A DNA stretch of 64,000 bases from Rhizobium sp. NZLR1. Its GTDB lineage: Bacteria > Pseudomonadota > Alphaproteobacteria > Rhizobiales > Rhizobiaceae. Made by a program: the position numbers and the translations under genes. Position 1 is the first letter of the stretch. The number at the start of each line of letters is the position of its first letter. The DNA lies in contig NZ_CP071632.1 of NCBI RefSeq assembly GCF_017357385.1, positions 2,175,501-2,239,500 on the forward strand. The letters are read 5' to 3'. Below, piece after piece: positions 1-64,000 of this stretch. The notes beneath the pieces are model-generated. The model did not search any database, was not told the DNA's origin, and was given only the letters and a program-made list of their open reading frames with translations.

Positions 1-2
1 AT

Positions 3-1814
3 CGCGGGCTTTTGGCGGCACTGCCGGACCCGGCGATCATCAACAATGCCGAAGGCGTTCCCGTCTGGGACCTCAGCACCTATTCGTTCCTCGGCACATC
101 CGATCAGGACGATGCGCCCGATACGGTCAATCCGAGCCTCTGGCGCATGGCCAAGCTCAACATGATTCACGGCCTGTTCGAAGTCGTTGACGGCGTCTAT
201 CAGGCGCGGGGTTATGACCTTTCGGTGATGAGCATCATCCGCACCGATACCGGCTATATCGTTATCGACCCGCTCGTCAGTTCGGAAACGGCCTCGGCCG
301 TCTGGAAACAACTGGTCATCCCGAAGCTTGGCGACAAGCCGATTGTCGCGGTCATCTACACGCATAGCCATGTGGACCATTATGGTGGTGTGCGTGGGCT
401 GGTGAACCAGGCCGATATCGATGCCGGCAAGGTCAAAATCCTGGCGCCGGAGGATTTCACCGAAGCGGCCGTCGGCGAAAACATCATTGCCGGCAACGCC
501 ATGAGCCGGCGCGCAAGTTATATGTACGGCAACCTACTGCCGCGCGGTGCGACCGGCCAGGTCGATGGCGGCCTTGGCAAATCCACCTCTTCAGGCGAAA
601 TCGGACTGGCATTGCCGACCGATTGGGCGACGGAAACGGGGCAGAAGATCAACATCGATGGCGTTGAGCTGCAGGTGCTGATGGCGCCGAATTCCGAGGC
701 GCCGTCGGAATTCATGTTCTACATTCCCCGCTACAAGGCATTCTGCGCCGCGGAAGACGCCTGCCATACGCTGCACAATCTCTACACGCTGCGCGGCGCA
801 AAGGTTCGCGACGGGCTCCTCTGGTCGAAATATCTGCAGCAGGCGCTAGACATGTTCGGCGGCGAGACGGAAGTGCTTTTCACCTCGCATCACTGGCCGA
901 CCTGGAGCAATGACAAGGTTGTGGCTCATATCGAAAAGCAGCGCGACTTGTTCCGCTTCATCCATGACCAGGTGATGCGCATGGCAAACAGCGGCATGAC
1001 CCCGAAGGAGATCGGCGAAGTCATTCGCCTGCCGCAGGAGCTGGCGACCACGTGGGCCTGCAGAAGCTATTACGGCACGGTCTATCATGACGCTGTGGCG
1101 CAATATAACCTTCGCCTCGGCTTCTTCGACGGCGTTCCGGCCACGCTTCACCAATTGCCGCCGACCGATGCCGGCGCCCGCTATGTCAACTTCATGGGCG
1201 GTGCTGACAATGTGCTGCGGCAAGCGAAGGAATCCTTCGACCAGGGCGACTATCGTTGGGTTGCCGAAGTGGTCAATCACGTCGTCTTTGCCGATGCCAA
1301 CAACATCGCCGCAAAACAGCTCCTCGCCGATACCTACGAGCAGCTCGGCTATCAGGCCGAATCCGGCCCGTGGCGCAACTTCTATCTGACGGGGGCACGC
1401 GAGCTTCGCCAAGGCGTTACAGAACTGCCGACGCCGAACACGGCAAGCCCGGATACGATCAAGGCCATGCCGATCGAGATGTTCTTCGACTTCCTCGGAG
1501 TGCGGCTGAACGGCGACCGCGCTGCCGGCAAGACCATCAACATCAACATGGAACTGACCGACACGAACCAGAAATATGCGGTCGGCGTTGCCAACGCCGC
1601 CATCCACTATTCCAAGGACAAGACGCTTTCGGACGCCGATGTGTCGATCGTCACCACCCGCGAGGCGTTGAACGACGTGATGCTCGGTACTTCGACGATG
1701 GAAAAGCAGGTTGTGGAGGGCAAGGCCAAGCTAACTGGCGATCCGAAGAAGCTGGCAGAATTCGTCGGCCTGCTCGACAACTTCGAATTCTGGTTCAACA
1801 TCGTCACAGCGTGA
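3..1814 (+). CDS. Alkyl sulfatase, MBL-fold (5'-truncated by window edge)
   Basis: The reading frame is open to the left edge, so the N-terminus (probably with a signal peptide) lies outside the window. About 600 residues are visible, against roughly 620-660 for BDS1/SdsA1-type alkyl sulfatases. The metallo-beta-lactamase zinc motif THSHVDHYGG is encoded around bases 360-389, and a second ligand region (EDACHTLHNL) near 750-780. The middle helical part matches the dimerisation domain and the last ~120 residues the SCP2-like C-terminal domain of this family. Such enzymes hydrolyse primary alkyl sulfates (for example SDS) to alcohol and sulfate, usually in the periplasm, supplying sulfur or carbon. 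Family call is firm; the substrate is inferred. Confidence 0.9.
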   Translation, partial: RGLLAALPDPAIINNAEGVPVWDLSTYSFLGTSDQDDAPDTVNPSLWRMAKLNMIHGLFEVVDGVYQARGYDLSVMSIIRTDTGYIVIDPLVSSETASAVWKQLVIPKLGDKPIVAVIYTHSHVDHYGGVRGLVNQADIDAGKVKILAPEDFTEAAVGENIIAGNAMSRRASYMYGNLLPRGATGQVDGGLGKSTSSGEIGLALPTDWATETGQKINIDGVELQVLMAPNSEAPSEFMFYIPRYKAFCAAEDACHTLHNLYTLRGAKVRDGLLWSKYLQQALDMFGGETEVLFTSHHWPTWSNDKVVAHIEKQRDLFRFIHDQVMRMANSGMTPKEIGEVIRLPQELATTWACRSYYGTVYHDAVAQYNLRLGFFDGVPATLHQLPPTDAGARYVNFMGGADNVLRQAKESFDQGDYRWVAEVVNHVVFADANNIAAKQLLADTYEQLGYQAESGPWRNFYLTGARELRQGVTELPTPNTASPDTIKAMPIEMFFDFLGVRLNGDRAAGKTININMELTDTNQKYAVGVANAAIHYSKDKTLSDADVSIVTTREALNDVMLGTSTMEKQVVEGKAKLTGDPKKLAEFVGLLDNFEFWFNIVTA

Positions 1815-1828
1815 CGGGGGGCTAAGGC

Positions 1829-2371
1829 ATGTGCACCATATGCTCGCTGACCATCGAGTTCTCCGTCGAGCATCCACTTGCACTTGCGGTGGCTGTAGCA
1901 ACCCGGCAGGCGATCGACGAGGATCTCCTGCCGGAGCCTCCCATCGGCGAAGTCGACATGGGTCAGTCCCGTCACGCGGCGGTCGTGCTTTTGACGACCC
2001 TGCAGCAGCGGCTTGAACAGGTTCTTTCGAGTTCAAAGCTGGCGGCTCTTCCAAACTTCTTCGTCCTGATGATCGAAAGCAGGACGTGGGGCTACTTCCT
2101 TCCAACGCCTAGCGGTTTCGACGTTCGGGCCGATCCGCCGGCCCCCCGTGTCGAACCTGACGTGGATGGGATGAGAGACTGCATCGTCATTGTCTCCCAG
2201 GAGGGCGCTGCAGCCCTGACCAACGGGCAGCTTACATTTCTGCACTCAGAACAGACCGGCGTCCTGGTGGTCGATGGACCGGATCTATCTGTCGGCAATG
2301 TGCGATCGGCCTTTTCGGCAGCTTATCCGGTCGGACGGTTCAGCGAGTTCGTCTGCGCCGAGGTCGCATGA
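1829..2371 (+). CDS. Hypothetical protein, 180 aa
   Basis: I do not recognise this protein. It starts 14 bases after the alkyl sulfatase stop, behind a G-rich stretch that can act as a ribosome binding site, so it may be cotranscribed. It opens with MCTICSLTIEF, followed by an alanine-rich amphipathic segment. The middle (LPNFFVLMIESRTWGYFLP) and the end (GVLVVDGPDLSVGNVRSAF) alternate strand- and helix-like stretches as in a small soluble alpha/beta protein. There is no clear signal peptide or membrane span. The two early cysteines (CxxC) could bind a metal but are unsupported by other motifs. It could be a sensor or scaffold domain; no function is proposed. Confidence 0.6.
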   Translation: MCTICSLTIEFSVEHPLALAVAVATRQAIDEDLLPEPPIGEVDMGQSRHAAVVLLTTLQQRLEQVLSSSKLAALPNFFVLMIESRTWGYFLPTPSGFDVRADPPAPRVEPDVDGMRDCIVIVSQEGAAALTNGQLTFLHSEQTGVLVVDGPDLSVGNVRSAFSAAYPVGRFSEFVCAEVA

Positions 2372-2428
2372 AACTCATTGGCGGCACAGATGTCGGATCA
2401 ACAGGCAGCGGAAGGCGAAAGGAAGCCC

Positions 2429-3217
2429 ATGCATCGTTCGATCAAACATTTCCTTGGGATGCTGGCAGCGTCTGTTTTCACTCCGGGGGCTTATGCCGCG
2501 GATCTGCTGCCCGTAACGGCGCCGCAGCCCGTTCCCCGAGATCCCGGCCAATGGACGTTTTCGTTTTCGCCCTACTTCTGGGCGGCGGGACTGGACGGCG
2601 AGACGCAAGTCTTCGGGCTTCCCACCGTCGATATCCACCAGGACTTCGGCGACATCCTGTCGGACCTCGACTTTGCGTTCATGGCGGCGGGCGATGCCAG
2701 ATATGACCGGTACAGCATTTTCACCGATCTCAGCTACGTCCGCGTGACGACCAGTTCGGCTTCGCCGCGCGGCGTCGTCGCAGACGAAGTCAGGCTGAAA
2801 TCGGAGACGTTCACCGCAATGCTGGGTGGTGCCTACACGGTCTACGAGGATCAGAATGCGCGGCTGGACGTTCTCGCGGGTGCTCGCTTCTGGCACGTCG
2901 AAACGCGTGTCGGCCTGAGCGGCGGGCTGATCGGCAGCCTGTCGAAGACCGATTCCGCAAACTGGGTCGACGCCATCGTCGGCATCAAGGGTAGCTACTC
3001 CTTCACCGACAAGATCTACGCGACCGGCTGGGGAATGATCGGTGCGGGTGGGGCGGACCTCGACTGGGACGTTCTCGCGGGCCTTGGCTACAAGTTCAAT
3101 GACACCGTTTCCGCCGTGGCCGGCTATCGCGCGCAGGGCGTGGACTACAGCAGCGATGGGTTTTCCTACGACGTCATCCAGCATGGACCGATCATCGGGA
3201 TGACCGTGAGATTCTGA
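2429..3217 (+). CDS. Outer-membrane beta-barrel protein, 262 aa
   Basis: The ATG at 2429 is chosen because it follows a purine-rich GAAGGCGAAAGGAAG stretch and begins a clear signal peptide (MHRSIKHFLGMLAAS..., cleavage after the AYA motif near residue 23). The mature part alternates aromatic and polar residues in strands (QWTFSFSPYFWAAGLDG, LDVLAGARFWHVETRV, SYSFTDKIYATGWGMIG, AVAGYRAQGVDY) and ends in phenylalanine (TVRF), the usual C-terminal signature of outer-membrane barrels. It resembles the small OmpW/Omp25-like or 'hypothetical outer membrane' families with 8-12 strands. Function is unknown; it could be a pore or a structural protein. Neighbours give no tight operon. Confidence 0.8.
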   Translation: MHRSIKHFLGMLAASVFTPGAYAADLLPVTAPQPVPRDPGQWTFSFSPYFWAAGLDGETQVFGLPTVDIHQDFGDILSDLDFAFMAAGDARYDRYSIFTDLSYVRVTTSSASPRGVVADEVRLKSETFTAMLGGAYTVYEDQNARLDVLAGARFWHVETRVGLSGGLIGSLSKTDSANWVDAIVGIKGSYSFTDKIYATGWGMIGAGGADLDWDVLAGLGYKFNDTVSAVAGYRAQGVDYSSDGFSYDVIQHGPIIGMTVRF

Positions 3218-3439
3218 CGTTGGAGTACCTCGCCAAAAAAACTATCCAATCCGATCGCGTCGCTGATAACTACGACTCCGGCTATGGCCCCGACGAGGGC
3301 GAGAGAGCCATGGTCAACATCCAGCCTGTCGTTCCGATCGATCTCAACGATGACTGGAAAGCGGCCGACGTCTACCGGACTGATCGGGGGCGTCGGCCCC
3401 GCGCTGCTGCCCTGATCAACGCTAACCAAGGTTCGATCC

Positions 3440-4903
3440 ATGCGCCACATCTCCCGAGTGCTTATCTTGGTTGCCTCGATCCTTCTCGGCGTTCATCCGT
3501 TAGTCTTCGCCGCCGAAAGCGCCGCATTGACGATGGCTGCAATCCTCCCGAAGCCGCATACCGGCGATCTCGACGCGATGACGAAGCTGCGGCTGATCCG
3601 TATTCTCGTTCCCTACAGCAAGACGATTTATTTCCTCGACAAAGGCCGCCAGTTCGGAACGGCCGTCGAGTTTGGTACCGCGCTCGAGACAGCACTAAAC
3701 GAGGGAAAGAAGAAAGAGATCGAGCGCATGCGGATCGCCTTCATTCCGACGCCGCGCGACCGGCTGATCCCTGCTCTCAACGAAGGGCTGGGCGATATCA
3801 TCATGGCGAACATGACGATCACGCCCAAGCGACTGGAGCAGGTCGATTTCAGTGCACCGATCTACGAGCACGCAAGCGAAGTTTTAGTTACGGGACCGTC
3901 AGCCCCAGCAATCGCAAGTCTCGACGACTTATCCGGCAAGGAGATCTCCGTCCGGGAGACCAGCAGCTACGACGAGCATCTTCTTGCTCTGAACGAGCGC
4001 ATGAAGGCGGAGGGCCGGCCCGAAGTCCAAATGAAGGTCATCGACGAAAACCTCGAGGACGAGGACCTCATGGAGATGGTCAATGCGGGACTACTGCCCT
4101 GGACGATCGTCGACCAATACAAGGCCGACATTTGGACGAAGGTGTTCACCGATCTCAAGGTGCGTTCGGATATCGCGATCTCGACCGACGGTCATATCGC
4201 TTGGGCGATCCGCAAGGACAGCCCGCAACTGAAGGCAGTGCTCGACAAGTTTGCTGGCGAGCACGAGGTCGGCACAACATTCGGCAACATGCTGCGCAAC
4301 AAGTATTTCAAGAGCGACAAGATCCTCAAGCAGGCCTATTCCCCCGAGGATGTCGCGCGCTTCAAGACGCTCGTCGACATATTCCGGGTCCATGCTGGGG
4401 AATACTCGTTCGACTACCTCATGCTGATGGCACAGGGCTATCAGGAATCGCAGCTCGACCAGAAGCGACGTAGCCCGCGCGGCGCTGTCGGGGTTATGCA
4501 ACTGCTTCCGGCAACCGCCGCCGGAAAGGAGGTCGGCATCACAGGCATTGCCAAGAGCGAGGATCGGAACGTCGAAGCGGCCGCGAAATATCTGCGCCAC
4601 CTTATCGACGTCTACATCGACGATCCGGGCATCTCGCCGCGCGATCGCCAGCTCATGGCGTTTGCGGCCTATAATGCCGGACCGGGCAACCTCAGGAAAT
4701 TTCGCAAGAAGGCCGCCGAGCTCGGCCTCAGCTCGGATGTATGGTTCGGAAACGTCGAGAATGGTGCTGCTGCGATCGTTGGCCGGGAAACGGTGCAGTA
4801 TGTCGGCAACATCTTCAAATACTACATCGCCTACAGCCTCCTGGAGGAAGAGACATCCGGCCGCAAGACGTCAGCAAAGACCGCACCGCAATCGCAAAAC
4901 TGA
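3440..4903 (+). CDS. MltF-like lytic transglycosylase (SBP_bac_3 + SLT domains)
   Basis: The protein has a signal peptide (MRHISRVLILVASILLGV..., cleavage near residue 24). A periplasmic solute-binding type 3 fold follows (about residues 45-290, with IANMTITPKRLEQVDFS-like pattern and the ETSSYDEHL segment), then a C-terminal SLT goose-lysozyme-like domain (about 310-465). The catalytic glutamate is E336 in YQESQLDQ, followed by SPRGAVGVMQLLPATA and FAAYNAGPGN, the conserved motifs of the family. This is the MltF architecture: peptidoglycan glycan strands are cleaved to 1,6-anhydromuropeptides at the cell envelope, with the binding domain modulating activity. Length (487) matches MltF (~500). 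The first residue lacks a visible lipobox, so it may be soluble periplasmic rather than a lipoprotein. Confidence 0.88.
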   Translation: MRHISRVLILVASILLGVHPLVFAAESAALTMAAILPKPHTGDLDAMTKLRLIRILVPYSKTIYFLDKGRQFGTAVEFGTALETALNEGKKKEIERMRIAFIPTPRDRLIPALNEGLGDIIMANMTITPKRLEQVDFSAPIYEHASEVLVTGPSAPAIASLDDLSGKEISVRETSSYDEHLLALNERMKAEGRPEVQMKVIDENLEDEDLMEMVNAGLLPWTIVDQYKADIWTKVFTDLKVRSDIAISTDGHIAWAIRKDSPQLKAVLDKFAGEHEVGTTFGNMLRNKYFKSDKILKQAYSPEDVARFKTLVDIFRVHAGEYSFDYLMLMAQGYQESQLDQKRRSPRGAVGVMQLLPATAAGKEVGITGIAKSEDRNVEAAAKYLRHLIDVYIDDPGISPRDRQLMAFAAYNAGPGNLRKFRKKAAELGLSSDVWFGNVENGAAAIVGRETVQYVGNIFKYYIAYSLLEEETSGRKTSAKTAPQSQN

Positions 4904-5067
4904 CGTCTAGGTCGGATCGTCCAGATGACAAGATTGCAAACTGCACCACCGCTCAATTCCGGCGCGCGAGAGGTTGCCCGCCCGTGGGAACCTCCGTATT
5001 TTAGTACGCTTGAATATTGACTCCACGTTGCATCGCGGATGCGACAAGTTTCAGGTGGTCGCAAGCG

Positions 5068-6948
5068 GTGGGTTCGAATCGTGCAAAGAGCGTGAAATAT
5101 CAGGCGATAGGTCTGGCCTGCGCCCTTTTCCTTGCTGTTTCGCTTACTGCATTCGTCGCGAAACAGGCGGTCGCGCAAGTCGGCCCGCATCCCGTCAGCC
5201 GAGTCCTGCTTATCTACGAAAACGAAAGCACTCTGACAGCCGCTGTTGAGGTGGCGCAGGGCCTTCGTGCAAGCATGTCAAAGGCCATGCCGGCCGATAT
5301 AGAAATCTACAGCGAGTACCTCGACACCGTACGTTTCCCTTCCCCCGCCAACGTCGCCCGCCTTACGGATTATTTGACTTCGAAATACCAGGGAATGACG
5401 TTCGATGTCATCCTGACGATTGGACCGGGAGCGTTGAAATTCGCGCTTGATCATCGCACCGCAATCGGAGGCGGCGCGCCGATCGTGTTTGGAGCCGTGA
5501 CTGACAATTCGATCCGCAACAATAATTTACCCGCCGATGTGAAAGGCGTCGTCAGCCACTTTGATGTGGGCAAGACGATCGGCCTTGCCCTCACGTTGCA
5601 GCCCGATACAAAGCAGATCGTCGTCGTCACCGGCTCGTCGGCCTTCGACAAAAGTTGGCAAGTCTCTGCGCGTGCTACCCTGCGCGACGCCTATTCGGGT
5701 GTTCCAGTGACTTATCTTTCGAACTTGCCGATCGAAGGTTTCATGGATGCTGCGCGCAATGCAGCGGACCAGACGATCTTTCTCGTCCTGACGATTTTTG
5801 AGGACGCCGACGGCAGAAAATTCATTCCACGCGATGCTGCGGGGAAGATTGCTGCCGTCGCTCGGGTGCCGGTCTATTCGGTCTACAGTTCATATTTCGG
5901 CGCCGGGGCCACGGCTGGCTACGTGGGGACTTTCCAGGCGGTCGGGGAGCAGATGGGCTCACTTGCGGCAAGGGTGCTTAAAGGCGATCTCAATGCATCG
6001 CAGACGAGCTTCGTCGGGGATGGCCCGCTGGTGGACTGGCTGCAGGTCCGTCATTTCGGTATCGACCCGGAGCGCATTCCGCGGAATGCTGAAATCGTGA
6101 ACTTTCAGCCGTCCGTCTGGGAACGATACCGCCCCCAGATATTAGCCATTCTCGCTGTCATTGTTCTACAAACCGCTACGATTGTGGCGCTGTTCTTCGA
6201 GCGCCGACGCAAGGTCCGGCTTCAGGCGGAGCTTAACCTCGAACGCCTTGAACTAGCCTACATCTCGCGAACGGCCCAGCTCGGGGAACTGTCCGGCGCG
6301 CTTGCGCACGAACTGAACCAACCTTTGACGTCCATTCTTGCTAATGCAGAGTCAGGGCGAAGACTTCTCGATAGTGATCCCTTGGACAGTGGCGAACTGC
6401 GGGAGATCCTCGGCGACATCGTTCTCGACAACAGGCGTGCCTCGACCGTGATTATTCAGTTGCGCCGCCTGATGATCCGAGGCGAGACCAGCCTCGCGTC
6501 GATGGATCTCAATCACGCGGCGACCACGACGCTTGCCCTTTTACGCAGTGAGCTTCTGGCACGGCAGACCCAAGTCGATCTGGCGCTCGATCTGCCGGAT
6601 GTCCGTATCCAGGGAAATCTGCCGCAATTGCAGCAAGTCATTCTCAATTTGGTGCTGAATGCTGCAGATGCAATGCGGCATCTGCCGCCGGCTAAACGCA
6701 TAATTGCAATCGAGACAAGAAAACGCGAGAATGGAACACTTGAGCTTACTGTAACCGATCTGGGCGTCGGCATCGCCCCGGAACGGGTCGCGGATTTGTT
6801 TAAGCCGTTCGTCAGCACGAAGAAGGCGAGCCTCGGCCTCGGCTTGGCGATCTGCAAGTCGATCGTACAGGCTCACGGAGGAACCCTGCGCTTTGACGAT
6901 AGCGTTCGGCAAGGCGCTCGTGTGATACTCACTTTACCGGCTGCATAG
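5068..6948 (+). CDS. Sensor histidine kinase with ABC-binding-protein-like periplasmic domain
   Basis: This hybrid sensor has an N-terminal export signal, then a periplasmic region (about residues 35-345) resembling ABC_sub_bind proteins (VLLIYENEST, VILTIGPGALKFAL, PIVFGAVTD, VPVYSVYSSYFGAGATAG). One membrane helix follows (ILAILAVIVLQTATIVALFF), then the kinase core. His414 in ALAHELNQP is the phospho-acceptor; the N box (ILNLVLNAADAM), G1 (DLGVGIAPE) and G2 (GLGLAICKSIV) are intact. The start is uncertain: in-frame GTG at 5068 or 5092, or TTG at 5017. I prefer a GTG because it gives a normal signal peptide. It lies 6 bases before a FixJ-like regulator, its likely partner. The ligand may be a small organic molecule; that is inference. 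Confidence 0.88.
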   Translation: MGSNRAKSVKYQAIGLACALFLAVSLTAFVAKQAVAQVGPHPVSRVLLIYENESTLTAAVEVAQGLRASMSKAMPADIEIYSEYLDTVRFPSPANVARLTDYLTSKYQGMTFDVILTIGPGALKFALDHRTAIGGGAPIVFGAVTDNSIRNNNLPADVKGVVSHFDVGKTIGLALTLQPDTKQIVVVTGSSAFDKSWQVSARATLRDAYSGVPVTYLSNLPIEGFMDAARNAADQTIFLVLTIFEDADGRKFIPRDAAGKIAAVARVPVYSVYSSYFGAGATAGYVGTFQAVGEQMGSLAARVLKGDLNASQTSFVGDGPLVDWLQVRHFGIDPERIPRNAEIVNFQPSVWERYRPQILAILAVIVLQTATIVALFFERRRKVRLQAELNLERLELAYISRTAQLGELSGALAHELNQPLTSILANAESGRRLLDSDPLDSGELREILGDIVLDNRRASTVIIQLRRLMIRGETSLASMDLNHAATTTLALLRSELLARQTQVDLALDLPDVRIQGNLPQLQQVILNLVLNAADAMRHLPPAKRIIAIETRKRENGTLELTVTDLGVGIAPERVADLFKPFVSTKKASLGLGLAICKSIVQAHGGTLRFDDSVRQGARVILTLPAA

Positions 6949-6954
6949 GGGGAT

Positions 6955-7569
6955 ATGATGAGCAATTCATCTGCGACCATTCATATCGTGGACGACGACG
7001 TCGGAATACTGAGAGCACTGAAACGACTTCTCACTATAGCTGGCCATAACGTCGAAACGCACCTGTGCGCAGAGGACTTTCTCGCAAAACATGACCCCGA
7101 CAAACCTGGTTGCGCGATTGTCGATCTTGGCTTGCCGGGATTGGATGGCTTCGGGCTCCAGGACAGTCTGGTGATAGACCACGTAGAGCGGCCGATTATC
7201 TTTTTGACAGGCAATGGCAACATTCCCGCGAGTGTTCGCGCGATGAAAGCGGGGGCCGTCGACTTTCTGACCAAGCCCGTCGAACCAAACTGCCTGCTAT
7301 CGGCTGTCTCGCAAGCGATCGAAAGGGATGCGGCCGCACGACAGATCGGACAAGAACGAAGGATTGCTGAGCACCGCTTCGCCACACTGACACGGCGCGA
7401 GCGGGAGGTGTTTGCGTGGGTTGTTGCTGGCCGGCTGAACAAGCAGATCGCGGCTGAACTTGGCACCGTCGAAAAAACCGTCAAGGTTCATCGCGGCCGT
7501 ATGATGGAGAAAATGGGCGTCCGTAATGTTGCCGATCTCGTGCGCCTTGGAGCAACCCTCCATCATTAA
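6955..7569 (+). CDS. FixJ-family two-component response regulator
   Basis: The receiver domain (residues ~8-120) has the acidic pair IVDDDVG, phospho-acceptor D57 in IVDLGLPG, and the conserved lysine in DFLTKP. A linker leads to a LuxR/GerE helix-turn-helix (residues ~140-200: LTRREREVFAWVVAGRLNKQIAAELGTVEKTVKVHRGRMM is the recognition region, quoted only in part by position). This is the FixJ/TodT layout, a DNA-binding transcription activator. The gene follows the kinase stop by 6 bases behind an AGGGGGA ribosome binding site. Two adjacent ATG codons (6955, 6958) are possible. It probably receives phosphate from the preceding kinase. Target genes are not evident; the lone receiver downstream may also belong to the pathway. 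Confidence 0.92.
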   Translation: MMSNSSATIHIVDDDVGILRALKRLLTIAGHNVETHLCAEDFLAKHDPDKPGCAIVDLGLPGLDGFGLQDSLVIDHVERPIIFLTGNGNIPASVRAMKAGAVDFLTKPVEPNCLLSAVSQAIERDAAARQIGQERRIAEHRFATLTRREREVFAWVVAGRLNKQIAAELGTVEKTVKVHRGRMMEKMGVRNVADLVRLGATLHH

Positions 7570-7627
7570 CGCAAACATTGGACACAAGGCCAATTCACTG
7601 CCCGCATTCTTTCTGTAATATGGTGTC

Positions 7628-7996
7628 ATGGATACGCCGGGACCCAAGGTCGCGATTGTGGATGACGATGAGGTTGTTCGTCGCGCGCTGCGGCGAATGA
7701 TAGCTTCGCTTGCCTATTCTCCGATCGAGTTCGGGTCCGGCGAAGCGTTCCTTGCTGAACTTCCAAATACGAAGTTTGCTTGCGCTCTAATCGACATGTA
7801 TATGCCCGGCCTCAACGGAATCGACATTGTAGGAAGGATGCGGTCCGAAGGACGAGACATCCCTTCTATCATCATAACAGGCGGCGATGAGCCGAAGTTG
7901 GAAGCGCGCTGCTTCAAGGCAGGAGCCGCAGGATATATGGTCAAACCGATCGAACGTGACGCCATCGGCGAAGCAATACGGACATTGCTGCAATAA
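7628..7996 (+). CDS. Single-domain response regulator (receiver only)
   Basis: The 122 residues are one complete receiver domain: acidic pair AIVDDDE, phospho-acceptor D56 in ALIDMYMPG, threonine in IIITGG and lysine in GYMVKPIE. There is no output domain, so it may act by protein contact, as a phosphate sink for the preceding kinase, or as a regulator of the FixJ-like protein, as known for CheY/FixT-like partners. It lies 58 bases after the FixJ-like gene and in the same direction, so it is probably in the same regulon. The gap carries no obvious terminator. Confidence 0.88.
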   Translation: MDTPGPKVAIVDDDEVVRRALRRMIASLAYSPIEFGSGEAFLAELPNTKFACALIDMYMPGLNGIDIVGRMRSEGRDIPSIIITGGDEPKLEARCFKAGAAGYMVKPIERDAIGEAIRTLLQ

Positions 7997-8075
7997 AGAA
8001 CTTCCACAGATCCAGAGGGATTGAGCCGAGATTTTGTCGTCGTTCTTCGCGACCGCGACATCCAGTCTAATTAAT

Positions 8076-8183
8076 GCATGTCGTTATTCCGGAACGGTGC
8101 AGCGGTTCCGGGGATATCGACATGCATAAAAACAACAGACTAACGCGCGTCACACGAATCAAATCGGATGCGACGCGCTTTAG
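8076..8183 (+). repeat. RIME1-like intergenic element, diverged copy (108 bp)
   Basis: Two nested palindromes are visible: outer arms GCATGTCG...CGACATGC (8076 to ~8131) and CTAACGCGCGTC...GACGCGCTTTAG (~8140-8183). The order, the TAAAAACAA link between them and the 108 bp size match the Rhizobium-specific intergenic mosaic element RIME1. Compared with the copies at 12892 and 16066 it lacks an inner GCAAAGCGC/GCGCTTTTGC hairpin and differs at many bases. It sits 23 bp beyond the 3' end of the leftward MBL gene. Such elements can form strong RNA hairpins and may act in transcript ending or stability. Confidence 0.8.
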
Positions 8184-8205
8184 TGCGGGCCTAACCCGAT
8201 TCCGG

Positions 8206-9141
8206 TCAGTAGTCCCAGAAGGCCGGCACCCAACGAAAGGCGTCGCCGTCGACCGCCACCCGGCCAACGGACGGGAACGGCAGGTGAGTGGCCACCAGTT
8301 GCTCGCCGGTCTCCGCCAGTTCCCGCAAAAGACGGACCCGAACGCGAGCCGCCTCCTCGGGGTCGTGTTCGAAGCCGTTGTACCAGTCGGGGTGTTCAAA
8401 CCCGACCGCGAACACGGCGTCGCCGGCAAACATCAGCCGTTCGCTGCCGGACGCCAGGCGGACCACGCTGTGCCCGGGGGTGTGGCCGCCGGTGCGATGA
8501 ACGACCACGCCCGGCGCCACCTCGTACTCCTCATCGAACAGCCGCAAATGGCTGCGGTACTCTTTCGCGAACCGCTTTGCGGCCGCCCGAAGCGCGTCCG
8601 GGAACCCCGCCGGCATGGAGACCCGGGAGAAATCGGGCGCCTCCCAGAACTTGACCTCGGCCGCCGCCACGTGGATCCGCAGGTCGGGGCGCAGCTGGTC
8701 CTTCACCCCGTCGACGAGTAGCCCGCCAATGTGGTCCATGTGCATGTGGGTCAGCACCACGTCGGTCACCGACGCGAGATCGATGCCGGCGGCCTCCAGT
8801 CGCTTGATCAGCTGCCCGGCCCGCGGCAAGTGCAAGTCCGGGTCGACCCCCAGCCCGGCGTCGAGGAGGATGGTCTGGTCGCCGCTGCGCACCACGACCA
8901 CGTTCAGCGCCCAGTCGAAAGCGTCCGGCGGCAGGAACATGTCTTTCAGCCAGGCCGCTCGGGCGGCCGGATCGGCGTTGTGTCCCAGCATCGCAGTTGG
9001 CAGCGGTAACACTCCATCGCTGACCACCAGCACCTCAATCTCGCCGATCCGCACCGCGTAGCGCGACGGAACCAACTCGTCGGGCCGAGGTCTGCCAGAG
9101 TGTGCGGTGTTTTCCAGGCTCATCTTTGTCTCAAGGTTCAT
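8206..9141 (-). CDS. MBL-fold metallo-hydrolase, 311 aa
   Basis: A metallo-beta-lactamase fold protein: zinc motif THMHMDHIGG around residue 142, further ligands in TGGHTPGHS and FAGDAVF, and a C-terminal histidine in VATHLPFP. The family includes lactonases (AttM/AiiA-like), glyoxalase II-like and other hydrolases; length and the GH-TPGHS spacing are closest to the quorum-lactonase/'MBL fold hydrolase' group. There is no signal peptide, so it is cytoplasmic. The ATG at 9141 follows a clear AAGGAGAC site. The gene stands alone, with a RIME copy just beyond its stop. Codons are strongly GC-ending (many GGCC/CCGG runs), suggesting possible acquisition. The substrate is unknown. Confidence 0.82.
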   Translation of the reverse strand: MNLETKMSLENTAHSGRPRPDELVPSRYAVRIGEIEVLVVSDGVLPLPTAMLGHNADPAARAAWLKDMFLPPDAFDWALNVVVVRSGDQTILLDAGLGVDPDLHLPRAGQLIKRLEAAGIDLASVTDVVLTHMHMDHIGGLLVDGVKDQLRPDLRIHVAAAEVKFWEAPDFSRVSMPAGFPDALRAAAKRFAKEYRSHLRLFDEEYEVAPGVVVHRTGGHTPGHSVVRLASGSERLMFAGDAVFAVGFEHPDWYNGFEHDPEEAARVRVRLLRELAETGEQLVATHLPFPSVGRVAVDGDAFRWVPAFWDY

Positions 9142-9384
9142 GTTCGTCTCCTTCTGACCGCCGCCTTAGACACGGCACCGACGACGCTACATGGAGGCGT
9201 GTTTGCGATCGATTGGGTCGAGGAATAAGGGCGAGTGGGGCCGAGGGACAGGGCGAGCTATACCACGGCATAGGTGCAGGCCTCGCTTTTTACTGCCGGC
9301 GGCGTGCTGATGAGCGCGCGGTCGATTAGATCAACGAATGCGGCAAGCCTGCTGCCATAGCCGAGAAAATCGGCAACTGGACGC

Positions 9385-10134
9385 CTAGCCGATCTGCATC
9401 AGAATCGGGAAGGTCTGCTGAAACCAGATGGCCACGTCGCTGACCCATCCGAACAGGAAGGCAAGGCCGGTCAGCACCAGGAAGACACCCATCACCTTTT
9501 CCACCGTGCCGAGATGCCGGCGGAAGCGCGACAGGAAGCGCATGAAGGCGCCGGAAAATCCGGCGGCGATCCAGAAGGGGATTGCCAGGCCGAGGGAATA
9601 GACGGCAAGCAGCCCGGCGCCGGAGCCGACCGTCTCGCGCGAGGCGGCGACACCGAGGATCGCGCCGAGCACAGGGCCGATGCAAGGCGTCCAGCCGAAG
9701 GCGAAGGCAAGGCCCATGACATAGGCCCCCGTCAGCGTCGCCGGCTTGCCGCCGCCTTGGAAACGCGCCTCGCGGGCAAGGACCCCGATGCGGAAGAGGC
9801 CGAGGAAATTCAGCCCCATGACGATGATAATCAGCCCGCCGAGCTTCGATAACAGGTCGAGATGCTGGCGAAGCGCCATGCCGATGCCGGAGGCGCCGGC
9901 GCCGAGCGCCACGAAGACCGTGGCAAAGCCGAGCGTGAACAGCAGGGCGGAGAACAACACGCCGCGCCGGACATCGGGCGCGACGGCAACCGCACCGCCG
10001 CCACGGAACTGCTCGACCGAAATGCCGGCCATATAGCAGAGATAGGGTGGGACGAGGGGAAGCACGCAGGGCGAAAGAAAGGAAAGCGCCCCGGCAATCA
10101 GCGCGCTCCACAGGGAAATATCGGCAATCGACAC
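9385..10134 (-). CDS. ccdA: Cytochrome c biogenesis protein CcdA
   Basis: A polytopic membrane protein of 249 residues with six hydrophobic spans and the two conserved cysteines of the CcdA/DsbD-beta family: SPCVLPLVPPY in the first span (Cys23) and GWTPCIGP in the fourth. It moves reducing equivalents from cytoplasmic thioredoxin to periplasmic thiol partners for heme attachment to c-type cytochromes. The chosen GTG start at 10134 follows a GGAGAG stretch. There is no partner thioredoxin-like (CcmG/TlpA) gene beside it in this window. Family call is secure from the motifs. Confidence 0.92.
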   Translation of the reverse strand: MSIADISLWSALIAGALSFLSPCVLPLVPPYLCYMAGISVEQFRGGGAVAVAPDVRRGVLFSALLFTLGFATVFVALGAGASGIGMALRQHLDLLSKLGGLIIIVMGLNFLGLFRIGVLAREARFQGGGKPATLTGAYVMGLAFAFGWTPCIGPVLGAILGVAASRETVGSGAGLLAVYSLGLAIPFWIAAGFSGAFMRFLSRFRRHLGTVEKVMGVFLVLTGLAFLFGWVSDVAIWFQQTFPILMQIG

Positions 10135-10304
10135 ACATTCTCTCCGGCTGCAATCTGCATGATGTTCCTAGCTTTGCGAGGCCGGGATTGCCAATCACCT
10201 TTTTGCGCTTTGCTTAGCCTCGAACCGGTAGAGACGGAGAATGGGCGGATAATGGCCCGTAGATTTCCCAGCGATCGGGAGCGACAGGCCGCGGCCATAG
10301 AATG

Positions 10305-11186
10305 CTATTTCAGCGGCAAAAACAGTTCCGCGACCGCCTCATGCTCCGCCACCTCCGGAAAGAAGCTCAGCCGCTGGCAATAGATCGGGAAGTCGCGTGC
10401 TTCCTCGCCGCTCACCGGAAGCCAGTCGCGATAAAGATAGAGCGCGGCGGGCTCCAGATTGTCGGTGTTGCCGACGATGCGCAGCACCGCGCAACGTCCG
10501 CCGGGGATTTCGCCGGCCTTGACCTGCGCGCCGTTCGGCTCGATCGGTTGGTCGGTCCCGACACAGAGGTCCACGCTGTAATCGGCAGGCGAGGCAGGGC
10601 GCCGCTCGGACCGCCAGACATTGAAGGTCGGATTTGTCTTGGGGTGCAGGCCGGCGGCCTGGCGCCAGGCGATGAACCGCTGGATGGTGGCGCCGAGCGT
10701 CGCCGGGTCGCCCCGATGCTCGATAATCGCCACCGGTGTCGGAGGCACATTGCGAATCGTCACGTCGTCAGTGGTAAAAGTCTTCTGCATGCGCTTGCTC
10801 CTTGCGTTGTCGAGGGGCCCGAAGGCCGCAAGCCACGGCTCCCAGTCGGGAGATTTCCGGAACGACGAAGGCGATTGCCCGAACCGTTGCCGAAAGGCGC
10901 GGGCGAAGGCATCAGGTGCATCGTAACCGGCATCCATCGCTATATCGGTGACACTTTGGGCATCCCTGTAGGCCAGCCGGTGCGAAGCGCGCTTCATCCG
11001 GGCAAGCTGGATATAACGATACACGGATAGACCGAAGGTCGCCGTGAACTGCCGGTGGAAATGAAACTTCGAGAACGCCGCAACACCGCTCACCGTTTCC
11101 AGGTCCAGATCGTCGTCCAGATGCCGATCTATGTAGTCAAGCACCCGCTGCATCCGGTCATGGTAGTTTTGAAGCGCCGCCTTCAT
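10305..11186 (-). CDS. AraC-family regulator with GyrI-like ligand domain
   Basis: The N-terminal ~110 residues hold two AraC helix-turn-helix motifs (LETVSGVAAFSKFHFHRQF and VTDIAMDAGYDAPDAFARAF). The C-terminal ~150 residues form a GyrI-like/effector-binding domain (IRNVPPTPVAIIEHRG..., FPEVAEHEAVAELFLPL). This Rob/BmrR-like layout is typical of small-molecule-responsive activators of efflux or detoxification genes. Start ATG 11186 is preferred over one 36 bases upstream because GGAGGA lies seven bases ahead of it. No clear target gene is adjacent, so it may be autoregulated; three short inverted repeats lie 160-220 bp upstream of it. Confidence 0.9.
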   Translation of the reverse strand: MKAALQNYHDRMQRVLDYIDRHLDDDLDLETVSGVAAFSKFHFHRQFTATFGLSVYRYIQLARMKRASHRLAYRDAQSVTDIAMDAGYDAPDAFARAFRQRFGQSPSSFRKSPDWEPWLAAFGPLDNARSKRMQKTFTTDDVTIRNVPPTPVAIIEHRGDPATLGATIQRFIAWRQAAGLHPKTNPTFNVWRSERRPASPADYSVDLCVGTDQPIEPNGAQVKAGEIPGGRCAVLRIVGNTDNLEPAALYLYRDWLPVSGEEARDFPIYCQRLSFFPEVAEHEAVAELFLPLK

Positions 11187-11347
11187 CGTTCCGTCCTCCG
11201 TGGCAGCATGAGATAAGCGCATGCCGACATGACGCGCTCGACCGATCTTGCGGTTTTGTCATGGGTCGCAGAACCTTGCCAAGGATTTTGGAGATGATGC
11301 TCGCATCCGCCGCCGCGCGCCTTTGAGGCTGCAGCCTGGATATGTGC

Positions 11348-11410
11348 CTTGCCCCCGCAAGATATTTACCTTGGCCCTTGGCCCCGCAAGATGTGCATTG
11401 CTCGCGCAAG
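11348..11410. repeat. Three tandem CTTGC-N4-GCAAG inverted repeats
   Basis: Three short dyads occur in a row: CTTGC-CCCC-GCAAG (11348-11361), CTTGG-CCCC-GCAAG (11377-11390) and ATTGC-TCGC-GCAAG (11397-11410). Only the first is perfect; the others have one mismatched arm base. The starts are 29 and 20 bp apart, near whole helical turns, as expected for protein-binding sites on one DNA face. They lie between the AraC-type gene and the tRNA-Lys promoter. They may be an operator array, but no cognate regulator is shown. Confidence 0.5.
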
Positions 11411-11447
11411 AAATGTGCCGACTGCCGGAAAAAGCCGAATTTTTCGG

Positions 11448-11476
11448 TTGACCGCAATGGGTCGCCTGCCTATGTT
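11448..11476 (+). promoter_or_regulatory. Sigma-70-type promoter of tRNA-Lys
   Basis: TTGACC (11448-11453) and TATGTT (11471-11476) are separated by 17 bp, close to the housekeeping consensus, and end 41 bp before the mature tRNA 5' end. A small CCGAAAAATTCGG-like dyad just upstream overlaps the -35 side. Confidence 0.7.
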
Positions 11477-11517
11477 CCGCCCACTTCCAGCCGGGGTGCT
11501 TCACACCCGCGGAGCGG

Positions 11518-11593
11518 GAGAGCGTAGCTCAGCTGGTAGAGCAACTGACTTTTAATCAGTAGGTCTCGGGTTCGAACCCCGACGCTCTCACCA
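11518..11593 (+). tRNA. tRNA-Lys (anticodon UUU)
   Basis: A complete 76-nt cloverleaf. The acceptor arm is GAGAGCG paired with CGCTCTC, followed by discriminator A and an encoded CCA end. The D-arm is GCTC...GAGC. The anticodon stem ACTGA/TCAGT closes the loop CTTTTAA with anticodon TTT, and the T-arm contains GGTTCGAACCC. It reads AAA and, by wobble, AAG codons. It stands alone, with its own promoter 41 bp upstream. No integrated element is evident at its 3' end, which is a common attachment site. Confidence 0.97.
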
Positions 11594-11736
11594 TTTCTAA
11601 TCTTCAATATGACTGCCGCTAGCTGAGATCAGCAGTCAAAGGCGTCGCTGCTGTCGCGCACATGCACGTATGGTCTGGAAGGCAATCACAGCCAAACGCA
11701 GAATCACGCGACGGTTCAAAAATCAGCTTCGTCACA

Positions 11737-11762
11737 GGAACCAACTTCCACTGCGGTCCGTT
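11737..11762 (+). promoter_or_regulatory. EcfG (RpoE2)-type general-stress promoter
   Basis: GGAAC (11737-11741), 17 bp, CGTT (11759-11762): an exact match to the alphaproteobacterial EcfG consensus GGAAC-N16/17-CGTT. It lies 32 bp before the CsbD-like start codon, so it very probably drives that gene. Confidence 0.75.
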
Positions 11763-11794
11763 TTCTTCTCACCAACATATAGGAGAAATAGATC

Positions 11795-11998
11795 ATGGAT
11801 TGGAATCGTGTCGAAGGAAATTGGAAGCAGGCGAAGGGCAAAATCAAGGAGCAGTGGGGCAAACTCACTGACGACGATCTCGACCAGATCGCCGGCAAGC
11901 GGGATCAGCTGGAAGGCAAGATCCAGGAGCGCTACGGCATCGAAAAGGACCGTATCAGAAACGATGTCGATGATTGGTATGGCCGCCAGACTTGGTAA
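11795..11998 (+). CDS. CsbD-family stress protein
   Basis: The 67-residue acidic/basic helical protein has the full CsbD signature: MDWNRVEGNWKQAKGKIKEQWG, then TDDDLDQIAGKRDQLEGKIQERYGI, and the WYGRQTW end (quoted by position where long). CsbD proteins are small hydrophilic proteins induced by general stress; their biochemical role is unknown. The start follows a TAGGAGAAATAG site. An exact EcfG-type promoter lies upstream and a rho-independent terminator starts 13 bases after the stop, so this is a single-gene unit of the general stress response. Confidence 0.93.
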   Translation: MDWNRVEGNWKQAKGKIKEQWGKLTDDDLDQIAGKRDQLEGKIQERYGIEKDRIRNDVDDWYGRQTW

Positions 11999-12010
11999 TT
12001 ACCTCAACAA

Positions 12011-12034
12011 AAGCCCGGTGAAAGCCGGGTTTTT
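12011..12034 (+). terminator. Rho-independent terminator after the CsbD gene
   Basis: An AAGCCCGG / CCGGGTTT stem with a six-base loop, followed by a T-run (TTTTT overlapping the 3' arm), starts 13 bases after the stop codon. Confidence 0.85.
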
Positions 12035-12103
12035 GCCGTCGAAGGAGCTGAGGTGCAACCAGCTCCGCGAGGTTCCTTTGGAGCGATCAAGTCGGTCGGA
12101 TGT

Positions 12104-12331
12104 TCATGAATATCCCCCAAAAGCCAGGAGAAGTGCGCCGACGGCGATAACGGCCAGAGCTGGCCAGTTCTGGGATATCCCGAGGAACCTGAGGCCTTGG
12201 CGCCGTGGTTCCAGCGTGCTGCCGCCTTGCGGCATGTGATGCGGATCGCTCGGTCTTCGACCAAGCGCCGACGAAAACAGAAAAACAAAGCCGCCGATTA
12301 TGAGAGCGGCACCGATCAGGATTGCCCACAT
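12104..12331 (-). CDS. Small two-span inner-membrane protein, 75 aa
   Basis: Two hydrophobic helices (residues ~2-23, IGAALIIGGFVFLFS; and ~53-72, ALAVIAVGALLLAFGGY) flank a short basic/proline loop. The ATG at 12331 follows GCGGAGGCCACC, a good binding site. The family is not recognised; similar short membrane proteins occur widely in rhizobia. An EcfG-like GGAAC/GGTT pair lies 34-58 bp upstream on this strand, which suggests induction under general stress like the neighbouring CsbD gene. Confidence 0.75.
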   Translation of the reverse strand: MWAILIGAALIIGGFVFLFSSALGRRPSDPHHMPQGGSTLEPRRQGLRFLGISQNWPALAVIAVGALLLAFGGYS

Positions 12332-12364
12332 GGTGGCCTCCGCTAGTAACAGGGATTTTGGGTA

Positions 12365-12389
12365 AACCGGATTCGGACCTGTTCGTTCC
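12365..12389 (-). promoter_or_regulatory. EcfG-like promoter of the 75-aa membrane protein gene
   Basis: Read on the minus strand: GGAAC (12389-12385), 16 bp, GGTT (12368-12365), i.e. GGAAC-N18-TT as described for rhizobial RpoE2 promoters. The start codon is 34 bp downstream. Confidence 0.55.
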
Positions 12390-12421
12390 GTGAAAGACTG
12401 CTGAGCAATCCTGGAGATCCC

Positions 12422-12592
12422 ATGGACAAGACACCGAAAACGGCGATCCGCGGAATGATGTTGTACCTACTCGCTCTTCTCGTCCTGGGCGTTCTGGCCG
12501 GCGCCGCCTACACAATCTATGGCCATCCCGCCGATCCGTCTGAGCGACCAGCGGCTGAGACGATTCCGCAAAAAGCCACGGCTCCGCAGTAA
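12422..12592 (+). CDS. Small single-span membrane protein, 56 aa
   Basis: ATG at 12422 follows CTGGAGATCCC. The peptide begins MDKTPKTAIRGMM, then has one hydrophobic helix (residues ~13-32, rich in L/V/G/A) and a hydrophilic proline-rich tail ending KATAPQ. This is an N-in, single-pass topology by the positive-inside rule. The gene is divergent from the 75-aa membrane protein gene. No family is recognised. Support comes from the binding site, the sensible membrane topology and the gene-like gap it fills. Confidence 0.6.
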   Translation: MDKTPKTAIRGMMLYLLALLVLGVLAGAAYTIYGHPADPSERPAAETIPQKATAPQ

Positions 12593-12891
12593 AGCACATC
12601 ACACCAACTGTTTAATTGATCACCCTTCGAGAACAAACGGTGACCCGGGAAAGCACTTGCCACATCGGCTTCCCACCTGGTCAGGTCGTGTTGAAGCGCC
12701 CGGGTTCCTTGGCAAGAAAGCCGCAAGCGGCAAGCAACATCGCTTTGGAAAGCAAGGCAGAAATTCCTGTCGCAAGTCGTTCCAACCAGTAGGGATCTTT
12801 ATTTATAGGGAGAACAACCTGCGACACGGAATCAGCCTCTGCTGAGCGAAGCCGTTGCGGCATTATGTTGCCCAACGCCGATGGCACATCC
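12593..12891. other. Intergenic stretch without a supported gene
   Basis: About 300 bases between the 56-residue membrane protein gene and a RIME copy. Open frames here have no good binding site and show no protein-like pattern. A short GCCGCAAGCGGC dyad near 12720 is the only structure noticed. Confidence 0.4.
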
Positions 12892-13022
12892 AAAGCATGT
12901 CGCGCAAAAGTGTGCAGCGGTTTTCCCAGGCAAAGCGCGAAGCGCTTTTGCCGCAACGACATGCGTAAAAACAAAGACCTAAAGCGCGAGGAGCGAATCT
13001 GAAAGATCGCGACGCGCTTTAG
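12892..13022 (+). repeat. RIME1-like element, copy identical to the one at 16066
   Basis: A 131 bp element with outer palindrome GCATGTCG...CGACATGC, an inner hairpin GGCAAAGCGC-GAA-GCGCTTTTGCC, the link TAAAAACAAAGAC and a second palindrome CTAAAGCGCG...CGCGCTTTAG. Its right end overlaps the stop codon (TAA on the minus strand, 13021-13019) of the DUF3237 gene. It is base-for-base the same as 16066-16196 and in the same direction. Confidence 0.88.
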
Positions 13023-13477
13023 AGAATTTCAAATACGTCATACTCAACGCCGCCCGGACACCGTCCGCCCTGCGCAACCGCGACGATTTGGTTGAGCCAC
13101 GCGTGCCGTGGCGCGGCCGTCTCGAAATAGGGCGTTGTCCGCAGATAATATTCGGAGGTGTCGACCGTTTCGCCGAGCGCCAGACGCTCGTCAACGGCCG
13201 GGGTGGAGCGCCTGATGCCGCGATAGGTCATCAAGATCAGATCGCCGTCATCGGCGACGAGCAGGAGCCTGGCATCCTGCTGAAACGTGCCGTCTGCACG
13301 CGCAAGCAGCAGATCGGAGCCGATCAGCGGCGACACTTCGCCTTTCAGGCGCTCGCCCTCAAAATATCCACCGGAAACGGAAAATATGCGGCGGCCTCCG
13401 GCCGGCGTCTGGCCGAGCTCCAGGGCCGGATGAAGTGTCATGAAAAGTTTGAATAAGGGCCGAGATTGCAGGGTCAT
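13019..13477 (-). CDS. DUF3237 family protein, 152 aa
   Basis: The pattern TLHPALELGQTPAGGRRIFSV, FEGERLKGEVSPLIGSD, ADGTFQQDARLLLVADDGDLILMTYRG and the C-terminal YYLRTTPYFET / YDVFEIL (each quoted as a short piece) are typical of DUF3237 proteins, small beta-barrel proteins often found near aromatic or steroid metabolism genes. The ATG at 13477 (MTLQSRPLFKL) is preferred over upstream starts because it matches the domain start and has AGGCGAT ahead. The TAA stop falls inside the RIME copy. It diverges from the LysR gene, which with the downstream FAD monooxygenase may form one regulon. Confidence 0.85.
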   Translation of the reverse strand: MTLQSRPLFKLFMTLHPALELGQTPAGGRRIFSVSGGYFEGERLKGEVSPLIGSDLLLARADGTFQQDARLLLVADDGDLILMTYRGIRRSTPAVDERLALGETVDTSEYYLRTTPYFETAAPRHAWLNQIVAVAQGGRCPGGVEYDVFEIL

Positions 13478-13584
13478 GTCAGATCGCCTATTGTTGACTT
13501 CAACCCTAGCTACAAGCGCTCTGTCCCCAAAACGCGCTTTGCTTGTGAGCATCACAAGAAAAACTCATTAAAAGCGAAGAGATC

Positions 13585-14442
13585 ATGCGGCCGCCGTTGG
13601 AGTCCTTGCGAATTCTGGAAGCGTGCGTTTCTGCCGGCAGCTTTGCCCGCGCGGCCGAGCGTTTATGCCTCACCCCAGCGGCCGTCAGCCTGCGTATCCG
13701 GTCGTTGGAGACCGAACTTGGTCAGCCGCTGTTCCAGCGTGCCGGGCGCCGCGTTGTCCCGACGGCTGCTGCCGCTGTTCTGGCCGGCCGAATTCGGGCG
13801 GCATTGGATGGCATCGCCGGCGCGCTTGATGCGTTCCAGGCGGCCATGCCACCGCTCCGGCTGACGGCGCCTCCGACATTTGCATCGCGCTGGCTCGCAC
13901 CGCGGCTGTCCCGCTATCACTCAGTGGGAACATCACCGATCGAGGTCGACGTCTCCGCCGATATTCGCGATCCCAGCGCATTTGACGTCGCCATACGGAC
14001 GGGGCGTGGCGGATGGGAAGGGCTTGACGAATATCGGCTCGCTCCGGTTGAGGCAACTCCGATGCTGGCGCCCTCACTGCTTGGAACGAGAACCCTGCAC
14101 GGGCCGGATGAGCTGACGGATTTCGAGCTTTTGCCGCATCCGGATTGGCATGCCTGGTTCCAGGGCGCTCAAAGCGAGACGCCGCCGGCTCTGCGGTTTG
14201 CGATGGTCGATTATCCCACGCACGAATTGGACGCCAGTGCGGCGGTGGCAGGTGTCGGCGTGGCGCTGTTGTCGCCGTCCATGTTTCGACCGTTTTTGGA
14301 CAAGGGAGTGCTGATCGCACCCTTCCCATATGTGCTGACCGGGCCGGCCTGGCATTTCGCGTTAATGCGCACCGGCGACTCCCGCCTCGCGCCCAGGCAG
14401 CTCTGCGCATGGCTTTGTGAGCGGGCTCACGAGCCAGCCTGA
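13585..14442 (+). CDS. LysR-family transcriptional regulator (GcvA-like)
   Basis: The N-terminal winged helix-turn-helix spans residues ~1-60 (SLRILEACVSAGSFARAAERL, TPAAVSLRIRSLE, LFQRAGRRVVPTAAA). The rest is a substrate-binding effector domain, with FASRWLAPRLSRYH typical of the GcvA/AmpR-like group. At 285 residues the length is normal. It diverges from the DUF3237 gene and precedes the FAD monooxygenase by 117 bases, so it probably controls both. The effector is unknown, possibly an aromatic substrate of the monooxygenase. Confidence 0.9.
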   Translation: MRPPLESLRILEACVSAGSFARAAERLCLTPAAVSLRIRSLETELGQPLFQRAGRRVVPTAAAAVLAGRIRAALDGIAGALDAFQAAMPPLRLTAPPTFASRWLAPRLSRYHSVGTSPIEVDVSADIRDPSAFDVAIRTGRGGWEGLDEYRLAPVEATPMLAPSLLGTRTLHGPDELTDFELLPHPDWHAWFQGAQSETPPALRFAMVDYPTHELDASAAVAGVGVALLSPSMFRPFLDKGVLIAPFPYVLTGPAWHFALMRTGDSRLAPRQLCAWLCERAHEPA

Positions 14443-14559
14443 TAGGGAACAACCTGCGACAGCAAGATCGACAGCAGGCCAGCCCATCAATTTGGCTTCC
14501 CGGGAGCAATTGAGCCGCTATATCGCCCTCGGAAGTCGGAACAGAGGAGTTAGCGGACG

Positions 14560-16050
14560 ATGGAGCATGCAGTCGTTATTGCCGGAGGGGGGCCGACCGG
14601 CCTGATGCTGGCGGGCGAATTGGCCTTGGCGGGCGTCGATGTCGCCATCATCGAACGCCGGCCGAACCAGGAGATCGTCGGTTCGCGCGCCGGCGGTCTG
14701 AGCGCGCGCACGCTCGAGGTTCTCGACCAGCGCGGCATCGTCGACCGGTTCCTGGCGGAGGGCCAGATCGCCCAGGTCACCGGATTTGCGGTCACGCGGC
14801 TGGATATCAGCGATTTTCCGACCCGGCATAATTATGGTCTGGCGCTGCGGCAGAAGCATATTGAGCGCATTCTGGCCGGATGGGTCGGCGAGTTGCCGGT
14901 GCCGATCTATCGCGGCCGCGAACTGACGTCCTTTCAGCAGGACGACACCGGCGTCACCATCGAACGCTCCGATGGGGCTTCGTTGAGGGCAGGTTATCTC
15001 GTCGGCTGCGATGGCGGCCGCAGTCTGGTTCGCAAGATGGCCGGCATTGAATTTCCAGGATGGGATGCGACGACCAGCAACATTCTCGCCGAGGCCGAGA
15101 TGGAGGAGGAGCCGCCACTCGGCGTCCATCGCACCGCGCTCGGCATGCATGCCTTCGGCCGGGAGGAATATGAAATTCGCGACGGCAAGGTCGTCTTTGC
15201 CAGCGAAGGTCCGATCAATGTCATGGTGACGGAAAAGAATGCCGGCGCCACGAGCGAACCGACGCTCGGCGATCTCAAAGAAGGCCTGATCGCCGCATGC
15301 GGAACGGATTACGGAATCCATGGTCTGACCTGGATTTCCAGGTTCACCGACATGTCGCGGCAGGCGTCGGCCTACCGCAAGGGCCGCGTTCTCCTGGCTG
15401 GCGATGCCGCGCATGTGCATTCTCCGGTGGGCGGGCAGGGCCTCAATACCGGTGTGCAGGATGCCGTGAATCTGGGCTGGAAGCTGGCCCAGGTGGTGAA
15501 GTGCATATCGCCGGAAAGCTTGCTCGACACCTACCACGCCGAGCGCCATCCAGTGGCCGCCCGCGTGTTGCGGACGACGATGGCACAGGTCGCCTTGCAA
15601 CGGACCGATGACCGAACCGAAGCCCTGCGGGACGTGGTCTTGGAGCTGCTCGCCATGCAGGAGCCGCGCAAAAGGATCGCCGCCGAAATGTCCGGCCTGG
15701 CCATCCACTACGACCTTGGCGACGGGCATCCGCTGCTCGGCCGCCGCATGCCCGACCTCGACCTCACCACGCTCGATGGCCCCTTGCGCGCCTATACGCT
15801 GCTCCAAAATGCGCGGCCGATGCTCGTGAATCTCGGCACGCCCGGCAGTCTCGACATCACGCCGTGGTCAGACCGCGTCCAGCTGGTTGACGCCGGCTGT
15901 GATGGTGCGTGGGAGCTGCCTGGGCTGGGTGCGGTCTCTGCACCGACTGCAATTTTGATCCGACCCGATGGCTATGTCGCGTGGGTCGGTGAGGGGACGC
16001 AGGATGGTCTGCGCGAGGCGATGAACAGCTGGTTCGGAGCGCCAGGCTGA
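14560..16050 (+). CDS. FAD-dependent aromatic monooxygenase (PheA/TfdB family)
   Basis: The Rossmann FAD motif is at the N-terminus (VVIAGGGPTGLMLAGELA), the DG motif in GCDGGRSLVRKMAGI, and the GD motif in LLAGDAAHVHSPVGGQGLNT. The C-terminal ~110 residues resemble the thioredoxin-like domain of class A flavoprotein hydroxylases (PheA, PgaE, Rox-type). Such enzymes use NAD(P)H and O2 to hydroxylate aromatic compounds, including antibiotics such as rifampicin in Rox. At 496 residues the length fits. It follows the LysR gene in the same direction. A second, distinct paralogue lies at 21413-22909. The substrate cannot be read from sequence. Confidence 0.9.
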   Translation: MEHAVVIAGGGPTGLMLAGELALAGVDVAIIERRPNQEIVGSRAGGLSARTLEVLDQRGIVDRFLAEGQIAQVTGFAVTRLDISDFPTRHNYGLALRQKHIERILAGWVGELPVPIYRGRELTSFQQDDTGVTIERSDGASLRAGYLVGCDGGRSLVRKMAGIEFPGWDATTSNILAEAEMEEEPPLGVHRTALGMHAFGREEYEIRDGKVVFASEGPINVMVTEKNAGATSEPTLGDLKEGLIAACGTDYGIHGLTWISRFTDMSRQASAYRKGRVLLAGDAAHVHSPVGGQGLNTGVQDAVNLGWKLAQVVKCISPESLLDTYHAERHPVAARVLRTTMAQVALQRTDDRTEALRDVVLELLAMQEPRKRIAAEMSGLAIHYDLGDGHPLLGRRMPDLDLTTLDGPLRAYTLLQNARPMLVNLGTPGSLDITPWSDRVQLVDAGCDGAWELPGLGAVSAPTAILIRPDGYVAWVGEGTQDGLREAMNSWFGAPG

Positions 16051-16065
16051 AAATCGCAAGAAGCT

Positions 16066-16196
16066 AAAGCATGTCGCGCAAAAGTGTGCAGCGGTTTTCC
16101 CAGGCAAAGCGCGAAGCGCTTTTGCCGCAACGACATGCGTAAAAACAAAGACCTAAAGCGCGAGGAGCGAATCTGAAAGATCGCGACGCGCTTTAG
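16066..16196 (+). repeat. RIME1-like element, second identical copy
   Basis: Identical over 131 bp to 12892-13022 and in direct orientation. It lies 15 bases after the FAD monooxygenase stop, and its right end supplies the TAA stop codon (16195-16193, minus strand) of the leftward 245-residue gene. With the first copy it brackets the DUF3237-LysR-monooxygenase segment. Confidence 0.88.
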
Positions 16197-16930
16197 GCGG
16201 CAAGCGAGATCGAGACGCAATCCGATAGCATCTCGGCCTCCGGCATCGGTTTGCCGCGACGCTCCCATGTCCGGCGGCTGATGCCGAAAGCCTCCCAGGG
16301 GCGCGCTTGGCTGAAAGAATTGGCGAGATAATCGGCTCTGGGAAGCGCGCCTGCGGCACGGCGTTGCTGCTCTTTCCGGCTTCGGTCCCGCTGCCGCCGC
16401 CTTTGTTTTTGAAGTTTTGCTCTTTTCCCTTTCGGCACATCGAAGGCCCCGATCGTGCGGATATCGAGGGCGCAGCGCTCCGAGTAGCTCAAATGCAGAG
16501 CGTGGCCGAGCGCGTCGGCCGACAGCGAGGAAAACCGCACCTTCGTTCTCTCGTAGATCACGTCCTCAATGTCGGCTTTCCCAGCCCAAGGCAGCCAGCG
16601 TGCCGCCCAGCCGAGAACCACGTCGACAAACGCTTCCTTGAATTCCACGAGGGCGAGGCTGGCGATCACCTCGACATAGATCAATGCGTCATCCGCCTCG
16701 GGCACGATGTCGCCATGGCGATGCCTTATCAATTTCTCGATCTCGCGCATCCGCCCGCGGAAGTGGTTCCAGCGGCCGCCCCGCGCGCGGCGCTGCACGG
16801 CCTTGTAACCCAGCAGGCAGTCGCCAACTTTGATGGCTGAAACTTCCCGGGCAAACCCATCCGGCTGATCGGATTTTGCAGCCCGCTTCCTGGATTGAGT
16901 CGCGTCATCTGCGGCAGTAGGACGATCCAT
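16193..16930 (-). CDS. Hypothetical protein with HTH-like C-terminus, 245 aa
   Basis: A basic, soluble protein. Residues ~75-135 (IYVEVIASLALVEFKEAFVDVVLGW...) are helical. A lysine/arginine/glutamine-rich stretch (KGKRAKLQKQRRRQRDRSRK) follows, and near the end RPWEAFGISRRTWERRGKP resembles a helix-turn-helix seen in plasmid- and phage-associated DNA-binding proteins. The family is not recognised. The stop codon lies in the RIME copy, so the original C-terminus may have been altered by insertion. The start at 16930 has no strong binding site. Possibly a remnant of a mobile element; that is inference. Confidence 0.6.
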   Translation of the reverse strand: MDRPTAADDATQSRKRAAKSDQPDGFAREVSAIKVGDCLLGYKAVQRRARGGRWNHFRGRMREIEKLIRHRHGDIVPEADDALIYVEVIASLALVEFKEAFVDVVLGWAARWLPWAGKADIEDVIYERTKVRFSSLSADALGHALHLSYSERCALDIRTIGAFDVPKGKRAKLQKQRRRQRDRSRKEQQRRAAGALPRADYLANSFSQARPWEAFGISRRTWERRGKPMPEAEMLSDCVSISLAA

Positions 16931-17233
16931 CGATTTCCCTCACGATCGGCTCCGGGAGGCCGAAACGCTTGACTGTAAAGGACGTCGAGGGGGGTGATCC
17001 ACACATCATTCGGTGGATCGTCAACAAAACGGGCATGAATCCCGGTGCGACCCCGATGCTTCACCATGGTTTTTCGAAGGGCGTGCGAGATTGCTTGTTT
17101 GTCGCGAGGAGTTAGTCGCGATCGAATAGCCGCGTTCCGAACTCAGGCGGGCAATTCACGAACCGCCGCCTTCAACCCACCCATCGCGACACGTCGCCAA
17201 CGCCCGCTGCGGTCCTTTTGTCGGGCAGTAAGC
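16931..17233. other. Intergenic stretch without a supported gene
   Basis: About 300 bases between the 245-residue gene and the Fic gene. No convincing frame, binding site or repeat was seen. The short open frames have composition unlike the neighbours and no recognised motif. Confidence 0.35.
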
Positions 17234-17812
17234 CTAAATCATTCGCCGGATTTCGTTGACAAGAGGTGCCAGCTCGCGGTGGAAGCTTTTGATCATCGCT
17301 TGTAGAAACGGCCCAGGGCGTAGTTCGCCTTCATCGACCTCATATCCTGCATTGCGCGCCAGCATCGTGAGGAAGACCAGCTGGATACGTCCATTGCCCT
17401 CACGGAATGGATGGATCGCGTTGATTTCCCCCAAAAACCATGCGGAACCTTCGGCAAAGGCGTCCTTTGTTTCGGCCGTTGCGAGATATCCGCGGCTTGC
17501 CAATTGAGCAAACAGTCGTTTGGCCTCCGCCTCGATGTATTCGGGAAAACCGAACCAGTTGTCACCCTTGCCTGTGCGGATGGTACGAATATTCCCGGCC
17601 CAGCCGTATACATCCTGGAAAAAATGGTAGTGTAGCGCGCCATAATGCGCGAAATCCAAGTTGCCGTTCGGGAGGGATTCCGTGGCACGAGAGTCGAACA
17701 TGAGCTGCTCGAATTGGTCAAGCTGATCCTGATCTTCGATATCGGCTTTATTGACCAGGACGTGAGTGCCCGGATAACAGAGCGGGTCCTCGACGGCATT
17801 GTAGCGGACCAC
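17234..17812 (-). CDS. Fic/Doc-family protein lacking the second motif arginine
   Basis: The 192-residue Fic domain has the lead-in HYGALHYHFFQDVYGWAG and TIRTGKGDNWFGFPE, then the active-site loop HPFREGNGRIQL (residues ~136-147). Active Fic AMP-transferases have HxFx(D/E)GNGRxxR; here the last arginine, which contacts the nucleotide gamma-phosphate, is leucine. The catalytic histidine is intact. The start is a GTG at 17812, three bases after the stop of a small upstream gene that looks like its antitoxin. It probably modifies a cytosolic target or is a weakened toxin. The family is certain, activity is not. Confidence 0.9.
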   Translation of the reverse strand: MVRYNAVEDPLCYPGTHVLVNKADIEDQDQLDQFEQLMFDSRATESLPNGNLDFAHYGALHYHFFQDVYGWAGNIRTIRTGKGDNWFGFPEYIEAEAKRLFAQLASRGYLATAETKDAFAEGSAWFLGEINAIHPFREGNGRIQLVFLTMLARNAGYEVDEGELRPGPFLQAMIKSFHRELAPLVNEIRRMI

Positions 17813-17815
17813 CCG

Positions 17816-18025
17816 TCAGACTTTCTTGAAAGCTTTGACTATCTCTCGGCGGTAAGCGTCCCCCTTAAGGTCGCCGGACGTCAGTTTCTGCGACAGCGCC
17901 TTGGAACCGGCACTCAGCTTCAAACCTTCGACCTCGGCAAATTTCGCCGCCTTCTTTTCACCGATCGGACGTGTGACAAATCGACCGGATTCAGCAGGCC
18001 GACCTGATTTCGTTTCTTTTGTCAT
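17816..18025 (-). CDS. Small antitoxin-like partner of the Fic protein, 69 aa
   Basis: Starting at ATG 18025, the protein is basic with a disordered front (MTKETKSGRPAESGRF) and a helical segment AAKFAEVEGLKLSAGSKAL, followed by YRREIVKAFKKV. The VEG-LKLS core resembles the inhibitory helix region of short antitoxins encoded just upstream of Fic toxins (VbhA-like). A strict (S/T)xxxE(G/N) motif is not present, since the position of S/T is phenylalanine. The stop is three bases ahead of the Fic GTG, so the two are translated from one transcript. A longer in-frame start exists upstream but has no good binding site. Confidence 0.7.
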   Translation of the reverse strand: MTKETKSGRPAESGRFVTRPIGEKKAAKFAEVEGLKLSAGSKALSQKLTSGDLKGDAYRREIVKAFKKV

Positions 18026-18152
18026 ATCGCATCGTAACATCCAGCCAACCCTCACGCGATCATAATTATCGGAGCCGCGGCCAGATTCGTCCGTCTGTCG
18101 CCGCGAGGACAAACCGGTCGAGCCGCCACAACTTCCGTCAGTGACGTCTTAC

Positions 18153-18227
18153 TCAGCGAAAGCCGAAGAAACTCAAAATCGCGAGCACGATAACGACAGC
18201 GCCGACAAGCCAGATCAAATTGTTCAT
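18153..18227 (-). CDS. 24-residue single-span membrane peptide
   Basis: ATG at 18227 follows AGGAGA with ten bases between. The peptide MNNLIWLVGAVVIVLAIL ends in SFFGFR, a single hydrophobic helix with a charged tail. Near-identical tiny peptides are, to my knowledge, common and conserved in rhizobial genomes, though unnamed. An EcfG-like promoter lies 50 bp upstream on the same strand. It is probably an inner-membrane stress peptide. Confidence 0.65.
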   Translation of the reverse strand: MNNLIWLVGAVVIVLAILSFFGFR

Positions 18228-18276
18228 TGGGAACCGTTCTCCTGTTTGAATTGAGCCAACCGTGACCCGTTGACCT

Positions 18277-18301
18277 AACTGCGGGCGGGGCTTGCGGTTC
18301 C
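18277..18301 (-). promoter_or_regulatory. EcfG-like promoter of the 24-residue peptide gene
   Basis: On the minus strand: GGAAC (18301-18297), 16 bp, AGTT (18280-18277), fitting GGAAC-N18-TT. It is 50 bp ahead of the ATG. Confidence 0.5.
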
Positions 18302-18446
18302 CTAACCATTCCCGTTGCTGCAGCGCGCCTCACGACGCGGTGATACCGCGGCTGCTCTCCTGGGAAGCGGGGTTCAGCAGCATCTCGCACTTCGGCGGCC
18401 CGGCAATCTCAGCGAAGCGCTGAACGAATGTCGGGCGCCAGCGCCA

Positions 18447-18629
18447 TCAATAACTGCACGAGCGCGCGTTACCGGGCCTGAAGCCACCCGCGCATGCCGG
18501 GTTTACCGATGTATCCCGTTGATACTGAAAATCTTCGCGATCGTGCTTGCTGGGCGAGGTGCAGGAAGACGTGATCGCAGACACACCGATCAGCATTCCG
18601 GCAGCCACCAATGTGAGAAATCGATTCAT
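18447..18629 (-). CDS. Small exported protein, possible lipoprotein, 60 aa
   Basis: ATG at 18629 follows AAGGAGACGTTCA. A signal peptide (MNRFLTLVAAGMLIGVSAIT) leads to SSC, which is a weak lipobox (TSSC rather than LxxC). The mature ~38 residues (SPSKHDREDF... FRPGNARSCSY) carry two more cysteines. Similar short Cys-containing exported proteins are common in rhizobia with no known role. It stands alone. Confidence 0.65.
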   Translation of the reverse strand: MNRFLTLVAAGMLIGVSAITSSCTSPSKHDREDFQYQRDTSVNPACAGGFRPGNARSCSY

Positions 18630-18802
18630 TGAACGTCTCCTTGCGAGGTTGATCCTGGTCACAATCTACCATGCCGTCACGTTAGCTTGTGGAGCCTTGA
18701 AGCTAGATCGCTGATCAATTCACTCAAGATAATCTGATCGAGCTATTCTGTCATTATGGAAGTAGTTGCCGATGGTTTCAGCGAAAAACAGCCGTTTTTG
18801 TC

Positions 18803-18831
18803 TTGAATAAATTATGGTTTTTCAGTAATAT
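18803..18831 (+). promoter_or_regulatory. Promoter of the first DUF982 gene, with dyad over the start region
   Basis: TTGAAT (18803-18808), 17 bp, TAATAT (18826-18831) in an AT-rich stretch 38 bp ahead of the ATG. Downstream, TCCCAT (18834-18839) can pair with ATGGGA (18855-18860), which overlaps the GGGAGG ribosome binding site. Confidence 0.6.
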
Positions 18832-18868
18832 TATCCCATAAAAAAGTAATATAAATGGGAGGAATACT

Positions 18869-19162
18869 ATGAATGAAACTCGGTTCGATCCGGTTTTGCT
18901 TCATCGTCAGCATTTCATCGCTGAGATCACGTGTCTCGATGAAATCTTCGATATTCTCGGTGAATGGCCGGAGGACAAGCGAGGTCTGGCATATGACACG
19001 CTGTTGAAGGCGTGCAGAGACACGGCCAGCGGCCGTTTCCCGCTGAGTGCTGCGCGCGAGAATTTCCGGCGGTTTCTGAAGATGTCGGGTGTGCTGGCCA
19101 AGGTCGAGGGCGCCCCCAAATTCGAACAGCTGATGGGCGATCGAAATATCGGCAATGCCTGA
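18869..19162 (+). CDS. DUF982 family protein, 97 aa
   Basis: The family pattern is clear: a strand-like start (FDPVLLHRQHFIAEI), then IFDILGEWPEDKRGLAYDTLLKAC with the invariant WP and G, and a helical end (AARENFRRFLKMSGVL). DUF982 proteins are short, nearly restricted to Rhizobiales, often multi-copy on plasmids and accessory regions, and of unknown function. The ATG at 18869 follows GGGAGGAATACT. A second member lies at 20469-20726 on the same strand, the other side of a cyclase gene. Confidence 0.85.
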   Translation: MNETRFDPVLLHRQHFIAEITCLDEIFDILGEWPEDKRGLAYDTLLKACRDTASGRFPLSAARENFRRFLKMSGVLAKVEGAPKFEQLMGDRNIGNA

Positions 19163-19255
19163 TGATACTGAGTAGGCAGGGGCGCGCCGTCACATCATGT
19201 GCGGCGCGTCTTGCGTTCGATGTCGGCTGCCCCGCCCTCGCCACAAAGCGTCACG

Positions 19256-20083
19256 TCAAGCATGCCCGCCATTCGCCCATTCGCATCGGAAGACCATCAT
19301 AGGCTTCGAAAACCCCTTGAGCCGACGGCGCGTGGCGTGGCCGAAGAGATCGGCGGCACCATACTCCCGGAAAATATTCTCCGAGACGAGAATCTGGTCG
19401 CTGGCGGCAACCGCACAAAGGCGCGCCGCAAGCTGCACCGTCGATCCGAAGAGGTCATTGCTGTCCTCGACCGGCTCGCCGCAATCAAGCCCGATGCGGA
19501 TGTGGATCGGCTCGGCGTTTCCGCCGTTGTAACGCTTGAATTCCTGCTGGATCGTCATGGCGCATTCGACGGCGGCTGATGTGGCGGAAAAGGCGGCCAT
19601 GATGCCGTCGCCGGTGTGTTTCACTTCCCGGCCTGACGTTTGGCCAAGGCATCGGCGCACGATCGCGTCATGGGCTCTCACCATTTCGGTCCCTATGCGG
19701 TCGCCGAGCCGCGCCGTCATCTCGGTCGATCCGACGATATCGGTGAAGAGGATTGCCCGGTGGCCGGGATCCACCTGCGCCGAGGATTGGCCAGCCGCCG
19801 GCTCGAGGTCATGAATTCGGCCGAGAAAAGCCTCGACCGCAGACAACGCGACCTCGACGATCTCGTTGGCGACGAAACCGTGCGCATCGCGATGCACACA
19901 TTGGGCGGTCTCCATGTCAGGCGCATCGACGAGACAGAAGACGGTCCCGCGCTGCTGGTCGAACCAATAGGTGAGAAATTTGACGTCGTAGCGATCCTGA
20001 ATGTCGAGATCCATGCGGTGCGCCCGGGCAACGTCGGCCGCCGACGTTCCCTCGAGAAAGTGCCGGTCCATGAAGATAGGCAT
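19256..20083 (-). CDS. Class III adenylate/guanylate cyclase with DUF4242-like N-terminus
   Basis: Start ATG 20083 follows GGGAGGACGCGCG. The first ~95 residues (MPIFMDRHFLEGTSAADVARAH..., RGTVFCLVDAPDMETAQCVH) match the DUF4242 fold. A class III cyclase homology domain follows (~115-270): metal site FTDIVGSTEMTARLGD, HTGDGIMAAF, and the second metal/transition-state region RIGLDCGEPVEDSNDLFGSTVQLAARLC. Domain order and the single catalytic domain imply a soluble homodimer making cAMP or cGMP. DUF4242 may sense a metal or small ligand. Rhizobia carry dozens of such cyclases. Substrate choice is not decided here. Confidence 0.88.
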   Translation of the reverse strand: MPIFMDRHFLEGTSAADVARAHRMDLDIQDRYDVKFLTYWFDQQRGTVFCLVDAPDMETAQCVHRDAHGFVANEIVEVALSAVEAFLGRIHDLEPAAGQSSAQVDPGHRAILFTDIVGSTEMTARLGDRIGTEMVRAHDAIVRRCLGQTSGREVKHTGDGIMAAFSATSAAVECAMTIQQEFKRYNGGNAEPIHIRIGLDCGEPVEDSNDLFGSTVQLAARLCAVAASDQILVSENIFREYGAADLFGHATRRRLKGFSKPMMVFRCEWANGGHA

Positions 20084-20468
20084 CGCGCGTCCTCCCAGAA
20101 GGGATGGCATTGTACGATCTGGATGCGGCTGCGTCCACCTTTGGGACAATCAATATCCGATCATTTCGGCCTGTTGCTTCCAGAAATGCCAATGAAATCC
20201 TGTCAGTTCTATAGAATACTAGGGAAGAGATTGATTTTAATGAGTAGGTTCGGGAGGGAAAGCCTGATATTTACCATAATCTGTCGTTTGATAACTGATC
20301 GCCGGGTTCTCTGCGCCGATCGGGACGGTTCAAAGGTTGCATGTTCTCAAAGCGCCTGGCTGGAGGGACGAGGAGACATAGTTGCCCCGCAGGCGAGCGG
20401 CCCGCCAACGGCACGCAAATTGCATTGTTACTGGTACGCTCACCGAAATTGGGAAAAGCTGTAGCAAA
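20084..20468. other. Intergenic stretch between cyclase and second DUF982 gene
   Basis: About 385 bases, AT-richer than the flanks around 20190-20290. One frame (ATG 20240 to 20464, about 74 residues) has a GGGAAGAG stretch nearby, but its residues (many R, C, W) do not look like a natural protein, so it is not called. The region must hold the cyclase promoter. Confidence 0.35.
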
Positions 20469-20726
20469 GTGAGACAGACGGCACATTTTCGACCGGTCGG
20501 CTTGGCCTCAATAGGGCTCGGCCATTATGCCGTTATTAACTCTGTGTGGGATGCCGCGCGCACGCTGCTGCACGATTGGCCAGTAGACGACGGCGAAGAA
20601 TATTTCGAAGCCGTGAAATCCTGCCTGGATGCGATCATCGGCGATCTCCCGCCGGATGAGGTGCGGGCATCCTTCATCAGGGCTGCGCAGGAAGCCGGCA
20701 TCGCCGTCATCGAAGCTGCGGACTGA
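20469..20726 (+). CDS. DUF982 family protein, 85 aa
   Basis: The family pattern repeats: ARTLLHDWPVDDGEEYFEAV with the conserved WP, KSCLDAIIGDLPPDEV, and SFIRAAQEAGIAVI at the end. It differs clearly from the copy at 18869, so it is not a recent duplication. The start is unsure. A GTG at 20469 gives the normal length; the upstream ATG at 20382 would add 29 residues of unlikely composition. Function is unknown. Confidence 0.75.
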   Translation: MRQTAHFRPVGLASIGLGHYAVINSVWDAARTLLHDWPVDDGEEYFEAVKSCLDAIIGDLPPDEVRASFIRAAQEAGIAVIEAAD

Positions 20727-20791
20727 ACGCCCGCCGTGTTTCTACCCCAGGCTCCGGCCTGATCCCGTTGAACACCCAAATCCCTCCCGAC

Positions 20792-20819
20792 TTGACTTTT
20801 CCGGCCGAGGTTCTATTTT
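20792..20819 (+). promoter_or_regulatory. Sigma-70-type promoter of the SOS-box small-gene pair
   Basis: TTGACT (20792-20797), 16 bp, TATTTT (20814-20819). The predicted start of transcription (~20826) falls inside the LexA-type box at 20821-20835. Confidence 0.65.
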
Positions 20820-20835
20820 AGAACAAATCAGGAAC
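20810..20835 (+). promoter_or_regulatory. LexA (SOS) box, GAAC-N7-GAAC, with extra inverted half-site
   Basis: GAACAAATCAGGAAC (20821-20835) is an exact alphaproteobacterial LexA direct repeat (GAAC-N7-GAAC, the reverse complement of GTTC-N7-GTTC). An inverted GTTC half-site at 20810-20813 is spaced another seven bases upstream. The box covers the transcription start of the promoter at 20792-20819, the ideal place for repression. Confidence 0.75.
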
Positions 20836-20848
20836 ATCGGAGATGGTC

Positions 20849-21019
20849 ATGACGCATACGGAACAGGTGATCGCCAACGCCCTAGCTCTTGTCGAAGCGT
20901 CCCGCGCGGCGCGCGAGCGGGATCAGCTGCGGCGCGCCGCCTGGCAGAGAAAGGTCGAACTCAGCCGGCCGCTGCCGCCCTTGCCACGCCCGGTTCAATT
21001 GCCACTGGCGCTAAACTGA
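20849..21019 (+). CDS. Small SOS-box-controlled protein, 56 aa
   Basis: The protein begins MTHTEQVIANALALVEASRAARERDQLRRAAW, here given as a region (residues 1-32), and is a charged helical hairpin-like segment, then RKVELSRPLPPLPRP and the tail LPLALN. ATG 20849 has GGAG six bases upstream; ATG 20843 would be too close. Its stop overlaps the next start (TGATG), so the two are translationally coupled. A LexA box lies 14 bases upstream. I do not recognise the family; an SOS role is inferred from the operator. Confidence 0.65.
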   Translation: MTHTEQVIANALALVEASRAARERDQLRRAAWQRKVELSRPLPPLPRPVQLPLALN

Positions 21020-21285
21020 TGCAGCCGGCAAAGATCTTGCAACCCGAGCCGGCTTGGCCCGATTCAGCGCGGCCCGATCCGGCTTGGCCCGATACAGCTT
21101 GGCCAGATCCGGCGTGGGAAGTCGAAGCCGTGCTTGCCTGGCATGACGACAATGCCAAGGCGGCGATCCGCTCGCTGCTCGACGACTGCAAACATCTGCG
21201 CCAGCAACTGGCGCTGGCGGAGAGAGCGATCAGCCGGGGAATGACCCGCGGTTGGACGCCGCGATACGAGCGCGACGCCCTCTGA
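21019..21285 (+). CDS. Second SOS-box-unit protein with W-P-D-P-A repeats, 88 aa
   Basis: The ATG overlaps the previous stop by one base. Residues ~8-33 are a run of W-P-D repeats (PEPAWPDSARPDPAWPDTAW, then PDPAWEVE). The rest is a helical domain (VLAWHDDNAKAAIRSLLDDC, KHLRQQLALAERAIS) ending RGWTPRYERDAL. The repeat arises from a ~15-base degenerate DNA repeat (GG/ATCCGGCTTGGCC). The function is unknown. The helical part looks natural and well conserved in character, so I take the gene as real, in one unit with the preceding LexA-box gene. Confidence 0.65.
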   Translation: MQPAKILQPEPAWPDSARPDPAWPDTAWPDPAWEVEAVLAWHDDNAKAAIRSLLDDCKHLRQQLALAERAISRGMTRGWTPRYERDAL

Positions 21286-21412
21286 AACATTTGCGCTGCG
21301 CGCCATTGGGGATCGGCGATCCGCCTGGCGGCGGGGCGACCGGCAGCCTGGAACGGGATGGTTTCAGGCCGGGTCCGCCTCAAATAGAATTCTGCTCCAA
21401 GCGGCTCAGGCA

Positions 21413-22909
21413 TCATGTTCCAAGGCCGACATTTGCCAGATAGGCATCCAGCGCCAAGGCATCAGACGATCCGACGATGGCGCCGACATACCCGTCCGGG
21501 CGCACGAGCGCCCAGTCACCTGGGGTCAGAGCGTAGGCGTCACGGAAGTGCCCGGCTTTATCAAGGATATCGCCGCGCCGGCCGATCCTGTGGATGTGCA
21601 ATCCGCTGCGCGGCGGCACAGTGACTTGCTCGACCTCGTAGCCGAGCAGCGTCCAGTGCGCGCCGCTGAACAGTTCGAACAGCCGTCTCGGCTGGCCGGC
21701 CGCACCCGTGAGCGGCGCATCCGGCGCGCGGTCGCCCGCCAGCAGGCCGCCGCGGCGCTCCGGCTTTTCCAGCGCGATGGAGGATTCGGGATAGCCGATA
21801 TCCAACTGATGGACCTCGCGGCCGCGCCGCATCTCGCCCCGCTTGAGTTGGTCGAGAAGATCTGTGGCAAGACCCAACATCGCCGCGGCGACCGGGCGAC
21901 GCTCTTCCTCATAGCTGTCGAGCAGTGCATCAGGGCCGCCGGCGACGACTGCAGCCAGCTTCCATCCGAGATTATAGGCGTCCTGAACGCTGGTATTGAG
22001 GCCCTGTCCGCCGGTCGGCGGATGCGTATGGGCAGCATCGCCGACCAGGAACACGCGGCCGAGCCGGTAGCGATCGGCAAGCCGGGCGTTCATGGTGAAG
22101 GCCGAAGCCCAGGAGACCGAGTGGACGTGAATATCGTCGCGGCCGGTGCGCTCCGCGACCAAGGCGGTCAACCATGAAGCGGAAAGGTCGATCTCGCCTT
22201 CGAGCGGAATGGGTCCCTGGATCTGGAACAGTTCCGTTCCCGCGAGCGGGCAAAGTGCGATCTGTCGCCGCATGTCGCCTTCGCCGAAGCGATGCCAGGC
22301 GTCGCGCTCCAACCCCGTCAGCATGACATCGGCGACGATGGCGCGCACGCCGAGCGTCTTGCCGGGAAAACCGATATCAAGCGCGTGGCGTACGAAGCTG
22401 CGCCCGCCATCCGCGCCGATGAGCCATCGCGCCTGAATAGTCTCTTCGCCAAATGGTCCCGTGAGCCGCGCCGTCACGCTTGCCTCGTGCTGTTCGAAGC
22501 CGATGAGTTCGCATCCGAACTCCGGCTGGTGCCCCAGTTCGAGCAGGCGCTCGCGCATCACGCCTTCGGTCAGGAACTGCGGCACCATCAGCGGAAGATG
22601 GTAGGGCTCGGCGGGCGTCGGCTCCCCACGCAGCACGGCTTCGGATTCGCTGAAGATTCCGTCGTCGCGATATTCTCGCTGCAGGGGATAGGCGCCGCCG
22701 AGCGCGACGATCTGGTCGAGAATGCCGAGATCCTCGAAGACCTCCTGCGTTCTTGGCTGAATTCCCTTGCCGCGGGAGCCGCGGAACGGGTCGTTCAATT
22801 TCTCGATCAGGCGGAAGGATACGCCGCGCCGCGCCAGCTCGATCGCCAGCGTCAGCCCGGCCGCGCCGGCGCCTGATATCAGCACGTCGACTGAAGAATT
22901 CTGTGTCAT
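21413..22909 (-). CDS. FAD-dependent aromatic monooxygenase (PheA/TfdB family), MarR-linked
   Basis: Start ATG 22909 (MTQNSSVDVLISGAG...) follows GGAGATCGCA. The FAD-binding GAGAAGLTLAIELARRG motif, the DG motif GADGGRSFVRHALDI and the GD motif FLVGDAAHTHPPTGGQGLN are intact, with a thioredoxin-like C-terminal part (~400-498). The enzyme class uses NAD(P)H and O2 to hydroxylate aromatics. It is divergent from a MarR gene 44 bases away with a shared palindrome, so it is probably repressed by that regulator and induced by its substrate or a phenol-like molecule. It is a paralogue, not a copy, of 14560-16050. Confidence 0.9.
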   Translation of the reverse strand: MTQNSSVDVLISGAGAAGLTLAIELARRGVSFRLIEKLNDPFRGSRGKGIQPRTQEVFEDLGILDQIVALGGAYPLQREYRDDGIFSESEAVLRGEPTPAEPYHLPLMVPQFLTEGVMRERLLELGHQPEFGCELIGFEQHEASVTARLTGPFGEETIQARWLIGADGGRSFVRHALDIGFPGKTLGVRAIVADVMLTGLERDAWHRFGEGDMRRQIALCPLAGTELFQIQGPIPLEGEIDLSASWLTALVAERTGRDDIHVHSVSWASAFTMNARLADRYRLGRVFLVGDAAHTHPPTGGQGLNTSVQDAYNLGWKLAAVVAGGPDALLDSYEEERRPVAAAMLGLATDLLDQLKRGEMRRGREVHQLDIGYPESSIALEKPERRGGLLAGDRAPDAPLTGAAGQPRRLFELFSGAHWTLLGYEVEQVTVPPRSGLHIHRIGRRGDILDKAGHFRDAYALTPGDWALVRPDGYVGAIVGSSDALALDAYLANVGLGT

Positions 22910-22926
22910 TGCGATCTCCATATGTG

Positions 22927-22942
22927 TATTATGCACATAATA
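22927..22942. promoter_or_regulatory. MarR-type operator, perfect 16-bp palindrome
   Basis: TATTATGCACATAATA lies between the monooxygenase and MarR starts, overlapping the region of both binding sites. A related partial site (GTGCAAAATACACATATG) is inside the first codons of the MarR gene. The layout is that of a MarR autorepressor controlling both genes. Confidence 0.7.
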
Positions 22943-22953
22943 GGAGAATGGAT

Positions 22954-23466
22954 ATGGCGTCAACAAAAAACGTGCAAAATACACATATGTCCGAAAGGTT
23001 GCGCGAGTTGCATAGGGCATTGATCGAGATCGTCAGCGTCATGAACCGGCCCCAGCGCGATGAGCAGATGGTCCGCGAGGCCGGTATTTCGCTCGATCGC
23101 GCCCTGTTTCCGCTGCTGGTCACGGTGGAACGGCTTGGTCCGATCGGGGTGGTCGAACTTGCCGATCGCGCCGGGCGTGACTACACCACCGTCAGCCGCC
23201 AGGTCGCCAAGCTTGAAAGTCTTGATCTGGTGGAGCGCCGCGGCAGTACTGCGGATCGGCGCGTGCGCGAGGCGGTCATTAGCCCGAAGGGCAAGGCGAT
23301 GACCGATCGCATCGACGCCGCGCGCGAGCGCATGGGCCGCGCCATCTTCGAGCGCTGGGACGAGCACGACTTCAATGAACTGGTGCGGCTGATGCGGAAG
23401 TTCGCCCGTGATATTAGTGGCGATATCGGCAATGGCGCCGAGGAGCCGCAGACAGAAGGCGGCTGA
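22954..23466 (+). CDS. MarR-family transcriptional regulator
   Basis: The winged helix-turn-helix is at residues ~60-120 (VTVERLGPIGVVELADRAG, TTVSRQVAKLESLDLVERR, with ADRRVREAVISPKG as the wing). It is 170 residues, the usual MarR length. ATG 22954 is chosen over 22948 because AGGAG lies seven bases away. It diverges from the FAD monooxygenase and shares an operator palindrome with it. It is likely a ligand-released repressor of an aromatic-degrading monooxygenase. Confidence 0.92.
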   Translation: MASTKNVQNTHMSERLRELHRALIEIVSVMNRPQRDEQMVREAGISLDRALFPLLVTVERLGPIGVVELADRAGRDYTTVSRQVAKLESLDLVERRGSTADRRVREAVISPKGKAMTDRIDAARERMGRAIFERWDEHDFNELVRLMRKFARDISGDIGNGAEEPQTEGG

Positions 23467-23491
23467 CCGGCGGACGACCCGAGAGGCAATG

Positions 23492-23881
23492 TCAAAGCAC
23501 TTTGGCGGCCGTGACTTCGACTTCCACGAGGAATTCGGGGCGGGTGAAGCCGCTCATGATGATCAGCGTCGAGGCCGGCTTCGGATCGAGTGTATAGCGA
23601 TCGCGCATGGCCATATAGGCAGGGAAATCCTCACGCTTCGTCACGAAGCCTGAGATGCGGATGACGTCGGCAAAACTCATTTCCGCCTCGGCGAGAATTG
23701 CTTTGATGGCCTCGAAGCAAAGTTCTGCCTGTGCGCCGATATCTTCCGGCACTTTCTCGTCGAGACCGATCCCGAGCTGCCCCGAGGTCACGAGCAGCGA
23801 GGCCCCGGCCGGCACCAGCAGCCCGTGATTGTAATTTCCGAATGGACGACGGACAGACGCCGGATTGAAAATCTTCTTCAT
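23492..23881 (-). CDS. RidA-family (YjgF/UK114) protein
   Basis: The 129-residue protein has the RidA fold pattern: FNPASVRRPFGNYNHGLLVPAGASLLVTSGQLGIG at the start (positions 5-39) and the conserved RIS...FVTKRE, RPEFLVEVEVTAAKVL end. RidA proteins hydrolyse reactive enamine/imine intermediates such as 2-aminoacrylate, but this is a subgroup with more varied substrates. Start ATG 23881 has AAGGA six bases upstream. It lies 55 bases beyond the reductase gene of the importer cluster on the same strand, and may belong to that catabolic unit. Confidence 0.85.
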   Translation of the reverse strand: MKKIFNPASVRRPFGNYNHGLLVPAGASLLVTSGQLGIGLDEKVPEDIGAQAELCFEAIKAILAEAEMSFADVIRISGFVTKREDFPAYMAMRDRYTLDPKPASTLIIMSGFTRPEFLVEVEVTAAKVL

Positions 23882-23935
23882 GGGCATTCCTTGCTTCAAT
23901 GAGGATGCTACCACGACCAACCACCCGGTCGGGTC

Positions 23936-24517
23936 TTAAAACCGCTCCATCGCCATCTTTACCTTCTCCAAAAACCTGGCCCGGGTTTCCGGCGTGCAGT
24001 TGTTCATGTCGTAATGGGCAAGAAAGGTGACCGGCCGCAGCGGATTGATCTGCGCCCTCAGCACACGCTTGACGATCTTCTTCGGCGGGTTGCCGGCGGC
24101 GAAGGCGCGAAACGGCGTCGCGCCGTATGTCAGCACGGCCGCGAGTTTCCTGATGTGGCGCAGCCGCGATTCCACCTTGCCGTCGACCAACTCGAAGGAG
24201 ACGCCAGGAAGCCAGACGCGGTCAAAATAACCCTTCAGGATCGCCGGAAAACCGAAATTCCAGATCGGCGTCACCAGCACCAGCGCTTCGGCCTGCTTCA
24301 GCCGCTCGACATAGGATTTCACCAGCGCGGTATTGCCGGGATAATCGTGATAGGCGAGCCGGTCGTGGCGGGAGAGCACCGGATCGAAATTCTCGGCATA
24401 GAGATCGCACGCATCCACCTCGTGACCGGCCTCTCGCAGGCTTTCCAGCGTCTGTTTGTAGAGCGCCTTGCCGTAGCTTTCCTCGACCGGATGCGAATGA
24501 AGCACGAGAACTCTCAT
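23936..24517 (-). CDS. Flavodoxin-fold NAD(P)H oxidoreductase (quinone reductase/MdaB type)
   Basis: Starting MRVLVLHSHPVEESYGKALY, it has a flavodoxin-like fold with FMN/FAD loops (PIWNFGFPAILKGYFDRVWLPG is the typical motif, positions ~78-99). 193 residues is normal for the NQO1/KefF-type family. The start overlaps the FAD oxidase stop (TAATG), so the two are translationally coupled. It could supply reduced flavin or reduce a quinone/azo-like substrate of the nearby catabolic enzymes. That role is inferred from position only. Confidence 0.88.
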   Translation of the reverse strand: MRVLVLHSHPVEESYGKALYKQTLESLREAGHEVDACDLYAENFDPVLSRHDRLAYHDYPGNTALVKSYVERLKQAEALVLVTPIWNFGFPAILKGYFDRVWLPGVSFELVDGKVESRLRHIRKLAAVLTYGATPFRAFAAGNPPKKIVKRVLRAQINPLRPVTFLAHYDMNNCTPETRARFLEKVKMAMERF

Positions 24518-25923
24518 TAGGCCTCCATGACGCTCGCAAGCCCGGGGAAGAGATAATTCTTGCCGGCATTGAAATCGAAATCGGGATTCTCCCAGGCGAT
24601 CATCTTGCCGGGGTTCAATAGCCCTCTCGGGTCCGTTTCCTGCTTGAAGGCGAGCTGTACTTTGTCGGTGCGCTTCATGCCGCCTTCCTCTAGCGTATAG
24701 CGATGCGGATTGAAGATCGGGCAGCCGTGATCCTGGTGGATCTTGATGATCTCCTCGAGGCGCTCCTCCGTGGTATAGCGCACCAGCGGCAGGCCGGAGC
24801 ATTGGATCTGCCCGTCGAACCTGATGAATTCGAGATGTCCAGGCACTTCGTCGCCGAAGATCTCGACCATCTTGGCAACCTTGGCGACGTGATCCGGGCC
24901 TGGATACTGAACCTGCAGATAGGTGAAGCCGGGATCGACCTTCAGCGCACGCAGCGTCGTGTGGTTCCAGGCAAGCTCATAGGCATGCGGAATACCTTTC
25001 ATGCTTTCGACCGTGTCGGAGCGGAAGATGATCTCGCCCTTGTTGGCGGCGGCAAAGGCGAGGAAAGCGTCCATCGAATGCGGCGCGATCATCAGCACCA
25101 CCACTGACTGGCCCTTGCTGATATAGGGCCTGTGGCGGGTGAAATAGTCGTGCGGGATCGGTGCCGCGATCGGCGCGATTTCCTTGACGAGGATGCCGTT
25201 GCATTTGGCCAGCGCATCCGAGAAGCGCACCGATGCCATGAAGTCGTCATAGCCGACAAGCACGTCGACCCAATCATAGGCAGGGGCGAGCGGCATTTCG
25301 ATTTCGGTGATGATCCCGTTGGTGCCGTAGGCATGGCTGACCTTCTGCAGGTCCCAGCCAGTCAGGTCGAGCACGCGCGGCTCGGCCTCCATGGTGACGA
25401 CGCGCAGACGCAGGATATTGCCGAGATCGCGCAGACCGCCCCAGGTGATCGACCCGACGCCGCCGGAGCCGCCGGCGATAAAGCCGCCGACCGTCGCCGT
25501 CTGCGCCGTCGACGGGTGGAAGCGCAGCTCCTGGCCGGAATGCGCTTTGGTCTGCTTGTCGAGCTGGGCAATGACGATGCCCGGTTCGCAGACAACCCGG
25601 CCGGGATGGATTTCCTTGATTTTGTCCATGGCGGCAAGGTTGAGCACAATGCCGCCGGAAAGTGGCATGGCCTGGCCGTAATTGCCGGTGCCGGCACCGC
25701 GCGGCGTTACCGGCACGCCGTGCGCGAAAGCGACCTTCAGCGCCCGGATGACCTCTTCTTCGTTTTTCGGCGTGACGACGAGATCGGCCGTGACATTGTC
25801 GAGCTGCGCCTTCAGGATCGGCGAATACCAGTAGAAATCGCGGCTTTTCTGACGCACCAGCGCCGGATTGTCCTCGACGGCGATGCCTTCGAGTTGCTTT
25901 TTGATCGTCTGATAATCCGGCAT
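24517..25923 (-). CDS. FAD-linked oxidase (GlcD/VAO-type)
   Basis: The FAD-binding PP-loop domain spans ~30-200 (LVVTPKNEEEVIRALKVAFAHG, VTPRGAGTGNYGQAMPLSGG, FHPSTAQTATVGGFIAGGSGG, SITWGGLRD); the FAD-linked C-terminal part ends RGLLNPGKMI. Family members oxidise 2-hydroxy acids, lactones or alcohol/amine substrates. Start ATG 25923 is one base past the deaminase stop, so it is cotranscribed. In this operon it may oxidise the product of the deaminase. The specific substrate is unknown. Confidence 0.88.
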   Translation of the reverse strand: MPDYQTIKKQLEGIAVEDNPALVRQKSRDFYWYSPILKAQLDNVTADLVVTPKNEEEVIRALKVAFAHGVPVTPRGAGTGNYGQAMPLSGGIVLNLAAMDKIKEIHPGRVVCEPGIVIAQLDKQTKAHSGQELRFHPSTAQTATVGGFIAGGSGGVGSITWGGLRDLGNILRLRVVTMEAEPRVLDLTGWDLQKVSHAYGTNGIITEIEMPLAPAYDWVDVLVGYDDFMASVRFSDALAKCNGILVKEIAPIAAPIPHDYFTRHRPYISKGQSVVVLMIAPHSMDAFLAFAAANKGEIIFRSDTVESMKGIPHAYELAWNHTTLRALKVDPGFTYLQVQYPGPDHVAKVAKMVEIFGDEVPGHLEFIRFDGQIQCSGLPLVRYTTEERLEEIIKIHQDHGCPIFNPHRYTLEEGGMKRTDKVQLAFKQETDPRGLLNPGKMIAWENPDFDFNAGKNYLFPGLASVMEA

Positions 25924-25924
25924 G

Positions 25925-27238
25925 TCAGGCTCCAACGACGCTGTCGAGTTCACGGTAGTCCGGCAGGCTGCGGTCGATCACCTTGCCGCGGCGAAGCACG
26001 ACGCGGTCAGACTGCGGACGGGAAAGAAATTCGCTCCAGCGCCGGGCGCTGAAGAGCACGAGATCGGCCAAGGCGCCAGCGGCGATGCGCCCCTTGTCGG
26101 GCCGGCCGAGAATATCCGCAGGCGAGGTGGTGACGACGCGCGCGGCCGTGTCTAGCGGATGATCGAGATGCAGAATGCGCACCGCCTCGCGCAACACCTC
26201 GACCGGGTCGAGATCACCATACGCATAGAAGGGATCACGCGTATTGTCGGAGGCCACTGCCGTCGCAACGCCGGCCGCCGCCAGTTCCTTGAACAGGGTG
26301 ACGCCGCGCCAGCGAGGCGTCCGGCCGGGGTAGCGGTCCTGCAGATAGAGGTTGCACATCGGCAGCGAGACGATGGAAAGGCCGGCTTTTGCGACGAGCT
26401 CGACCGTGCGTTTTGCCGTCTCCTCGTCCTGCCTGGCGAGCGAGCAGCAATGGCCTGATGTCACCTTGCCGTCGAACCGATTGCGCAGCACGGCTTGTGC
26501 GATCGCCTTCAGCGTCTCGGCGGCAGGATCGTCGCTCTCGTCGACATGAAGATCGACGTCGAGGCCGTTATCGGCGGCAGCCCTGAAAAGCACATCGAGT
26601 TGGCTGTCGAGATCGGCGGTCATCCGGGTGACGCCGCCGATCAGCCCGCCTTTTTCGCGGACGACGGTGACCAGGTCGGCGAAATAGGTCGCGTCCACCA
26701 TATTTTCCAGCGGGAAGAGCGCCACCGCCTGCAGCGTAATCCTGTCTTTCCAGGCCTCGCGCATCTCGGCAAAAACCTCGAAGGAAATACGGTGCTGCGG
26801 CGCCAGCGAATCGAGATGCGTGCGGATCAGGCTGGTGCCGTGCGCATAGGCCGAACGCAGCGAGAATTCCATGCGCTTGCTGACATCAGCCGCCGACCAG
26901 TGCGCCTCCCGGTCCGTCCGCACCGCGTCCAGGGCGCCGATGAAGGTGCCGTCGGGATTGGCGTTGCGCGGCCAGATATGCCCCTTGTCGAGATGGGTGT
27001 GCATGTCGGTGAAGCAGGGCCAGACCATGCCGTCCTTCAGATCGGATCGTGGTAATTCCACCGGCGCTGCGCCCGCCGGCAGCAGCGCGGAGATGACGCC
27101 ATCGGCGATGACGATATCCGCCTTGACCAGCCCGTCGATCGCCGGCGCGTCAAATCCCTCGACGGCGACGGCAGGCAGCGTCGCATTGCTCAGCACGAAG
27201 CGGCCGGCATTGGGCGGCGAAAGGAAGGAATAGGTCAT
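25925..27238 (-). CDS. Cytosine-deaminase-like amidohydrolase
   Basis: 437 residues in the CodA-type amidohydrolase superfamily. Metal ligands: TDMHTHLDKGHIW (HxH), HVDESDD, SGHCCSL and SDNTRDPFYAYGDLDP. It hydrolyses an exocyclic or ring amino group or amide of a cytosine- or creatinine-like ring using one Fe/Zn ion. Its start overlaps the permease stop (TGATG). The coupled importer, FAD oxidase and reductase imply that it handles an imported small N-heterocycle rather than serving only pyrimidine salvage. Substrate: cytosine, isoguanine, creatinine or other; undecided. Confidence 0.88.
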   Translation of the reverse strand: MTYSFLSPPNAGRFVLSNATLPAVAVEGFDAPAIDGLVKADIVIADGVISALLPAGAAPVELPRSDLKDGMVWPCFTDMHTHLDKGHIWPRNANPDGTFIGALDAVRTDREAHWSAADVSKRMEFSLRSAYAHGTSLIRTHLDSLAPQHRISFEVFAEMREAWKDRITLQAVALFPLENMVDATYFADLVTVVREKGGLIGGVTRMTADLDSQLDVLFRAAADNGLDVDLHVDESDDPAAETLKAIAQAVLRNRFDGKVTSGHCCSLARQDEETAKRTVELVAKAGLSIVSLPMCNLYLQDRYPGRTPRWRGVTLFKELAAAGVATAVASDNTRDPFYAYGDLDPVEVLREAVRILHLDHPLDTAARVVTTSPADILGRPDKGRIAAGALADLVLFSARRWSEFLSRPQSDRVVLRRGKVIDRSLPDYRELDSVVGA

Positions 27239-28101
27239 CAGTTTTCTCGTTTCAGGCTGCTCTCATGCCAACGGTGCAGGGCGAGCCAGGAAATGAAGGA
27301 GGTGACGGCGAAGATCGCCACGCCAAGCAGGGAGAGCATCAGCAGCGCGGCGAAGAGGCGCGGAATGTTGAGCCGATATTGTGCTTCGAGCAGCCGGAAG
27401 GCGAGGCCGGAGCCGGCGCCAGCCGAGCCTGCCGCGAATTCTGCGACGACGGCGGCGATCAGCGCCAGACCGCCGCCGATCCTGAGGCCCGTCATGAAAT
27501 AGGGTTGGGCGGCGGGCAGTTTCAGAAAGAGCAGCGTCTGCCAGCGCGAGGCGCCGTAAAGCTCGAAGAGGTTGATGAGATTGTGGTCGACGCTCTTCAG
27601 CCCCTGGACCATGTTCGAAAGGATCGGGAAGAAGGCGACGAGGAAGGCGCAGATCAGCAGCGCCACCTGGGTCGACGGCGCATAGATCAGGATCAACGGC
27701 GAGATCGCCACGACAGGCGTCACCTGCAGGATGACGGCAAGCGGATAGAAGGCAAGCTCGATCCAGCGCGACTGCACCAGGAAGATCGCAAAGCCGACGC
27801 CGCCGACAAGGGCCAGCATCAGCGACAGGAAGGTGATCTTGGTGGTCACCCAGAGGGCAGGGGCAAGCGTACCCCAGTCCGTCACGAAAGCGTTTGCCAC
27901 TGCGGCCGGACCCGGCAGGATATAGGGCGGCACGCCCGAGAGCTTCACATAGGCGTACCAGATCAGGATCAGCAGGCCGATAATGAGGAAGGGGATGGTG
28001 ATGCGCAGGGCGAGATCGCGGCGCCTTGCGCCTGCGACATGGGGAATGGCATTTGCAGCAAGGTGAGGGAGCTGCGGCGGCGTATCAGTTTGGTCACGCA
28101 T
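27238..28101 (-). CDS. ABC transporter permease (SsuC/TauC/ThiX-like)
   Basis: A 287-residue inner-membrane protein with six hydrophobic spans (for example PFLIIGLLILIWYAYVKL, LMLALVGGVGFAIFLV, LLICAFLVAFFPILSNM). The EAA-type motif in the loop ELYGASRWQTLLFLKLPAA contacts the ATPase. The stop-start overlap (TGATG) with both neighbours places it in one operon with the ATPase and binding protein. The importer family carries nitrate, taurine, sulfonates or HMP/pyrimidines. The co-encoded deaminase suggests an N-heterocycle. Confidence 0.9.
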   Translation of the reverse strand: MRDQTDTPPQLPHLAANAIPHVAGARRRDLALRITIPFLIIGLLILIWYAYVKLSGVPPYILPGPAAVANAFVTDWGTLAPALWVTTKITFLSLMLALVGGVGFAIFLVQSRWIELAFYPLAVILQVTPVVAISPLILIYAPSTQVALLICAFLVAFFPILSNMVQGLKSVDHNLINLFELYGASRWQTLLFLKLPAAQPYFMTGLRIGGGLALIAAVVAEFAAGSAGAGSGLAFRLLEAQYRLNIPRLFAALLMLSLLGVAIFAVTSFISWLALHRWHESSLKREN

Positions 28102-28940
28102 CAATGCTCTCCCGCCGCGTTGATTGCCCCGATCAGCGAAAGGGAGACCGTCTCACACGCCTTCCGGTATTCTTCCGAGGTGCGGTAATGCTCGTCGCGT
28201 TCCAGGCTGGTGGTCAGAGGAACATCGGCATGCACGCGTCCGGGCCTTGCCTTCATCACAACGATGCGGTTCGAGAGATAGGCGGACTCGAAGACCGAAT
28301 GGGTGACGAAGATGACGGTGATGCCGGTCGCCTTCCAGAGCCGCAGCACGTCGTCGTTCAGCCTCTGCCGAGTGATTTCGTCAAGCGCCGCGAAGGGCTC
28401 GTCCATCAAAAGCAGCTTCGGTTTCGTCACCAGCGCGCGGGCGATAGAGACGCGCATCTTCATGCCGCCGGAAAGTTCGCGTGGATAGGCTTTGGCGAAA
28501 TCCTGGAGGCCGACGGTGGTCAGCACCTGCATGATTTCTGCATGCGCTGACGCCTTCGAAATCCGCCTCAACCTCAGCGGCAGGTGGACATTGTCGAACA
28601 CGTTCTTCCACGGCATCAGCGTCGGCTCCTGGAAGACGAAGCCGATATCGCCCTCCGGCAGGCCCTTCGAATTGATGCGCGAACTCGGCCAGCCGATCGT
28701 TCCCGACGTCACGTCGCCAAGGCCGGCGATGATGCGCAGCGCCGTCGACTTACCGCAGCCGGAAGGGCCGAGCAGGCTGACGAACTCGCCGCTTTCGACA
28801 GTGAGCGACATGTCGGAAAGGGCAACGGTGCCGCTGGAAAAGACCTTCGAGACCGACTGCATCGCGACCAGCGGCCGCTTGCGCGTCTCTTGCGGGGATC
28901 GGGCCTGGGCTTCTGCTAAGGGCATGCCTGTCTCATTCAC
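28101..28940 (-). CDS. ABC transporter ATP-binding protein (SsuB/TauB-like)
   Basis: A complete ATPase: Walker [14 protein letters not shown]-loop FVFQEPTLMPW, signature LSGGMKMRVSIARAL, Walker B LLLMDEPFAALD and H-loop VTHSVFE. It belongs to the nitrate/taurine/sulfonate subfamily. The stop overlaps the permease start. Start ATG 28940 is chosen, though an in-frame ATG at 28925 is also possible; neither has a strong binding site. It powers uptake with the 27238 permease and the binding protein upstream at 28996. Confidence 0.9.
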   Translation of the reverse strand: MNETGMPLAEAQARSPQETRKRPLVAMQSVSKVFSSGTVALSDMSLTVESGEFVSLLGPSGCGKSTALRIIAGLGDVTSGTIGWPSSRINSKGLPEGDIGFVFQEPTLMPWKNVFDNVHLPLRLRRISKASAHAEIMQVLTTVGLQDFAKAYPRELSGGMKMRVSIARALVTKPKLLLMDEPFAALDEITRQRLNDDVLRLWKATGITVIFVTHSVFESAYLSNRIVVMKARPGRVHADVPLTTSLERDEHYRTSEEYRKACETVSLSLIGAINAAGEH

Positions 28941-28995
28941 CAGGGGAGGATGGGGTCCGCCACCTCAGTCGGACCATCGGCCGACGTCGGAGGGC

Positions 28996-30012
28996 TTACT
29001 TCTTCATCGCCATTCCGGTGCTCTTGCAGACGAATTTCGTCGTGAAGGCCTTGGTGTAGTCGGTCTCCGGCTTGAACACCTTGATCGCCACCATCTCGTC
29101 GAAGAACGCCTTGTAATGCGCGTCGGTGATGCAGCCGATGCCCTTGTCCAGGCTGTCACCGGATTCGATGATGCCGTATTCCTTCATTTTGGCGATGGAG
29201 TAGGCGATCTGGCCATCCGTCATTTCAGGATTGTCCTTCTTGATCAGCTCGTTCGCCTTGCTGTTGTCGCCGTAGAGGTAGTTGTACCAGCCCTCGATCG
29301 AGGCATCGACGAAACGCTGGACGACATCCGGTTTGCTGTCGACCATCGTCTGCGTGGTGGTGATCATCGTCGAATAGGGCGAATAGCCGTTATCGGCGAG
29401 CAGGAAGACCTTCGGTTCGAAGCCGGCCTGCTTCTGGATCTCGTAGGGCTCGGAGGTGAGGTAACCCTGCTGGGCGGATTCCTTGTCGGCAAGGAATGGC
29501 GCGGGGCTGAAATTGTAGGGCTTGTACTGCTCGTCCTTGAAGCCCTTGTAGTTCGCCTTCATCCATTCGAAATAGGTGAGGTAACCGTCCTTGCCGAGAA
29601 ACAAGGTCTTGAGCTTGGCGAGGTCCGCGAATTTGTCGATACCCATGTCCGGATGGGCGATCAGGACCTGCGGATCCTTCTGGAAGATCGCTGCGACGTC
29701 GACCAGCGGGATGCCCTGTTCGACAGCCGATATCTCGCCCTGCGGCCCACCCATGTAGAAATCGATCTTGCCGGAGATCAGCAGCGCGCTGTTGGCCGCG
29801 TTCGGGCCACCCTGGACGATGGTGACGTCGAGGCCGTGTTTCGCATAGGTGCCGTCGGCGACCGCCTGGTAGAAGCCGCCGTGCTCGGCCTGCGCCAGCC
29901 AGTTCGTGCCGTAGCTTACCTTATCGGCCGCATGCGCCGAGACAGCAGCGGCGAGCGCGCCGCCAAGGCCGATGAGCGCGGAAAAGACCGTATTCTTCAG
30001 TGCATTGGGCAT
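28996..30012 (-). CDS. ABC transporter substrate-binding protein (NMT1/THI5-like)
   Basis: ATG 30012 (MPNALKNTVFSALIG...) follows AAGGGGAACG and begins a signal peptide cleaved after AHA near residue 29. The mature domain has NMT1-like features: YGTNWLAQAEHGGFYQAVADG, GGPNAANSALLISGKIDFYMGG, and PYNFSPAPFLA. These bind small nitrogen- or sulfur-containing molecules. As the first gene of the leftward operon it sits 55 bp ahead of the ATPase. The divergent LysR gene starts 182 bases away. The ligand is likely a pyrimidine-like compound; inference from the neighbouring deaminase. Confidence 0.9.
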   Translation of the reverse strand: MPNALKNTVFSALIGLGGALAAAVSAHAADKVSYGTNWLAQAEHGGFYQAVADGTYAKHGLDVTIVQGGPNAANSALLISGKIDFYMGGPQGEISAVEQGIPLVDVAAIFQKDPQVLIAHPDMGIDKFADLAKLKTLFLGKDGYLTYFEWMKANYKGFKDEQYKPYNFSPAPFLADKESAQQGYLTSEPYEIQKQAGFEPKVFLLADNGYSPYSTMITTTQTMVDSKPDVVQRFVDASIEGWYNYLYGDNSKANELIKKDNPEMTDGQIAYSIAKMKEYGIIESGDSLDKGIGCITDAHYKAFFDEMVAIKVFKPETDYTKAFTTKFVCKSTGMAMKK

Positions 30013-30194
30013 GATCAGCGTTCCCCTTCTGAGTTCGGAACGCCCATTGCGACGCCCGATTTTCTTCATTGGAGCGATTGCTTTGCTCTTTGAAAAGCAT
30101 CAAATTTCGTGCGCAATGATGCCTTTTCGGCATCTCATCAGAAGCCTGTGCCTAATTTGTGCTGTCTGCTTTAATTTTATGCAACGAGGTTGCG

Positions 30195-31145
30195 ATGCTG
30201 CACTCCAGAAAGCTTATCTACATCAATGAGATCGCGCGCTCCGGCTCGATCCGCAAAGCCGCAGCGCGGCTGAACGTGGCGTCATCGGCGATCAACCGGC
30301 AGATTCTGGCGCTGGAGGAGGAAATGGGCGCTCCGCTCTTCGAGCGCCTGCCGCGCGGCCTGCGCCTGACGGCGGCCGGTGAACTCTGCATCGAACATAT
30401 TCGCGAGGTGCTGAAGAATTACGAGCGGCTGGAGGGGCGCATCCGCAGCCTGAAGATGCAGCAGGCGGGCAAGATCCGCCTGGTCACCACGGTCGGCCTT
30501 GCCGCTGGGCCGCTGCCGGAGATCATCGCCCGGTTCCAGTCGGAACATCCGCGCGTCTTCATGCAACTGCGCAATGATGCCGGCACGACAACGGTCAATC
30601 CGGTGCTGTCGGGCGAGGTGGATATCGGCCTCGGCTTCAATATCCCGGCGACACCCGGCATTCGAACGCTCGGCAGTTTCGATATTCCGATCGGCGTGGT
30701 GCTGCCGCCCGGCCATCACCTGATCGGTTCGGGTCCGATCAACCTAGCCGATATCGTCCAGGAACGCCTGGTGCTGGCCCAGCAGGGCACCAGCCTGCGT
30801 GAAGTGATCAACCTGGCGCTGGCGCGTCTCGATGTGCATGTCGAGCCGGTGCTTGAAACCAATGCGTCGGAGATGCTGAAGAAGCTGGTCAAGTCAGGGG
30901 CGGGGCTGACGATGCTGAACCCGCTCGACGTCATTACCGAATGCCGGCAGGGCGAGCTCGTCTTCCGGGCGATTGCTGAACCGCACGCGCGCCAGCAGCC
31001 GATGAAGCTTTTTGCCCGCGCCCGTGCGCCGCTCGATTCCGCCACCAGCCTGTTCGTTGAATATCTGCTGGCCGAACTTGCCGGCCTCGTGCAGGAACTG
31101 CAGGCCAAGGGCCATATCGCGATGGAAAAGCCGATCACCCAGTAG
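30195..31145 (+). CDS. LysR-family transcriptional regulator
   Basis: The HTH is at residues ~5-60 (LIYINEIARSGSIRKAAARLNVASS, AINRQILALEEEMGAPLFERL). The effector domain follows (VTTVGLAAGPLPEIIARFQ...). ATG 30195 has GAGG eight bases upstream and gives 316 residues, the normal length. It diverges from the ABC importer operon and points at a convergent creatininase gene, so it likely activates both in response to the imported compound. Confidence 0.9.
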   Translation: MLHSRKLIYINEIARSGSIRKAAARLNVASSAINRQILALEEEMGAPLFERLPRGLRLTAAGELCIEHIREVLKNYERLEGRIRSLKMQQAGKIRLVTTVGLAAGPLPEIIARFQSEHPRVFMQLRNDAGTTTVNPVLSGEVDIGLGFNIPATPGIRTLGSFDIPIGVVLPPGHHLIGSGPINLADIVQERLVLAQQGTSLREVINLALARLDVHVEPVLETNASEMLKKLVKSGAGLTMLNPLDVITECRQGELVFRAIAEPHARQQPMKLFARARAPLDSATSLFVEYLLAELAGLVQELQAKGHIAMEKPITQ

Positions 31146-31161
31146 GTCGCCCTGGCCGGCG

Positions 31162-31959
31162 CTATTGTGAATAAAGGTTGGAAAGCGGATAGCGCGTCAG
31201 GTCGTAAAGCAACTCGATGAAGCCCCTGACTTGATGGCGGCAGATCGCTTCGCCTTTTTTGACGGTTCCGAGCGAGGCGTCGCCGACGACGCCGTTCGGA
31301 TTGAGGTCGTGGGCGATCCAGGCGAGCGAATGGGGCGGCAGCGGCTGGATGTATTTCGATTGCTCGCGCATCCATTCGGCCTTGGACGCAAAATTCTGCG
31401 CCTTGTCCATCCGCACCAGATCGGGGCGGAAATGGAGCATCAGCGAGGTCTCGACCTCGCCGCCATGGATGCCGTATTTCAACTCGTGCTCGCTGATCAT
31501 GCCTTCGGGATGGCCGAAGCGGCCCCATTGCGTCGAGATGACGGCCATCTGGTAGCGGACGCGCAGCTCGCGCGCGACGATACTCATGATGTCGACATTG
31601 CCGCCATGCGAATTGACGATGACCATCTTGCGGATGCCGGCTTCGGCAACCTTGGCGCCGATCGCCGTCCAGACTGGAATGAGCAGCTCAGCGCCGAGCG
31701 ACAGCGTTCCCGGTCCGTAGATATGTTCGTTCGCCTTGCCGATCTCTTGCGTCGGCAGAACCAGGAAATCGAGATCGTCAGGCTTCTGCTTTCGCAGTTC
31801 GGCCAGCATGCCGTTGGCGATCGCCACATCGGTCGCGATCGGCAGGTGCGGGCCGTGCTGTTCCGTCGAGGCGATCGGCAGGATGGCAATGGTCGTATTG
31901 GCCGAAAGTCCGGCGAAATCGGAGCTGTTCAGTTCGTTCCAGTAAAATGGCATTGCCAT
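31162..31959 (-). CDS. Creatininase family amidohydrolase
   Basis: 265 residues from the chosen ATG 31959, which has AGAGG eight bases ahead. Family motifs: PIASTEQHGPHLPIATDV with Glu, His and Asp metal ligands, PTQEIGKANEHIYGPGTLSL, and VNSHGGNVDIM. Creatininases hydrolyse cyclic amides such as creatinine using two metal ions; relatives act on formamidopyrimidine-type rings (ArfB/FAPy) and mycofactocin precursors. It is convergent with the LysR gene. With the cytosine-deaminase-like enzyme it suggests a ring-opening route. Confidence 0.88.
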   Translation of the reverse strand: MAMPFYWNELNSSDFAGLSANTTIAILPIASTEQHGPHLPIATDVAIANGMLAELRKQKPDDLDFLVLPTQEIGKANEHIYGPGTLSLGAELLIPVWTAIGAKVAEAGIRKMVIVNSHGGNVDIMSIVARELRVRYQMAVISTQWGRFGHPEGMISEHELKYGIHGGEVETSLMLHFRPDLVRMDKAQNFASKAEWMREQSKYIQPLPPHSLAWIAHDLNPNGVVGDASLGTVKKGEAICRHQVRGFIELLYDLTRYPLSNLYSQ

Positions 31960-32216
31960 CGCCGCGCCTCTCATTGCCGTTTCGACAGTGAGTAGGAAAT
32001 ATCGCTGCACGCGAAAAGCATCAATTTGCGCCCGCACCGATGCCTTTTTGCGGATGATACAGCAACGAGGGCCGCGCAGAGGGCAGACAGCGGGGGCAGG
32101 CGGTAACCATTGCATAAGCCCTGGATGCGGCTGGGAACTCACTGGAGCCATTGCGCCGGCGCGCCTGCAATGGTTTTCTAGCGCCTCTGCAATTCAACGC
32201 TCTCCGGTGATTCCCA

Positions 32217-32696
32217 ATGTTCGATATTCTGTGGCGCGGCCTGGCGATCGGTGCTGGCGCAACCATCCTCATGGACCTCTGGGCGATCGTGCTCACCAAG
32301 GTTTTCGGCCAGACGGCGCCCAATTGGGCCCCGGTCGGCCGCTGGTTCTGGCACCTTCGCCGCGGCAAGGTCTTTCACGACAGCATCGCCGATGCCGAGC
32401 CCTATACGCATGAACTGGCGCTCGGCTGGATCAGCCACTACGCCGTCGGCATTCTCTATGGCTTGATCTTTGCGCTCATCATGGGGCAGGCGTGGCTGGC
32501 GGCACCGACATTTCTCCCCGCCTGGATCTTCGGTATTCTCACCGTCGGAGCAGGGTGGTTCCTGCTGCAGCCCGGCCTCGGCATCGGCTGGGCCGCATCG
32601 AAACATCCGACGCCGAACAAGGTGCGGTGCTTCAATTTGCTCGCGCATACGGTTTTTGCGCTCGGGCTCTACGGCACGGCGCTGATCATTCGCTGA
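32217..32696 (+). CDS. DUF2938 family inner-membrane protein
   Basis: 159 residues, four hydrophobic spans (LAIGAGATILMDLWAIVL, HYAVGILYGLIFALIMG, FGILTVGAGWFLLQP and LLAHTVFALGLYGTAL) and the conserved WFWHLRRGKVFHDSI region of DUF2938. Function is unknown. There is no strong Shine-Dalgarno site at ATG 32217. It is divergent from the creatininase gene, 257 bases away, and is not obviously part of the neighbouring operons. Confidence 0.85.
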   Translation: MFDILWRGLAIGAGATILMDLWAIVLTKVFGQTAPNWAPVGRWFWHLRRGKVFHDSIADAEPYTHELALGWISHYAVGILYGLIFALIMGQAWLAAPTFLPAWIFGILTVGAGWFLLQPGLGIGWAASKHPTPNKVRCFNLLAHTVFALGLYGTALIIR

Positions 32697-32707
32697 GACT
32701 GAGGCCT

Positions 32708-32883
32708 GCCCCTCACCCAGCCAACCGGGGTCGAGCCACTCGTCTCGACCCGTCCTTCGGACCGCCGTAAAAAACGGGGAGAGGGGACGTGCCGTGCGAG
32801 AGCTAGCGGGGATCGGAGAGGTCGCGGCTTGTCCCCTTCGCCCCGTTTACGGGGAGAAGGTGGCGGCAGCCGGATGAGGGGCC
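32708..32883. repeat. Hairpin-rich intergenic mosaic repeat, about 176 bp
   Basis: Ends GCCCCTCACCC and GGATGAGGGGC are near-perfect terminal inverted repeats. Inside are CCCCGTTT-ACGGGG and AAAACGGGGAGAGGGG / CCCCTTCGCCCC stretches. This structure is a common high-copy intergenic element in Rhizobiales genomes. It fills the gap between the DUF2938 and ThuA-like genes, which are convergent, and would form long RNA hairpins. Confidence 0.75.
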
Positions 32884-32904
32884 GCCGTCCGCGCGAACCT
32901 CGCC

Positions 32905-33546
32905 CTACCGCGCCGCCCAGTTGGCGCCGCGGCGGAAGATGGTCTTCATCTCGGGCACGTCGAATTCCTTGGCCTGGTGGCCGAGTGAAGAATAGAAGAC
33001 CCGGCCCTTGCCGTATTTCCGCTTCCAGACGACGGGCATGACGACGCCGTCGATCCAGTAGGCGTGGTTGCCGGTGAATTTGGTCGTCGCCAGAACCTCG
33101 TTCGAGGGGTCGACATGCATGTAATATTGCTCCGACGTGTAGGGGAAATCGGCAATGCCCTCCATCAGCGGATCGTCGGGCCGGGTGATGTTGACGGTAT
33201 AGTCGATGATGTTGCCGGGGTGCGCCACCCATTGGCCGCCGATGATGAACTGGTAATCGACCGAGTCGCGGAAGGCATCGCCCGCGCCGCCGTGATAACC
33301 GGCGATGCCGACGCCGCTCTCGATGGCGGCGGCGAGGTTCTTGACCTCCTCCTTCTCGATCTTCGACATCGTCATGATCGGCACGACGAGGCTGAGATCG
33401 TGGACCGAAGGGTCGGCAAGCGCCTCGGTGCCGTGTTCGAGATAGACCTTGAAGCCGTCCTCCTCGAGCATGGTCTTGATGACTTCGGCGCATTCCTGCG
33501 GCTCGTGGCCGCTCCAGCCGCCCCAGACGATCAGTGCTTCACGCAT
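32905..33546 (-). CDS. ThuA-domain protein (trehalose-utilisation family)
   Basis: A class I glutamine-amidotransferase-like fold with the ThuA pattern: IVWGGWSGHEP, LVVPIMTMSKI, GYHGGAGDAFRDSVDYQFIIGGQW, DIPFHVD-like ITRPDDPLMEG and KYGKGRVFYSSLGHQ. ThuA of Sinorhizobium is needed for oxidation of disaccharides such as trehalose (to 3-keto derivatives). The start ATG 33546 follows AGGAGGAAAG, strong. 18 bases after the Gfo/Idh/MocA gene, it is the last gene of the ROK operon and probably acts on a keto-sugar made by its neighbour. Confidence 0.9.
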   Translation of the reverse strand: MREALIVWGGWSGHEPQECAEVIKTMLEEDGFKVYLEHGTEALADPSVHDLSLVVPIMTMSKIEKEEVKNLAAAIESGVGIAGYHGGAGDAFRDSVDYQFIIGGQWVAHPGNIIDYTVNITRPDDPLMEGIADFPYTSEQYYMHVDPSNEVLATTKFTGNHAYWIDGVVMPVVWKRKYGKGRVFYSSLGHQAKEFDVPEMKTIFRRGANWAAR

Positions 33547-33563
33547 AGTCTTTCCTCCTGAAT

Positions 33564-34664
33564 TTATTTCGCCAGCCGTCCGTCGACGATGGAATCGGAC
33601 AAGGGGGCGGGGCGCACCACCGCCGTGGTGATCGCCACCGTGCGCCCGGTCGCAGACGCGGTGTGGAACGCTTCCATGACTTCGAGCACATGCAGCGCCA
33701 GATCGCCATTGGCCCGATGCGGCCGGTTGGAGCGGATCGCATGCGCCATGTCGGCAACGCCGAGCGAGCGATAATTGCCGTCGGCATAGGGTGCTGTGAG
33801 TGGCTGGTCCTCGAATTCGCCGCCCTTCTTCAGATATTCCACCGGGCCGCCGAATTTGTTGGGATCGGGGACGATAAGCGTGCCCTCGGTTCCGTAGATT
33901 TCGAGCGGCACATGCTTGTGGCCGGCGACATCGAAGCTCATGGCGATCTGCACGACGGCGCCGTTCTCAAAACGCATCATGCCGGCGACATGCGTCGGCA
34001 CATGCACGGGAATATGTTCGCCGTTGCGCGGCTCGCTGGTCACCAGACGCTCTGTACGCGGCGTCGACGCAAAGCCGACAACCTCAGACACCGGCCCGAG
34101 CAGATTGACGAGATCGGTGATGTAATAGGGCCCCATATCGAGCATCGGCCCGCCGCCGACTTCGTAATAGAAGGCGGGGTTCGGATGCCAGCGCTCATGG
34201 CCCGGGCACATGAAGCTTGCCGAGCCGCCGACCGGCTGGCCGATGACGCCCTGGTCGATCAGGATGCGGGCCGTCTGGTGGCCGCCGCCGAGGAAAGTAT
34301 CGGGGGCCGCACCGATGCGAAGATTCCGCGCTTTGGCGGCGTCGGCCAATTTTTTCCCTTCTGCGAAATTAATCCCGAGGGGCTTTTCCGAATAGGTATG
34401 TTTGCCGGCTTCGAGGGCCTGCAGCGCAACAGCGACATGGGCTTTCGGGATCGTCAGATTGACGATGATCTCAACCTTGGGGTCGGCGAAAAGTTCCTCG
34501 ACGGTCTTTGCCGGAACGTTGAATTCGATAGCCTTTGCCTCTGCCAGTTCCCGGTTGAGATCGGCGACGCCGCGGATATCGAGAATGGGAAAGGATGCCA
34601 TCGCCTTGAGATAGGCGCCCGAAATATTGCCGCATCCGATGATGCCGATACCGACTTTATCCAT
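33564..34664 (-). CDS. Gfo/Idh/MocA-family sugar dehydrogenase
   Basis: The N-terminal Rossmann NAD(P) motif is GIGIIGCGNISGAYLKAM, the conserved EKP motif is SEKPLGINF, and the C-terminal domain holds CPGHERWHPNPAFYYEVGGGPMLDMGPYYI, given here as a position (residues ~185-215). The EKP lysine and the GGGPMLDMG histidine region are conserved. Such enzymes oxidise sugars or inositols. ATG 34664 has GGAGGACTTC ahead. Operon order is ROK, this gene, ThuA-like; together they match the ThuB-ThuA pair for keto-sugar formation. Confidence 0.9.
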   Translation of the reverse strand: MDKVGIGIIGCGNISGAYLKAMASFPILDIRGVADLNRELAEAKAIEFNVPAKTVEELFADPKVEIIVNLTIPKAHVAVALQALEAGKHTYSEKPLGINFAEGKKLADAAKARNLRIGAAPDTFLGGGHQTARILIDQGVIGQPVGGSASFMCPGHERWHPNPAFYYEVGGGPMLDMGPYYITDLVNLLGPVSEVVGFASTPRTERLVTSEPRNGEHIPVHVPTHVAGMMRFENGAVVQIAMSFDVAGHKHVPLEIYGTEGTLIVPDPNKFGGPVEYLKKGGEFEDQPLTAPYADGNYRSLGVADMAHAIRSNRPHRANGDLALHVLEVMEAFHTASATGRTVAITTAVVRPAPLSDSIVDGRLAK

Positions 34665-34697
34665 GAAGTCCTCCATTCATTATGATTGTGCTGCTCG

Positions 34698-35897
34698 TCA
34701 GAGCGCCGGCCCCGTCGTGCTCCAGGGCGATTCGTAGAGTTCGTAGAGCGCCACCGCAGCCGCACCCTGGGCCCAGAAATCATCGGTCGAATCGTCGAAG
34801 ACGAGTTCGCTGACGCCGCGCAGCGACGGCGGAATGGCGAGCGCATAGGCATCGCGCAGGCTGTTCAAAAACGGCTCGCCGAGCGCCAGGCTCGATCCCA
34901 CCAGAATGACCCGTGGCGGCGCAAACAGCGTGACGATGTTGGCAACGGTCAATCCCACCGCTTCGCCGGCGCGGATGGCAGCACCAATCAGCCGGTCGTC
35001 ATCGGCCTTGATCAGCGCCTGGGCATGGTTCATGCCGCGCCCGAGTCGGATCGCTTCGGCAAAACGCCCATCGGCCAGCTGTTCGCCGAGGATTGCGCTT
35101 TCGCCGGCCTGGCTGAACAGCCGCACGACGCCATTCGGTCCTGTGCCGAGCACGAGGTCGCCGAGATTGTGGCTGAGGCCGCCGGCGCCGCGAAACAGGC
35201 TGTTGCCGTGCAGGACGCCGAGCCCCAGCGTCTGCTCCAGCGAAATCAGCACCATATCCTCGAGATCGCGCGCCTTCCCGAACCAGTGATGGCCGAGCGT
35301 GATGGCGTGCGCATCGCTTTCGACGATGGTTGGCGTCGAAAGCCGCGTCGACATCTCGGCGGCGAAATCGACATTGGTGTCGCGAAAGATCGGGCTGCTG
35401 CGGATATAGCCGGTGCGGTGCTCGATGACGCCGGGAAAACCGAGGCAGACGCTGTCGACGTCTTCAAGCGACAGCCCGGCATCGACGACACAGCGCCTGA
35501 CGCCATCCTCGACCAGATCGGCAATCACGCCGATCGGCTGCCGGTCGAGGCGGATCGGCAAAGCCAGCTTCGACAGCACGTCGCCGCGGAAATTGGTGAC
35601 GACGAACACCATCCGGTTGGCGGCGATCTTGCCGCCGACCACACGCGCCGCATCGGGATTGAGTTCCAACATCACCCGCGGCCTGCCGCGCACCGCCTCA
35701 TTGCGGATATCGCCTTCGTGACGCGGCAGGATCAGCCCGTCGTCGAGAAGCGAGGCGGTGATAGCGGAAACCGTGGTGGTGGAGAGTTCGGTGCGCTCGC
35801 TGATCTCGATCCGCGAGATTGGACCATGGCGCCGGACGGTATCGAGCACGTTCAAGCGATTGATCGCGCGCATTAATTCGGGATCTGCGGTCTTCAT
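34698..35897 (-). CDS. ROK-family transcriptional repressor (lacks the zinc-binding motif)
   Basis: An N-terminal winged helix (residues ~10-70: LNVLDTVRRHGPISRIEISE, TTTVSAITASLLDDGLI) is followed by a ROK sugar-kinase-like domain (LGFPGVIEHRTG..., ALGHH...; LGVLHGNSLFRGAGGLSHNLGDLVLG). The usual ROK CxCGxxGCxE zinc site after the glycine-rich segment is missing: the chain reads GTGPNGVVRLF instead. Many sugar-binding repressors of this type have lost the site. It is divergent from the CUT1 importer and the first gene of the ThuA operon, so it likely represses both and responds to the imported sugar. Confidence 0.9.
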   Translation of the reverse strand: MKTADPELMRAINRLNVLDTVRRHGPISRIEISERTELSTTTVSAITASLLDDGLILPRHEGDIRNEAVRGRPRVMLELNPDAARVVGGKIAANRMVFVVTNFRGDVLSKLALPIRLDRQPIGVIADLVEDGVRRCVVDAGLSLEDVDSVCLGFPGVIEHRTGYIRSSPIFRDTNVDFAAEMSTRLSTPTIVESDAHAITLGHHWFGKARDLEDMVLISLEQTLGLGVLHGNSLFRGAGGLSHNLGDLVLGTGPNGVVRLFSQAGESAILGEQLADGRFAEAIRLGRGMNHAQALIKADDDRLIGAAIRAGEAVGLTVANIVTLFAPPRVILVGSSLALGEPFLNSLRDAYALAIPPSLRGVSELVFDDSTDDFWAQGAAAVALYELYESPWSTTGPAL

Positions 35898-35939
35898 GGG
35901 AACTAGCCAGGCAAGCGTTTCGTTGGGCGGAACCCAAAT

Positions 35940-35964
35940 ATTTATAACGGGTTACGAAATAAAT
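35940..35964. promoter_or_regulatory. Putative ROK operator (25-bp dyad)
   Basis: ATTTAT at 35940-35945 pairs with ATAAAT at 35959-35964, with a TAAC-GG-GTTA dyad in the centre (35945-35954). It lies between the ROK and importer starts, 43 bp from the ROK ATG and 135 bp from the binding-protein ATG. A TTGACA (36020-36025) with TGAATT 17 bp on is the likely importer promoter. Confidence 0.55.
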
Positions 35965-36098
35965 AGCCGGCAATTTCGTGGCCATGTCAAGCGCATTTGA
36001 TAAAAATAGCGGCATTGGGTTGACATTGGATGAAAGCTCCGGTGAATTAATCCGCATAGGGGAAAAATTGTGAGGATAGACCCCTGGGAGGAAAAATC

Positions 36099-37403
36099 AT
36101 GAATTTTATGCACAAAAGCGCCGCTCTCGGCGGCAGGCGCATCGCATCCGTGGCCGCGGCAGCCGGCCTGTTGCTGTTGGGGGCAGGCGCCGCCTCCGCG
36201 ACGACGGTGGTCAAGTGGCTGCATCTCGAGCTCGACCCGAAAAACGTCGCGGCCTGGGAAGACATCGTCAAGAAATACGAAGCCCAGCATCCCGACGTCG
36301 ATATCCAGATGCAGTTCCTCGAAAACGAAGCCTTCAAGGCCAAGCTTCCCACTCTGCTGCAATCCGACGACGTGCCGGATTTCTTCTTCAGCTGGGGCGG
36401 CGGCGTCTTGAAGCAGCAGTCCGAGACCGGCGCGCTGCAGGATGTGACGGCAGCCCTCGATGCTGATGGCGGCAAACTGCGCAACGCCTATACCCCGGCC
36501 TCGGTCAACGGCCTGACCTTTGACGGCAAGACCTGGGCCATCCCCTATAAGGTCGGTCTGGTCAGCTTTTTCTACAACAAGGCGCTGTTTGCCAAGGCCG
36601 GCGTCAAAGCCGAGGACATCAAAAGCTGGGCCGATTTTCTCGCCACGGTGAAGAAGATCAAGGCGGCCGGCATTGTGCCGATCGCCGGCGGCGGCGGTGA
36701 GAAATGGCCGATCCATTTCTACTGGAGCTATCTCGTCATGCGCGAAGGCGGCCAGAAGGTTTTCGACGCGGCCAAGAACGGCGAGGGCGAAGGTTTCCTT
36801 GATCCCGCCATCGTCAAGGCCGGCGACGATCTCGCCGAACTCGGCAAACTCGAACCGTTCCAGCCCGGCTATCTCGGCGCGACCTGGCCGCAGACGCTCG
36901 GCGTCTTCGGTGACGGCAAGGCGGCGATCATCCTCGGCTTTGAAGCAACCGAAGCCAATCAGCGCAAGAATGCCGGCGACGGCAAGGGCCTCGCACCTGA
37001 CAATATCGGCCGTTTCGTCTTCCCGACGGTCGATGGCGGCGCCGGCAAGCCGACGGATACGCTCGGCGGTCTGAACGGCTGGGCCGTTACCAAGAAGGCC
37101 TCCAAGGAAGCGATCGATTTCCTCGCTTTCCTGACGAGCGCGGAGAATGAGCGGGTGATGGCCAAGGCCGGCATGCTTCTGCCCGTTGCCGTTGGCGCCG
37201 ATGATGGCGTCGTCAATCCGCTGCTGGCCGAATCGGCCAAACAGCTTGCGGGTTCGACCTGGCATCAGAACTTCTTCGATCAGGATCTCGGTGCTGCCGT
37301 CGGCCGTGTCGTCAACGACGTCTCGGTGGAAATCGTCTCCGGGCAGATGAATTCCAAGGACGGCGCCCAGATGATCCAGGACGCTTTCGAACTGGAACAA
37401 TAA
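36099..37403 (+). CDS. CUT1 ABC sugar transporter substrate-binding protein
   Basis: The signal peptide is residues 1-34 (MNFMHKSAAL...AASA, cleavage before TTVVKW). The mature protein is an extracellular solute-binding protein type 1: VKWLHLELDPKNVAAWEDI, QMQFLENEAFKAKLPTLLQ, PDFFFSWGGGV, GLVSFFYNKALFAKAG and NGWAVTKKAS. It binds an oligosaccharide or polyol in the periplasm. Start has GGGAGGAAAAATC ahead. It leads an operon with two permeases and an ATPase; an intercistronic hairpin follows. The ligand is unknown but the linked Gfo/Idh/MocA and ThuA genes favour a disaccharide or glucoside. Confidence 0.92.
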   Translation: MNFMHKSAALGGRRIASVAAAAGLLLLGAGAASATTVVKWLHLELDPKNVAAWEDIVKKYEAQHPDVDIQMQFLENEAFKAKLPTLLQSDDVPDFFFSWGGGVLKQQSETGALQDVTAALDADGGKLRNAYTPASVNGLTFDGKTWAIPYKVGLVSFFYNKALFAKAGVKAEDIKSWADFLATVKKIKAAGIVPIAGGGGEKWPIHFYWSYLVMREGGQKVFDAAKNGEGEGFLDPAIVKAGDDLAELGKLEPFQPGYLGATWPQTLGVFGDGKAAIILGFEATEANQRKNAGDGKGLAPDNIGRFVFPTVDGGAGKPTDTLGGLNGWAVTKKASKEAIDFLAFLTSAENERVMAKAGMLLPVAVGADDGVVNPLLAESAKQLAGSTWHQNFFDQDLGAAVGRVVNDVSVEIVSGQMNSKDGAQMIQDAFELEQ

Positions 37404-37424
37404 CCAGCGCCAGCAGACCCTTCC

Positions 37425-37455
37425 CGGCGCTCCCAGCTAAAGAGCGGGAGCGCCG
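37425..37455 (+). terminator. Intercistronic hairpin after the binding-protein gene
   Basis: CGGCGCTCCC (37425-37434) and GGGAGCGCCG (37446-37455) make a perfect 10-bp stem with an 11-nt loop, without a T-run. In sugar importer operons, such hairpins usually protect the binding-protein mRNA and reduce permease expression; here it is a likely attenuator or 3' stabiliser rather than a full terminator. Confidence 0.7.
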
Positions 37456-37489
37456 GCATTGCTGCCGACGACATGCGAAAGCAGGACCC

Positions 37490-38428
37490 ATGGCCAATAT
37501 TTCAGTCCCATCGATGACATCAGCCGCACGGCCGGCACGGAAAGCCGCAAACGCCAGGAGCTCGGTCGCCCATGACCGGCTGACGGTGCTGTTGATCTTT
37601 CTGCCGCCGGCGCTCCTGCTATTCACGCTCTTCGTCATCATGCCGATGGGCGAGGCGGCCTGGTACAGCCTCTACAAGTGGAACGGCTACGGGACGCCGA
37701 CCGAGTTCATCGCCCTGCGCAATTTCCAGGTTCTGTTTCGAAATGCGGCTTTCACCCAGGCGCTGCTCAATAACGGCCTGATCATCGTGATCTCGATCTG
37801 CATCCAGGTGCCGCTGGCCATCTGGCTTGCCACCATGCTGGCCCACCGCATTCCCGGCGTCGTCGCCTACCGCCTGATCTTCTTCCTGCCCTATGTGCTG
37901 GCCGACGTTGCCGCCGGCCTGATCTGGCGCTTCGTCTATGATGGCGATTACGGTCTGTTTGCCGCTGTTTCCAATTTCTTCGGTTTCGCCAACCCTTATG
38001 TGCTCGCCGATAAGGACCTGGCGATCTATGCCGTGCTCGGCGTCATCGTCTGGAAATATTTCGGTTTCCACATGATGCTGTTCATCGCCGGCCTGCAATC
38101 GGTCGACAAGAGCGTGCTGGAGGCAGCCGAGATCGACGGCGCCACCGGCTGGCAGAAATTCCGCTATGTCACGCTGCCGCTGCTCGGCTCGACCTTGCGC
38201 CTCTCGATCTTCTTTGCCGTCGTAGGCTCGCTGCAGCTCTTCGACATGATCATGCCGCTGACCGGCGGCGGGCCATCCAACTCAACGCAGACGATGGTCA
38301 CCTTCCTCTACACCTACGGCGTCATGCGCATGCAGGTCGGCCTCGGCAGCGCCGTCGGCGTGGTGCTGTTCATCATCTGCGTCACGCTCGCCTTCGGTTA
38401 CAAAAGGATCTTCATGCGCCATGACTGA
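37490..38428 (+). CDS. CUT1 ABC sugar transporter permease (MalF/UgpA type)
   Basis: A 312-residue membrane protein with an N-terminal cytoplasmic basic tail, six spans and the EAA loop LEAAEIDGATGWQKFRYVTLPLL. ALLLFTLFVIMPMGEAAWYSL is the first long span. It follows the binding protein gene and overlaps the second permease by eight bases. Together the two permeases form the channel. ATG 37490 has GCAGGACC upstream. Confidence 0.92.
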   Translation: MANISVPSMTSAARPARKAANARSSVAHDRLTVLLIFLPPALLLFTLFVIMPMGEAAWYSLYKWNGYGTPTEFIALRNFQVLFRNAAFTQALLNNGLIIVISICIQVPLAIWLATMLAHRIPGVVAYRLIFFLPYVLADVAAGLIWRFVYDGDYGLFAAVSNFFGFANPYVLADKDLAIYAVLGVIVWKYFGFHMMLFIAGLQSVDKSVLEAAEIDGATGWQKFRYVTLPLLGSTLRLSIFFAVVGSLQLFDMIMPLTGGGPSNSTQTMVTFLYTYGVMRMQVGLGSAVGVVLFIICVTLAFGYKRIFMRHD

Positions 38429-39269
38429 TATGAGTTCTTCCATCCGCATGCGCACCTCGACCCGCGTCTATCTCTACGTGTCGCTGAGCCTGATTGCCGC
38501 GATCGTGCTCGTGCCGCTGCTGACGACGGCGCTCGGCGGCTTCAAGACGTTGGGCGACCTGCGCACCAATCCCTTCGGCCTGCCGATAGAGTGGCAATGG
38601 GCAAACTATACCGACATTCTGTTCGGCGAGCGCTACTGGCTGCAGATCGGCAATTCGCTGGTTATCGCCGCGCTCACCGTGCTCTTGACGCTGATCGTTT
38701 CGTCGATGGCCGCCTTCGCCTTTGCCCATGTCCGCTTCTTCGGCTCCTCCTTCCTGCTCAATTATTTCCTGCTCGGCCTGATGTTTCCGGCGGCAACCGC
38801 AATCCTGCCGCTCTTCATCCGCATCCGCGATCTCGGCCTGCTCGATACCTATTGGGGCGTGGTGCTGCCGCAGGTGGCCTTCGGCCTCGGCATGAGCATC
38901 CTTTTGTTCCGAAACTATTTCCGCAACCTTCCGGAAGAATTGTTTCAGGCGGCCTTCGTCGACGGCTGCGGCTATCTCAGATTCTTCTGGCATATCTCGC
39001 TGCCGCTTTCCCGGCCGATCGTCGCCACCGTCAGCATCATCTCCTTCGTCGGCAGCTGGAACAGCTACATCCTGCCGCTGATCATGTTGAACTCCGAATC
39101 GAAATATCCCTGGCCGCTCGGCATCATGGTCTATCGCGGCGAATACGGCACCGAATGGCAGCTGGTGCTGGCCTTCATCACGCTGACCATCCTTCCCACA
39201 ATCATCGTCTTTTTCGTCGCCCAGAGACACATCATCGCCGGCCTGACCGCGGGCGCCGTGAAGTCCTGA
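38421..39269 (+). CDS. CUT1 ABC sugar transporter permease (MalG/UgpE type)
   Basis: 282 residues with six spans ([18 protein letters not shown] first) and the EAA motif in [25 protein letters not shown]. The start overlaps the first permease gene by eight bases. It belongs to the same CUT1 importer. The stop is 23 bases ahead of the ATPase gene, which has a GGAGGTGC site. Confidence 0.92.
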
Positions 39270-39292
39270 GCCGAACCCTTGGAGGTGCATTT

Positions 39293-40366
<1,074 letters not shown>

Positions 40367-40373
40367 AGTGGAT

Positions 40374-40419
40374 CGCATGTAGGTATCGCAAAATTGCTGC
40401 GCACTTTGCGCGACATGCC
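40374..40419 (-). repeat. RIME1-like half element (remnant), reverse orientation
   Basis: CGCATGTAGGTATCGCAAAA... ...TTTGCGCGACATGC corresponds, reverse-complemented, to the GCATGTCG...CGACATGC palindrome of the RIME copies, with the TTGCGCGACATGC end almost exact. Only the first palindrome remains, about 46 bp. It lies eight bases after the ATPase gene stop, on the 3' side as in the other copies. Confidence 0.55.
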
Positions 40420-40450
40420 GTAGGCGTGATTTAACGGATGCCTGACAACG

Positions 40451-40477
40451 ACAAAACCGCCGAGCAAGCCCGGCGGT
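40451..40477 (-). terminator. Rho-independent terminator of the KdgD-UxuA operon
   Basis: On the minus strand ACCGCCG ... CGGCGGT (40477-40471 and 40462-40456) with an 8-nt loop, followed by TTTTG. It lies 28 bases beyond the kdgD stop, so it ends the leftward transcript between the convergent importer and kdgD operons. Confidence 0.65.
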
Positions 40478-40505
40478 CGTGACTGCTGATAAAGACAGCC
40501 AGAGA

Positions 40506-42442
<1,937 letters not shown>

Positions 42443-42466
42443 TTGAGTCTCTTTCGAAATTACACA

Positions 42467-42486
42467 ATGTCATATGACATAATATG
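42467..42486. promoter_or_regulatory. GntR-type operator ahead of uxuA
   Basis: ATGTCATATGACAT (42467-42480) is a perfect 14-bp palindrome directly before the uxuA start, overlapping the TGACATAATATG block that is repeated at 43310-43321 ahead of the importer. FadR-subfamily regulators bind such sites. Confidence 0.65.
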
Positions 42487-42507
42487 AATTTCTGAGAGAG
42501 TCGAGCC

Positions 42508-43218
42508 CTATTGCTGCTCGGAGAGCATCCGATAGCGACGTTGACTGGCCATCATATGGGCGCGCATCGCCTGGCGGGCGCGATCCGGATCCTGATCGGC
42601 GATGGCCGACAGGATTTCGACATGTTCGGCATAAACCTTTTGAAGATAGTCGCGGTCATTGGCCTCGGGCAGCGTCGGAAACTGGCCGCGGGGGATGGCC
42701 TTGGGGCCGAATTGGCGCAGGACATCGACATAGAATCGGTTGTTCGTGGCGGCGGCAATCGCCATGTGGAAGGCGTAATCCGCCTCCACCGTCTGCTGCC
42801 CTGTTTCGATCAGGTTTGCCATTCTGCGATTGGCATCACGAATGGCCGCCTCCTGCTCGGCGGTGCGGCGATAGGCGGCAATCGCCGCCGCTTCACCCTC
42901 TGCCGCCATACGAAACTCCAGCAATTCCAGGGTCTCCGGAATGCTTTTGATTTCCACCGGCGTCAATGACAGGACAGAATTTGCCTTCGGATCTGCGACA
43001 AACACCCCTTTGCCCTGGATCGGCTTGACGAAGCCCGCCGACCTGAGATCGGCAATCGCCTCGCGCACCACGGTGCGGCTGACGCCGAACGTCGCTTCAA
43101 GCTGCGGCTCGGTCGGCAGTTGGTCGCCGACCCGCAGCTTCCCCGTCTCGATCTGCGCCCGCAGCTGATCGATGACCTGTTGCGCCAGTCTTTCTCGCCC
43201 ACGGCCGAGTGTCGTCAT
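42508..43218 (-). CDS. GntR-family regulator (FadR subfamily)
   Basis: The winged HTH is at residues ~10-75 (QVIDQLRAQIETGKLRVGDQLP, TEPQLEATFGVSRTVVREAIADLRSAGF). The C-terminal helical FCD effector domain follows (EALELLEFRMAAEGEAAA...; HMAIAAATNN). ATG 43218 has GGGAACGG ahead. It lies upstream of uxuA and divergent from the oligopeptide-type importer, and two matching TGACATAATATG motifs flank it. It likely represses the uronate genes and importer, released by a sugar acid intermediate, as UxuR/KdgR-like regulators do. Confidence 0.9.
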   Translation of the reverse strand: MTTLGRGRERLAQQVIDQLRAQIETGKLRVGDQLPTEPQLEATFGVSRTVVREAIADLRSAGFVKPIQGKGVFVADPKANSVLSLTPVEIKSIPETLELLEFRMAAEGEAAAIAAYRRTAEQEAAIRDANRRMANLIETGQQTVEADYAFHMAIAAATNNRFYVDVLRQFGPKAIPRGQFPTLPEANDRDYLQKVYAEHVEILSAIADQDPDRARQAMRAHMMASQRRYRMLSEQQ

Positions 43219-43309
43219 TTTCCGTTCCCCAATCCCTTTGCACTCAAGTCTCCCGCTCGGGCCTTGTCAACCGTATCAGACTTCGCTAGATCATAATACG
43301 ACATACGGG

Positions 43310-43323
43310 TGACATAATATGTC
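43310..43323. promoter_or_regulatory. GntR-type operator ahead of the importer
   Basis: GACATA-A-TATGTC (43311-43323) is a near-perfect 13-bp dyad directly before the binding-protein gene, sharing TGACATAATATG with 42475-42486. Confidence 0.6.
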
Positions 43324-43351
43324 TCCTATAGTAATCCAGGGAGGAGTGACA

Positions 43352-44947
43352 ATGAAGCATTTTTCTAAAGGCTTGTTCGTCGGCGCCGTTTTCGGCGCCC
43401 TGACGATCGCCGCACCGCAGCTGCAGGCCGCCACGCCGCAGGACCAGCTGGTGATCGGAACATCGCTGGCCCAGGTTCTGTCCCTCGATCCGCAGCAGGC
43501 GACCGAAGGCAAAGCCGTCGAGATCATGTCGAATCTTTACGACCGGCTGGTCGCCAGCACGGCGGACGGCAAGATCCTTCCGCAGTTGGCGGAAAGCTGG
43601 AAGGTTGACGACAAAGGCATTACCTTTACGCTGCGCAAGGCCAATTTCGCCTCCGGCAACCCGGTCACCTCGAAGGACGTCGTCTATTCACTGGCGCGGC
43701 TCTTGAAGATGGATCAGGCCGCTGCCGCCAACCTCAAGCGCGTCGGTTACGACAAGAACAATGTCGAAAAGCTCGTCAAGGCGGTCGACGACCAGACTGT
43801 GCGCATCGATCTTTCCGACCAGGTGACGGCGGAGCTTCTGCTCTACCGGCTGACGACGACCACCACCAGCGTGGTCGACAGCGTCGAGGTCGAGAGCCAC
43901 GCCGTCGACAATGACTACGGCAACGCCTGGATGCGGACGCATTCGGCCGGCTCCGGCCCGTTCACCCTCAACCGCTGGTCTCCGAACGAGCTTGTCATTC
44001 TCGACGCCAACAAGGGTTATGTCGCCGGCGCTCCGAAGATGAAGCGCGTCATCGTCCGCCATGTGCCGGAAAGCCAGGTCGAGCGGCTGATGCTGGAGCG
44101 CGGCGATATCGATATTGCCAGTGCGCTCACGGCCTCCGATCTTGCGACCTTCCAGGCCAAGCAGGGCTTCGCCATTCAGCGTATTCCGACTGGCGGCTTC
44201 TACGTGCTGTCGATGAATGCCGGCAACCAGTACCTCGCCAATCCCAAGGTCCGCGAGGCCATTGCTTACGGCATCGACTACAAGGGCATCGAGAAGACGA
44301 TCATGGGGCCTTACGGACGGGCAAGAACCGTTCCCGTTCCGGAGAACTTCGAATATGCGATCCCGAGCCCGGATTGGCATCTCGACGTCGAAAAGTCCAA
44401 GCAGTTGCTGAGCGAGGCAGGTTTCAAGGACGGCTTCTCGCTGACGCTGAAGACCATTGCGCAAACGCCGCGCATCGATCTTGCCACCGCCATCCAGGCA
44501 TCGCTTGCCCAGGTCGGCATCAAGATCGACATCCAGCAGGGCAACGGCTCGGAAATCATTGCCGCCCATCGCGCCAGGGATTTCGATCTGCTGATCCCGC
44601 AGACCAGCGCCTACATGCCGAACGTGCTCGGTTCGATGGAGCAGTTTTCCTCCAACCCCGACAACTCGAAAGAGGCCAACAATGCCGGCAATTTCGTCTG
44701 GCGCTCGGCCTGGGACATTCCCGAACTGACGGCCCTGACGGCGAAGGCATCGATGGAGCCGGACGCCAAGAAGCGCGGCGAACTCTACGTTCAGATGCAG
44801 AAGATGTTCATCGAGCAGAAGCCGGCCGTGCTTCCGCTTTTCGAGCGCTTTGAGCCGATCGTCCTGACCAGCAAGGTTCAGGGATATGTCGGGCATCCGT
44901 CGCAGTTAACGCGTCTCGAGAACGTGACCAAGGTAGAAACCCAGTAA
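43352..44947 (+). CDS. ABC transporter substrate-binding protein, family 5 (Opp/Dpp type)
   Basis: ATG 43352 (MKHFSKGLFVG...) follows GGGAGGAGTGACA. The signal peptide is cleaved after LQA near residue 25. The mature protein has the SBP_bac_5 pattern: LVIGTSLAQVLSLDPQQAT, LAESWKVDDKGITFTLR, NPKVREAIAYGIDYKGI and the C-terminal lobe. Though named for peptides, members in this context can bind oligosaccharides or sugar acids. Here it lies beside uronate genes and a shared operator, so I infer a uronate, oligogalacturonide or similar ligand. It leads an operon of two permeases and two ATPases. Confidence 0.9.
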   Translation: MKHFSKGLFVGAVFGALTIAAPQLQAATPQDQLVIGTSLAQVLSLDPQQATEGKAVEIMSNLYDRLVASTADGKILPQLAESWKVDDKGITFTLRKANFASGNPVTSKDVVYSLARLLKMDQAAAANLKRVGYDKNNVEKLVKAVDDQTVRIDLSDQVTAELLLYRLTTTTTSVVDSVEVESHAVDNDYGNAWMRTHSAGSGPFTLNRWSPNELVILDANKGYVAGAPKMKRVIVRHVPESQVERLMLERGDIDIASALTASDLATFQAKQGFAIQRIPTGGFYVLSMNAGNQYLANPKVREAIAYGIDYKGIEKTIMGPYGRARTVPVPENFEYAIPSPDWHLDVEKSKQLLSEAGFKDGFSLTLKTIAQTPRIDLATAIQASLAQVGIKIDIQQGNGSEIIAAHRARDFDLLIPQTSAYMPNVLGSMEQFSSNPDNSKEANNAGNFVWRSAWDIPELTALTAKASMEPDAKKRGELYVQMQKMFIEQKPAVLPLFERFEPIVLTSKVQGYVGHPSQLTRLENVTKVETQ

Positions 44948-44968
44948 AGACTCCCGGGACAGCCGATC

Positions 44969-45997
44969 ATGAAGGAACTCTCCGTAGCCGAATTTGGCCG
45001 ACGCCTGGCGCATTTGCTGGTCAGCCTGTTCATTCTCCTCTGTGTGACCTTCGTGATCGGCCGCGTCTTGCCCAACGATCCGGTCGGCGCGATTGTCGGC
45101 GAGCTCGCCGATCCCGCCGCCTACGCGGCGATGCGGGCCCGCCTGGGGCTCGATCTGCCGATCTACCAGCAGTTTTTCCTCTATCTGAACGGGCTGGTGC
45201 ATGGTGACTTCGGCACTGCCGTGCTCACCGGCAATCCCGTCTCCTCAGACCTCGCCCAAGCGTTTCCGGCAACATTCGAACTGGCGACGCTGGCGGTGAT
45301 CATTTCGACATTCGTCGGCGTGCCGCTCGGCCTGGTCGCAGCTTTGTTTCGCGACAGCTTCATCGACAAGATAGCCCGGGTGGTGGCGCTCGTCGGGCAT
45401 TCGATCCCGGTCTTCTGGTTCGGCATCGTCGGGCTCGTCATCTTCTATGCCGGCCTCAACTGGGTCGGCGGGCCGGGCAGGATCGATGTGTTTTATGAAG
45501 GCCTCGTCACGCCGAGGACCGGCCTGCTGCTGATCGACAGCCTGCTGCAGGGCGAGACGGAAATCTTCTGGAATGCGCTCGGCCACATCATTCTGCCTGC
45601 CATCATCCTCGCCTATGCGGCGATGGCCTATATCACCCGCATGACACGCAGCTTCACCCTGGAGCAGTTGAGCCAGGATTATGTCATCGCAGCCCGCGCA
45701 AAGGGTGTGAGCCCCTTCGGCACGATCTGGCGCCACGTCCTGCCGAACATTGCCGTGCAGCTGATTACCATCCTGGCCATTTCCTATGGCGGGCTGCTCG
45801 AAGGCGCTGTCGTGACCGAAATCGTCTTCTCCTGGCCGGGCATCGGCCAGTACATGACGAACGCCCTCATGATCGGCGACATGAACGCCATCGTGGCTGG
45901 CACCATCATCGTGGGATTCATCTTCATGCTGTTAAACTTCCTCGCCGACGTCGCTTACGCCGTCTTCGATCCACGCATGCGGGAGGCAGCCCGATGA
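44969..45997 (+). CDS. ABC transporter permease (OppB/DppB type)
   Basis: 342 residues, six spans beginning LLVSLFILLCVTFVIGRVL; the conserved N-terminal part (LPNDPVGAIVG) and the C-terminal EAA loop RAKGVSPFGTIWRHVLPNI are typical of the first permease of Opp/Dpp systems. It is 21 bases after the binding protein and overlaps the next permease by four bases. It forms the membrane channel with the 45994 gene. Confidence 0.92.
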   Translation: MKELSVAEFGRRLAHLLVSLFILLCVTFVIGRVLPNDPVGAIVGELADPAAYAAMRARLGLDLPIYQQFFLYLNGLVHGDFGTAVLTGNPVSSDLAQAFPATFELATLAVIISTFVGVPLGLVAALFRDSFIDKIARVVALVGHSIPVFWFGIVGLVIFYAGLNWVGGPGRIDVFYEGLVTPRTGLLLIDSLLQGETEIFWNALGHIILPAIILAYAAMAYITRMTRSFTLEQLSQDYVIAARAKGVSPFGTIWRHVLPNIAVQLITILAISYGGLLEGAVVTEIVFSWPGIGQYMTNALMIGDMNAIVAGTIIVGFIFMLLNFLADVAYAVFDPRMREAAR

Positions 45998-46896
45998 GTG
46001 ACGTCATCCGCACTGACATTCATATCCGCCCGCCAAGCGTGTCGACCCGCATCGCGGCGTCGTTTGCGCGCGCCGGCCGCAAATTGGCTGCCGAGCCGCT
46101 TGGCCTTGCCGGTTTCATCATCCTCGGCCTACTGTGCCTGATTGCGATCTTTGCGCCGCTTCTGGCGCCTTATGATCCGGTCGTGCAGTCGCTTGGCGAT
46201 GCCTTGCAGGCCCCGAGCCTCGCGCATTGGGCCGGCACCGACGAATTCGGCCGCGACATCCTAAGCCGCCTGATCTTCGGCACGCGCATCACCATTCAGA
46301 CCGTGCTTTCGATCTCCCTGATCGTCGGGCCGATCGGCCTGCTGATCGGGGTCGTCGCCGGCTTCTTCGGTGGGCGCACCGATGCGCTGCTGATGCGGGC
46401 GACCGATATCGTTCTGTCCTTCCCGTCGCTGATCCTGGCGCTGGCTTTTGCGGCAGCGCTCGGCGCCGGCCTGACCACGGCAATCATTGCGATCTCGCTG
46501 ACCGCCTGGCCGCCGATTGCCCGGCTTGCGCGCGCCGAGGCGCTGGTCGTCAGAAACGCCGACTATGTGGTCGCCGCCCGCCTCTACGGCGCCTCGCCGT
46601 TGCGCATCCTTCTCCTCTACATCGCGCCGATGTGCGTTCCATCGGTCATCGTTCGCCTGACACTCAACATGGCCGGCATTATCCTGACGGCGGCGTCGCT
46701 CGGCTTCCTCGGCCTCGGCGCGCAGCCGCCGGCGCCGGAATGGGGCGCGATGATCTCCAACGGCCGCAAGTTCATGCTGGATTACTGGTGGGTCGCCGTG
46801 ATGCCGGGTGTCGCCATCCTCCTCACCAGCCTCGCCTTCAACATCGCCGGAGATGCTCTGCGCGACCTTTTGGATCCCCGCCATGCCCGATCGTGA
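45994..46896 (+). CDS. ABC transporter permease (OppC/DppC type)
   Basis: 300 residues, with the OppC N-terminal extension (PLLAPYDPVVQSLGDALQAPSLAHWAGTDEFGRDIL, positions ~50-85) typical of the second permease, six spans and the EAA loop VVAARLYGASPLRILLLYIAPM. It overlaps both neighbours. Part of the same family-5 importer. Confidence 0.92.
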   Translation: MSDVIRTDIHIRPPSVSTRIAASFARAGRKLAAEPLGLAGFIILGLLCLIAIFAPLLAPYDPVVQSLGDALQAPSLAHWAGTDEFGRDILSRLIFGTRITIQTVLSISLIVGPIGLLIGVVAGFFGGRTDALLMRATDIVLSFPSLILALAFAAALGAGLTTAIIAISLTAWPPIARLARAEALVVRNADYVVAARLYGASPLRILLLYIAPMCVPSVIVRLTLNMAGIILTAASLGFLGLGAQPPAPEWGAMISNGRKFMLDYWWVAVMPGVAILLTSLAFNIAGDALRDLLDPRHARS

Positions 46897-47743
46897 AATG
46901 AATGACCATGATCTGCAACCCGTTCTGTCCGTCAAAGGACTGAGCGTTCGCTTCGGCCGTGGCGCCGTGCCCGCCGTTTCCAATGTCAGTTTCGACGTCG
47001 GGCGCGAACGTGTCGGCATCGTCGGAGAATCCGGTTCTGGCAAATCGACGACGGGCCGCGCCATCATGCGCCTTCTGCCGCCGGCAGCGGTCGTCACCGC
47101 CGAACGCCTGGACCTCGGTGGCGATCCGTTGCTTTCCAAAAGCGAGCGGCAAATGGGTGCGCTTCGCGGCAAGGATATCGCGCTGATCATGCAGGATCCG
47201 CGTTATTCGCTGAATCCGGTGCTCTCGATCGGCAAGCAGGTCGCCGAAGCCGCCCGCCTTCATCTTGGTCTTGGCAAGACCCAGGCGCTTGACGCGGCCC
47301 GCGCCATGCTGGAGCGCGTGCGCATCAGCGATCCGGATCGGGTCATGGCGCTTTATCCCCACCAGATATCGGGCGGCATGGGCCAGCGCGTCATGATCGC
47401 CATGATGCTGCTGGCGCGGCCGAAGCTTGTTATCGCCGACGAACCGACCTCGGCGCTCGATGTCAGCGTTCGCAAGGACGTGCTGCTGTTGCTCGATGAA
47501 CTGGTCCGCGAGAACAATTCCGGCCTGCTGTTGATCAGCCACGACATTCGCATGGTGGCGGCCTTTTGCGAGCGCATCATCGTCATGTATGCAGGCCGCA
47601 TCGTCGAGACGCTGACCAGTCTCGAAGCGGCCCGCCATCCCTATACGCGCGGGTTGATAGCCGCGTTGCCCGACCCGAAGAACCCGGTTCGCCGGCTGGC
47701 GGTTCTCGACAGGGCGAAACTCGATCTGGAGACGGCGCAATGA
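46883..47743 (+). CDS. ABC transporter ATP-binding protein (OppD/DppD type)
   Basis: 286 residues with Walker A GESGSGKSTTGRAI, Q-loop LIMQDPRYSLNPVL, signature ISGGMGQRVMIAMML, Walker B LVIADEPTSALDVS and H-loop ISHDIRMVAAF. It starts at ATG 46883, inside the end of the permease gene, and overlaps the second ATPase by four bases (ATGA). The signature has a methionine (SGGMGQR) instead of SGGMRQR, a mild variation. The Cys-rich C-terminal motif of OppD is not seen. Confidence 0.9.
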   Translation: MPDREMNDHDLQPVLSVKGLSVRFGRGAVPAVSNVSFDVGRERVGIVGESGSGKSTTGRAIMRLLPPAAVVTAERLDLGGDPLLSKSERQMGALRGKDIALIMQDPRYSLNPVLSIGKQVAEAARLHLGLGKTQALDAARAMLERVRISDPDRVMALYPHQISGGMGQRVMIAMMLLARPKLVIADEPTSALDVSVRKDVLLLLDELVRENNSGLLLISHDIRMVAAFCERIIVMYAGRIVETLTSLEAARHPYTRGLIAALPDPKNPVRRLAVLDRAKLDLETAQ

Positions 47744-48483
47744 TCAATGTCCGCGACCTCGATGTCGTCTTTGCCTCCGGCAAATCCAGCAACCATGTCG
47801 TCAGGGGCATCAGTTTTCAAGTCGCCCAGGGAGAGACGCTCGGCATTGTCGGCGAATCCGGATGCGGCAAATCGACGGTGCTGCGTTGCCTTGCCGGAAT
47901 GGAGTCCGGCTGGGCCGGGCAGATCGAGCTTGGCGGCAGACCGATCGGCAAGCAGCGCTCCCGCGAGGAACTGAAGTTTGCCCAGATGGTCTTTCAGGAC
48001 CCTTACGGATCCCTGCATCCGCGCCATCGCATCGGCACCGCGCTCGCCGAGCCGCTGCGCGCCATGCGCCATTCCGATATCTGGTCGAAGGTCGAAAAGG
48101 CGTTGATCCAGGTGGGACTGCCCGCGAGCTTCGCCAATCGATTTCCCCATGAGCTTTCCGGCGGTCAGCGGCAGCGCGTGGCGATCGCCCGAGCGCTGAT
48201 CCTGTCGCCGCCCATCCTGCTGCTCGATGAGCCGACATCGGCGCTCGATGTCTCGGTCCAGGCCGAAATCCTCAACCTGCTTGCCGATCAGCGTGAGGAA
48301 AAGGGACTGACCTATTTGCTCGTCAGCCACGACCTCGCGGTCATCGCCCATATGTGCGATCGGGTGTTGATCATGAAGAACGGTTGTTTCGTCGACGAAC
48401 TGAGCAGGGAGGATCTGCAGGCCGGCACCACGCATGATGCCTATGCGCGCGAACTGTTCGAAGCGAGCTTCATCGAAGCCTGA
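47740..48483 (+). CDS. ABC transporter ATP-binding protein (OppF/DppF type)
   Basis: 247 residues with Walker A GESGCGKSTVLRCLAG, Q-loop MVFQDPYGSLHPRHRI, signature [15 protein letters not shown], Walker B LLLDEPTSALDVSV and H-loop VSHDLAVIAH. The ATG at 47740 overlaps the preceding stop. It is shorter than OppF (~330); the C-terminal oligopeptide-transporter extension is missing, as in many compact members. It completes the five-gene importer and its end overlaps the LacI gene end by 14 bases (convergent). Confidence 0.9.
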   Translation: MINVRDLDVVFASGKSSNHVVRGISFQVAQGETLGIVGESGCGKSTVLRCLAGMESGWAGQIELGGRPIGKQRSREELKFAQMVFQDPYGSLHPRHRIGTALAEPLRAMRHSDIWSKVEKALIQVGLPASFANRFPHELSGGQRQRVAIARALILSPPILLLDEPTSALDVSVQAEILNLLADQREEKGLTYLLVSHDLAVIAHMCDRVLIMKNGCFVDELSREDLQAGTTHDAYARELFEASFIEA

Positions 48484-49516
48484 TATTTGGGCTGACGGCT
48501 GCGACGCTACGCCTTTCGACGAGGTGGCAGGCAAGCTCGACGCGGCGGCGCGGCGCGGCCAGGCCGAGCATCATGTCGCGCAGCAGATCGAGGGCGGTGG
48601 CGCCGAGTTCGCGCATCGGGATATGCACCGTCGACAGTGGCGGATTAAGAAAGGCCGACTGCGGCAGGTCGTCGATACCCATGACGGAGACATCTTGCGG
48701 CACGGCATAACCCATCGCCTGCAATCCGCGTACTGCGCCGTTGGCAAGGCTGTCGCCCGCCGTCAGGACGGCGGTGAAGGAGAGGCCCTTGTCGCGGACA
48801 AGTCGGGTGAGAGCCTCGGCGCCGAGTTCCGGCAGCCAGTCGTCGACCTCGAGCACCAGATCGGTATCGGCCTTCAGCCCATGATGCTGCAGGGCATCGC
48901 GCCAGCCTTCCAGACGCCGCTCGATCGTTCGCCGTCCCGGCCGCAGCATGAATAGGATGCGTTCATGCCCTGTTTTGATCAGGTGCTCGGCGGCGATGAA
49001 GGCGGCCGAGCGATTGCAGGGCGTCACGCTCGAAAGCCGCATATAGGGATCGTCGCTATTGACGAGCACGACGGGCTTGCCGAGACCGGCGGCTGCCGCC
49101 AGCATATCCTCCTCGTCGACGGTCAGGATCAGCATGCCGCCGAAACTCGGATCATCCCGCATCTCGGCGACGACGCGCGCTTCATCCCCCTCGTCGGCGA
49201 CCGGTCGCATCGCCAGTTCGATGCCGAGGGCCGCCGCCCGCGCATTCAGGCCTTCGAGCACATAAAGCGTGAACTGGTTGCGCACATAATCGATCATCGC
49301 CGCGCCGGAGGCGACGAGCATGACCTTTTTGCCGGCGACGCTTCCCGGCACGGCGTAGCTGACGGCACTTGCCGTTTCCAGCACCAGCTTGCGAATGTCC
49401 GGCCTGACGCCCTTTTCGCCGGCCAGCGCCCGCGACACCGTGCTGATCGAGACGCCGCACCGGGCGGCGATATCGTCGAGACGCGTGCGTCTGCCTTTTT
49501 TCTCGTCCGCCGCCAT
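48470..49516 (-). CDS. LacI-family transcriptional regulator
   Basis: The LacI HTH is at residues ~10-35 (RLDDIAARCGVSISTVSRALAGEKGVRP) followed by a periplasmic-binding-like effector domain (VMLVASGAAMIDYVRNQF, SFGGMLILTVDEED, VSVMGIDDLPQSAFLNPPLSTV). ATG 49516 follows GAGGAGAACGAC. It diverges from the 839-residue gene and the second CUT1 importer, so it likely represses them, released by an imported sugar. Its gene end overlaps the ATPase gene of the preceding importer by 14 bases. Confidence 0.92.
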   Translation of the reverse strand: MAADEKKGRRTRLDDIAARCGVSISTVSRALAGEKGVRPDIRKLVLETASAVSYAVPGSVAGKKVMLVASGAAMIDYVRNQFTLYVLEGLNARAAALGIELAMRPVADEGDEARVVAEMRDDPSFGGMLILTVDEEDMLAAAAGLGKPVVLVNSDDPYMRLSSVTPCNRSAAFIAAEHLIKTGHERILFMLRPGRRTIERRLEGWRDALQHHGLKADTDLVLEVDDWLPELGAEALTRLVRDKGLSFTAVLTAGDSLANGAVRGLQAMGYAVPQDVSVMGIDDLPQSAFLNPPLSTVHIPMRELGATALDLLRDMMLGLAAPRRRVELACHLVERRSVAAVSPNIRLR

Positions 49517-49560
49517 GTCGTTCTCCTCGCTCCCATTCCTTTATGCAAAAATCTTTCAGA

Positions 49561-49568
49561 TTGCGCAA
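49561..49568. promoter_or_regulatory. Possible LacI operator core
   Basis: TTGCGCAA is a perfect 8-bp dyad with the central CG typical of LacI operators, 45 bp ahead of the LacI start and 135 bp ahead of the 839-residue gene. A similar palindrome is not seen elsewhere in the gap, so the call is modest. Confidence 0.35.
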
Positions 49569-49702
49569 ACGGAATGCCTATGCACAATTGCCCAAGAGGA
49601 GTCCGCGACAAGCGGCAGAGCAGGGAGGCTTTGAAGATGCGGCTTGACCGCCAGTCCATGCGTCGGCGTTTCCGACGTCTCACGGCTCGAGCGAGCTGAA
49701 GC

Positions 49703-52222
49703 ATGACCGCTGAGAAATCCCATCTTCGCCGCGCCACCGGCAAGCAGAGACCGATTGTCTATTGGCAGCTCGGCCACCTCTCGCAAGAGCGCTACGACGT
49801 CGCCGACCGGCCGATGGAAGGCAGGATGGATCCGTTTTTCTTCGTCACCAAGACGAAGAACTTCATCCCGCACGAATATCCCTGCCGCACCGAATTCAAA
49901 AAATCATTCTCCGGCCGAAGACCGAAACCGACCGCCGTATTCGAACCCGTTCGCTGGTGGCTTCCCTTTGCCTCGCCGCGTGTCGATCTCTCCGGCTTCT
50001 GGTTTCGCCCGACCCGCATCGGCTGCTGGGCGCGCACTTTCCTCGATGCCCGCTCAGCGGCGCGAGCCACACTTCGCCTGTCGACCTGCGGCGGCGCCAT
50101 CCTTTTCGTCAATGGCCACGAGCAAGGCTTCATGGCGCCTTACGAGCGCAATCTGGAAGCCCAGCAGCTTTTCGAGGTCGAGCTTTCGGACGGCCTCAAC
50201 GAGATCCGCATCTTTTTCGACGATCTCGCCGAACGCGACGCCCGCTTCTATTTCCAGCTGGATTATCTCGACGGTCCTGAGGTCGAAACCGCTGTTCCTG
50301 TTCCGATCGCCGCCGATGCTGCGGACGGCCTGGAGGCGATCCTCGAAGGCATGCGCTTCGACCGCACCGCCTATCTCGGCGAGGACGTGACGATCCTTTT
50401 CCCCGTGCCGCTGCCGGTGGCGCTGAGCTGCCATGTCGAGATCGAAGGCGACTTCATGTCGAGCGAGCGCTTCGACTATGACTTCGCGCTCGAGGAAGGC
50501 GCTACCAAGCTGGCGCTTGGCACCTCGGCGCGGATGCCCGCCGATTTCCGCCATTTCCGCATCACCTTCAAGGCAGGTGAACTTTCCGTCGGCCGCACAC
50601 TCGGCGTCGAGATCTGTCATCCCCAACGCCAGGGGCAAGCGCCCGCCGCGCTGGAGGACCGCGTCGCCGAGGCACTTGAAGAAGTCGCCGCTCATTCAGA
50701 GCCGGATACTGTCTGCGCTTTCGCGCGTTTGGCTCTGGGGCAGGGCGGTGAGGAGACCGAAGCGATGATTTCGGCCATGCTGCCGGTCATCGAGGATTGC
50801 CACGACTGCGCCGATTTCGTGCTGGTGCCGCTGCTCTTTGCCTATACCCGCTGGAGCGATCTGCTGTCGCAGGCTCTCAGGCAGAGGATCGAACACGCCG
50901 TTCTCAATTACCGCTATTGGATGGACGAGCCGGGCAACGACGTTCAGTGGTATTTTTCGGAAAACCACGCGCTCCTCTTCCACACCGCCGCCTATCTCGG
51001 CGGCAAGCTTTTCCCCGATGCCGTCTTCGTTCGTTCCGGCCGTACCGGCGCCGAGCAGATGAAGGTCGGCGAAGAGCGCGTCCGCGCTTGGCTCGATCAT
51101 TTCGAGCGCTGGGAAATGGCCGAGTGGAATTCCGTTCCCTATTTCCCGATCGACCTCAAGGGCCTGACGGCGCTCGCCGCCTGCGCGCCGGATGAGGCGA
51201 TCCGCGCCCGGGCGAGTGCCAGCATCGTCCGCCTGATGGAGATCGTCGCCCGCTCGGCCCATCACGGCATGCTGACCGGCAGCCAGGGCCGCTCCTACGA
51301 ACATACTCTGCGTCCCGGCCGCTCGGTGGAACTGTCCGCCATCGCCCGGCTGCTCTGGGGCCGCGGCTGGTACGGCCGGCGCGTCCATGCGCTGCCGCAG
51401 CTTGCCGTCTGCATCCGCGATCATGGCCTGCGTTTTCCAGAAGCACTTGCCGAAATCGCCGCGCACCAGTCCGACGACGCGCAGGAATGGACATTCTCGC
51501 AGGGCGAGAACAGTTTCGCCGCGCTCTATCACTATAAAACGCGCGACACCGCGCTCGGCACCATCGCCCATTATCGCCCCGGCGCCTGGGGTTATCAGGA
51601 GACGGTGCTGCAGCTGCGCTTGGGCGACCGGCCGGAAGCGCAGATCTGGATCAACCATCCCGGCGAAACCATTCAGTTCGGCTACGGCCGGCCAAGCTTC
51701 TGGGGCGGCTGCGGGACGCTGCCGCGTGTGCACCAGTATCGCGATCTGGCGATCCTCGATTTCGCCATCCATGAGGGCCAGCCGGATTTCACCCATGCCT
51801 GGTTTCCCCTCGAAGCCTTCGACGACACGATGGTTGAAGGCAACCTGGCGCTCGCCCGCTCCGGCAACGGGTTTGCAATGCTGATCGGCAATGGGGCGCT
51901 GGAGCCGGTGAAGCAGGGCCCGACCACCGATATCGAACTGCGCCTCGCCGGCCGTAACGGCCGTTGGATCGTCCGCCTCTCCGATCTTGAGCGCGAGGGT
52001 GGCCTCGACGGAATGCAGGCGCGTTTCGCCACGCTTTCGGCCCGCCGCGATGACGAGGGCGCATTGATCGTCGTCGATCCGGATTATGGCCAGGTCGTCT
52101 TCGAGGAGGACGGCACTGTGCGCGCCGAAGGCCGTATTCTTCGTCCTTCGGACTGGTCGGTGCGGGGAGACGCGGTACATTTGGAAATACCCGGCAGGCA
52201 GCCTCGGCGCGCCGCCTCGTAG
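49703..52222 (+). CDS. Unrecognised 839-residue protein, possible carbohydrate-active enzyme
   Basis: There is no signal peptide, so it is cytoplasmic. The first ~210 residues look like a beta-sandwich (LRLSTCGGAILFVNGHEQGFM, ELSDGLNEIRIFFDDLA, ARFYFQLDYLDG), like accessory domains of glycoside hydrolases. The middle (~330-600) is helical and rich in aromatic/acidic residues (DVQWYFSENHALLFHTAAYLGG, HHGMLTGSQGRSYEH), like an alpha/alpha-barrel. The rest is beta-rich (QIWINHPGETIQFGYGRPSFW). This three-part layout is like heparinase/PL or GH88/105-type proteins, but I recognise no family motif. It precedes a CUT1 importer and is divergent from LacI, so it likely acts on the imported oligosaccharide. 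Start ATG 49703 has GAGCGAGC ahead. Confidence 0.75.
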   Translation: MTAEKSHLRRATGKQRPIVYWQLGHLSQERYDVADRPMEGRMDPFFFVTKTKNFIPHEYPCRTEFKKSFSGRRPKPTAVFEPVRWWLPFASPRVDLSGFWFRPTRIGCWARTFLDARSAARATLRLSTCGGAILFVNGHEQGFMAPYERNLEAQQLFEVELSDGLNEIRIFFDDLAERDARFYFQLDYLDGPEVETAVPVPIAADAADGLEAILEGMRFDRTAYLGEDVTILFPVPLPVALSCHVEIEGDFMSSERFDYDFALEEGATKLALGTSARMPADFRHFRITFKAGELSVGRTLGVEICHPQRQGQAPAALEDRVAEALEEVAAHSEPDTVCAFARLALGQGGEETEAMISAMLPVIEDCHDCADFVLVPLLFAYTRWSDLLSQALRQRIEHAVLNYRYWMDEPGNDVQWYFSENHALLFHTAAYLGGKLFPDAVFVRSGRTGAEQMKVGEERVRAWLDHFERWEMAEWNSVPYFPIDLKGLTALAACAPDEAIRARASASIVRLMEIVARSAHHGMLTGSQGRSYEHTLRPGRSVELSAIARLLWGRGWYGRRVHALPQLAVCIRDHGLRFPEALAEIAAHQSDDAQEWTFSQGENSFAALYHYKTRDTALGTIAHYRPGAWGYQETVLQLRLGDRPEAQIWINHPGETIQFGYGRPSFWGGCGTLPRVHQYRDLAILDFAIHEGQPDFTHAWFPLEAFDDTMVEGNLALARSGNGFAMLIGNGALEPVKQGPTTDIELRLAGRNGRWIVRLSDLEREGGLDGMQARFATLSARRDDEGALIVVDPDYGQVVFEEDGTVRAEGRILRPSDWSVRGDAVHLEIPGRQPRRAAS

Positions 52223-52287
52223 ACGAGATGTCCGGCAGGCGGAGGACCGGCCGGGCAGGGGAATTCATCGGTCAAGAGGAGGAGAAA

Positions 52288-53547
52288 ATGACCAGAATGA
52301 AATCGATCGGCGCGGCTTTGGCTGCTGTTCTCATGAGTTCCGTTGCCGCCCATGCCGGCGACGTGCGCATCATGTGGTATTCCGACGGCGGCGAAGGCGC
52401 TGTTATCAAGGATCTGCTGGCGCGCTTCTCCAAGGCCAATCCCGACATCAACGTCATCCTCGACGAGGTCTCCTACGACGTCGTCAAGGAACAGCTGCCG
52501 GTGCAGCTCGAAGCCGGCAAGGGGCCGGATATCGCCCGCGTCACCAATCTGAAGGCGCAGGCGCAGCACTGGCTTGATCTTCGCCCCCTCCTTGCCGACG
52601 CGAAATATTGGGACGACAATTTCGGCGCCCAGGCCGACTGGATGCGCCCTGACGGCTCGAACGCCATCACCGGCTTCATGACGCAGCTGACGCTGACCGG
52701 CGGCTTCGTCAACAAGACACTGTTCGAGCAGGCCGGTGTCGAAATCCCCGGCCCGAAGGCAACCTGGGATGACTGGGCGGCGGCCGCCAAGAAGGTTGCG
52801 GACAGCCAGAAGGTCTTCGCCATGGCGATCGACCGCTCCGGCCACCGCGTCTCTGGCCCGAACATTTCCTACGGCGCCAACTATATCGCCGCCGACGGCA
52901 AACCGGCGCCGATCGATCAGGGCGCCAAGGAATTCCTCAGCCGCTTCGTCAAGTGGAACGAGGACGGCATCGTCAACAAGGATGTCTGGGTGAGTGCTGC
53001 CGGCACCACCTATCGCGCCGCGGCCGAAGACTTCATCAATGGTGGCCTTGCCTATTATTATTCGGGCAGCTGGCAGATCTCGGGCTTCGCCCAGAAGATC
53101 GGCGACAGTTTCGATTGGGTGATGGCGGGAAGCCCCTGCGGTACGGCCGCCTGCACCGGCATGCAGGGCGGCGCCGGTCTCGTCGCCGTCAAATATACCA
53201 AGAACCCGAAGGACGTCGCCAAGGTGATGGATTACCTGGCAGGCGCCGACGTGCAGAAGGAATTCGCCGAGCGGAGCCTGTTCATTCCGGCGCATAAGGC
53301 GGTGGCGGCCGGCCAGATGGACTTCAAGACCGACAATCCGCATGTGCAGGCGGCGCTGAAGGCCTTCGTCGAATCCGCCGGCCAGACGGCCGCACCCGCC
53401 ATGAAGCTGCCGGGCTGGAAGTGGTCGGACGCCTATTACAGCGCCATCGTCGCCCGCATCAGCCAGGTGATCGCCGGCGAAATGAAGCTCGACGACGCCT
53501 ATGCCCGCATCGACGAGGACATCAAGGCCAAGGTCGCCGGCAACTGA
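52288..53547 (+). CDS. CUT1 ABC sugar transporter substrate-binding protein
   Basis: ATG 52288 (MTRMKSIGAALAAVLMSS...) follows AAGAGGAGGAGAAA. The signal peptide is cleaved after AHA near residue 22. The mature protein is a solute-binding protein type 1: IMWYSDGGEGAVIKDLLARF, ISYGANYIAADGKPAP, TYRAAAEDFINGGLAYYYSG and AGLVAVKYTKNPKDV. Two cysteines (SPCGTAACTG) may form a disulfide. It follows the 839-residue gene by 65 bases and leads two permeases and an ATPase. Ligand: probably an oligosaccharide processed by the 839-residue protein. Confidence 0.92.
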   Translation: MTRMKSIGAALAAVLMSSVAAHAGDVRIMWYSDGGEGAVIKDLLARFSKANPDINVILDEVSYDVVKEQLPVQLEAGKGPDIARVTNLKAQAQHWLDLRPLLADAKYWDDNFGAQADWMRPDGSNAITGFMTQLTLTGGFVNKTLFEQAGVEIPGPKATWDDWAAAAKKVADSQKVFAMAIDRSGHRVSGPNISYGANYIAADGKPAPIDQGAKEFLSRFVKWNEDGIVNKDVWVSAAGTTYRAAAEDFINGGLAYYYSGSWQISGFAQKIGDSFDWVMAGSPCGTAACTGMQGGAGLVAVKYTKNPKDVAKVMDYLAGADVQKEFAERSLFIPAHKAVAAGQMDFKTDNPHVQAALKAFVESAGQTAAPAMKLPGWKWSDAYYSAIVARISQVIAGEMKLDDAYARIDEDIKAKVAGN

Positions 53548-53558
53548 CGGAAGAACAG

Positions 53559-54596
53559 ATGGCGGAGAAGACGGTTACTTCTGAACCGCCGGCGAAAGCC
53601 GGTCTGCGGCAGGCGCTCGTTGCGCCTGTCCGGCTTGCCATGGGGCTGGTCGACGTTCCCATGCGCGCCTGGCAGAAGCTGACGGGGCTGAACGGCATGG
53701 CGGGTGTCTTCCTGGCGCCCAACATGCTGATCTTCACCGTCTTCGTGCTCCTGCCGCTGGTCATCAACTTCCTCTATTCGACGACGAGCGGCAGCGGCAT
53801 CTTCCTGCAGAACAGGACCTATGTCGGCGCCGACCAGTATCGCATCCTCTTCGATTGCGGCTCTTATCTCGACCCTTCGACCTGCGCGGCCGACACCTTC
53901 TGGGCGGCTGTGCGCAACACCGCCGTCTTCGTCGTCTTCCAGGTGACGGCGATGCTGATCGCGGCGCTGGCAACGGCTTTGATCCTCAACCGCGAGCTTT
54001 CCAATCGGGGCTTCTGGCGGGCCGTGTTCTTCTTTCCGGTGCTGCTGTCGCCCGTCGTCGTCGGCCTGATCTGGAAGTGGATCTTGCAGCGCCAGGGCCT
54101 GCTGAACTATGCGCTGAGCCCCTTCGGCTTCGAACCCTTCTCCTGGCTCAGCGATCGTTTCTGGGCCTTCTTCTTCGCCGTCTTCGTCTCGGTCTGGGCG
54201 CATATGGGCTTTTACGCGCTGATCCTGCTCGCCGGCCTGCAGGCGATCCCGCGGGATCTCTACGAGGCGGCTGCGATGGACAAGGCAAGCCCCACCCGCA
54301 TCTTCCGGCGCATCACTTTGCCGCTGCTGATGCCGAACCTCATCGTCGTCCTGGTCCTGGCGTTGATCCGCGCCGTGCAGATCTTCGACGAGGTCTTCGT
54401 GCTCACCGGCGGCGGGCCGGGCACCAGCACCATGTACATCACCCAATATATCTACGAGACCGGCTTTGCGAGTTCACTGCGCAATCCGGGGCTCGCTTCG
54501 GCCGCCTCGATCCTGATGGGCATCGTGCTCGTCATCCTGACGCTGGTCCAACTCGGAGCCAGCAGCCGTAACGAGAAAAAGGGAACACGCCAATGA
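53559..54596 (+). CDS. CUT1 ABC sugar transporter permease (MalF type)
   Basis: 345 residues. It has an N-terminal cytoplasmic segment, then six spans starting FLAPNMLIFTVFVLLPLVIN, and the EAA loop LYEAAAMDKASPTRIFRRITLPLL. An extracytoplasmic loop between spans 1 and 2 carries two cysteines (DCGSYLDPSTCAAD), possibly disulfide-linked, unusual but seen in this subgroup. It overlaps the next permease by four bases. ATG 53559 follows GGAAGAACAG. Confidence 0.92.
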   Translation: MAEKTVTSEPPAKAGLRQALVAPVRLAMGLVDVPMRAWQKLTGLNGMAGVFLAPNMLIFTVFVLLPLVINFLYSTTSGSGIFLQNRTYVGADQYRILFDCGSYLDPSTCAADTFWAAVRNTAVFVVFQVTAMLIAALATALILNRELSNRGFWRAVFFFPVLLSPVVVGLIWKWILQRQGLLNYALSPFGFEPFSWLSDRFWAFFFAVFVSVWAHMGFYALILLAGLQAIPRDLYEAAAMDKASPTRIFRRITLPLLMPNLIVVLVLALIRAVQIFDEVFVLTGGGPGTSTMYITQYIYETGFASSLRNPGLASAASILMGIVLVILTLVQLGASSRNEKKGTRQ

Positions 54597-55642
54597 GCGC
54601 TGTCGGCACGTTCCTGCTGCGCCGCCGCGGCCGCGGCTGGCACTGGACGGATGTCGTCACCTGGATCTGGCTGATCTCGGGCGTCTTCCTGATGTTCGGC
54701 CCGGCCGTCTGGCTGGTCTTCTCCTCCTTCAAGACGCCGGCCGCCCTTGCCGAGTTCCCGCCATCCTTCCTGCCCTATGTCACCGAACAGGCCGTGGTGC
54801 CGGGTTACGACAAGCCGCTGCCGCTCTATACCGTGACGATGCCCGATGGCAGCAGCCGTGTGCTCGCCGAAGTCCGCCGCATCGGCATCATCGGCCAGAT
54901 GGTCGATCCGAAACAGCCGGGTGAAATCGTCAAGGCGAACATCAAGGACCGCACCCCGGTGCGCCAGGTCGAATTCGCCGCCGGCAATTACACCGAGCCG
55001 TTCCAGCGCTTCGATTTCTTCCTGTTCCTACGCAACTCCGTCTTCGTGACCGTCATCGCGACGGCGATCACGCTGCTGGTCAATTCAATGGCCGCCTTCG
55101 CGCTGTCGAAATACCAGTTCCCCGGCCGCACTGCCGTTATGCTGATGATCCTGGCGACGCTGATGGTGCCGCTTTCGGTCATCGTCGTGCCGCTCTATTC
55201 CGTCATCGGCACCTTGAACCTCTTCGACAGCCTCTGGGGCGTCATCCTGCCGACGGTCGCCACCCCGACGGGTGTCTTCCTGCTCCGGCAATATATGCTG
55301 ACCATCCCCGACGAGCTGATCGACGCCGCGCGCATGGACAAGGCCAGTGAATGGCAGATCTACTGGCGCATCATCCTGCCGCTGTCGGCGCCGGCGCTTG
55401 CGGTGCTGGCGATCTTCTCGGTCGTCTGGCGCTGGAACGATTTTCTCTGGCCGCTGATCGTGCTGTCGCGCAAGGAACTCTATACGCTGCAGGTCGGTCT
55501 CAACGTCTATGCCGGCGAGCTCAACGTGCAATGGCACTACATCCTCGCCATGACGGTCGTCTCGATGATCCCGGTCGTGCTGATCTTCGTCTTCCTGCAG
55601 CGCTTCATCACCACGGGCATTGCCGGCTCGGGACTCAAATAG
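54593..55642 (+). CDS. CUT1 ABC sugar transporter permease (MalG type) with long periplasmic loop
   Basis: 349 residues, longer than the usual ~280. After the first span (VTWIWLISGVFLMFGPAVW) there is an extra ~90-residue extracytoplasmic insertion (PPSFLPYVTEQAVVPGYD... to AGNYTEPFQR) before the second span. Similar long loops occur in the second permease of some sugar importers and can touch the binding protein. The EAA loop DAARMDKASEWQIYWRIILPLS is intact. It overlaps the first permease by four bases. Confidence 0.9.
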   Translation: MSAVGTFLLRRRGRGWHWTDVVTWIWLISGVFLMFGPAVWLVFSSFKTPAALAEFPPSFLPYVTEQAVVPGYDKPLPLYTVTMPDGSSRVLAEVRRIGIIGQMVDPKQPGEIVKANIKDRTPVRQVEFAAGNYTEPFQRFDFFLFLRNSVFVTVIATAITLLVNSMAAFALSKYQFPGRTAVMLMILATLMVPLSVIVVPLYSVIGTLNLFDSLWGVILPTVATPTGVFLLRQYMLTIPDELIDAARMDKASEWQIYWRIILPLSAPALAVLAIFSVVWRWNDFLWPLIVLSRKELYTLQVGLNVYAGELNVQWHYILAMTVVSMIPVVLIFVFLQRFITTGIAGSGLK

Positions 55643-55658
55643 TCAAACAGGAGAGTGC

Positions 55659-56738
55659 ATGAGCGGGCTCGAGCTCAGGAACATTGTCAAGAATTTCGGC
55701 ACCGTCGAGGTCATCCGTGATGTCTCGCTTGCCGTCGACGATGGCGAGTTCGTCGCTTTCGTCGGCCCTTCCGGTTGCGGGAAATCGACGCTGCTACGTC
55801 TGATCGCCGGCCTCGACAAGCCCACAGGCGGCAGCATCGCTATCGACGGCAAGGATGTGACCGAGATCGGCGCCGCCGACCGCGGCCTTGCCATGGTCTT
55901 CCAGTCCTATGCGCTCTATCCGCATATGAGCGTGCGGGAAAACCTGGCCTTCGGTTTGGAGAATACCAAGGTGGCCAAGGCCGAGATCGAAGCGCGCATC
56001 GCTGACGCCGCCCGCATGCTGGAAATCGAGCCCTTCCTGCAGCGCCGTCCCGGTCAGCTTTCCGGCGGCCAGCGCCAGCGCGTGGCGATCGGCCGCGCCA
56101 TCGTCCGCCGGCCGGATGCCTTCCTGCTCGACGAGCCATTGTCCAATCTCGACGCCGAACTCCGGGTCAGCATGCGCGCCGAACTCGCCGCCCTCCACGC
56201 CCGCCTGAAGGCGACGATGATCTACGTCACCCACGATCAGGTCGAGGCGATGACGCTTGCCGACCGCATCGTCGTGCTTCGAAGCGGCAGGATCGAGCAG
56301 GTGGGAACGCCGTTGGAACTATACAACACGCCGGCCAACCGCTTCGTCGCCGGTTTCATCGGCGCGCCGCACATGAATTTCCTGGAAGGTGCGATCATCG
56401 GCCATGAGAATGGTTTCGCCGAGGTGGAAACCGTCGGCGGCCACCGTCTCTCGGTGATTGCTAAAGAGATGCGCCCAATCGGCGAAAGGGTCAGCATCGG
56501 CATCCGGCCCCAGCACATCACCCTTGCCGATGGAACTGGTGCGCGCAAGCTGGACACCCGCATCACCCTTGTCGAGGAACTGGGCTCGGAGACCGTCGTC
56601 CACGCCGACGCAGGTGGAAAGAAGTTGATCGCCGTCTTTGCCGGCCAGCAGCGCATGAAATCGGGCGACAGCCTGCCGCTGCATCTTGATCCCGCTGTGC
56701 TCCACCTCTTCGGCGAGGACGGCCGGCGTCTGTGCTGA
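55659..56738 (+). CDS. CUT1 ABC sugar transporter ATP-binding protein (MalK/UgpC type)
   Basis: ATG 55659 follows GGAGAGTGC. Walker [18 protein letters not shown]-loop [15 protein letters not shown], signature [17 protein letters not shown], Walker [15 protein letters not shown] and H-loop YVTHDQVEAMTL are intact; the C-terminal ~120 residues form the TOBE/OB regulatory domain (RPQHITLADGT, LGSETVVHADAGGKK). 359 residues is normal. It ends the importer operon of the LacI locus. It is related to, but not a copy of, the 39293 gene. Confidence 0.93.
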   Translation: MSGLELRNIVKNFGTVEVIRDVSLAVDDGEFVAFVGPSGCGKSTLLRLIAGLDKPTGGSIAIDGKDVTEIGAADRGLAMVFQSYALYPHMSVRENLAFGLENTKVAKAEIEARIADAARMLEIEPFLQRRPGQLSGGQRQRVAIGRAIVRRPDAFLLDEPLSNLDAELRVSMRAELAALHARLKATMIYVTHDQVEAMTLADRIVVLRSGRIEQVGTPLELYNTPANRFVAGFIGAPHMNFLEGAIIGHENGFAEVETVGGHRLSVIAKEMRPIGERVSIGIRPQHITLADGTGARKLDTRITLVEELGSETVVHADAGGKKLIAVFAGQQRMKSGDSLPLHLDPAVLHLFGEDGRRLC

Positions 56739-56812
56739 GGCGGCGGCAAACCGCTCGTCAGCTTCCAGTCAGCCGTTCCCGAGTACACGAAGCAAGCGCG
56801 GTGTCGGCGTGA

Positions 56813-57361
56813 TCATGGTGCAGGACTCGTTCGTGGTCGGCAGTCCGTCCTGTGATTCACGGGGTTCTCGGCTGGCCGCCTCCGACGCGAGAACACCATC
56901 CGGTCGACGGTCTCGTCATGGGCGACCAGAGTGTGCCAGGCAGCTGCGGCGAGGTGCAGCGCGAGCATCGCCAGGATAACTCTCGAACCGATCACATGAT
57001 ACGGCGCGATGGTGAACCAGAGGTAGCTCGCGACGAACCCCATGCAGGCCTGTCCGATGATTGCGGCGTAGAAGCCGTAATGAAGAGCCGTCGCGGCCCG
57101 GCCGGCCCATGAACCGGGCTTGCTGGATTCGGGCGGTTGAAGGAGACGAAGAACCAGCCGCAGGCCCATCAGCAGGCCAATCGCCATTCCCGCGTAGTTA
57201 TGAAGCTGGTGCTGGGCGACGTCCCAATGTGATGGCGCGATACCCATGTGGACGGCGTGGTGAATTCTCTCGATGCTGCCGCCGGTCAGATACTGGACCG
57301 GCACCATGAAGGCGACGAGCCAATGGAGCCCTATCTGGGGCAGCGAGTAACCACTCTTCAT
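56813..57361 (-). CDS. Cytochrome b561 family protein
   Basis: 182 residues, four spans with heme-ligating histidines: IGLHWLVAFMV (His13), QHQLHNYAGMAIGLLMGLRL, ALHYGFYAAIIGQACMG and LALHLAAAAWHTLVAHDETV. It is an inner-membrane di-heme quinol-linked electron carrier, like the CybB/YceJ group. It is divergent from the Cys-rich exported gene, with a 16-bp palindrome between. It may supply electrons to the periplasmic redox/copper proteins encoded to the right. Confidence 0.9.
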   Translation of the reverse strand: MKSGYSLPQIGLHWLVAFMVPVQYLTGGSIERIHHAVHMGIAPSHWDVAQHQLHNYAGMAIGLLMGLRLVLRLLQPPESSKPGSWAGRAATALHYGFYAAIIGQACMGFVASYLWFTIAPYHVIGSRVILAMLALHLAAAAWHTLVAHDETVDRMVFSRRRRPAENPVNHRTDCRPRTSPAP

Positions 57362-57382
57362 CGATCCTCTCCGAGCGAGACG

Positions 57383-57398
57383 CGCAGATTAATCTGCG
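57383..57398. promoter_or_regulatory. 16-bp perfect palindrome between the cytochrome b561 and copper-module genes
   Basis: CGCAGATTAATCTGCG is a perfect dyad (57383-57398) located 22 bp before the b561 start and ~115 bp before the next gene. It is a likely operator for a dimeric regulator that controls one or both genes. Confidence 0.5.
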
Positions 57399-57463
57399 TC
57401 AGTTAATGCTTTCTCACCGCCTCATTGCCAAAGAATCTGAGTGCTACAGATCAACCCTCGATT

Positions 57464-57488
57464 GGAACATTTCCGCCGCCGCACAGTT
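57464..57488 (+). promoter_or_regulatory. EcfG-like promoter of the Cys-rich exported-protein gene
   Basis: GGAAC (57464-57468), 16 bp, AGTT (57485-57488), fitting GGAAC-N18-TT, 24 bp ahead of the 57513 ATG. The -10 is not the preferred CGTT. Confidence 0.35.
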
Positions 57489-57512
57489 GGGCCCCGGAAG
57501 GGAAACAGCCGA

Positions 57513-57842
57513 ATGAGACTTGGAAGCATAGTCCGCTCAGTCCAGGTGTTCGTTGTCGTCCTGATGATGGCGGTGAATCCGTTCGGCATGGTCGAGGCGT
57601 CGCCCGCCGTTCCAAACCAGCACCAGCCGTCGGCTTCGGAGCAACATCGCGATGCCGGTAATCCTTGCGGGAACCTGACCGCATGCTGTTCGACGATGCA
57701 CTGCTGCCCAATCCTGCCGCAACTCGCATCAATCGCAGCGCCTCTGATCGAACCGGGGATCCATGAAAGAATGTCGGCCGAGCACCGGCCGCTGCTGCTG
57801 ACCCGCGCGATCGATCCGCCGCCCCGATCTCTGCCGGGCTGA
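57513..57842 (+). CDS. Cysteine-rich exported protein, 109 aa
   Basis: ATG 57513 follows GGAAGGGAAAC. The signal or anchor is MRLGSIVRSVQVFVVVLMMA. After it come NPFGMVEASP and a Cys cluster (CGNLTACCSTMHCCPILP), then a histidine-bearing tail. The cluster would fit metal binding, as in DUF2946-like small copper proteins. It is just ahead of the DUF305 and copper-storage-like genes, so a copper-handling role is likely. The family is not firmly recognised. Confidence 0.65.
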   Translation: MRLGSIVRSVQVFVVVLMMAVNPFGMVEASPAVPNQHQPSASEQHRDAGNPCGNLTACCSTMHCCPILPQLASIAAPLIEPGIHERMSAEHRPLLLTRAIDPPPRSLPG

Positions 57843-57879
57843 GACAAATCGACATCAACCAGATTTCGGAGATCGAAAC

Positions 57880-58305
57880 ATGAAAACGTTCACCAAGCTT
57901 ACCCTCTGCGCGGCGGCAGTCGCGGCTTTACTGGCCTTTTCTGCCACAGCTCAGGGTCAAAATACGATGGCCTATCCGGAGAAATGTAAGTCCGAAGGCA
58001 TGAAGATGGACATGTCGATGTCCGGGGGCATGCCAATGGGCGAAATGACCGATTACCAGAAGGCATCGTCCGACGGCATGAAAGACATGCACCTGAACAT
58101 GATGCAGGGAATGATGAAGAAGGATGCCGACGTCTCTTTCGTCTGCGGCATGATCGCCCATCACATGGGCGCGATCAGCATGTCGGAGGTTGAACTCAAG
58201 TACGGCGACAACGAAGAAGCCAAGCAGATGGCGCAGCGGATCATCGAGGCGCAGAGACAGGAGATCGAAGAAATGTCCAAGTGGGTGGACAAGCAAGTCA
58301 AGTAG
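57880..58305 (+). CDS. DUF305 (CopM-like) exported protein
   Basis: The signal peptide MKTFTKLTLCAAAVAALLAF is cleaved after SATA/AQG near residue 26. The DUF305 core has many Met and His residues (MKDMHLNMMQGMMKKDADV, CGMIAHHMGAISMSEVEL, RQEIEEMSKWV). CopM-type DUF305 proteins bind copper in the periplasm of bacteria and cyanobacteria. The Met-rich spacer MKMDMSMSGGMPMGEM favours Cu(I). It is 37 bases after the Cys-rich gene and 11 bases before the copper-storage gene, so it is part of a copper module. Confidence 0.9.
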   Translation: MKTFTKLTLCAAAVAALLAFSATAQGQNTMAYPEKCKSEGMKMDMSMSGGMPMGEMTDYQKASSDGMKDMHLNMMQGMMKKDADVSFVCGMIAHHMGAISMSEVELKYGDNEEAKQMAQRIIEAQRQEIEEMSKWVDKQVK

Positions 58306-58316
58306 GAGATTGCGCC

Positions 58317-58649
58317 ATGCATCACATGTCGACTGAAATGAAAGCCTGCATCGACAACTGCCTCGCCTGCTACAGCGAATGCCTGTCGATGGCCATGGGA
58401 CACTGCTTGGAACTTGGCGGGGAGCATACGAAGCCTCCGCACTTCAAGCTGATGATGGCTTGCGCGGAGATCTGCCGGATCTCTGCGCACTTCATGCTGA
58501 TCGGCTCGGAACATCACAGGCACGTCTGCCGGGAATGCGCCGAAATCTGCGCCCAATGTGCCCATGAATGCGCCCGGGTCGGCGATATGCAGAGCTGTGT
58601 CGACGCCTGTCTCCGTTGCGCCGAGAGCTGTAAGAAGATGGCGGCCTGA
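58317..58649 (+). CDS. Four-helix-bundle copper-storage-like protein (DUF326/Csp family)
   Basis: 110 residues from ATG 58317, preceded by TAGGAGATTG. It has 16 cysteines placed along amphipathic helices (ACIDNCLACYSEC, GHC, ACAEIC, CRECAEICAQCAHEC, SCVDACLRCAESC), the hallmark of Csp-type four-helix bundles that store many Cu(I) ions. Without a signal peptide it is the cytosolic Csp3-like type. It follows the DUF305 gene by 11 bases. A perfect hairpin lies after it. Confidence 0.92.
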   Translation: MHHMSTEMKACIDNCLACYSECLSMAMGHCLELGGEHTKPPHFKLMMACAEICRISAHFMLIGSEHHRHVCRECAEICAQCAHECARVGDMQSCVDACLRCAESCKKMAA

Positions 58650-58734
58650 TCGGCGCATTCACCCTCTTTCTGCCTGCTGCATAGCTCCTGAAATCGAATT
58701 CGATTAAGGATAAACATCCATTTCCAATGTTACA

Positions 58735-58764
58735 GCGCCGCGCGCCTGAGGAGACGCGCGGCGC
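58735..58764 (+). terminator. GC-rich hairpin after the copper-storage gene
   Basis: GCGCCGCGCG / CGCGCGGCGC form a perfect 10-bp stem (58735-58744 and 58755-58764) with a ten-base loop. No T-run follows, so it may stop transcription with Rho or stabilise the message. Confidence 0.55.
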
Positions 58765-58844
58765 GGTCAACGAATATTGAAATTCGGTCACGGCATCGGA
58801 TATCCGCTGCAGCATCATGGTCACCAATCCAGGCGGCGTCGTCG

Positions 58845-59408
58845 ATGAGATTAACAGCTGACGCGAACAAGTTAGGACCGTTCGCCTTCATGGCAGCAGT
58901 TATTTTGACGGCAGCCGTGTCTTCGGCCGCGGAGGATGTCGTCACCATCCGGCAGGCGGACATGAAAGCCATGGCCGCAGCGGCAATGACGATTTCCGGC
59001 ATGTTCAAGGATCCGTCGGCCTACAAGGCCAGCGAGTTCAAGTGGGCGGCCGATACCATCCGCGACAGGTCAGGAGGCGTTCTCTCCGCACATTTCGCGT
59101 CCGAGGCCAACAATCCGGCCGGACCGAAATCGAAGGCCGGGCCAAACATTCTCAAGGAGCGCGACCGGTTCGACCGCATCGCAAACGACCTGCGAGACTA
59201 TGCCGCCGCGCTGGGTGCCGCCGCGGAAAAGAACCCCGGGCCAATGACCGCCAGCATGCGCATGAAGCCCGGAGAGGCGATGGGCGGCGGCCCTTTCGGC
59301 ACCCACGTCCGCAATCAGCAGGAGTTGTCGGCGATGCCGGCGGAACATATGTTCCACCTGATGCTGCAGACCTGCACGACCTGCCACACCCGCTTCAGGA
59401 TGGAGTAA
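58845..59408 (+). CDS. Cytochrome c' (class II)
   Basis: A signal-like helix (AFMAAVILTAAVSSA) is followed by a four-helix domain of ~155 residues. The CTTCHTRFR heme motif is at the C-terminus (Cys177, Cys180, His181), as in class II cytochromes c'. MTISGMFKD is near the expected position of the sixth-ligand methionine/axial region. Cytochromes c' bind NO and other gases in the periplasm. There is no strong binding site at the chosen ATG; an ATG at 58890 would also leave a signal peptide. Part of the redox block with b561. Confidence 0.88.
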   Translation: MRLTADANKLGPFAFMAAVILTAAVSSAAEDVVTIRQADMKAMAAAAMTISGMFKDPSAYKASEFKWAADTIRDRSGGVLSAHFASEANNPAGPKSKAGPNILKERDRFDRIANDLRDYAAALGAAAEKNPGPMTASMRMKPGEAMGGGPFGTHVRNQQELSAMPAEHMFHLMLQTCTTCHTRFRME

Positions 59409-59488
59409 CGGCGCCCATGCGTGATTGTCATTGTCTGTCGTATCCACGCGTCTCGCCGTACGTCTGAAGATTCATCGAGGAACGGGAC

Positions 59489-59608
59489 ATGCCGGAGGCG
59501 GACAAGCCACCGTTGGAGCCACTCGACACACAAAGGCCCGCGCCGAAGCGCGAGCCGGGAATTTTCAAATCAAGACAGCTTTACTGGCTGTTCTTGTGGC
59601 TCTGTTGA
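59489..59608 (+). CDS. Possible 39-residue peptide
   Basis: ATG 59489 follows GAGGAACGGGAC, a good binding site. The peptide MPEADKPPLEPL continues DTQRPAPKREPG and ends IFKSRQLYWLFLWLC, a hydrophilic front with a hydrophobic tail, so it could insert in the membrane. Its end overlaps the 3' end of the leftward KGG-like gene by 28 bases. It is weakly supported; it could be chance. Confidence 0.25.
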   Translation: MPEADKPPLEPLDTQRPAPKREPGIFKSRQLYWLFLWLC

Positions 59609-59763
59609 CCAGCTTTTACAGGCTGTTCATGGCTGCCGCCGCGGGTCCCGCTGGACTGCGCGTCGCTGCCACCTGAAGAGGAGCTGCGGGCGTTGGAGTC
59701 GTTCTTGTGACTCTGCTGCCCAGCTTTGACGTGCTGTTCGCGGGTTCCACCTTGGTTTGCCAT
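59581..59763 (-). CDS. KGG-like small stress protein with two internal repeats, 60 aa
   Basis: ATG 59763 follows AAGGAGAACCGT. The protein contains two near-identical units, GGTREQHVKAGQQSHKN (residues ~5-21) and GGSHEQPVKAGQQSHKN (~43-59), joined by a Ser/Asn-rich linker. Such glycine/lysine/glutamine repeats resemble the KGG motif of general-stress proteins (YciG/GsiB-like). An EcfG-like promoter is 48 bp upstream, supporting stress induction. Confidence 0.8.
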   Translation of the reverse strand: MANQGGTREQHVKAGQQSHKNDSNARSSSSGGSDAQSSGTRGGSHEQPVKAGQQSHKNSQ

Positions 59764-59810
59764 ACGGTTCTCCTTCGGTTTGAACGAGGCCACGTCGACC
59801 CCGAGGGAAG

Positions 59811-59835
59811 AACCTCGCTGAGGCGCATGTGTTCC
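59811..59835 (-). promoter_or_regulatory. EcfG-like promoter of the KGG-like gene
   Basis: On the minus strand: GGAAC (59835-59831), 16 bp, GGTT (59814-59811). It is the same GGAAC-N16-GGTT form as at 12365-12389. The start codon is 48 bp downstream. Confidence 0.6.
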
Positions 59836-60138
59836 CAATTTTAATATTTCGTGATCTCGTTTCGAAAACAGCGATGAGGAAGCGGACCGGGCGGGTAGGG
59901 AGCTCGCCTGCCATTTCGTTGGCCATCGGGAGAAAGCGGAAAAATCCCGATGTTTTCCAGCACCGTCGCGTCCGCTTAGCGCGGCCCGCAACCTCGCTTT
60001 GACAATGCCCGGTGGTGGCGGGAAGGTTCCGCAATCCACCCGATCCACCCATGCCGGAAGAGCCGCTGCAGCCCGCCGCCTCTTTCCAATTGACCTTGTC
60101 GCACTAGCTTAAAAGGCATGCAAAGAAAGGAGAAACCC
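59836..60138. other. Intergenic stretch without a supported gene
   Basis: About 300 bases between the KGG-like promoter and the next gene. No convincing reading frame. A TTGACC (60092-60097) lies ahead of the 60139 gene, but a -10 at normal spacing is weak (TAAAAG after about 14 bp). Confidence 0.35.
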
Positions 60139-60348
60139 ATGTCCGACGCACCGAATACGGCGACCCCGGCGCGAAGAGTGTTGCGTGGGCGCCCCTATAG
60201 CATCAGCGAATTTGCCAGGAAATACCGGCTTGATGACGAGGAGGCCAAGCGCCTCTACGAGAAGTTCGGCCCCTCCGCAACCGAACTCGATCTGCTGATG
60301 GCGGCCAAGCGGCGCCCGCCGGGCTTGCCCACCAGTCTCGACGCCTGA
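60139..60348 (+). CDS. Hypothetical small protein, 69 aa
   Basis: ATG 60139 follows AAAGGAGAAACCC. The protein starts MSDAPNTATPARRVL and its body (YSISEFARKYRLDDEEAKRL, LYEKFGPSATELDLLMAAK) is helical with a SISEFARKY helix-turn-helix-like pattern, then a proline-rich tail. It may be a DNA- or protein-binding adaptor; family not recognised. It precedes the GFA gene by ten bases and is probably cotranscribed with it. Confidence 0.75.
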   Translation: MSDAPNTATPARRVLRGRPYSISEFARKYRLDDEEAKRLYEKFGPSATELDLLMAAKRRPPGLPTSLDA

Positions 60349-60358
60349 CGGCCGCCCC

Positions 60359-60733
60359 ATGAGGATCCGCACCGGAAGCTGTCTTTGCGGGGCGGTTGCC
60401 TATCGCGTGGAAGGCGAACCGCTTCGTGTCGGCCTCTGCCACTGTGCCGATTGCCGCAAATCGAGCGGCTCCGCCTTCGTCTTCTTCGCGGTCTGGCCGC
60501 GCCGGGCTTTTTCCCACAGCGGCGAGATCGCCACCTTCGCCGGTCGCAGCTTCTGCCCCGCCTGCGGCGGCAGGCTGTTCTGCCTGCAGCAGGAGACGAC
60601 AGAAATCCGCCTCGGCTCGCTCGACGATCCGCCGAGCGACCTTGCGCCGGACTACGAAGTCTGGATTAAACGGCGCGAGCCCTGGCTGCATCCGCTGCCG
60701 GGCGCGGGGCAATATGCCGAAGATGCTGACTGA
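60359..60733 (+). CDS. GFA-family protein (glutathione-dependent formaldehyde-activating-like)
   Basis: 124 residues with the GFA zinc sites: GSCLCGAVAY, CHCADCRKSSGSAFVFFAVW and CPACGGRLFCL. The fold binds two Zn ions. Gfa itself accelerates formation of S-hydroxymethylglutathione from formaldehyde; many homologues have unknown roles. It follows the 69-residue gene closely and has no signal peptide, so it is cytoplasmic. Confidence 0.9.
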   Translation: MRIRTGSCLCGAVAYRVEGEPLRVGLCHCADCRKSSGSAFVFFAVWPRRAFSHSGEIATFAGRSFCPACGGRLFCLQQETTEIRLGSLDDPPSDLAPDYEVWIKRREPWLHPLPGAGQYAEDAD

Positions 60734-60892
60734 CGTGCGCTTCCCCGCCAAAACTTGACTTTCCTTACCAATATTTCATTTCCCCCGTCCGCAATTCCGT
60801 GCCACTTCGGCGGCAATGCTAATGCCCGGTTCATCTGCGCTGTGCTTATTTCGCAGCGGGGCCGAGACGGCTCCCGACTGATCGAGGATGAC

Positions 60893-62185
60893 ATGAACGA
60901 TACCGGAGCCAGCAAGAAGACCGGGGCAGAGACAAACGGCGCGTCCGATCTCGCAGCGGTCCTTGCCGCATCGGGACGGCAGGGCAAGCGCAGCCGCTGG
61001 CGCGGACGTCTGCTTATTCTGCTGATTCTCGTCGCTGCTGCAGCCGGCGCCGCATACTTCTATGTGGGGCGCGGGCAAAGCGAAGTGAGCTATGCCACCC
61101 AGCCGGCAAAACGCGGCGACCTGACGGTGCTCGTCACCGCCACCGGCTCGGTGCAGCCGACCGAGCAGGTCGATATATCGAGCGAACTTTCCGGCACGGT
61201 CCGCGACGTCAACGTCGATTACAACAGCACGATCAAATCGGGCGACGTGCTGGCGCAACTCGACACCAACAAGCTCGAGGCGGATGTGAAGAGCTCACGC
61301 GCCAAGCTCAATTCGGCCAAGGCGAATGTCGCCAAGGCCAATGCCGACCTGCAATCAGCAAGCACCTCGCTCGAGCGGCTGAAGAGCCTGGTCAAGAGCA
61401 ACGTCTCCACCCAGCAGAGCCTCGACGACGCCAGCTACAAATATGATTCCGCCGTCGCCGCCAAACAGATCAACGAAGCCGAGGTCCTGGCCTCGGAGGC
61501 CGATCTGCAGCTTGCCGAGGTCAATCTCGCCAAGGCGAAGATCATCTCGCCGATCGACGGCGTGATCCTCACCCGCGCCGTCAATCCGGGTGCGACGGTC
61601 GCAGCCTCGCTTTCGGCGCCAATCCTTTTCACCATCGCCGGCGATTTGAAGAAGATGGAGCTGCAGGTCGATGTCGACGAGGCCGATGTCGGCCAGATCG
61701 CTGTCGGCCAGAAGGCGAAGTTTTCGGTGGACGCCTATCCCGACCGGAGCTTTCCGGCCGAGATCGAGCAGATCCGCTTCGCCTCCGAAGTGGTCAATAA
61801 TGTCGTGACCTATAAGGCGGTCCTCTCCGTCGACAATGCCGACCTCTTGCTGCGTCCCGGCATGACGGCGACCGCCGACATCACCGTCGAAGCTGTCAAG
61901 GACACGCTGATGGTGCCGAACACCGCGCTACGTTATGCTCCCCCCCAGGCGGGACCGCGCGGCCGCGGCATTTTTGGGATCTTCGGCCCGCCACGTCAAC
62001 GCGGCGGCAATTCAGGTCAGGCGTTGACGGGAGCGCAACGGCGCGTCTGGGTGCTGCGCGACGGCCGGCCCTCACCTGTCGTCATCCAGGTCGGCTCGTC
62101 CGACGGCCAGTTCACCCAGGTCGCCTCCGGTGACCTCAAGGAAAACGACGCATTGGTGACCGACGCCACGACGCGTGCGAACTAG
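60893..62185 (+). CDS. MacA-like periplasmic adaptor (HlyD/RND membrane-fusion family)
   Basis: ATG 60893 follows GAGGATGAC. An inner-membrane anchor (LLILLILVAAAAGAAYFYVG) leads to lipoyl/barrel-sandwich motifs (TVLVTATGSVQPTEQVDISSE, NPGATVAASLSAPILF), an alpha-helical coiled-coil hairpin (~110-190: KSSRAKLNSAKANVAKANADL) and a beta-barrel. The C-terminal part has a proline-rich loop (PPQAGPRGRGIFGIFGPP). 430 residues matches MacA-type adaptors. It precedes a MacB-like ATPase by 12 bases, forming a tripartite exporter. An outer-membrane TolC partner is not in the window. Confidence 0.9.
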   Translation: MNDTGASKKTGAETNGASDLAAVLAASGRQGKRSRWRGRLLILLILVAAAAGAAYFYVGRGQSEVSYATQPAKRGDLTVLVTATGSVQPTEQVDISSELSGTVRDVNVDYNSTIKSGDVLAQLDTNKLEADVKSSRAKLNSAKANVAKANADLQSASTSLERLKSLVKSNVSTQQSLDDASYKYDSAVAAKQINEAEVLASEADLQLAEVNLAKAKIISPIDGVILTRAVNPGATVAASLSAPILFTIAGDLKKMELQVDVDEADVGQIAVGQKAKFSVDAYPDRSFPAEIEQIRFASEVVNNVVTYKAVLSVDNADLLLRPGMTATADITVEAVKDTLMVPNTALRYAPPQAGPRGRGIFGIFGPPRQRGGNSGQALTGAQRRVWVLRDGRPSPVVIQVGSSDGQFTQVASGDLKENDALVTDATTRAN

Positions 62186-62197
62186 GCGGAGAGACGG

Positions 62198-62914
62198 ATG
62201 GCAAGCCCGCCGCTCATCGAATTCAGGCAGGTCTCGAAAATCTACGGCGAGGGCGAGGCGGCGATCCGCGCGCTCGACCATGTCGACCTTACGATCGACA
62301 CTCACGAATTCGTCGCGATCATGGGTCCATCGGGCTCCGGCAAGTCGACGGCGATGAACATCCTCGGCTGCCTCGACGTGCCGAGTGCTGGCGATTACAT
62401 CTTCGAAGGTATTCCGACTAGCGGCTTCGACCGAAGCCAGCTGACGCTTCTGCGCCGCCATATGCTCGGCTTCGTCTTCCAGGGCTTCAACCTGTTGTCG
62501 CGCACCTCGGCCGTCGAAAATGTCGAGCTGCCGCTGATCTATCGCGGGATGGCGGTGCGCGAGCGGCGCGAACGGGCCCGCGAAGCCCTGGCGCTGGTCG
62601 GGCTGTCCGGCCGCGAACATCACAAGACCCAGGAACTATCGGGCGGCCAGCAGCAGCGTGTCGCCATCGCCCGCGCCATCGTCACCGAACCGGCGCTTCT
62701 GCTCGCCGACGAGCCGACAGGCAATCTCGACACCAGGACCAGTGTCGAGATCATGGATCTGATGACCCGGCTGAACCGCGAGCAGGGCATCACCATCGTC
62801 ATTGTCACGCACGAACCCGATATCGCCGCCTATGCCCAACGGCTGCTGCGTTTTGTCGACGGCAAGCTGGAGACGGAGGTCGAGCATCGCAGGAGGGCGG
62901 ATCATGTTCTTTGA
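62198..62914 (+). CDS. MacB-like ABC exporter ATP-binding protein
   Basis: 238 residues with Walker [17 protein letters not shown]-loop [14 protein letters not shown], signature [15 protein letters not shown], Walker [13 protein letters not shown] and H-loop [11 protein letters not shown]. It belongs to the LolD/MacB group where ATPase and permease are separate chains (MacB fuses both). The stop overlaps the permease start by 11 bases. It powers export with the adaptor and FtsX-like permease. Confidence 0.92.
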
Positions 62915-64000
62915 GACGCTGAAGCTGGCATTGCGCGCCATCAGCCGCAACATGCTTCGCTCGTTCCTGACCGTGCTCGGCGTCGTCATCGGCGTCGCCG
63001 CCGTTATCGCGCTGGTGACGATCGGCAATGGCACGACCGCGCAGGTCTCGACCGAACTGTCGCGGCTCGGCACCAACATGCTGTTCGTCCGCCCCGGCCA
63101 GTTCGGCCCCGGCCGGGCAAGCTCCGAGGCCAAACGCTTCAGCGTCAAGGATGTCGCCGCCATCCGCGATCAGATCGGCGGCCTTAGAGCCGTGGCGCCG
63201 CTCAACCAGTCCACTGCGACCGTGATTTTTGGCGGCCAGAACCATTCGACCAGCGTCTCCGGCACCACCAACGACTATTTCGTGGCGCAGGATTGGAGCC
63301 TGGCGCTCGGCCGCAATTTTACCCCCGCCGAGGAACGCGGCCAGTCCCGCTGCATCATCGGCGAGACGGTGCGTTCGCAGCTCTTCGGCGCCGCCGATCC
63401 GATCGGTCAGCAGATCCGCGTCGGTAAGGTTTCATGCCCGGTTATCGGCGTGCTCGCCAAGCGCGGCCAGTCCGGCATGGGCACCGACCAGGACGATGTC
63501 GTCATCATGCCGGTCAAGGTGTTCCAGCGGCGCATCAGCGGCAACAGCAACGTGCCGCAGATCATCATCTCGGCGCGCGACGGCGTCTCCACAGCCAAGG
63601 TGCAGTCCGATGTCGAAGATCTGCTGCGCGAGCGCCGCAAGATCGTGCCCGGCCGGCAGGACGATTTCAACGTCAACGACATGACCCAGATCGCCGAGGC
63701 GATGACCGGCACGACGACGTTGCTGACCGGCCTGCTCGGCGCCGTCGCCGCCATCAGCCTGCTCGTCGGCGGCATCGGCATCATGAACATCATGCTGGTC
63801 TCCGTCACCGAGCGCACCCGCGAAATCGGCATTCGCCTGGCGATCGGCGCGCTCGAAAACCAGGTGCTGACCCAGTTCCTGGTCGAAGCGGTGGCGCTGT
63901 CACTGTTCGGCGGCATCACCGGCATCGTGCTTGGCCTGAGCCTCGGCTTCGGCGCGGTGACGCTCCTAAAAGTCCCCTTCGTTTTCAGCCCGATGATGGT
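62904..64000 (+). CDS. FtsX/MacB-like ABC exporter permease (3'-truncated by window edge)
   Basis: ATG 62904 follows GGAGGGCGG. It starts [16 protein letters not shown] and is followed by the first span ([21 protein letters not shown]), a large periplasmic MacB_PCD domain (~60-270; [36 protein letters not shown]) and the FtsX-type region with spans 2-3 ([27 protein letters not shown]). The reading frame remains open at the right edge; the last span lies outside. It exports a hydrophobic or peptide-like compound (macrolide/lipoprotein-like). Confidence 0.92.

Follow-up and report, generated by a model that had tools for sequence, protein, structure and literature searches.

What might two overlapping small genes of unfamiliar sequence be doing behind a LexA-type box in Rhizobium? 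The question was raised by an earlier note on a stretch of 64,000 nt from Rhizobium sp. NZLR1 (contig NZ_CP071632.1; the whole stretch is called the window here, and coordinates without a locus label refer to it). That note described a TTGACT/TATTTT promoter, the box GAACAAATCAGGAAC and two genes of 56 and 88 residues that overlap by TGATG. All of these elements are present in the sequence, with the same coordinates and gene lengths, and the two genes (ORF1 and ORF2) were found at 20849-21019 and 21019-21285.

A LexA-type box ahead of two overlapping small genes

The locus contains the following features:

20792..20797, plus strand: −35-like TTGACT, from the sequence; 38 of the 40 family homologues have TTGAC at most 45 nt 5' of the box
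20810..20813, plus strand: extra inverted half-site GTTC, 7 nt ahead of the first GAAC; kept in 9 of 14 close loci
20814..20819, plus strand: −10-like TATTTT, from the sequence
20821..20835, plus strand: LexA-type box GAACAAATCAGGAAC (GAAC-N7-GAAC); retained at all 14 close loci and upstream of all 40 intact family homologues and all 40 further genus homologues
20839..20842, plus strand: Shine-Dalgarno-like GGAG for ORF1, from the sequence
20849..21019, plus strand: ORF1, 56 residues, modeled as a helix (3-38) with an extended C-terminal tail; dN/dS 0.05
20996..21013, plus strand: QLPLAL, codons 50-55 of ORF1, which fits the hexameric beta-clamp-binding motif QLxLxL (alignment; consensus from the available part of PMC4564189)
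21019..21285, plus strand: ORF2, 88 residues, whose start codon overlaps the stop codon of ORF1 (TGATG); the domain has a dN/dS of 0.085
21046..21117, plus strand: W-P-D repeat stretch of ORF2, variable, devoid of secondary structure in the model
21118..21273, plus strand: conserved ORF2 domain with helix 31-41, a GD-type loop, helix 46-71 and a GxTRGWxP-like stretch

The distance from the start of GAACAAATCAGGAAC to the start of ORF1 is 28 nt. An alternative in-frame ATG at 20843 would extend ORF1 to 58 residues; because this codon is ATT in one relative (L013), the start at 20849 is the likelier one. The added GTTC half-site that the earlier note had pointed out is indeed present at 20810, where it forms GTTCTATTTTAGAAC (20810-20824) together with the first GAAC. 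However, it is kept in only 9 of the 14 close relatives and is therefore not a fixed part of the arrangement. Two ORFs left of the locus, at 20382-20726 and 18869-19162, encode DUF982 domains. Other exact GAAC-N7-GAAC matches, with GC-richer spacers, occur in the window at 14653-14667 and 56305-56319.

Conservation of the box and of ORF1

GAAC-N7-GAAC is the operator consensus of the alphaproteobacterial LexA regulon. The bare pattern alone is not above chance: the window contains 3 occurrences versus 1.78 expected, a number reached in 24 of 100 shuffles, and the whole genome contains 185, versus 158 for the reversed pattern. The box of this particular locus is above chance because it is conserved in the close loci and lies ahead of all 40 intact homologues across the family. 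All 14 close loci (the window and 13 named relatives, L001-L013, from the etli/leguminosarum group of Rhizobium) retain the box, and the majority base accounts on average for 98% across the box versus 51% in the region from −110 to −70. In the family-wide set, the box lies 28-49 nt upstream of the ORF1 match in 40 of 40 intact homologues, and it is also found upstream of 40 of 40 further homologues from the genus, all of which were identified by protein sequence only, with the box playing no role in the searches. The chance of a box is about 0.0004 per 30 start positions. TTGAC begins 20-29 nt ahead of the box in 38 of the 40 family homologues, and the spacer of the box has an A at positions 1 and 3 in all 40. 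The locus thus appears to carry a GAAC-N7-GAAC operator at its putative promoter.

Within the window's genus, ORF1 was detected in 117 of 120 genomes (the three without a match are 73-82% complete) and in all 113 genomes with at least 90% completeness and at most 5% contamination. Across the Rhizobiaceae, a profile built from 11 relatives matched 43 places in 38 of 297 genomes, representing 14 of 109 genera. Forty of these places are intact (at least 40 bits with a wider profile, A4), two are fragments (L088 and L090), and one (L093) had no A4 match. The intact places span 11 genera, including the window's own. The earlier note had made its reading depend on conservation in relatives, and the box and ORF1 are conserved across the genus and ten other Rhizobiaceae genera. 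Profile A4, when run against a draw of 297 family genomes, matched 39 genomes from 13 genera, some of these matches being weak or partial. Since matches occur in only 13 of the 109 sampled Rhizobiaceae genera, ORF1 is not a universal SOS function. An order-wide search recovered ORF1 from at least 5 of 347 genomes, all of them Rhizobiaceae; this search may miss distant forms, because scoring was limited to 18 candidates per genome.

The further genus sample consists of 40 of the 128 genus places, mostly lower-scoring ones; 29 of its 40 proteins are mutually distinct and absent from A4, and one (L254) is the same record as the A4 row L018. The box lies 28-40 nt ahead of the match in 32 of these 40 places, and in the other 8 the match starts inside the protein and the box lies 80-93 nt ahead of the anchor. 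In eight genus genomes (L218-L225), ORF1 has a longer N-terminus, and GTTC half-sites are located between the box and the gene. Divergent ORF1 copies from three genomes of one further Rhizobiaceae genus (L258-L260) have the box 84-118 nt from the anchor. The boxless copies are the fragments L088 and L090 and the degenerate L261.

On mobile elements, ORF1 (P0001) had no match among the named phage records, and a narrow ORF1 profile (A2) found no relative among the viral contigs. Two viral contigs that were reached only via ORF2 matches (L180 and L186) do contain ORF1. When two further ORF1 members were compared with named plasmids, one matched its own source record only and the other had no match. 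Units of box, ORF1 and ORF2 are present on four plasmids (L166, L167, L171 and L173) as well as on these two viral contigs.

The ratio of mean dN to mean dS is 0.05 for ORF1 (91 pairs from the 14 close loci) and 0.085 for the ORF2 domain (55 pairs from the 11 of 14 close loci in which the domain is intact). These substitution patterns indicate that both small genes are under purifying selection and evolve as proteins.

The same box at known SOS genes

At known SOS genes, too, this genome carries the predicted GAAC-N7-GAAC operator. This pattern is found ahead of lexA, ssb and a radical SAM gene for DNA repair, as well as ahead of an SRAP gene and two imuA-imuB loci (imuA being named from its position beside ImuB). 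Among 16 box regions chosen for AT-rich spacers from the first 100 listed, no SOS gene was apparent in the remainder. A pair of GAAC-N7-GAAC boxes with a distance of 200 nt (L122, positions 351 and 551) is located upstream of a gene for the alpha subunit of Pol III (dnaE) in this genome.

A candidate clamp-binding motif at the end of ORF1

A feature absent from the earlier note is the C-terminal motif of ORF1. The available text of PMC4564189 gives QLxLxL as the hexameric beta-clamp-binding motif, and the ORF1 tail has the form (QLxLF or QLxLxL) expected of beta-clamp-binding proteins, which makes it a candidate clamp contact. DNA polymerases attach to the ring-shaped replication clamp by this motif. 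The pattern Q[LM]xLx[LF] is found at or near the C-terminus in all 80 ORF1 homologues (40 of 40 from the family and 40 of 40 from the genus), followed in some members by up to about 20 residues. In an alignment of 32 rows, Q50 and L53 never change and at least 90% of the rows have L51 and L55, while the neighboring residues and the length of the linker vary. The divergent copies L258-L260 have QLHFVF or QLHFIF close to the C-terminus, outside this pattern, perhaps a variant of the clamp motif. In the AlphaFold2 model of ORF1 (mean pLDDT 89.8), a single helix (3-38) is followed by an extended tail, and the motif is predicted to lie in an exposed segment.

Two of the three DinB-type proteins encoded in this genome have QLDLGL and QLRLAL as their last six residues. 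The third one and both ImuB-type proteins have no match to the pattern, so not every clamp user of this genome is marked by the motif. A set of 11,720 small ORFs from the collected loci includes 58 with the C-terminal motif, 120 with the box and 51 with both (0.6 expected), and all of these 51 are ORF1 relatives; as the loci had been chosen by homology, this count is a specificity check and gives no unbiased rate.

In line with the earlier note, which matched neither protein to a family, no model of Pfam, NCBIfam or PADLOC matches the window proteins, no PHROGs model matches the window rows of ORF1 and ORF2, and the ORF1 profile had no match among PDB sequences at E values up to 1. Among open-licence papers (titles and beginnings of abstracts), we found no description of either family.

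ORF2 and its neighborhood

ORF2 is a helical family of its own, usually preceded by a LexA-type box and in some places close to SRAP genes. The W-P-D repeats reported for this protein are real, but they lie in a variable N-terminal stretch that is absent from many relatives, and they are not a conserved feature of ORF2. With models of the UBA type, matches were obtained for UBA_HYPK in 5 of 40 members (best E value 0.00039), for UBA_HOIP in 5 of 40 and for CUE in 1 of 40; none of the UBA/CUE models matched ORF2 of the window. The ORF2 model has two helices, versus three in the UBA fold, and yielded one weak fold match (E value 7.9). The UBA matches are weak and serve as no more than a lead. 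Comparison with the PDB by sequence and by fold gave no usable name.

ORF2 is present in 42 of 199 Rhizobiaceae genomes and in 45 of 249 genomes of the order (Hyphomicrobiales), 40 of the 45 belonging to other families; some of the weakest order-wide matches, inside frames of several hundred residues, are probably due to chance. It was also found on 119 plasmid records and 31 viral contigs. At 62 distinct Rhizobiaceae loci, a box in either orientation lies within 300 nt upstream of ORF2 in 50 cases and within 1000 nt in 55. The corresponding numbers for 25 loci from other families (the best match from each of 25 genomes) are 15 and 18, and the values expected by chance are 0.8% and 2.7%, respectively. 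A box in the forward orientation lies within 330 nt of ORF2 in 8 of 12 plasmids, 22 of 35 viral or phage stretches and 26 of 36 genome loci.

Among 28 ORF2 places from 16 genomes, 7 have an SRAP gene no more than 4 kb downstream (about 0.0013 expected for each). An SRAP model built for this purpose from three sequences, which failed to recognize at least one SRAP recovered by Pfam (in G045), placed SRAP downstream of ORF2 in 5 of 12 plasmids, 18 of 35 viral or phage stretches and, among genome loci, 7 of 36. In G045 the gene order is box, ORF1, ORF2, SRAP; the window's genome has no SRAP gene in the 4 kb that follow ORF2. ORF2 is thus upstream of SRAP in a quarter to half of the examined loci, often behind a LexA-type box, which resembles the SOS operons of SRAP (DUF159/YedK) described in the main text of PMC3765255. 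In that main text, the terms clamp, rhizob, alphaproteobacteria and small protein do not occur. On two plasmids of R. leguminosarum/johnstonii (L014, 7531-7962, and L016, 5531-5944), a gene of about 140 residues is located between the box and ORF2. The Sinorhizobium phage phi2LM21 (L211, 1504-5058) has a box, ORF2, an SRAP gene and genes for ATP-dependent ligases, one of them LigD-like.

Proposed mechanism and alternatives

The box, the promoter-like layout and the conserved association of the box with ORF1 and its QLxLxL tail, as revealed by comparison of the loci, are the starting point for an explanation. We regard it as fairly probable that the locus is a LexA-repressed SOS unit whose product is a microprotein that binds the clamp and alters the set of proteins using it. 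LexA would bind the box at the promoter or start site, and DNA damage would clear LexA, upon which ORF1 would be made, plus ORF2 where it is present. Via its tail, ORF1 may bind the clamp. The most likely effect would be that ORF1 competes for the clamp with the replicative polymerase or with other users, resulting in slower synthesis and in access for repair or translesion enzymes. ORF2 would be an accessory of the same regulon, spread more widely in its own right across chromosomes, plasmids and phages.

A more specific form of this explanation, which we put forward tentatively, is an SOS replication brake of Rhizobium. Here, the near-universal, LexA-controlled ORF1 of 56 residues would fill the polymerase-binding cleft of the clamp during damage, restrain Pol III or other users and free the clamp for translesion polymerases; phages and plasmids carrying copies of ORF1, or ORF2 together with SRAP, would steer replication after damage.

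DinB, ImuB and UmuC are SOS-linked, damage-linked clamp users. Two DinB-type proteins of this genome share with ORF1 the terminal hexapeptide motif; however, DinB, ImuB and UmuC are proteins of the polymerase family, whereas ORF1 is a helix plus tail of 56 residues with no Pfam domain in its window row. SulA, SidA and DidA are small LexA-controlled proteins that stop a cell-cycle process. They act on cell division, and it is by this general description that they are set apart from ORF1 with its putative clamp motif.

The main alternative is that ORF1 acts as an adaptor, its motif bringing a partner (ORF2, SRAP, ImuB/DnaE2 or a protease substrate) to the clamp, with no displacement of the polymerase. 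We consider this possible, if somewhat unlikely. The sequence favors neither an inhibitor nor an adaptor role for ORF1. ORF2 follows ORF1 directly in 13 of 40 family places and in 10 of 40 further genus places, ORF1 precedes 4 of 12 plasmid ORF2 genes and 2 of 35 ORF2 matches on viral or phage stretches, and the SRAP genes downstream of ORF2 (7 of 28 places), together with the gene order in G045, would also fit an adaptor. However, ORF1 stands without ORF2 in 27 of 40 family and 30 of 40 genus places, ORF2 is broken while ORF1 stays intact in 3 of 14 close relatives, and the genome of the window lacks a downstream SRAP within the 4 kb. The coupling of the two genes proposed in the earlier note is thus real as an overlap in the window, but it is not obligatory.

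It is unlikely, in our view, that SOS control is real and the QLxLxL tail serves as a degradation tag or a contact to another partner, ORF1 not touching the clamp. A motif of six residues can be conserved for another reason, and clamp binding is proposed from a short sequence match. Moreover, family-library and PDB sequence searches found no relative of the ORF1 helix, and the three other IMS-family proteins of the genome do not have the pattern. Against this reading, the glutamine and the leucine pattern are kept while neighbors and linker length vary, and the same motif ends the two DinB-type proteins.

The two small overlapping genes, the clamp motif on the first of them and their carriage on plasmids and viral contigs could also suggest a toxin-antitoxin unit, with ORF1 as a clamp-blocking toxin similar to SocB, ORF2 as the antitoxin and LexA as a second layer of control. 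Such toxins exist: in the available parts of the respective papers, SocB (Caulobacter SocAB) is described to bind the hydrophobic cleft of the clamp through the usual clamp-binding motif (PMC9690074), and SocB and RipA (Streptococcus) are both reported as toxins acting on the sliding clamp (PMC12795458), the candidate target of ORF1. However, SocB and RipA are toxins of toxin-antitoxin systems, whereas ORF1 has a LexA-type box, is near-universal in the genus and has no fixed partner gene; the distinction is drawn from their descriptions and from the ORF1 profile, which lacks a sequence match in the PDB. We judge a toxin-antitoxin unit very unlikely, as 27 of 40 ORF1 genes lack ORF2, 67 of 83 examined ORF2 matches lack a neighboring ORF1, ORF1 has persisted longer than ORF2 in the 3 close relatives mentioned, and PADLOC has no match for the window proteins. 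An obligate pair is rejected in view of this loose pairing. Finally, a chance box ahead of an unrelated, non-SOS small gene, conceivable from the near-expected frequency of the pattern (185 in the genome, 3 in the window), is contradicted by its presence upstream of both sets of 40 homologues, whose identity with the window protein goes as low as 33%, and was rejected as extremely improbable.

Implications

The interpretation of the locus as a box-linked pair of unfamiliar small genes is supported by conservation and by the lack of a name in the searched libraries. Clamp-binding small proteins and small SOS effectors were already known; what is new is a microprotein with a candidate clamp motif behind a LexA-type box that is near-universal in a genus. 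The results would define two SOS-linked families without a name in these libraries, one of which also occurs outside the Rhizobiaceae and on plasmids and phages. ORF1, being small and testable, with its clamp motif and its presence in all near-complete genomes of the genus, would give a direct handle on the question of which protein occupies the sliding clamp in an SOS response and how this is decided.
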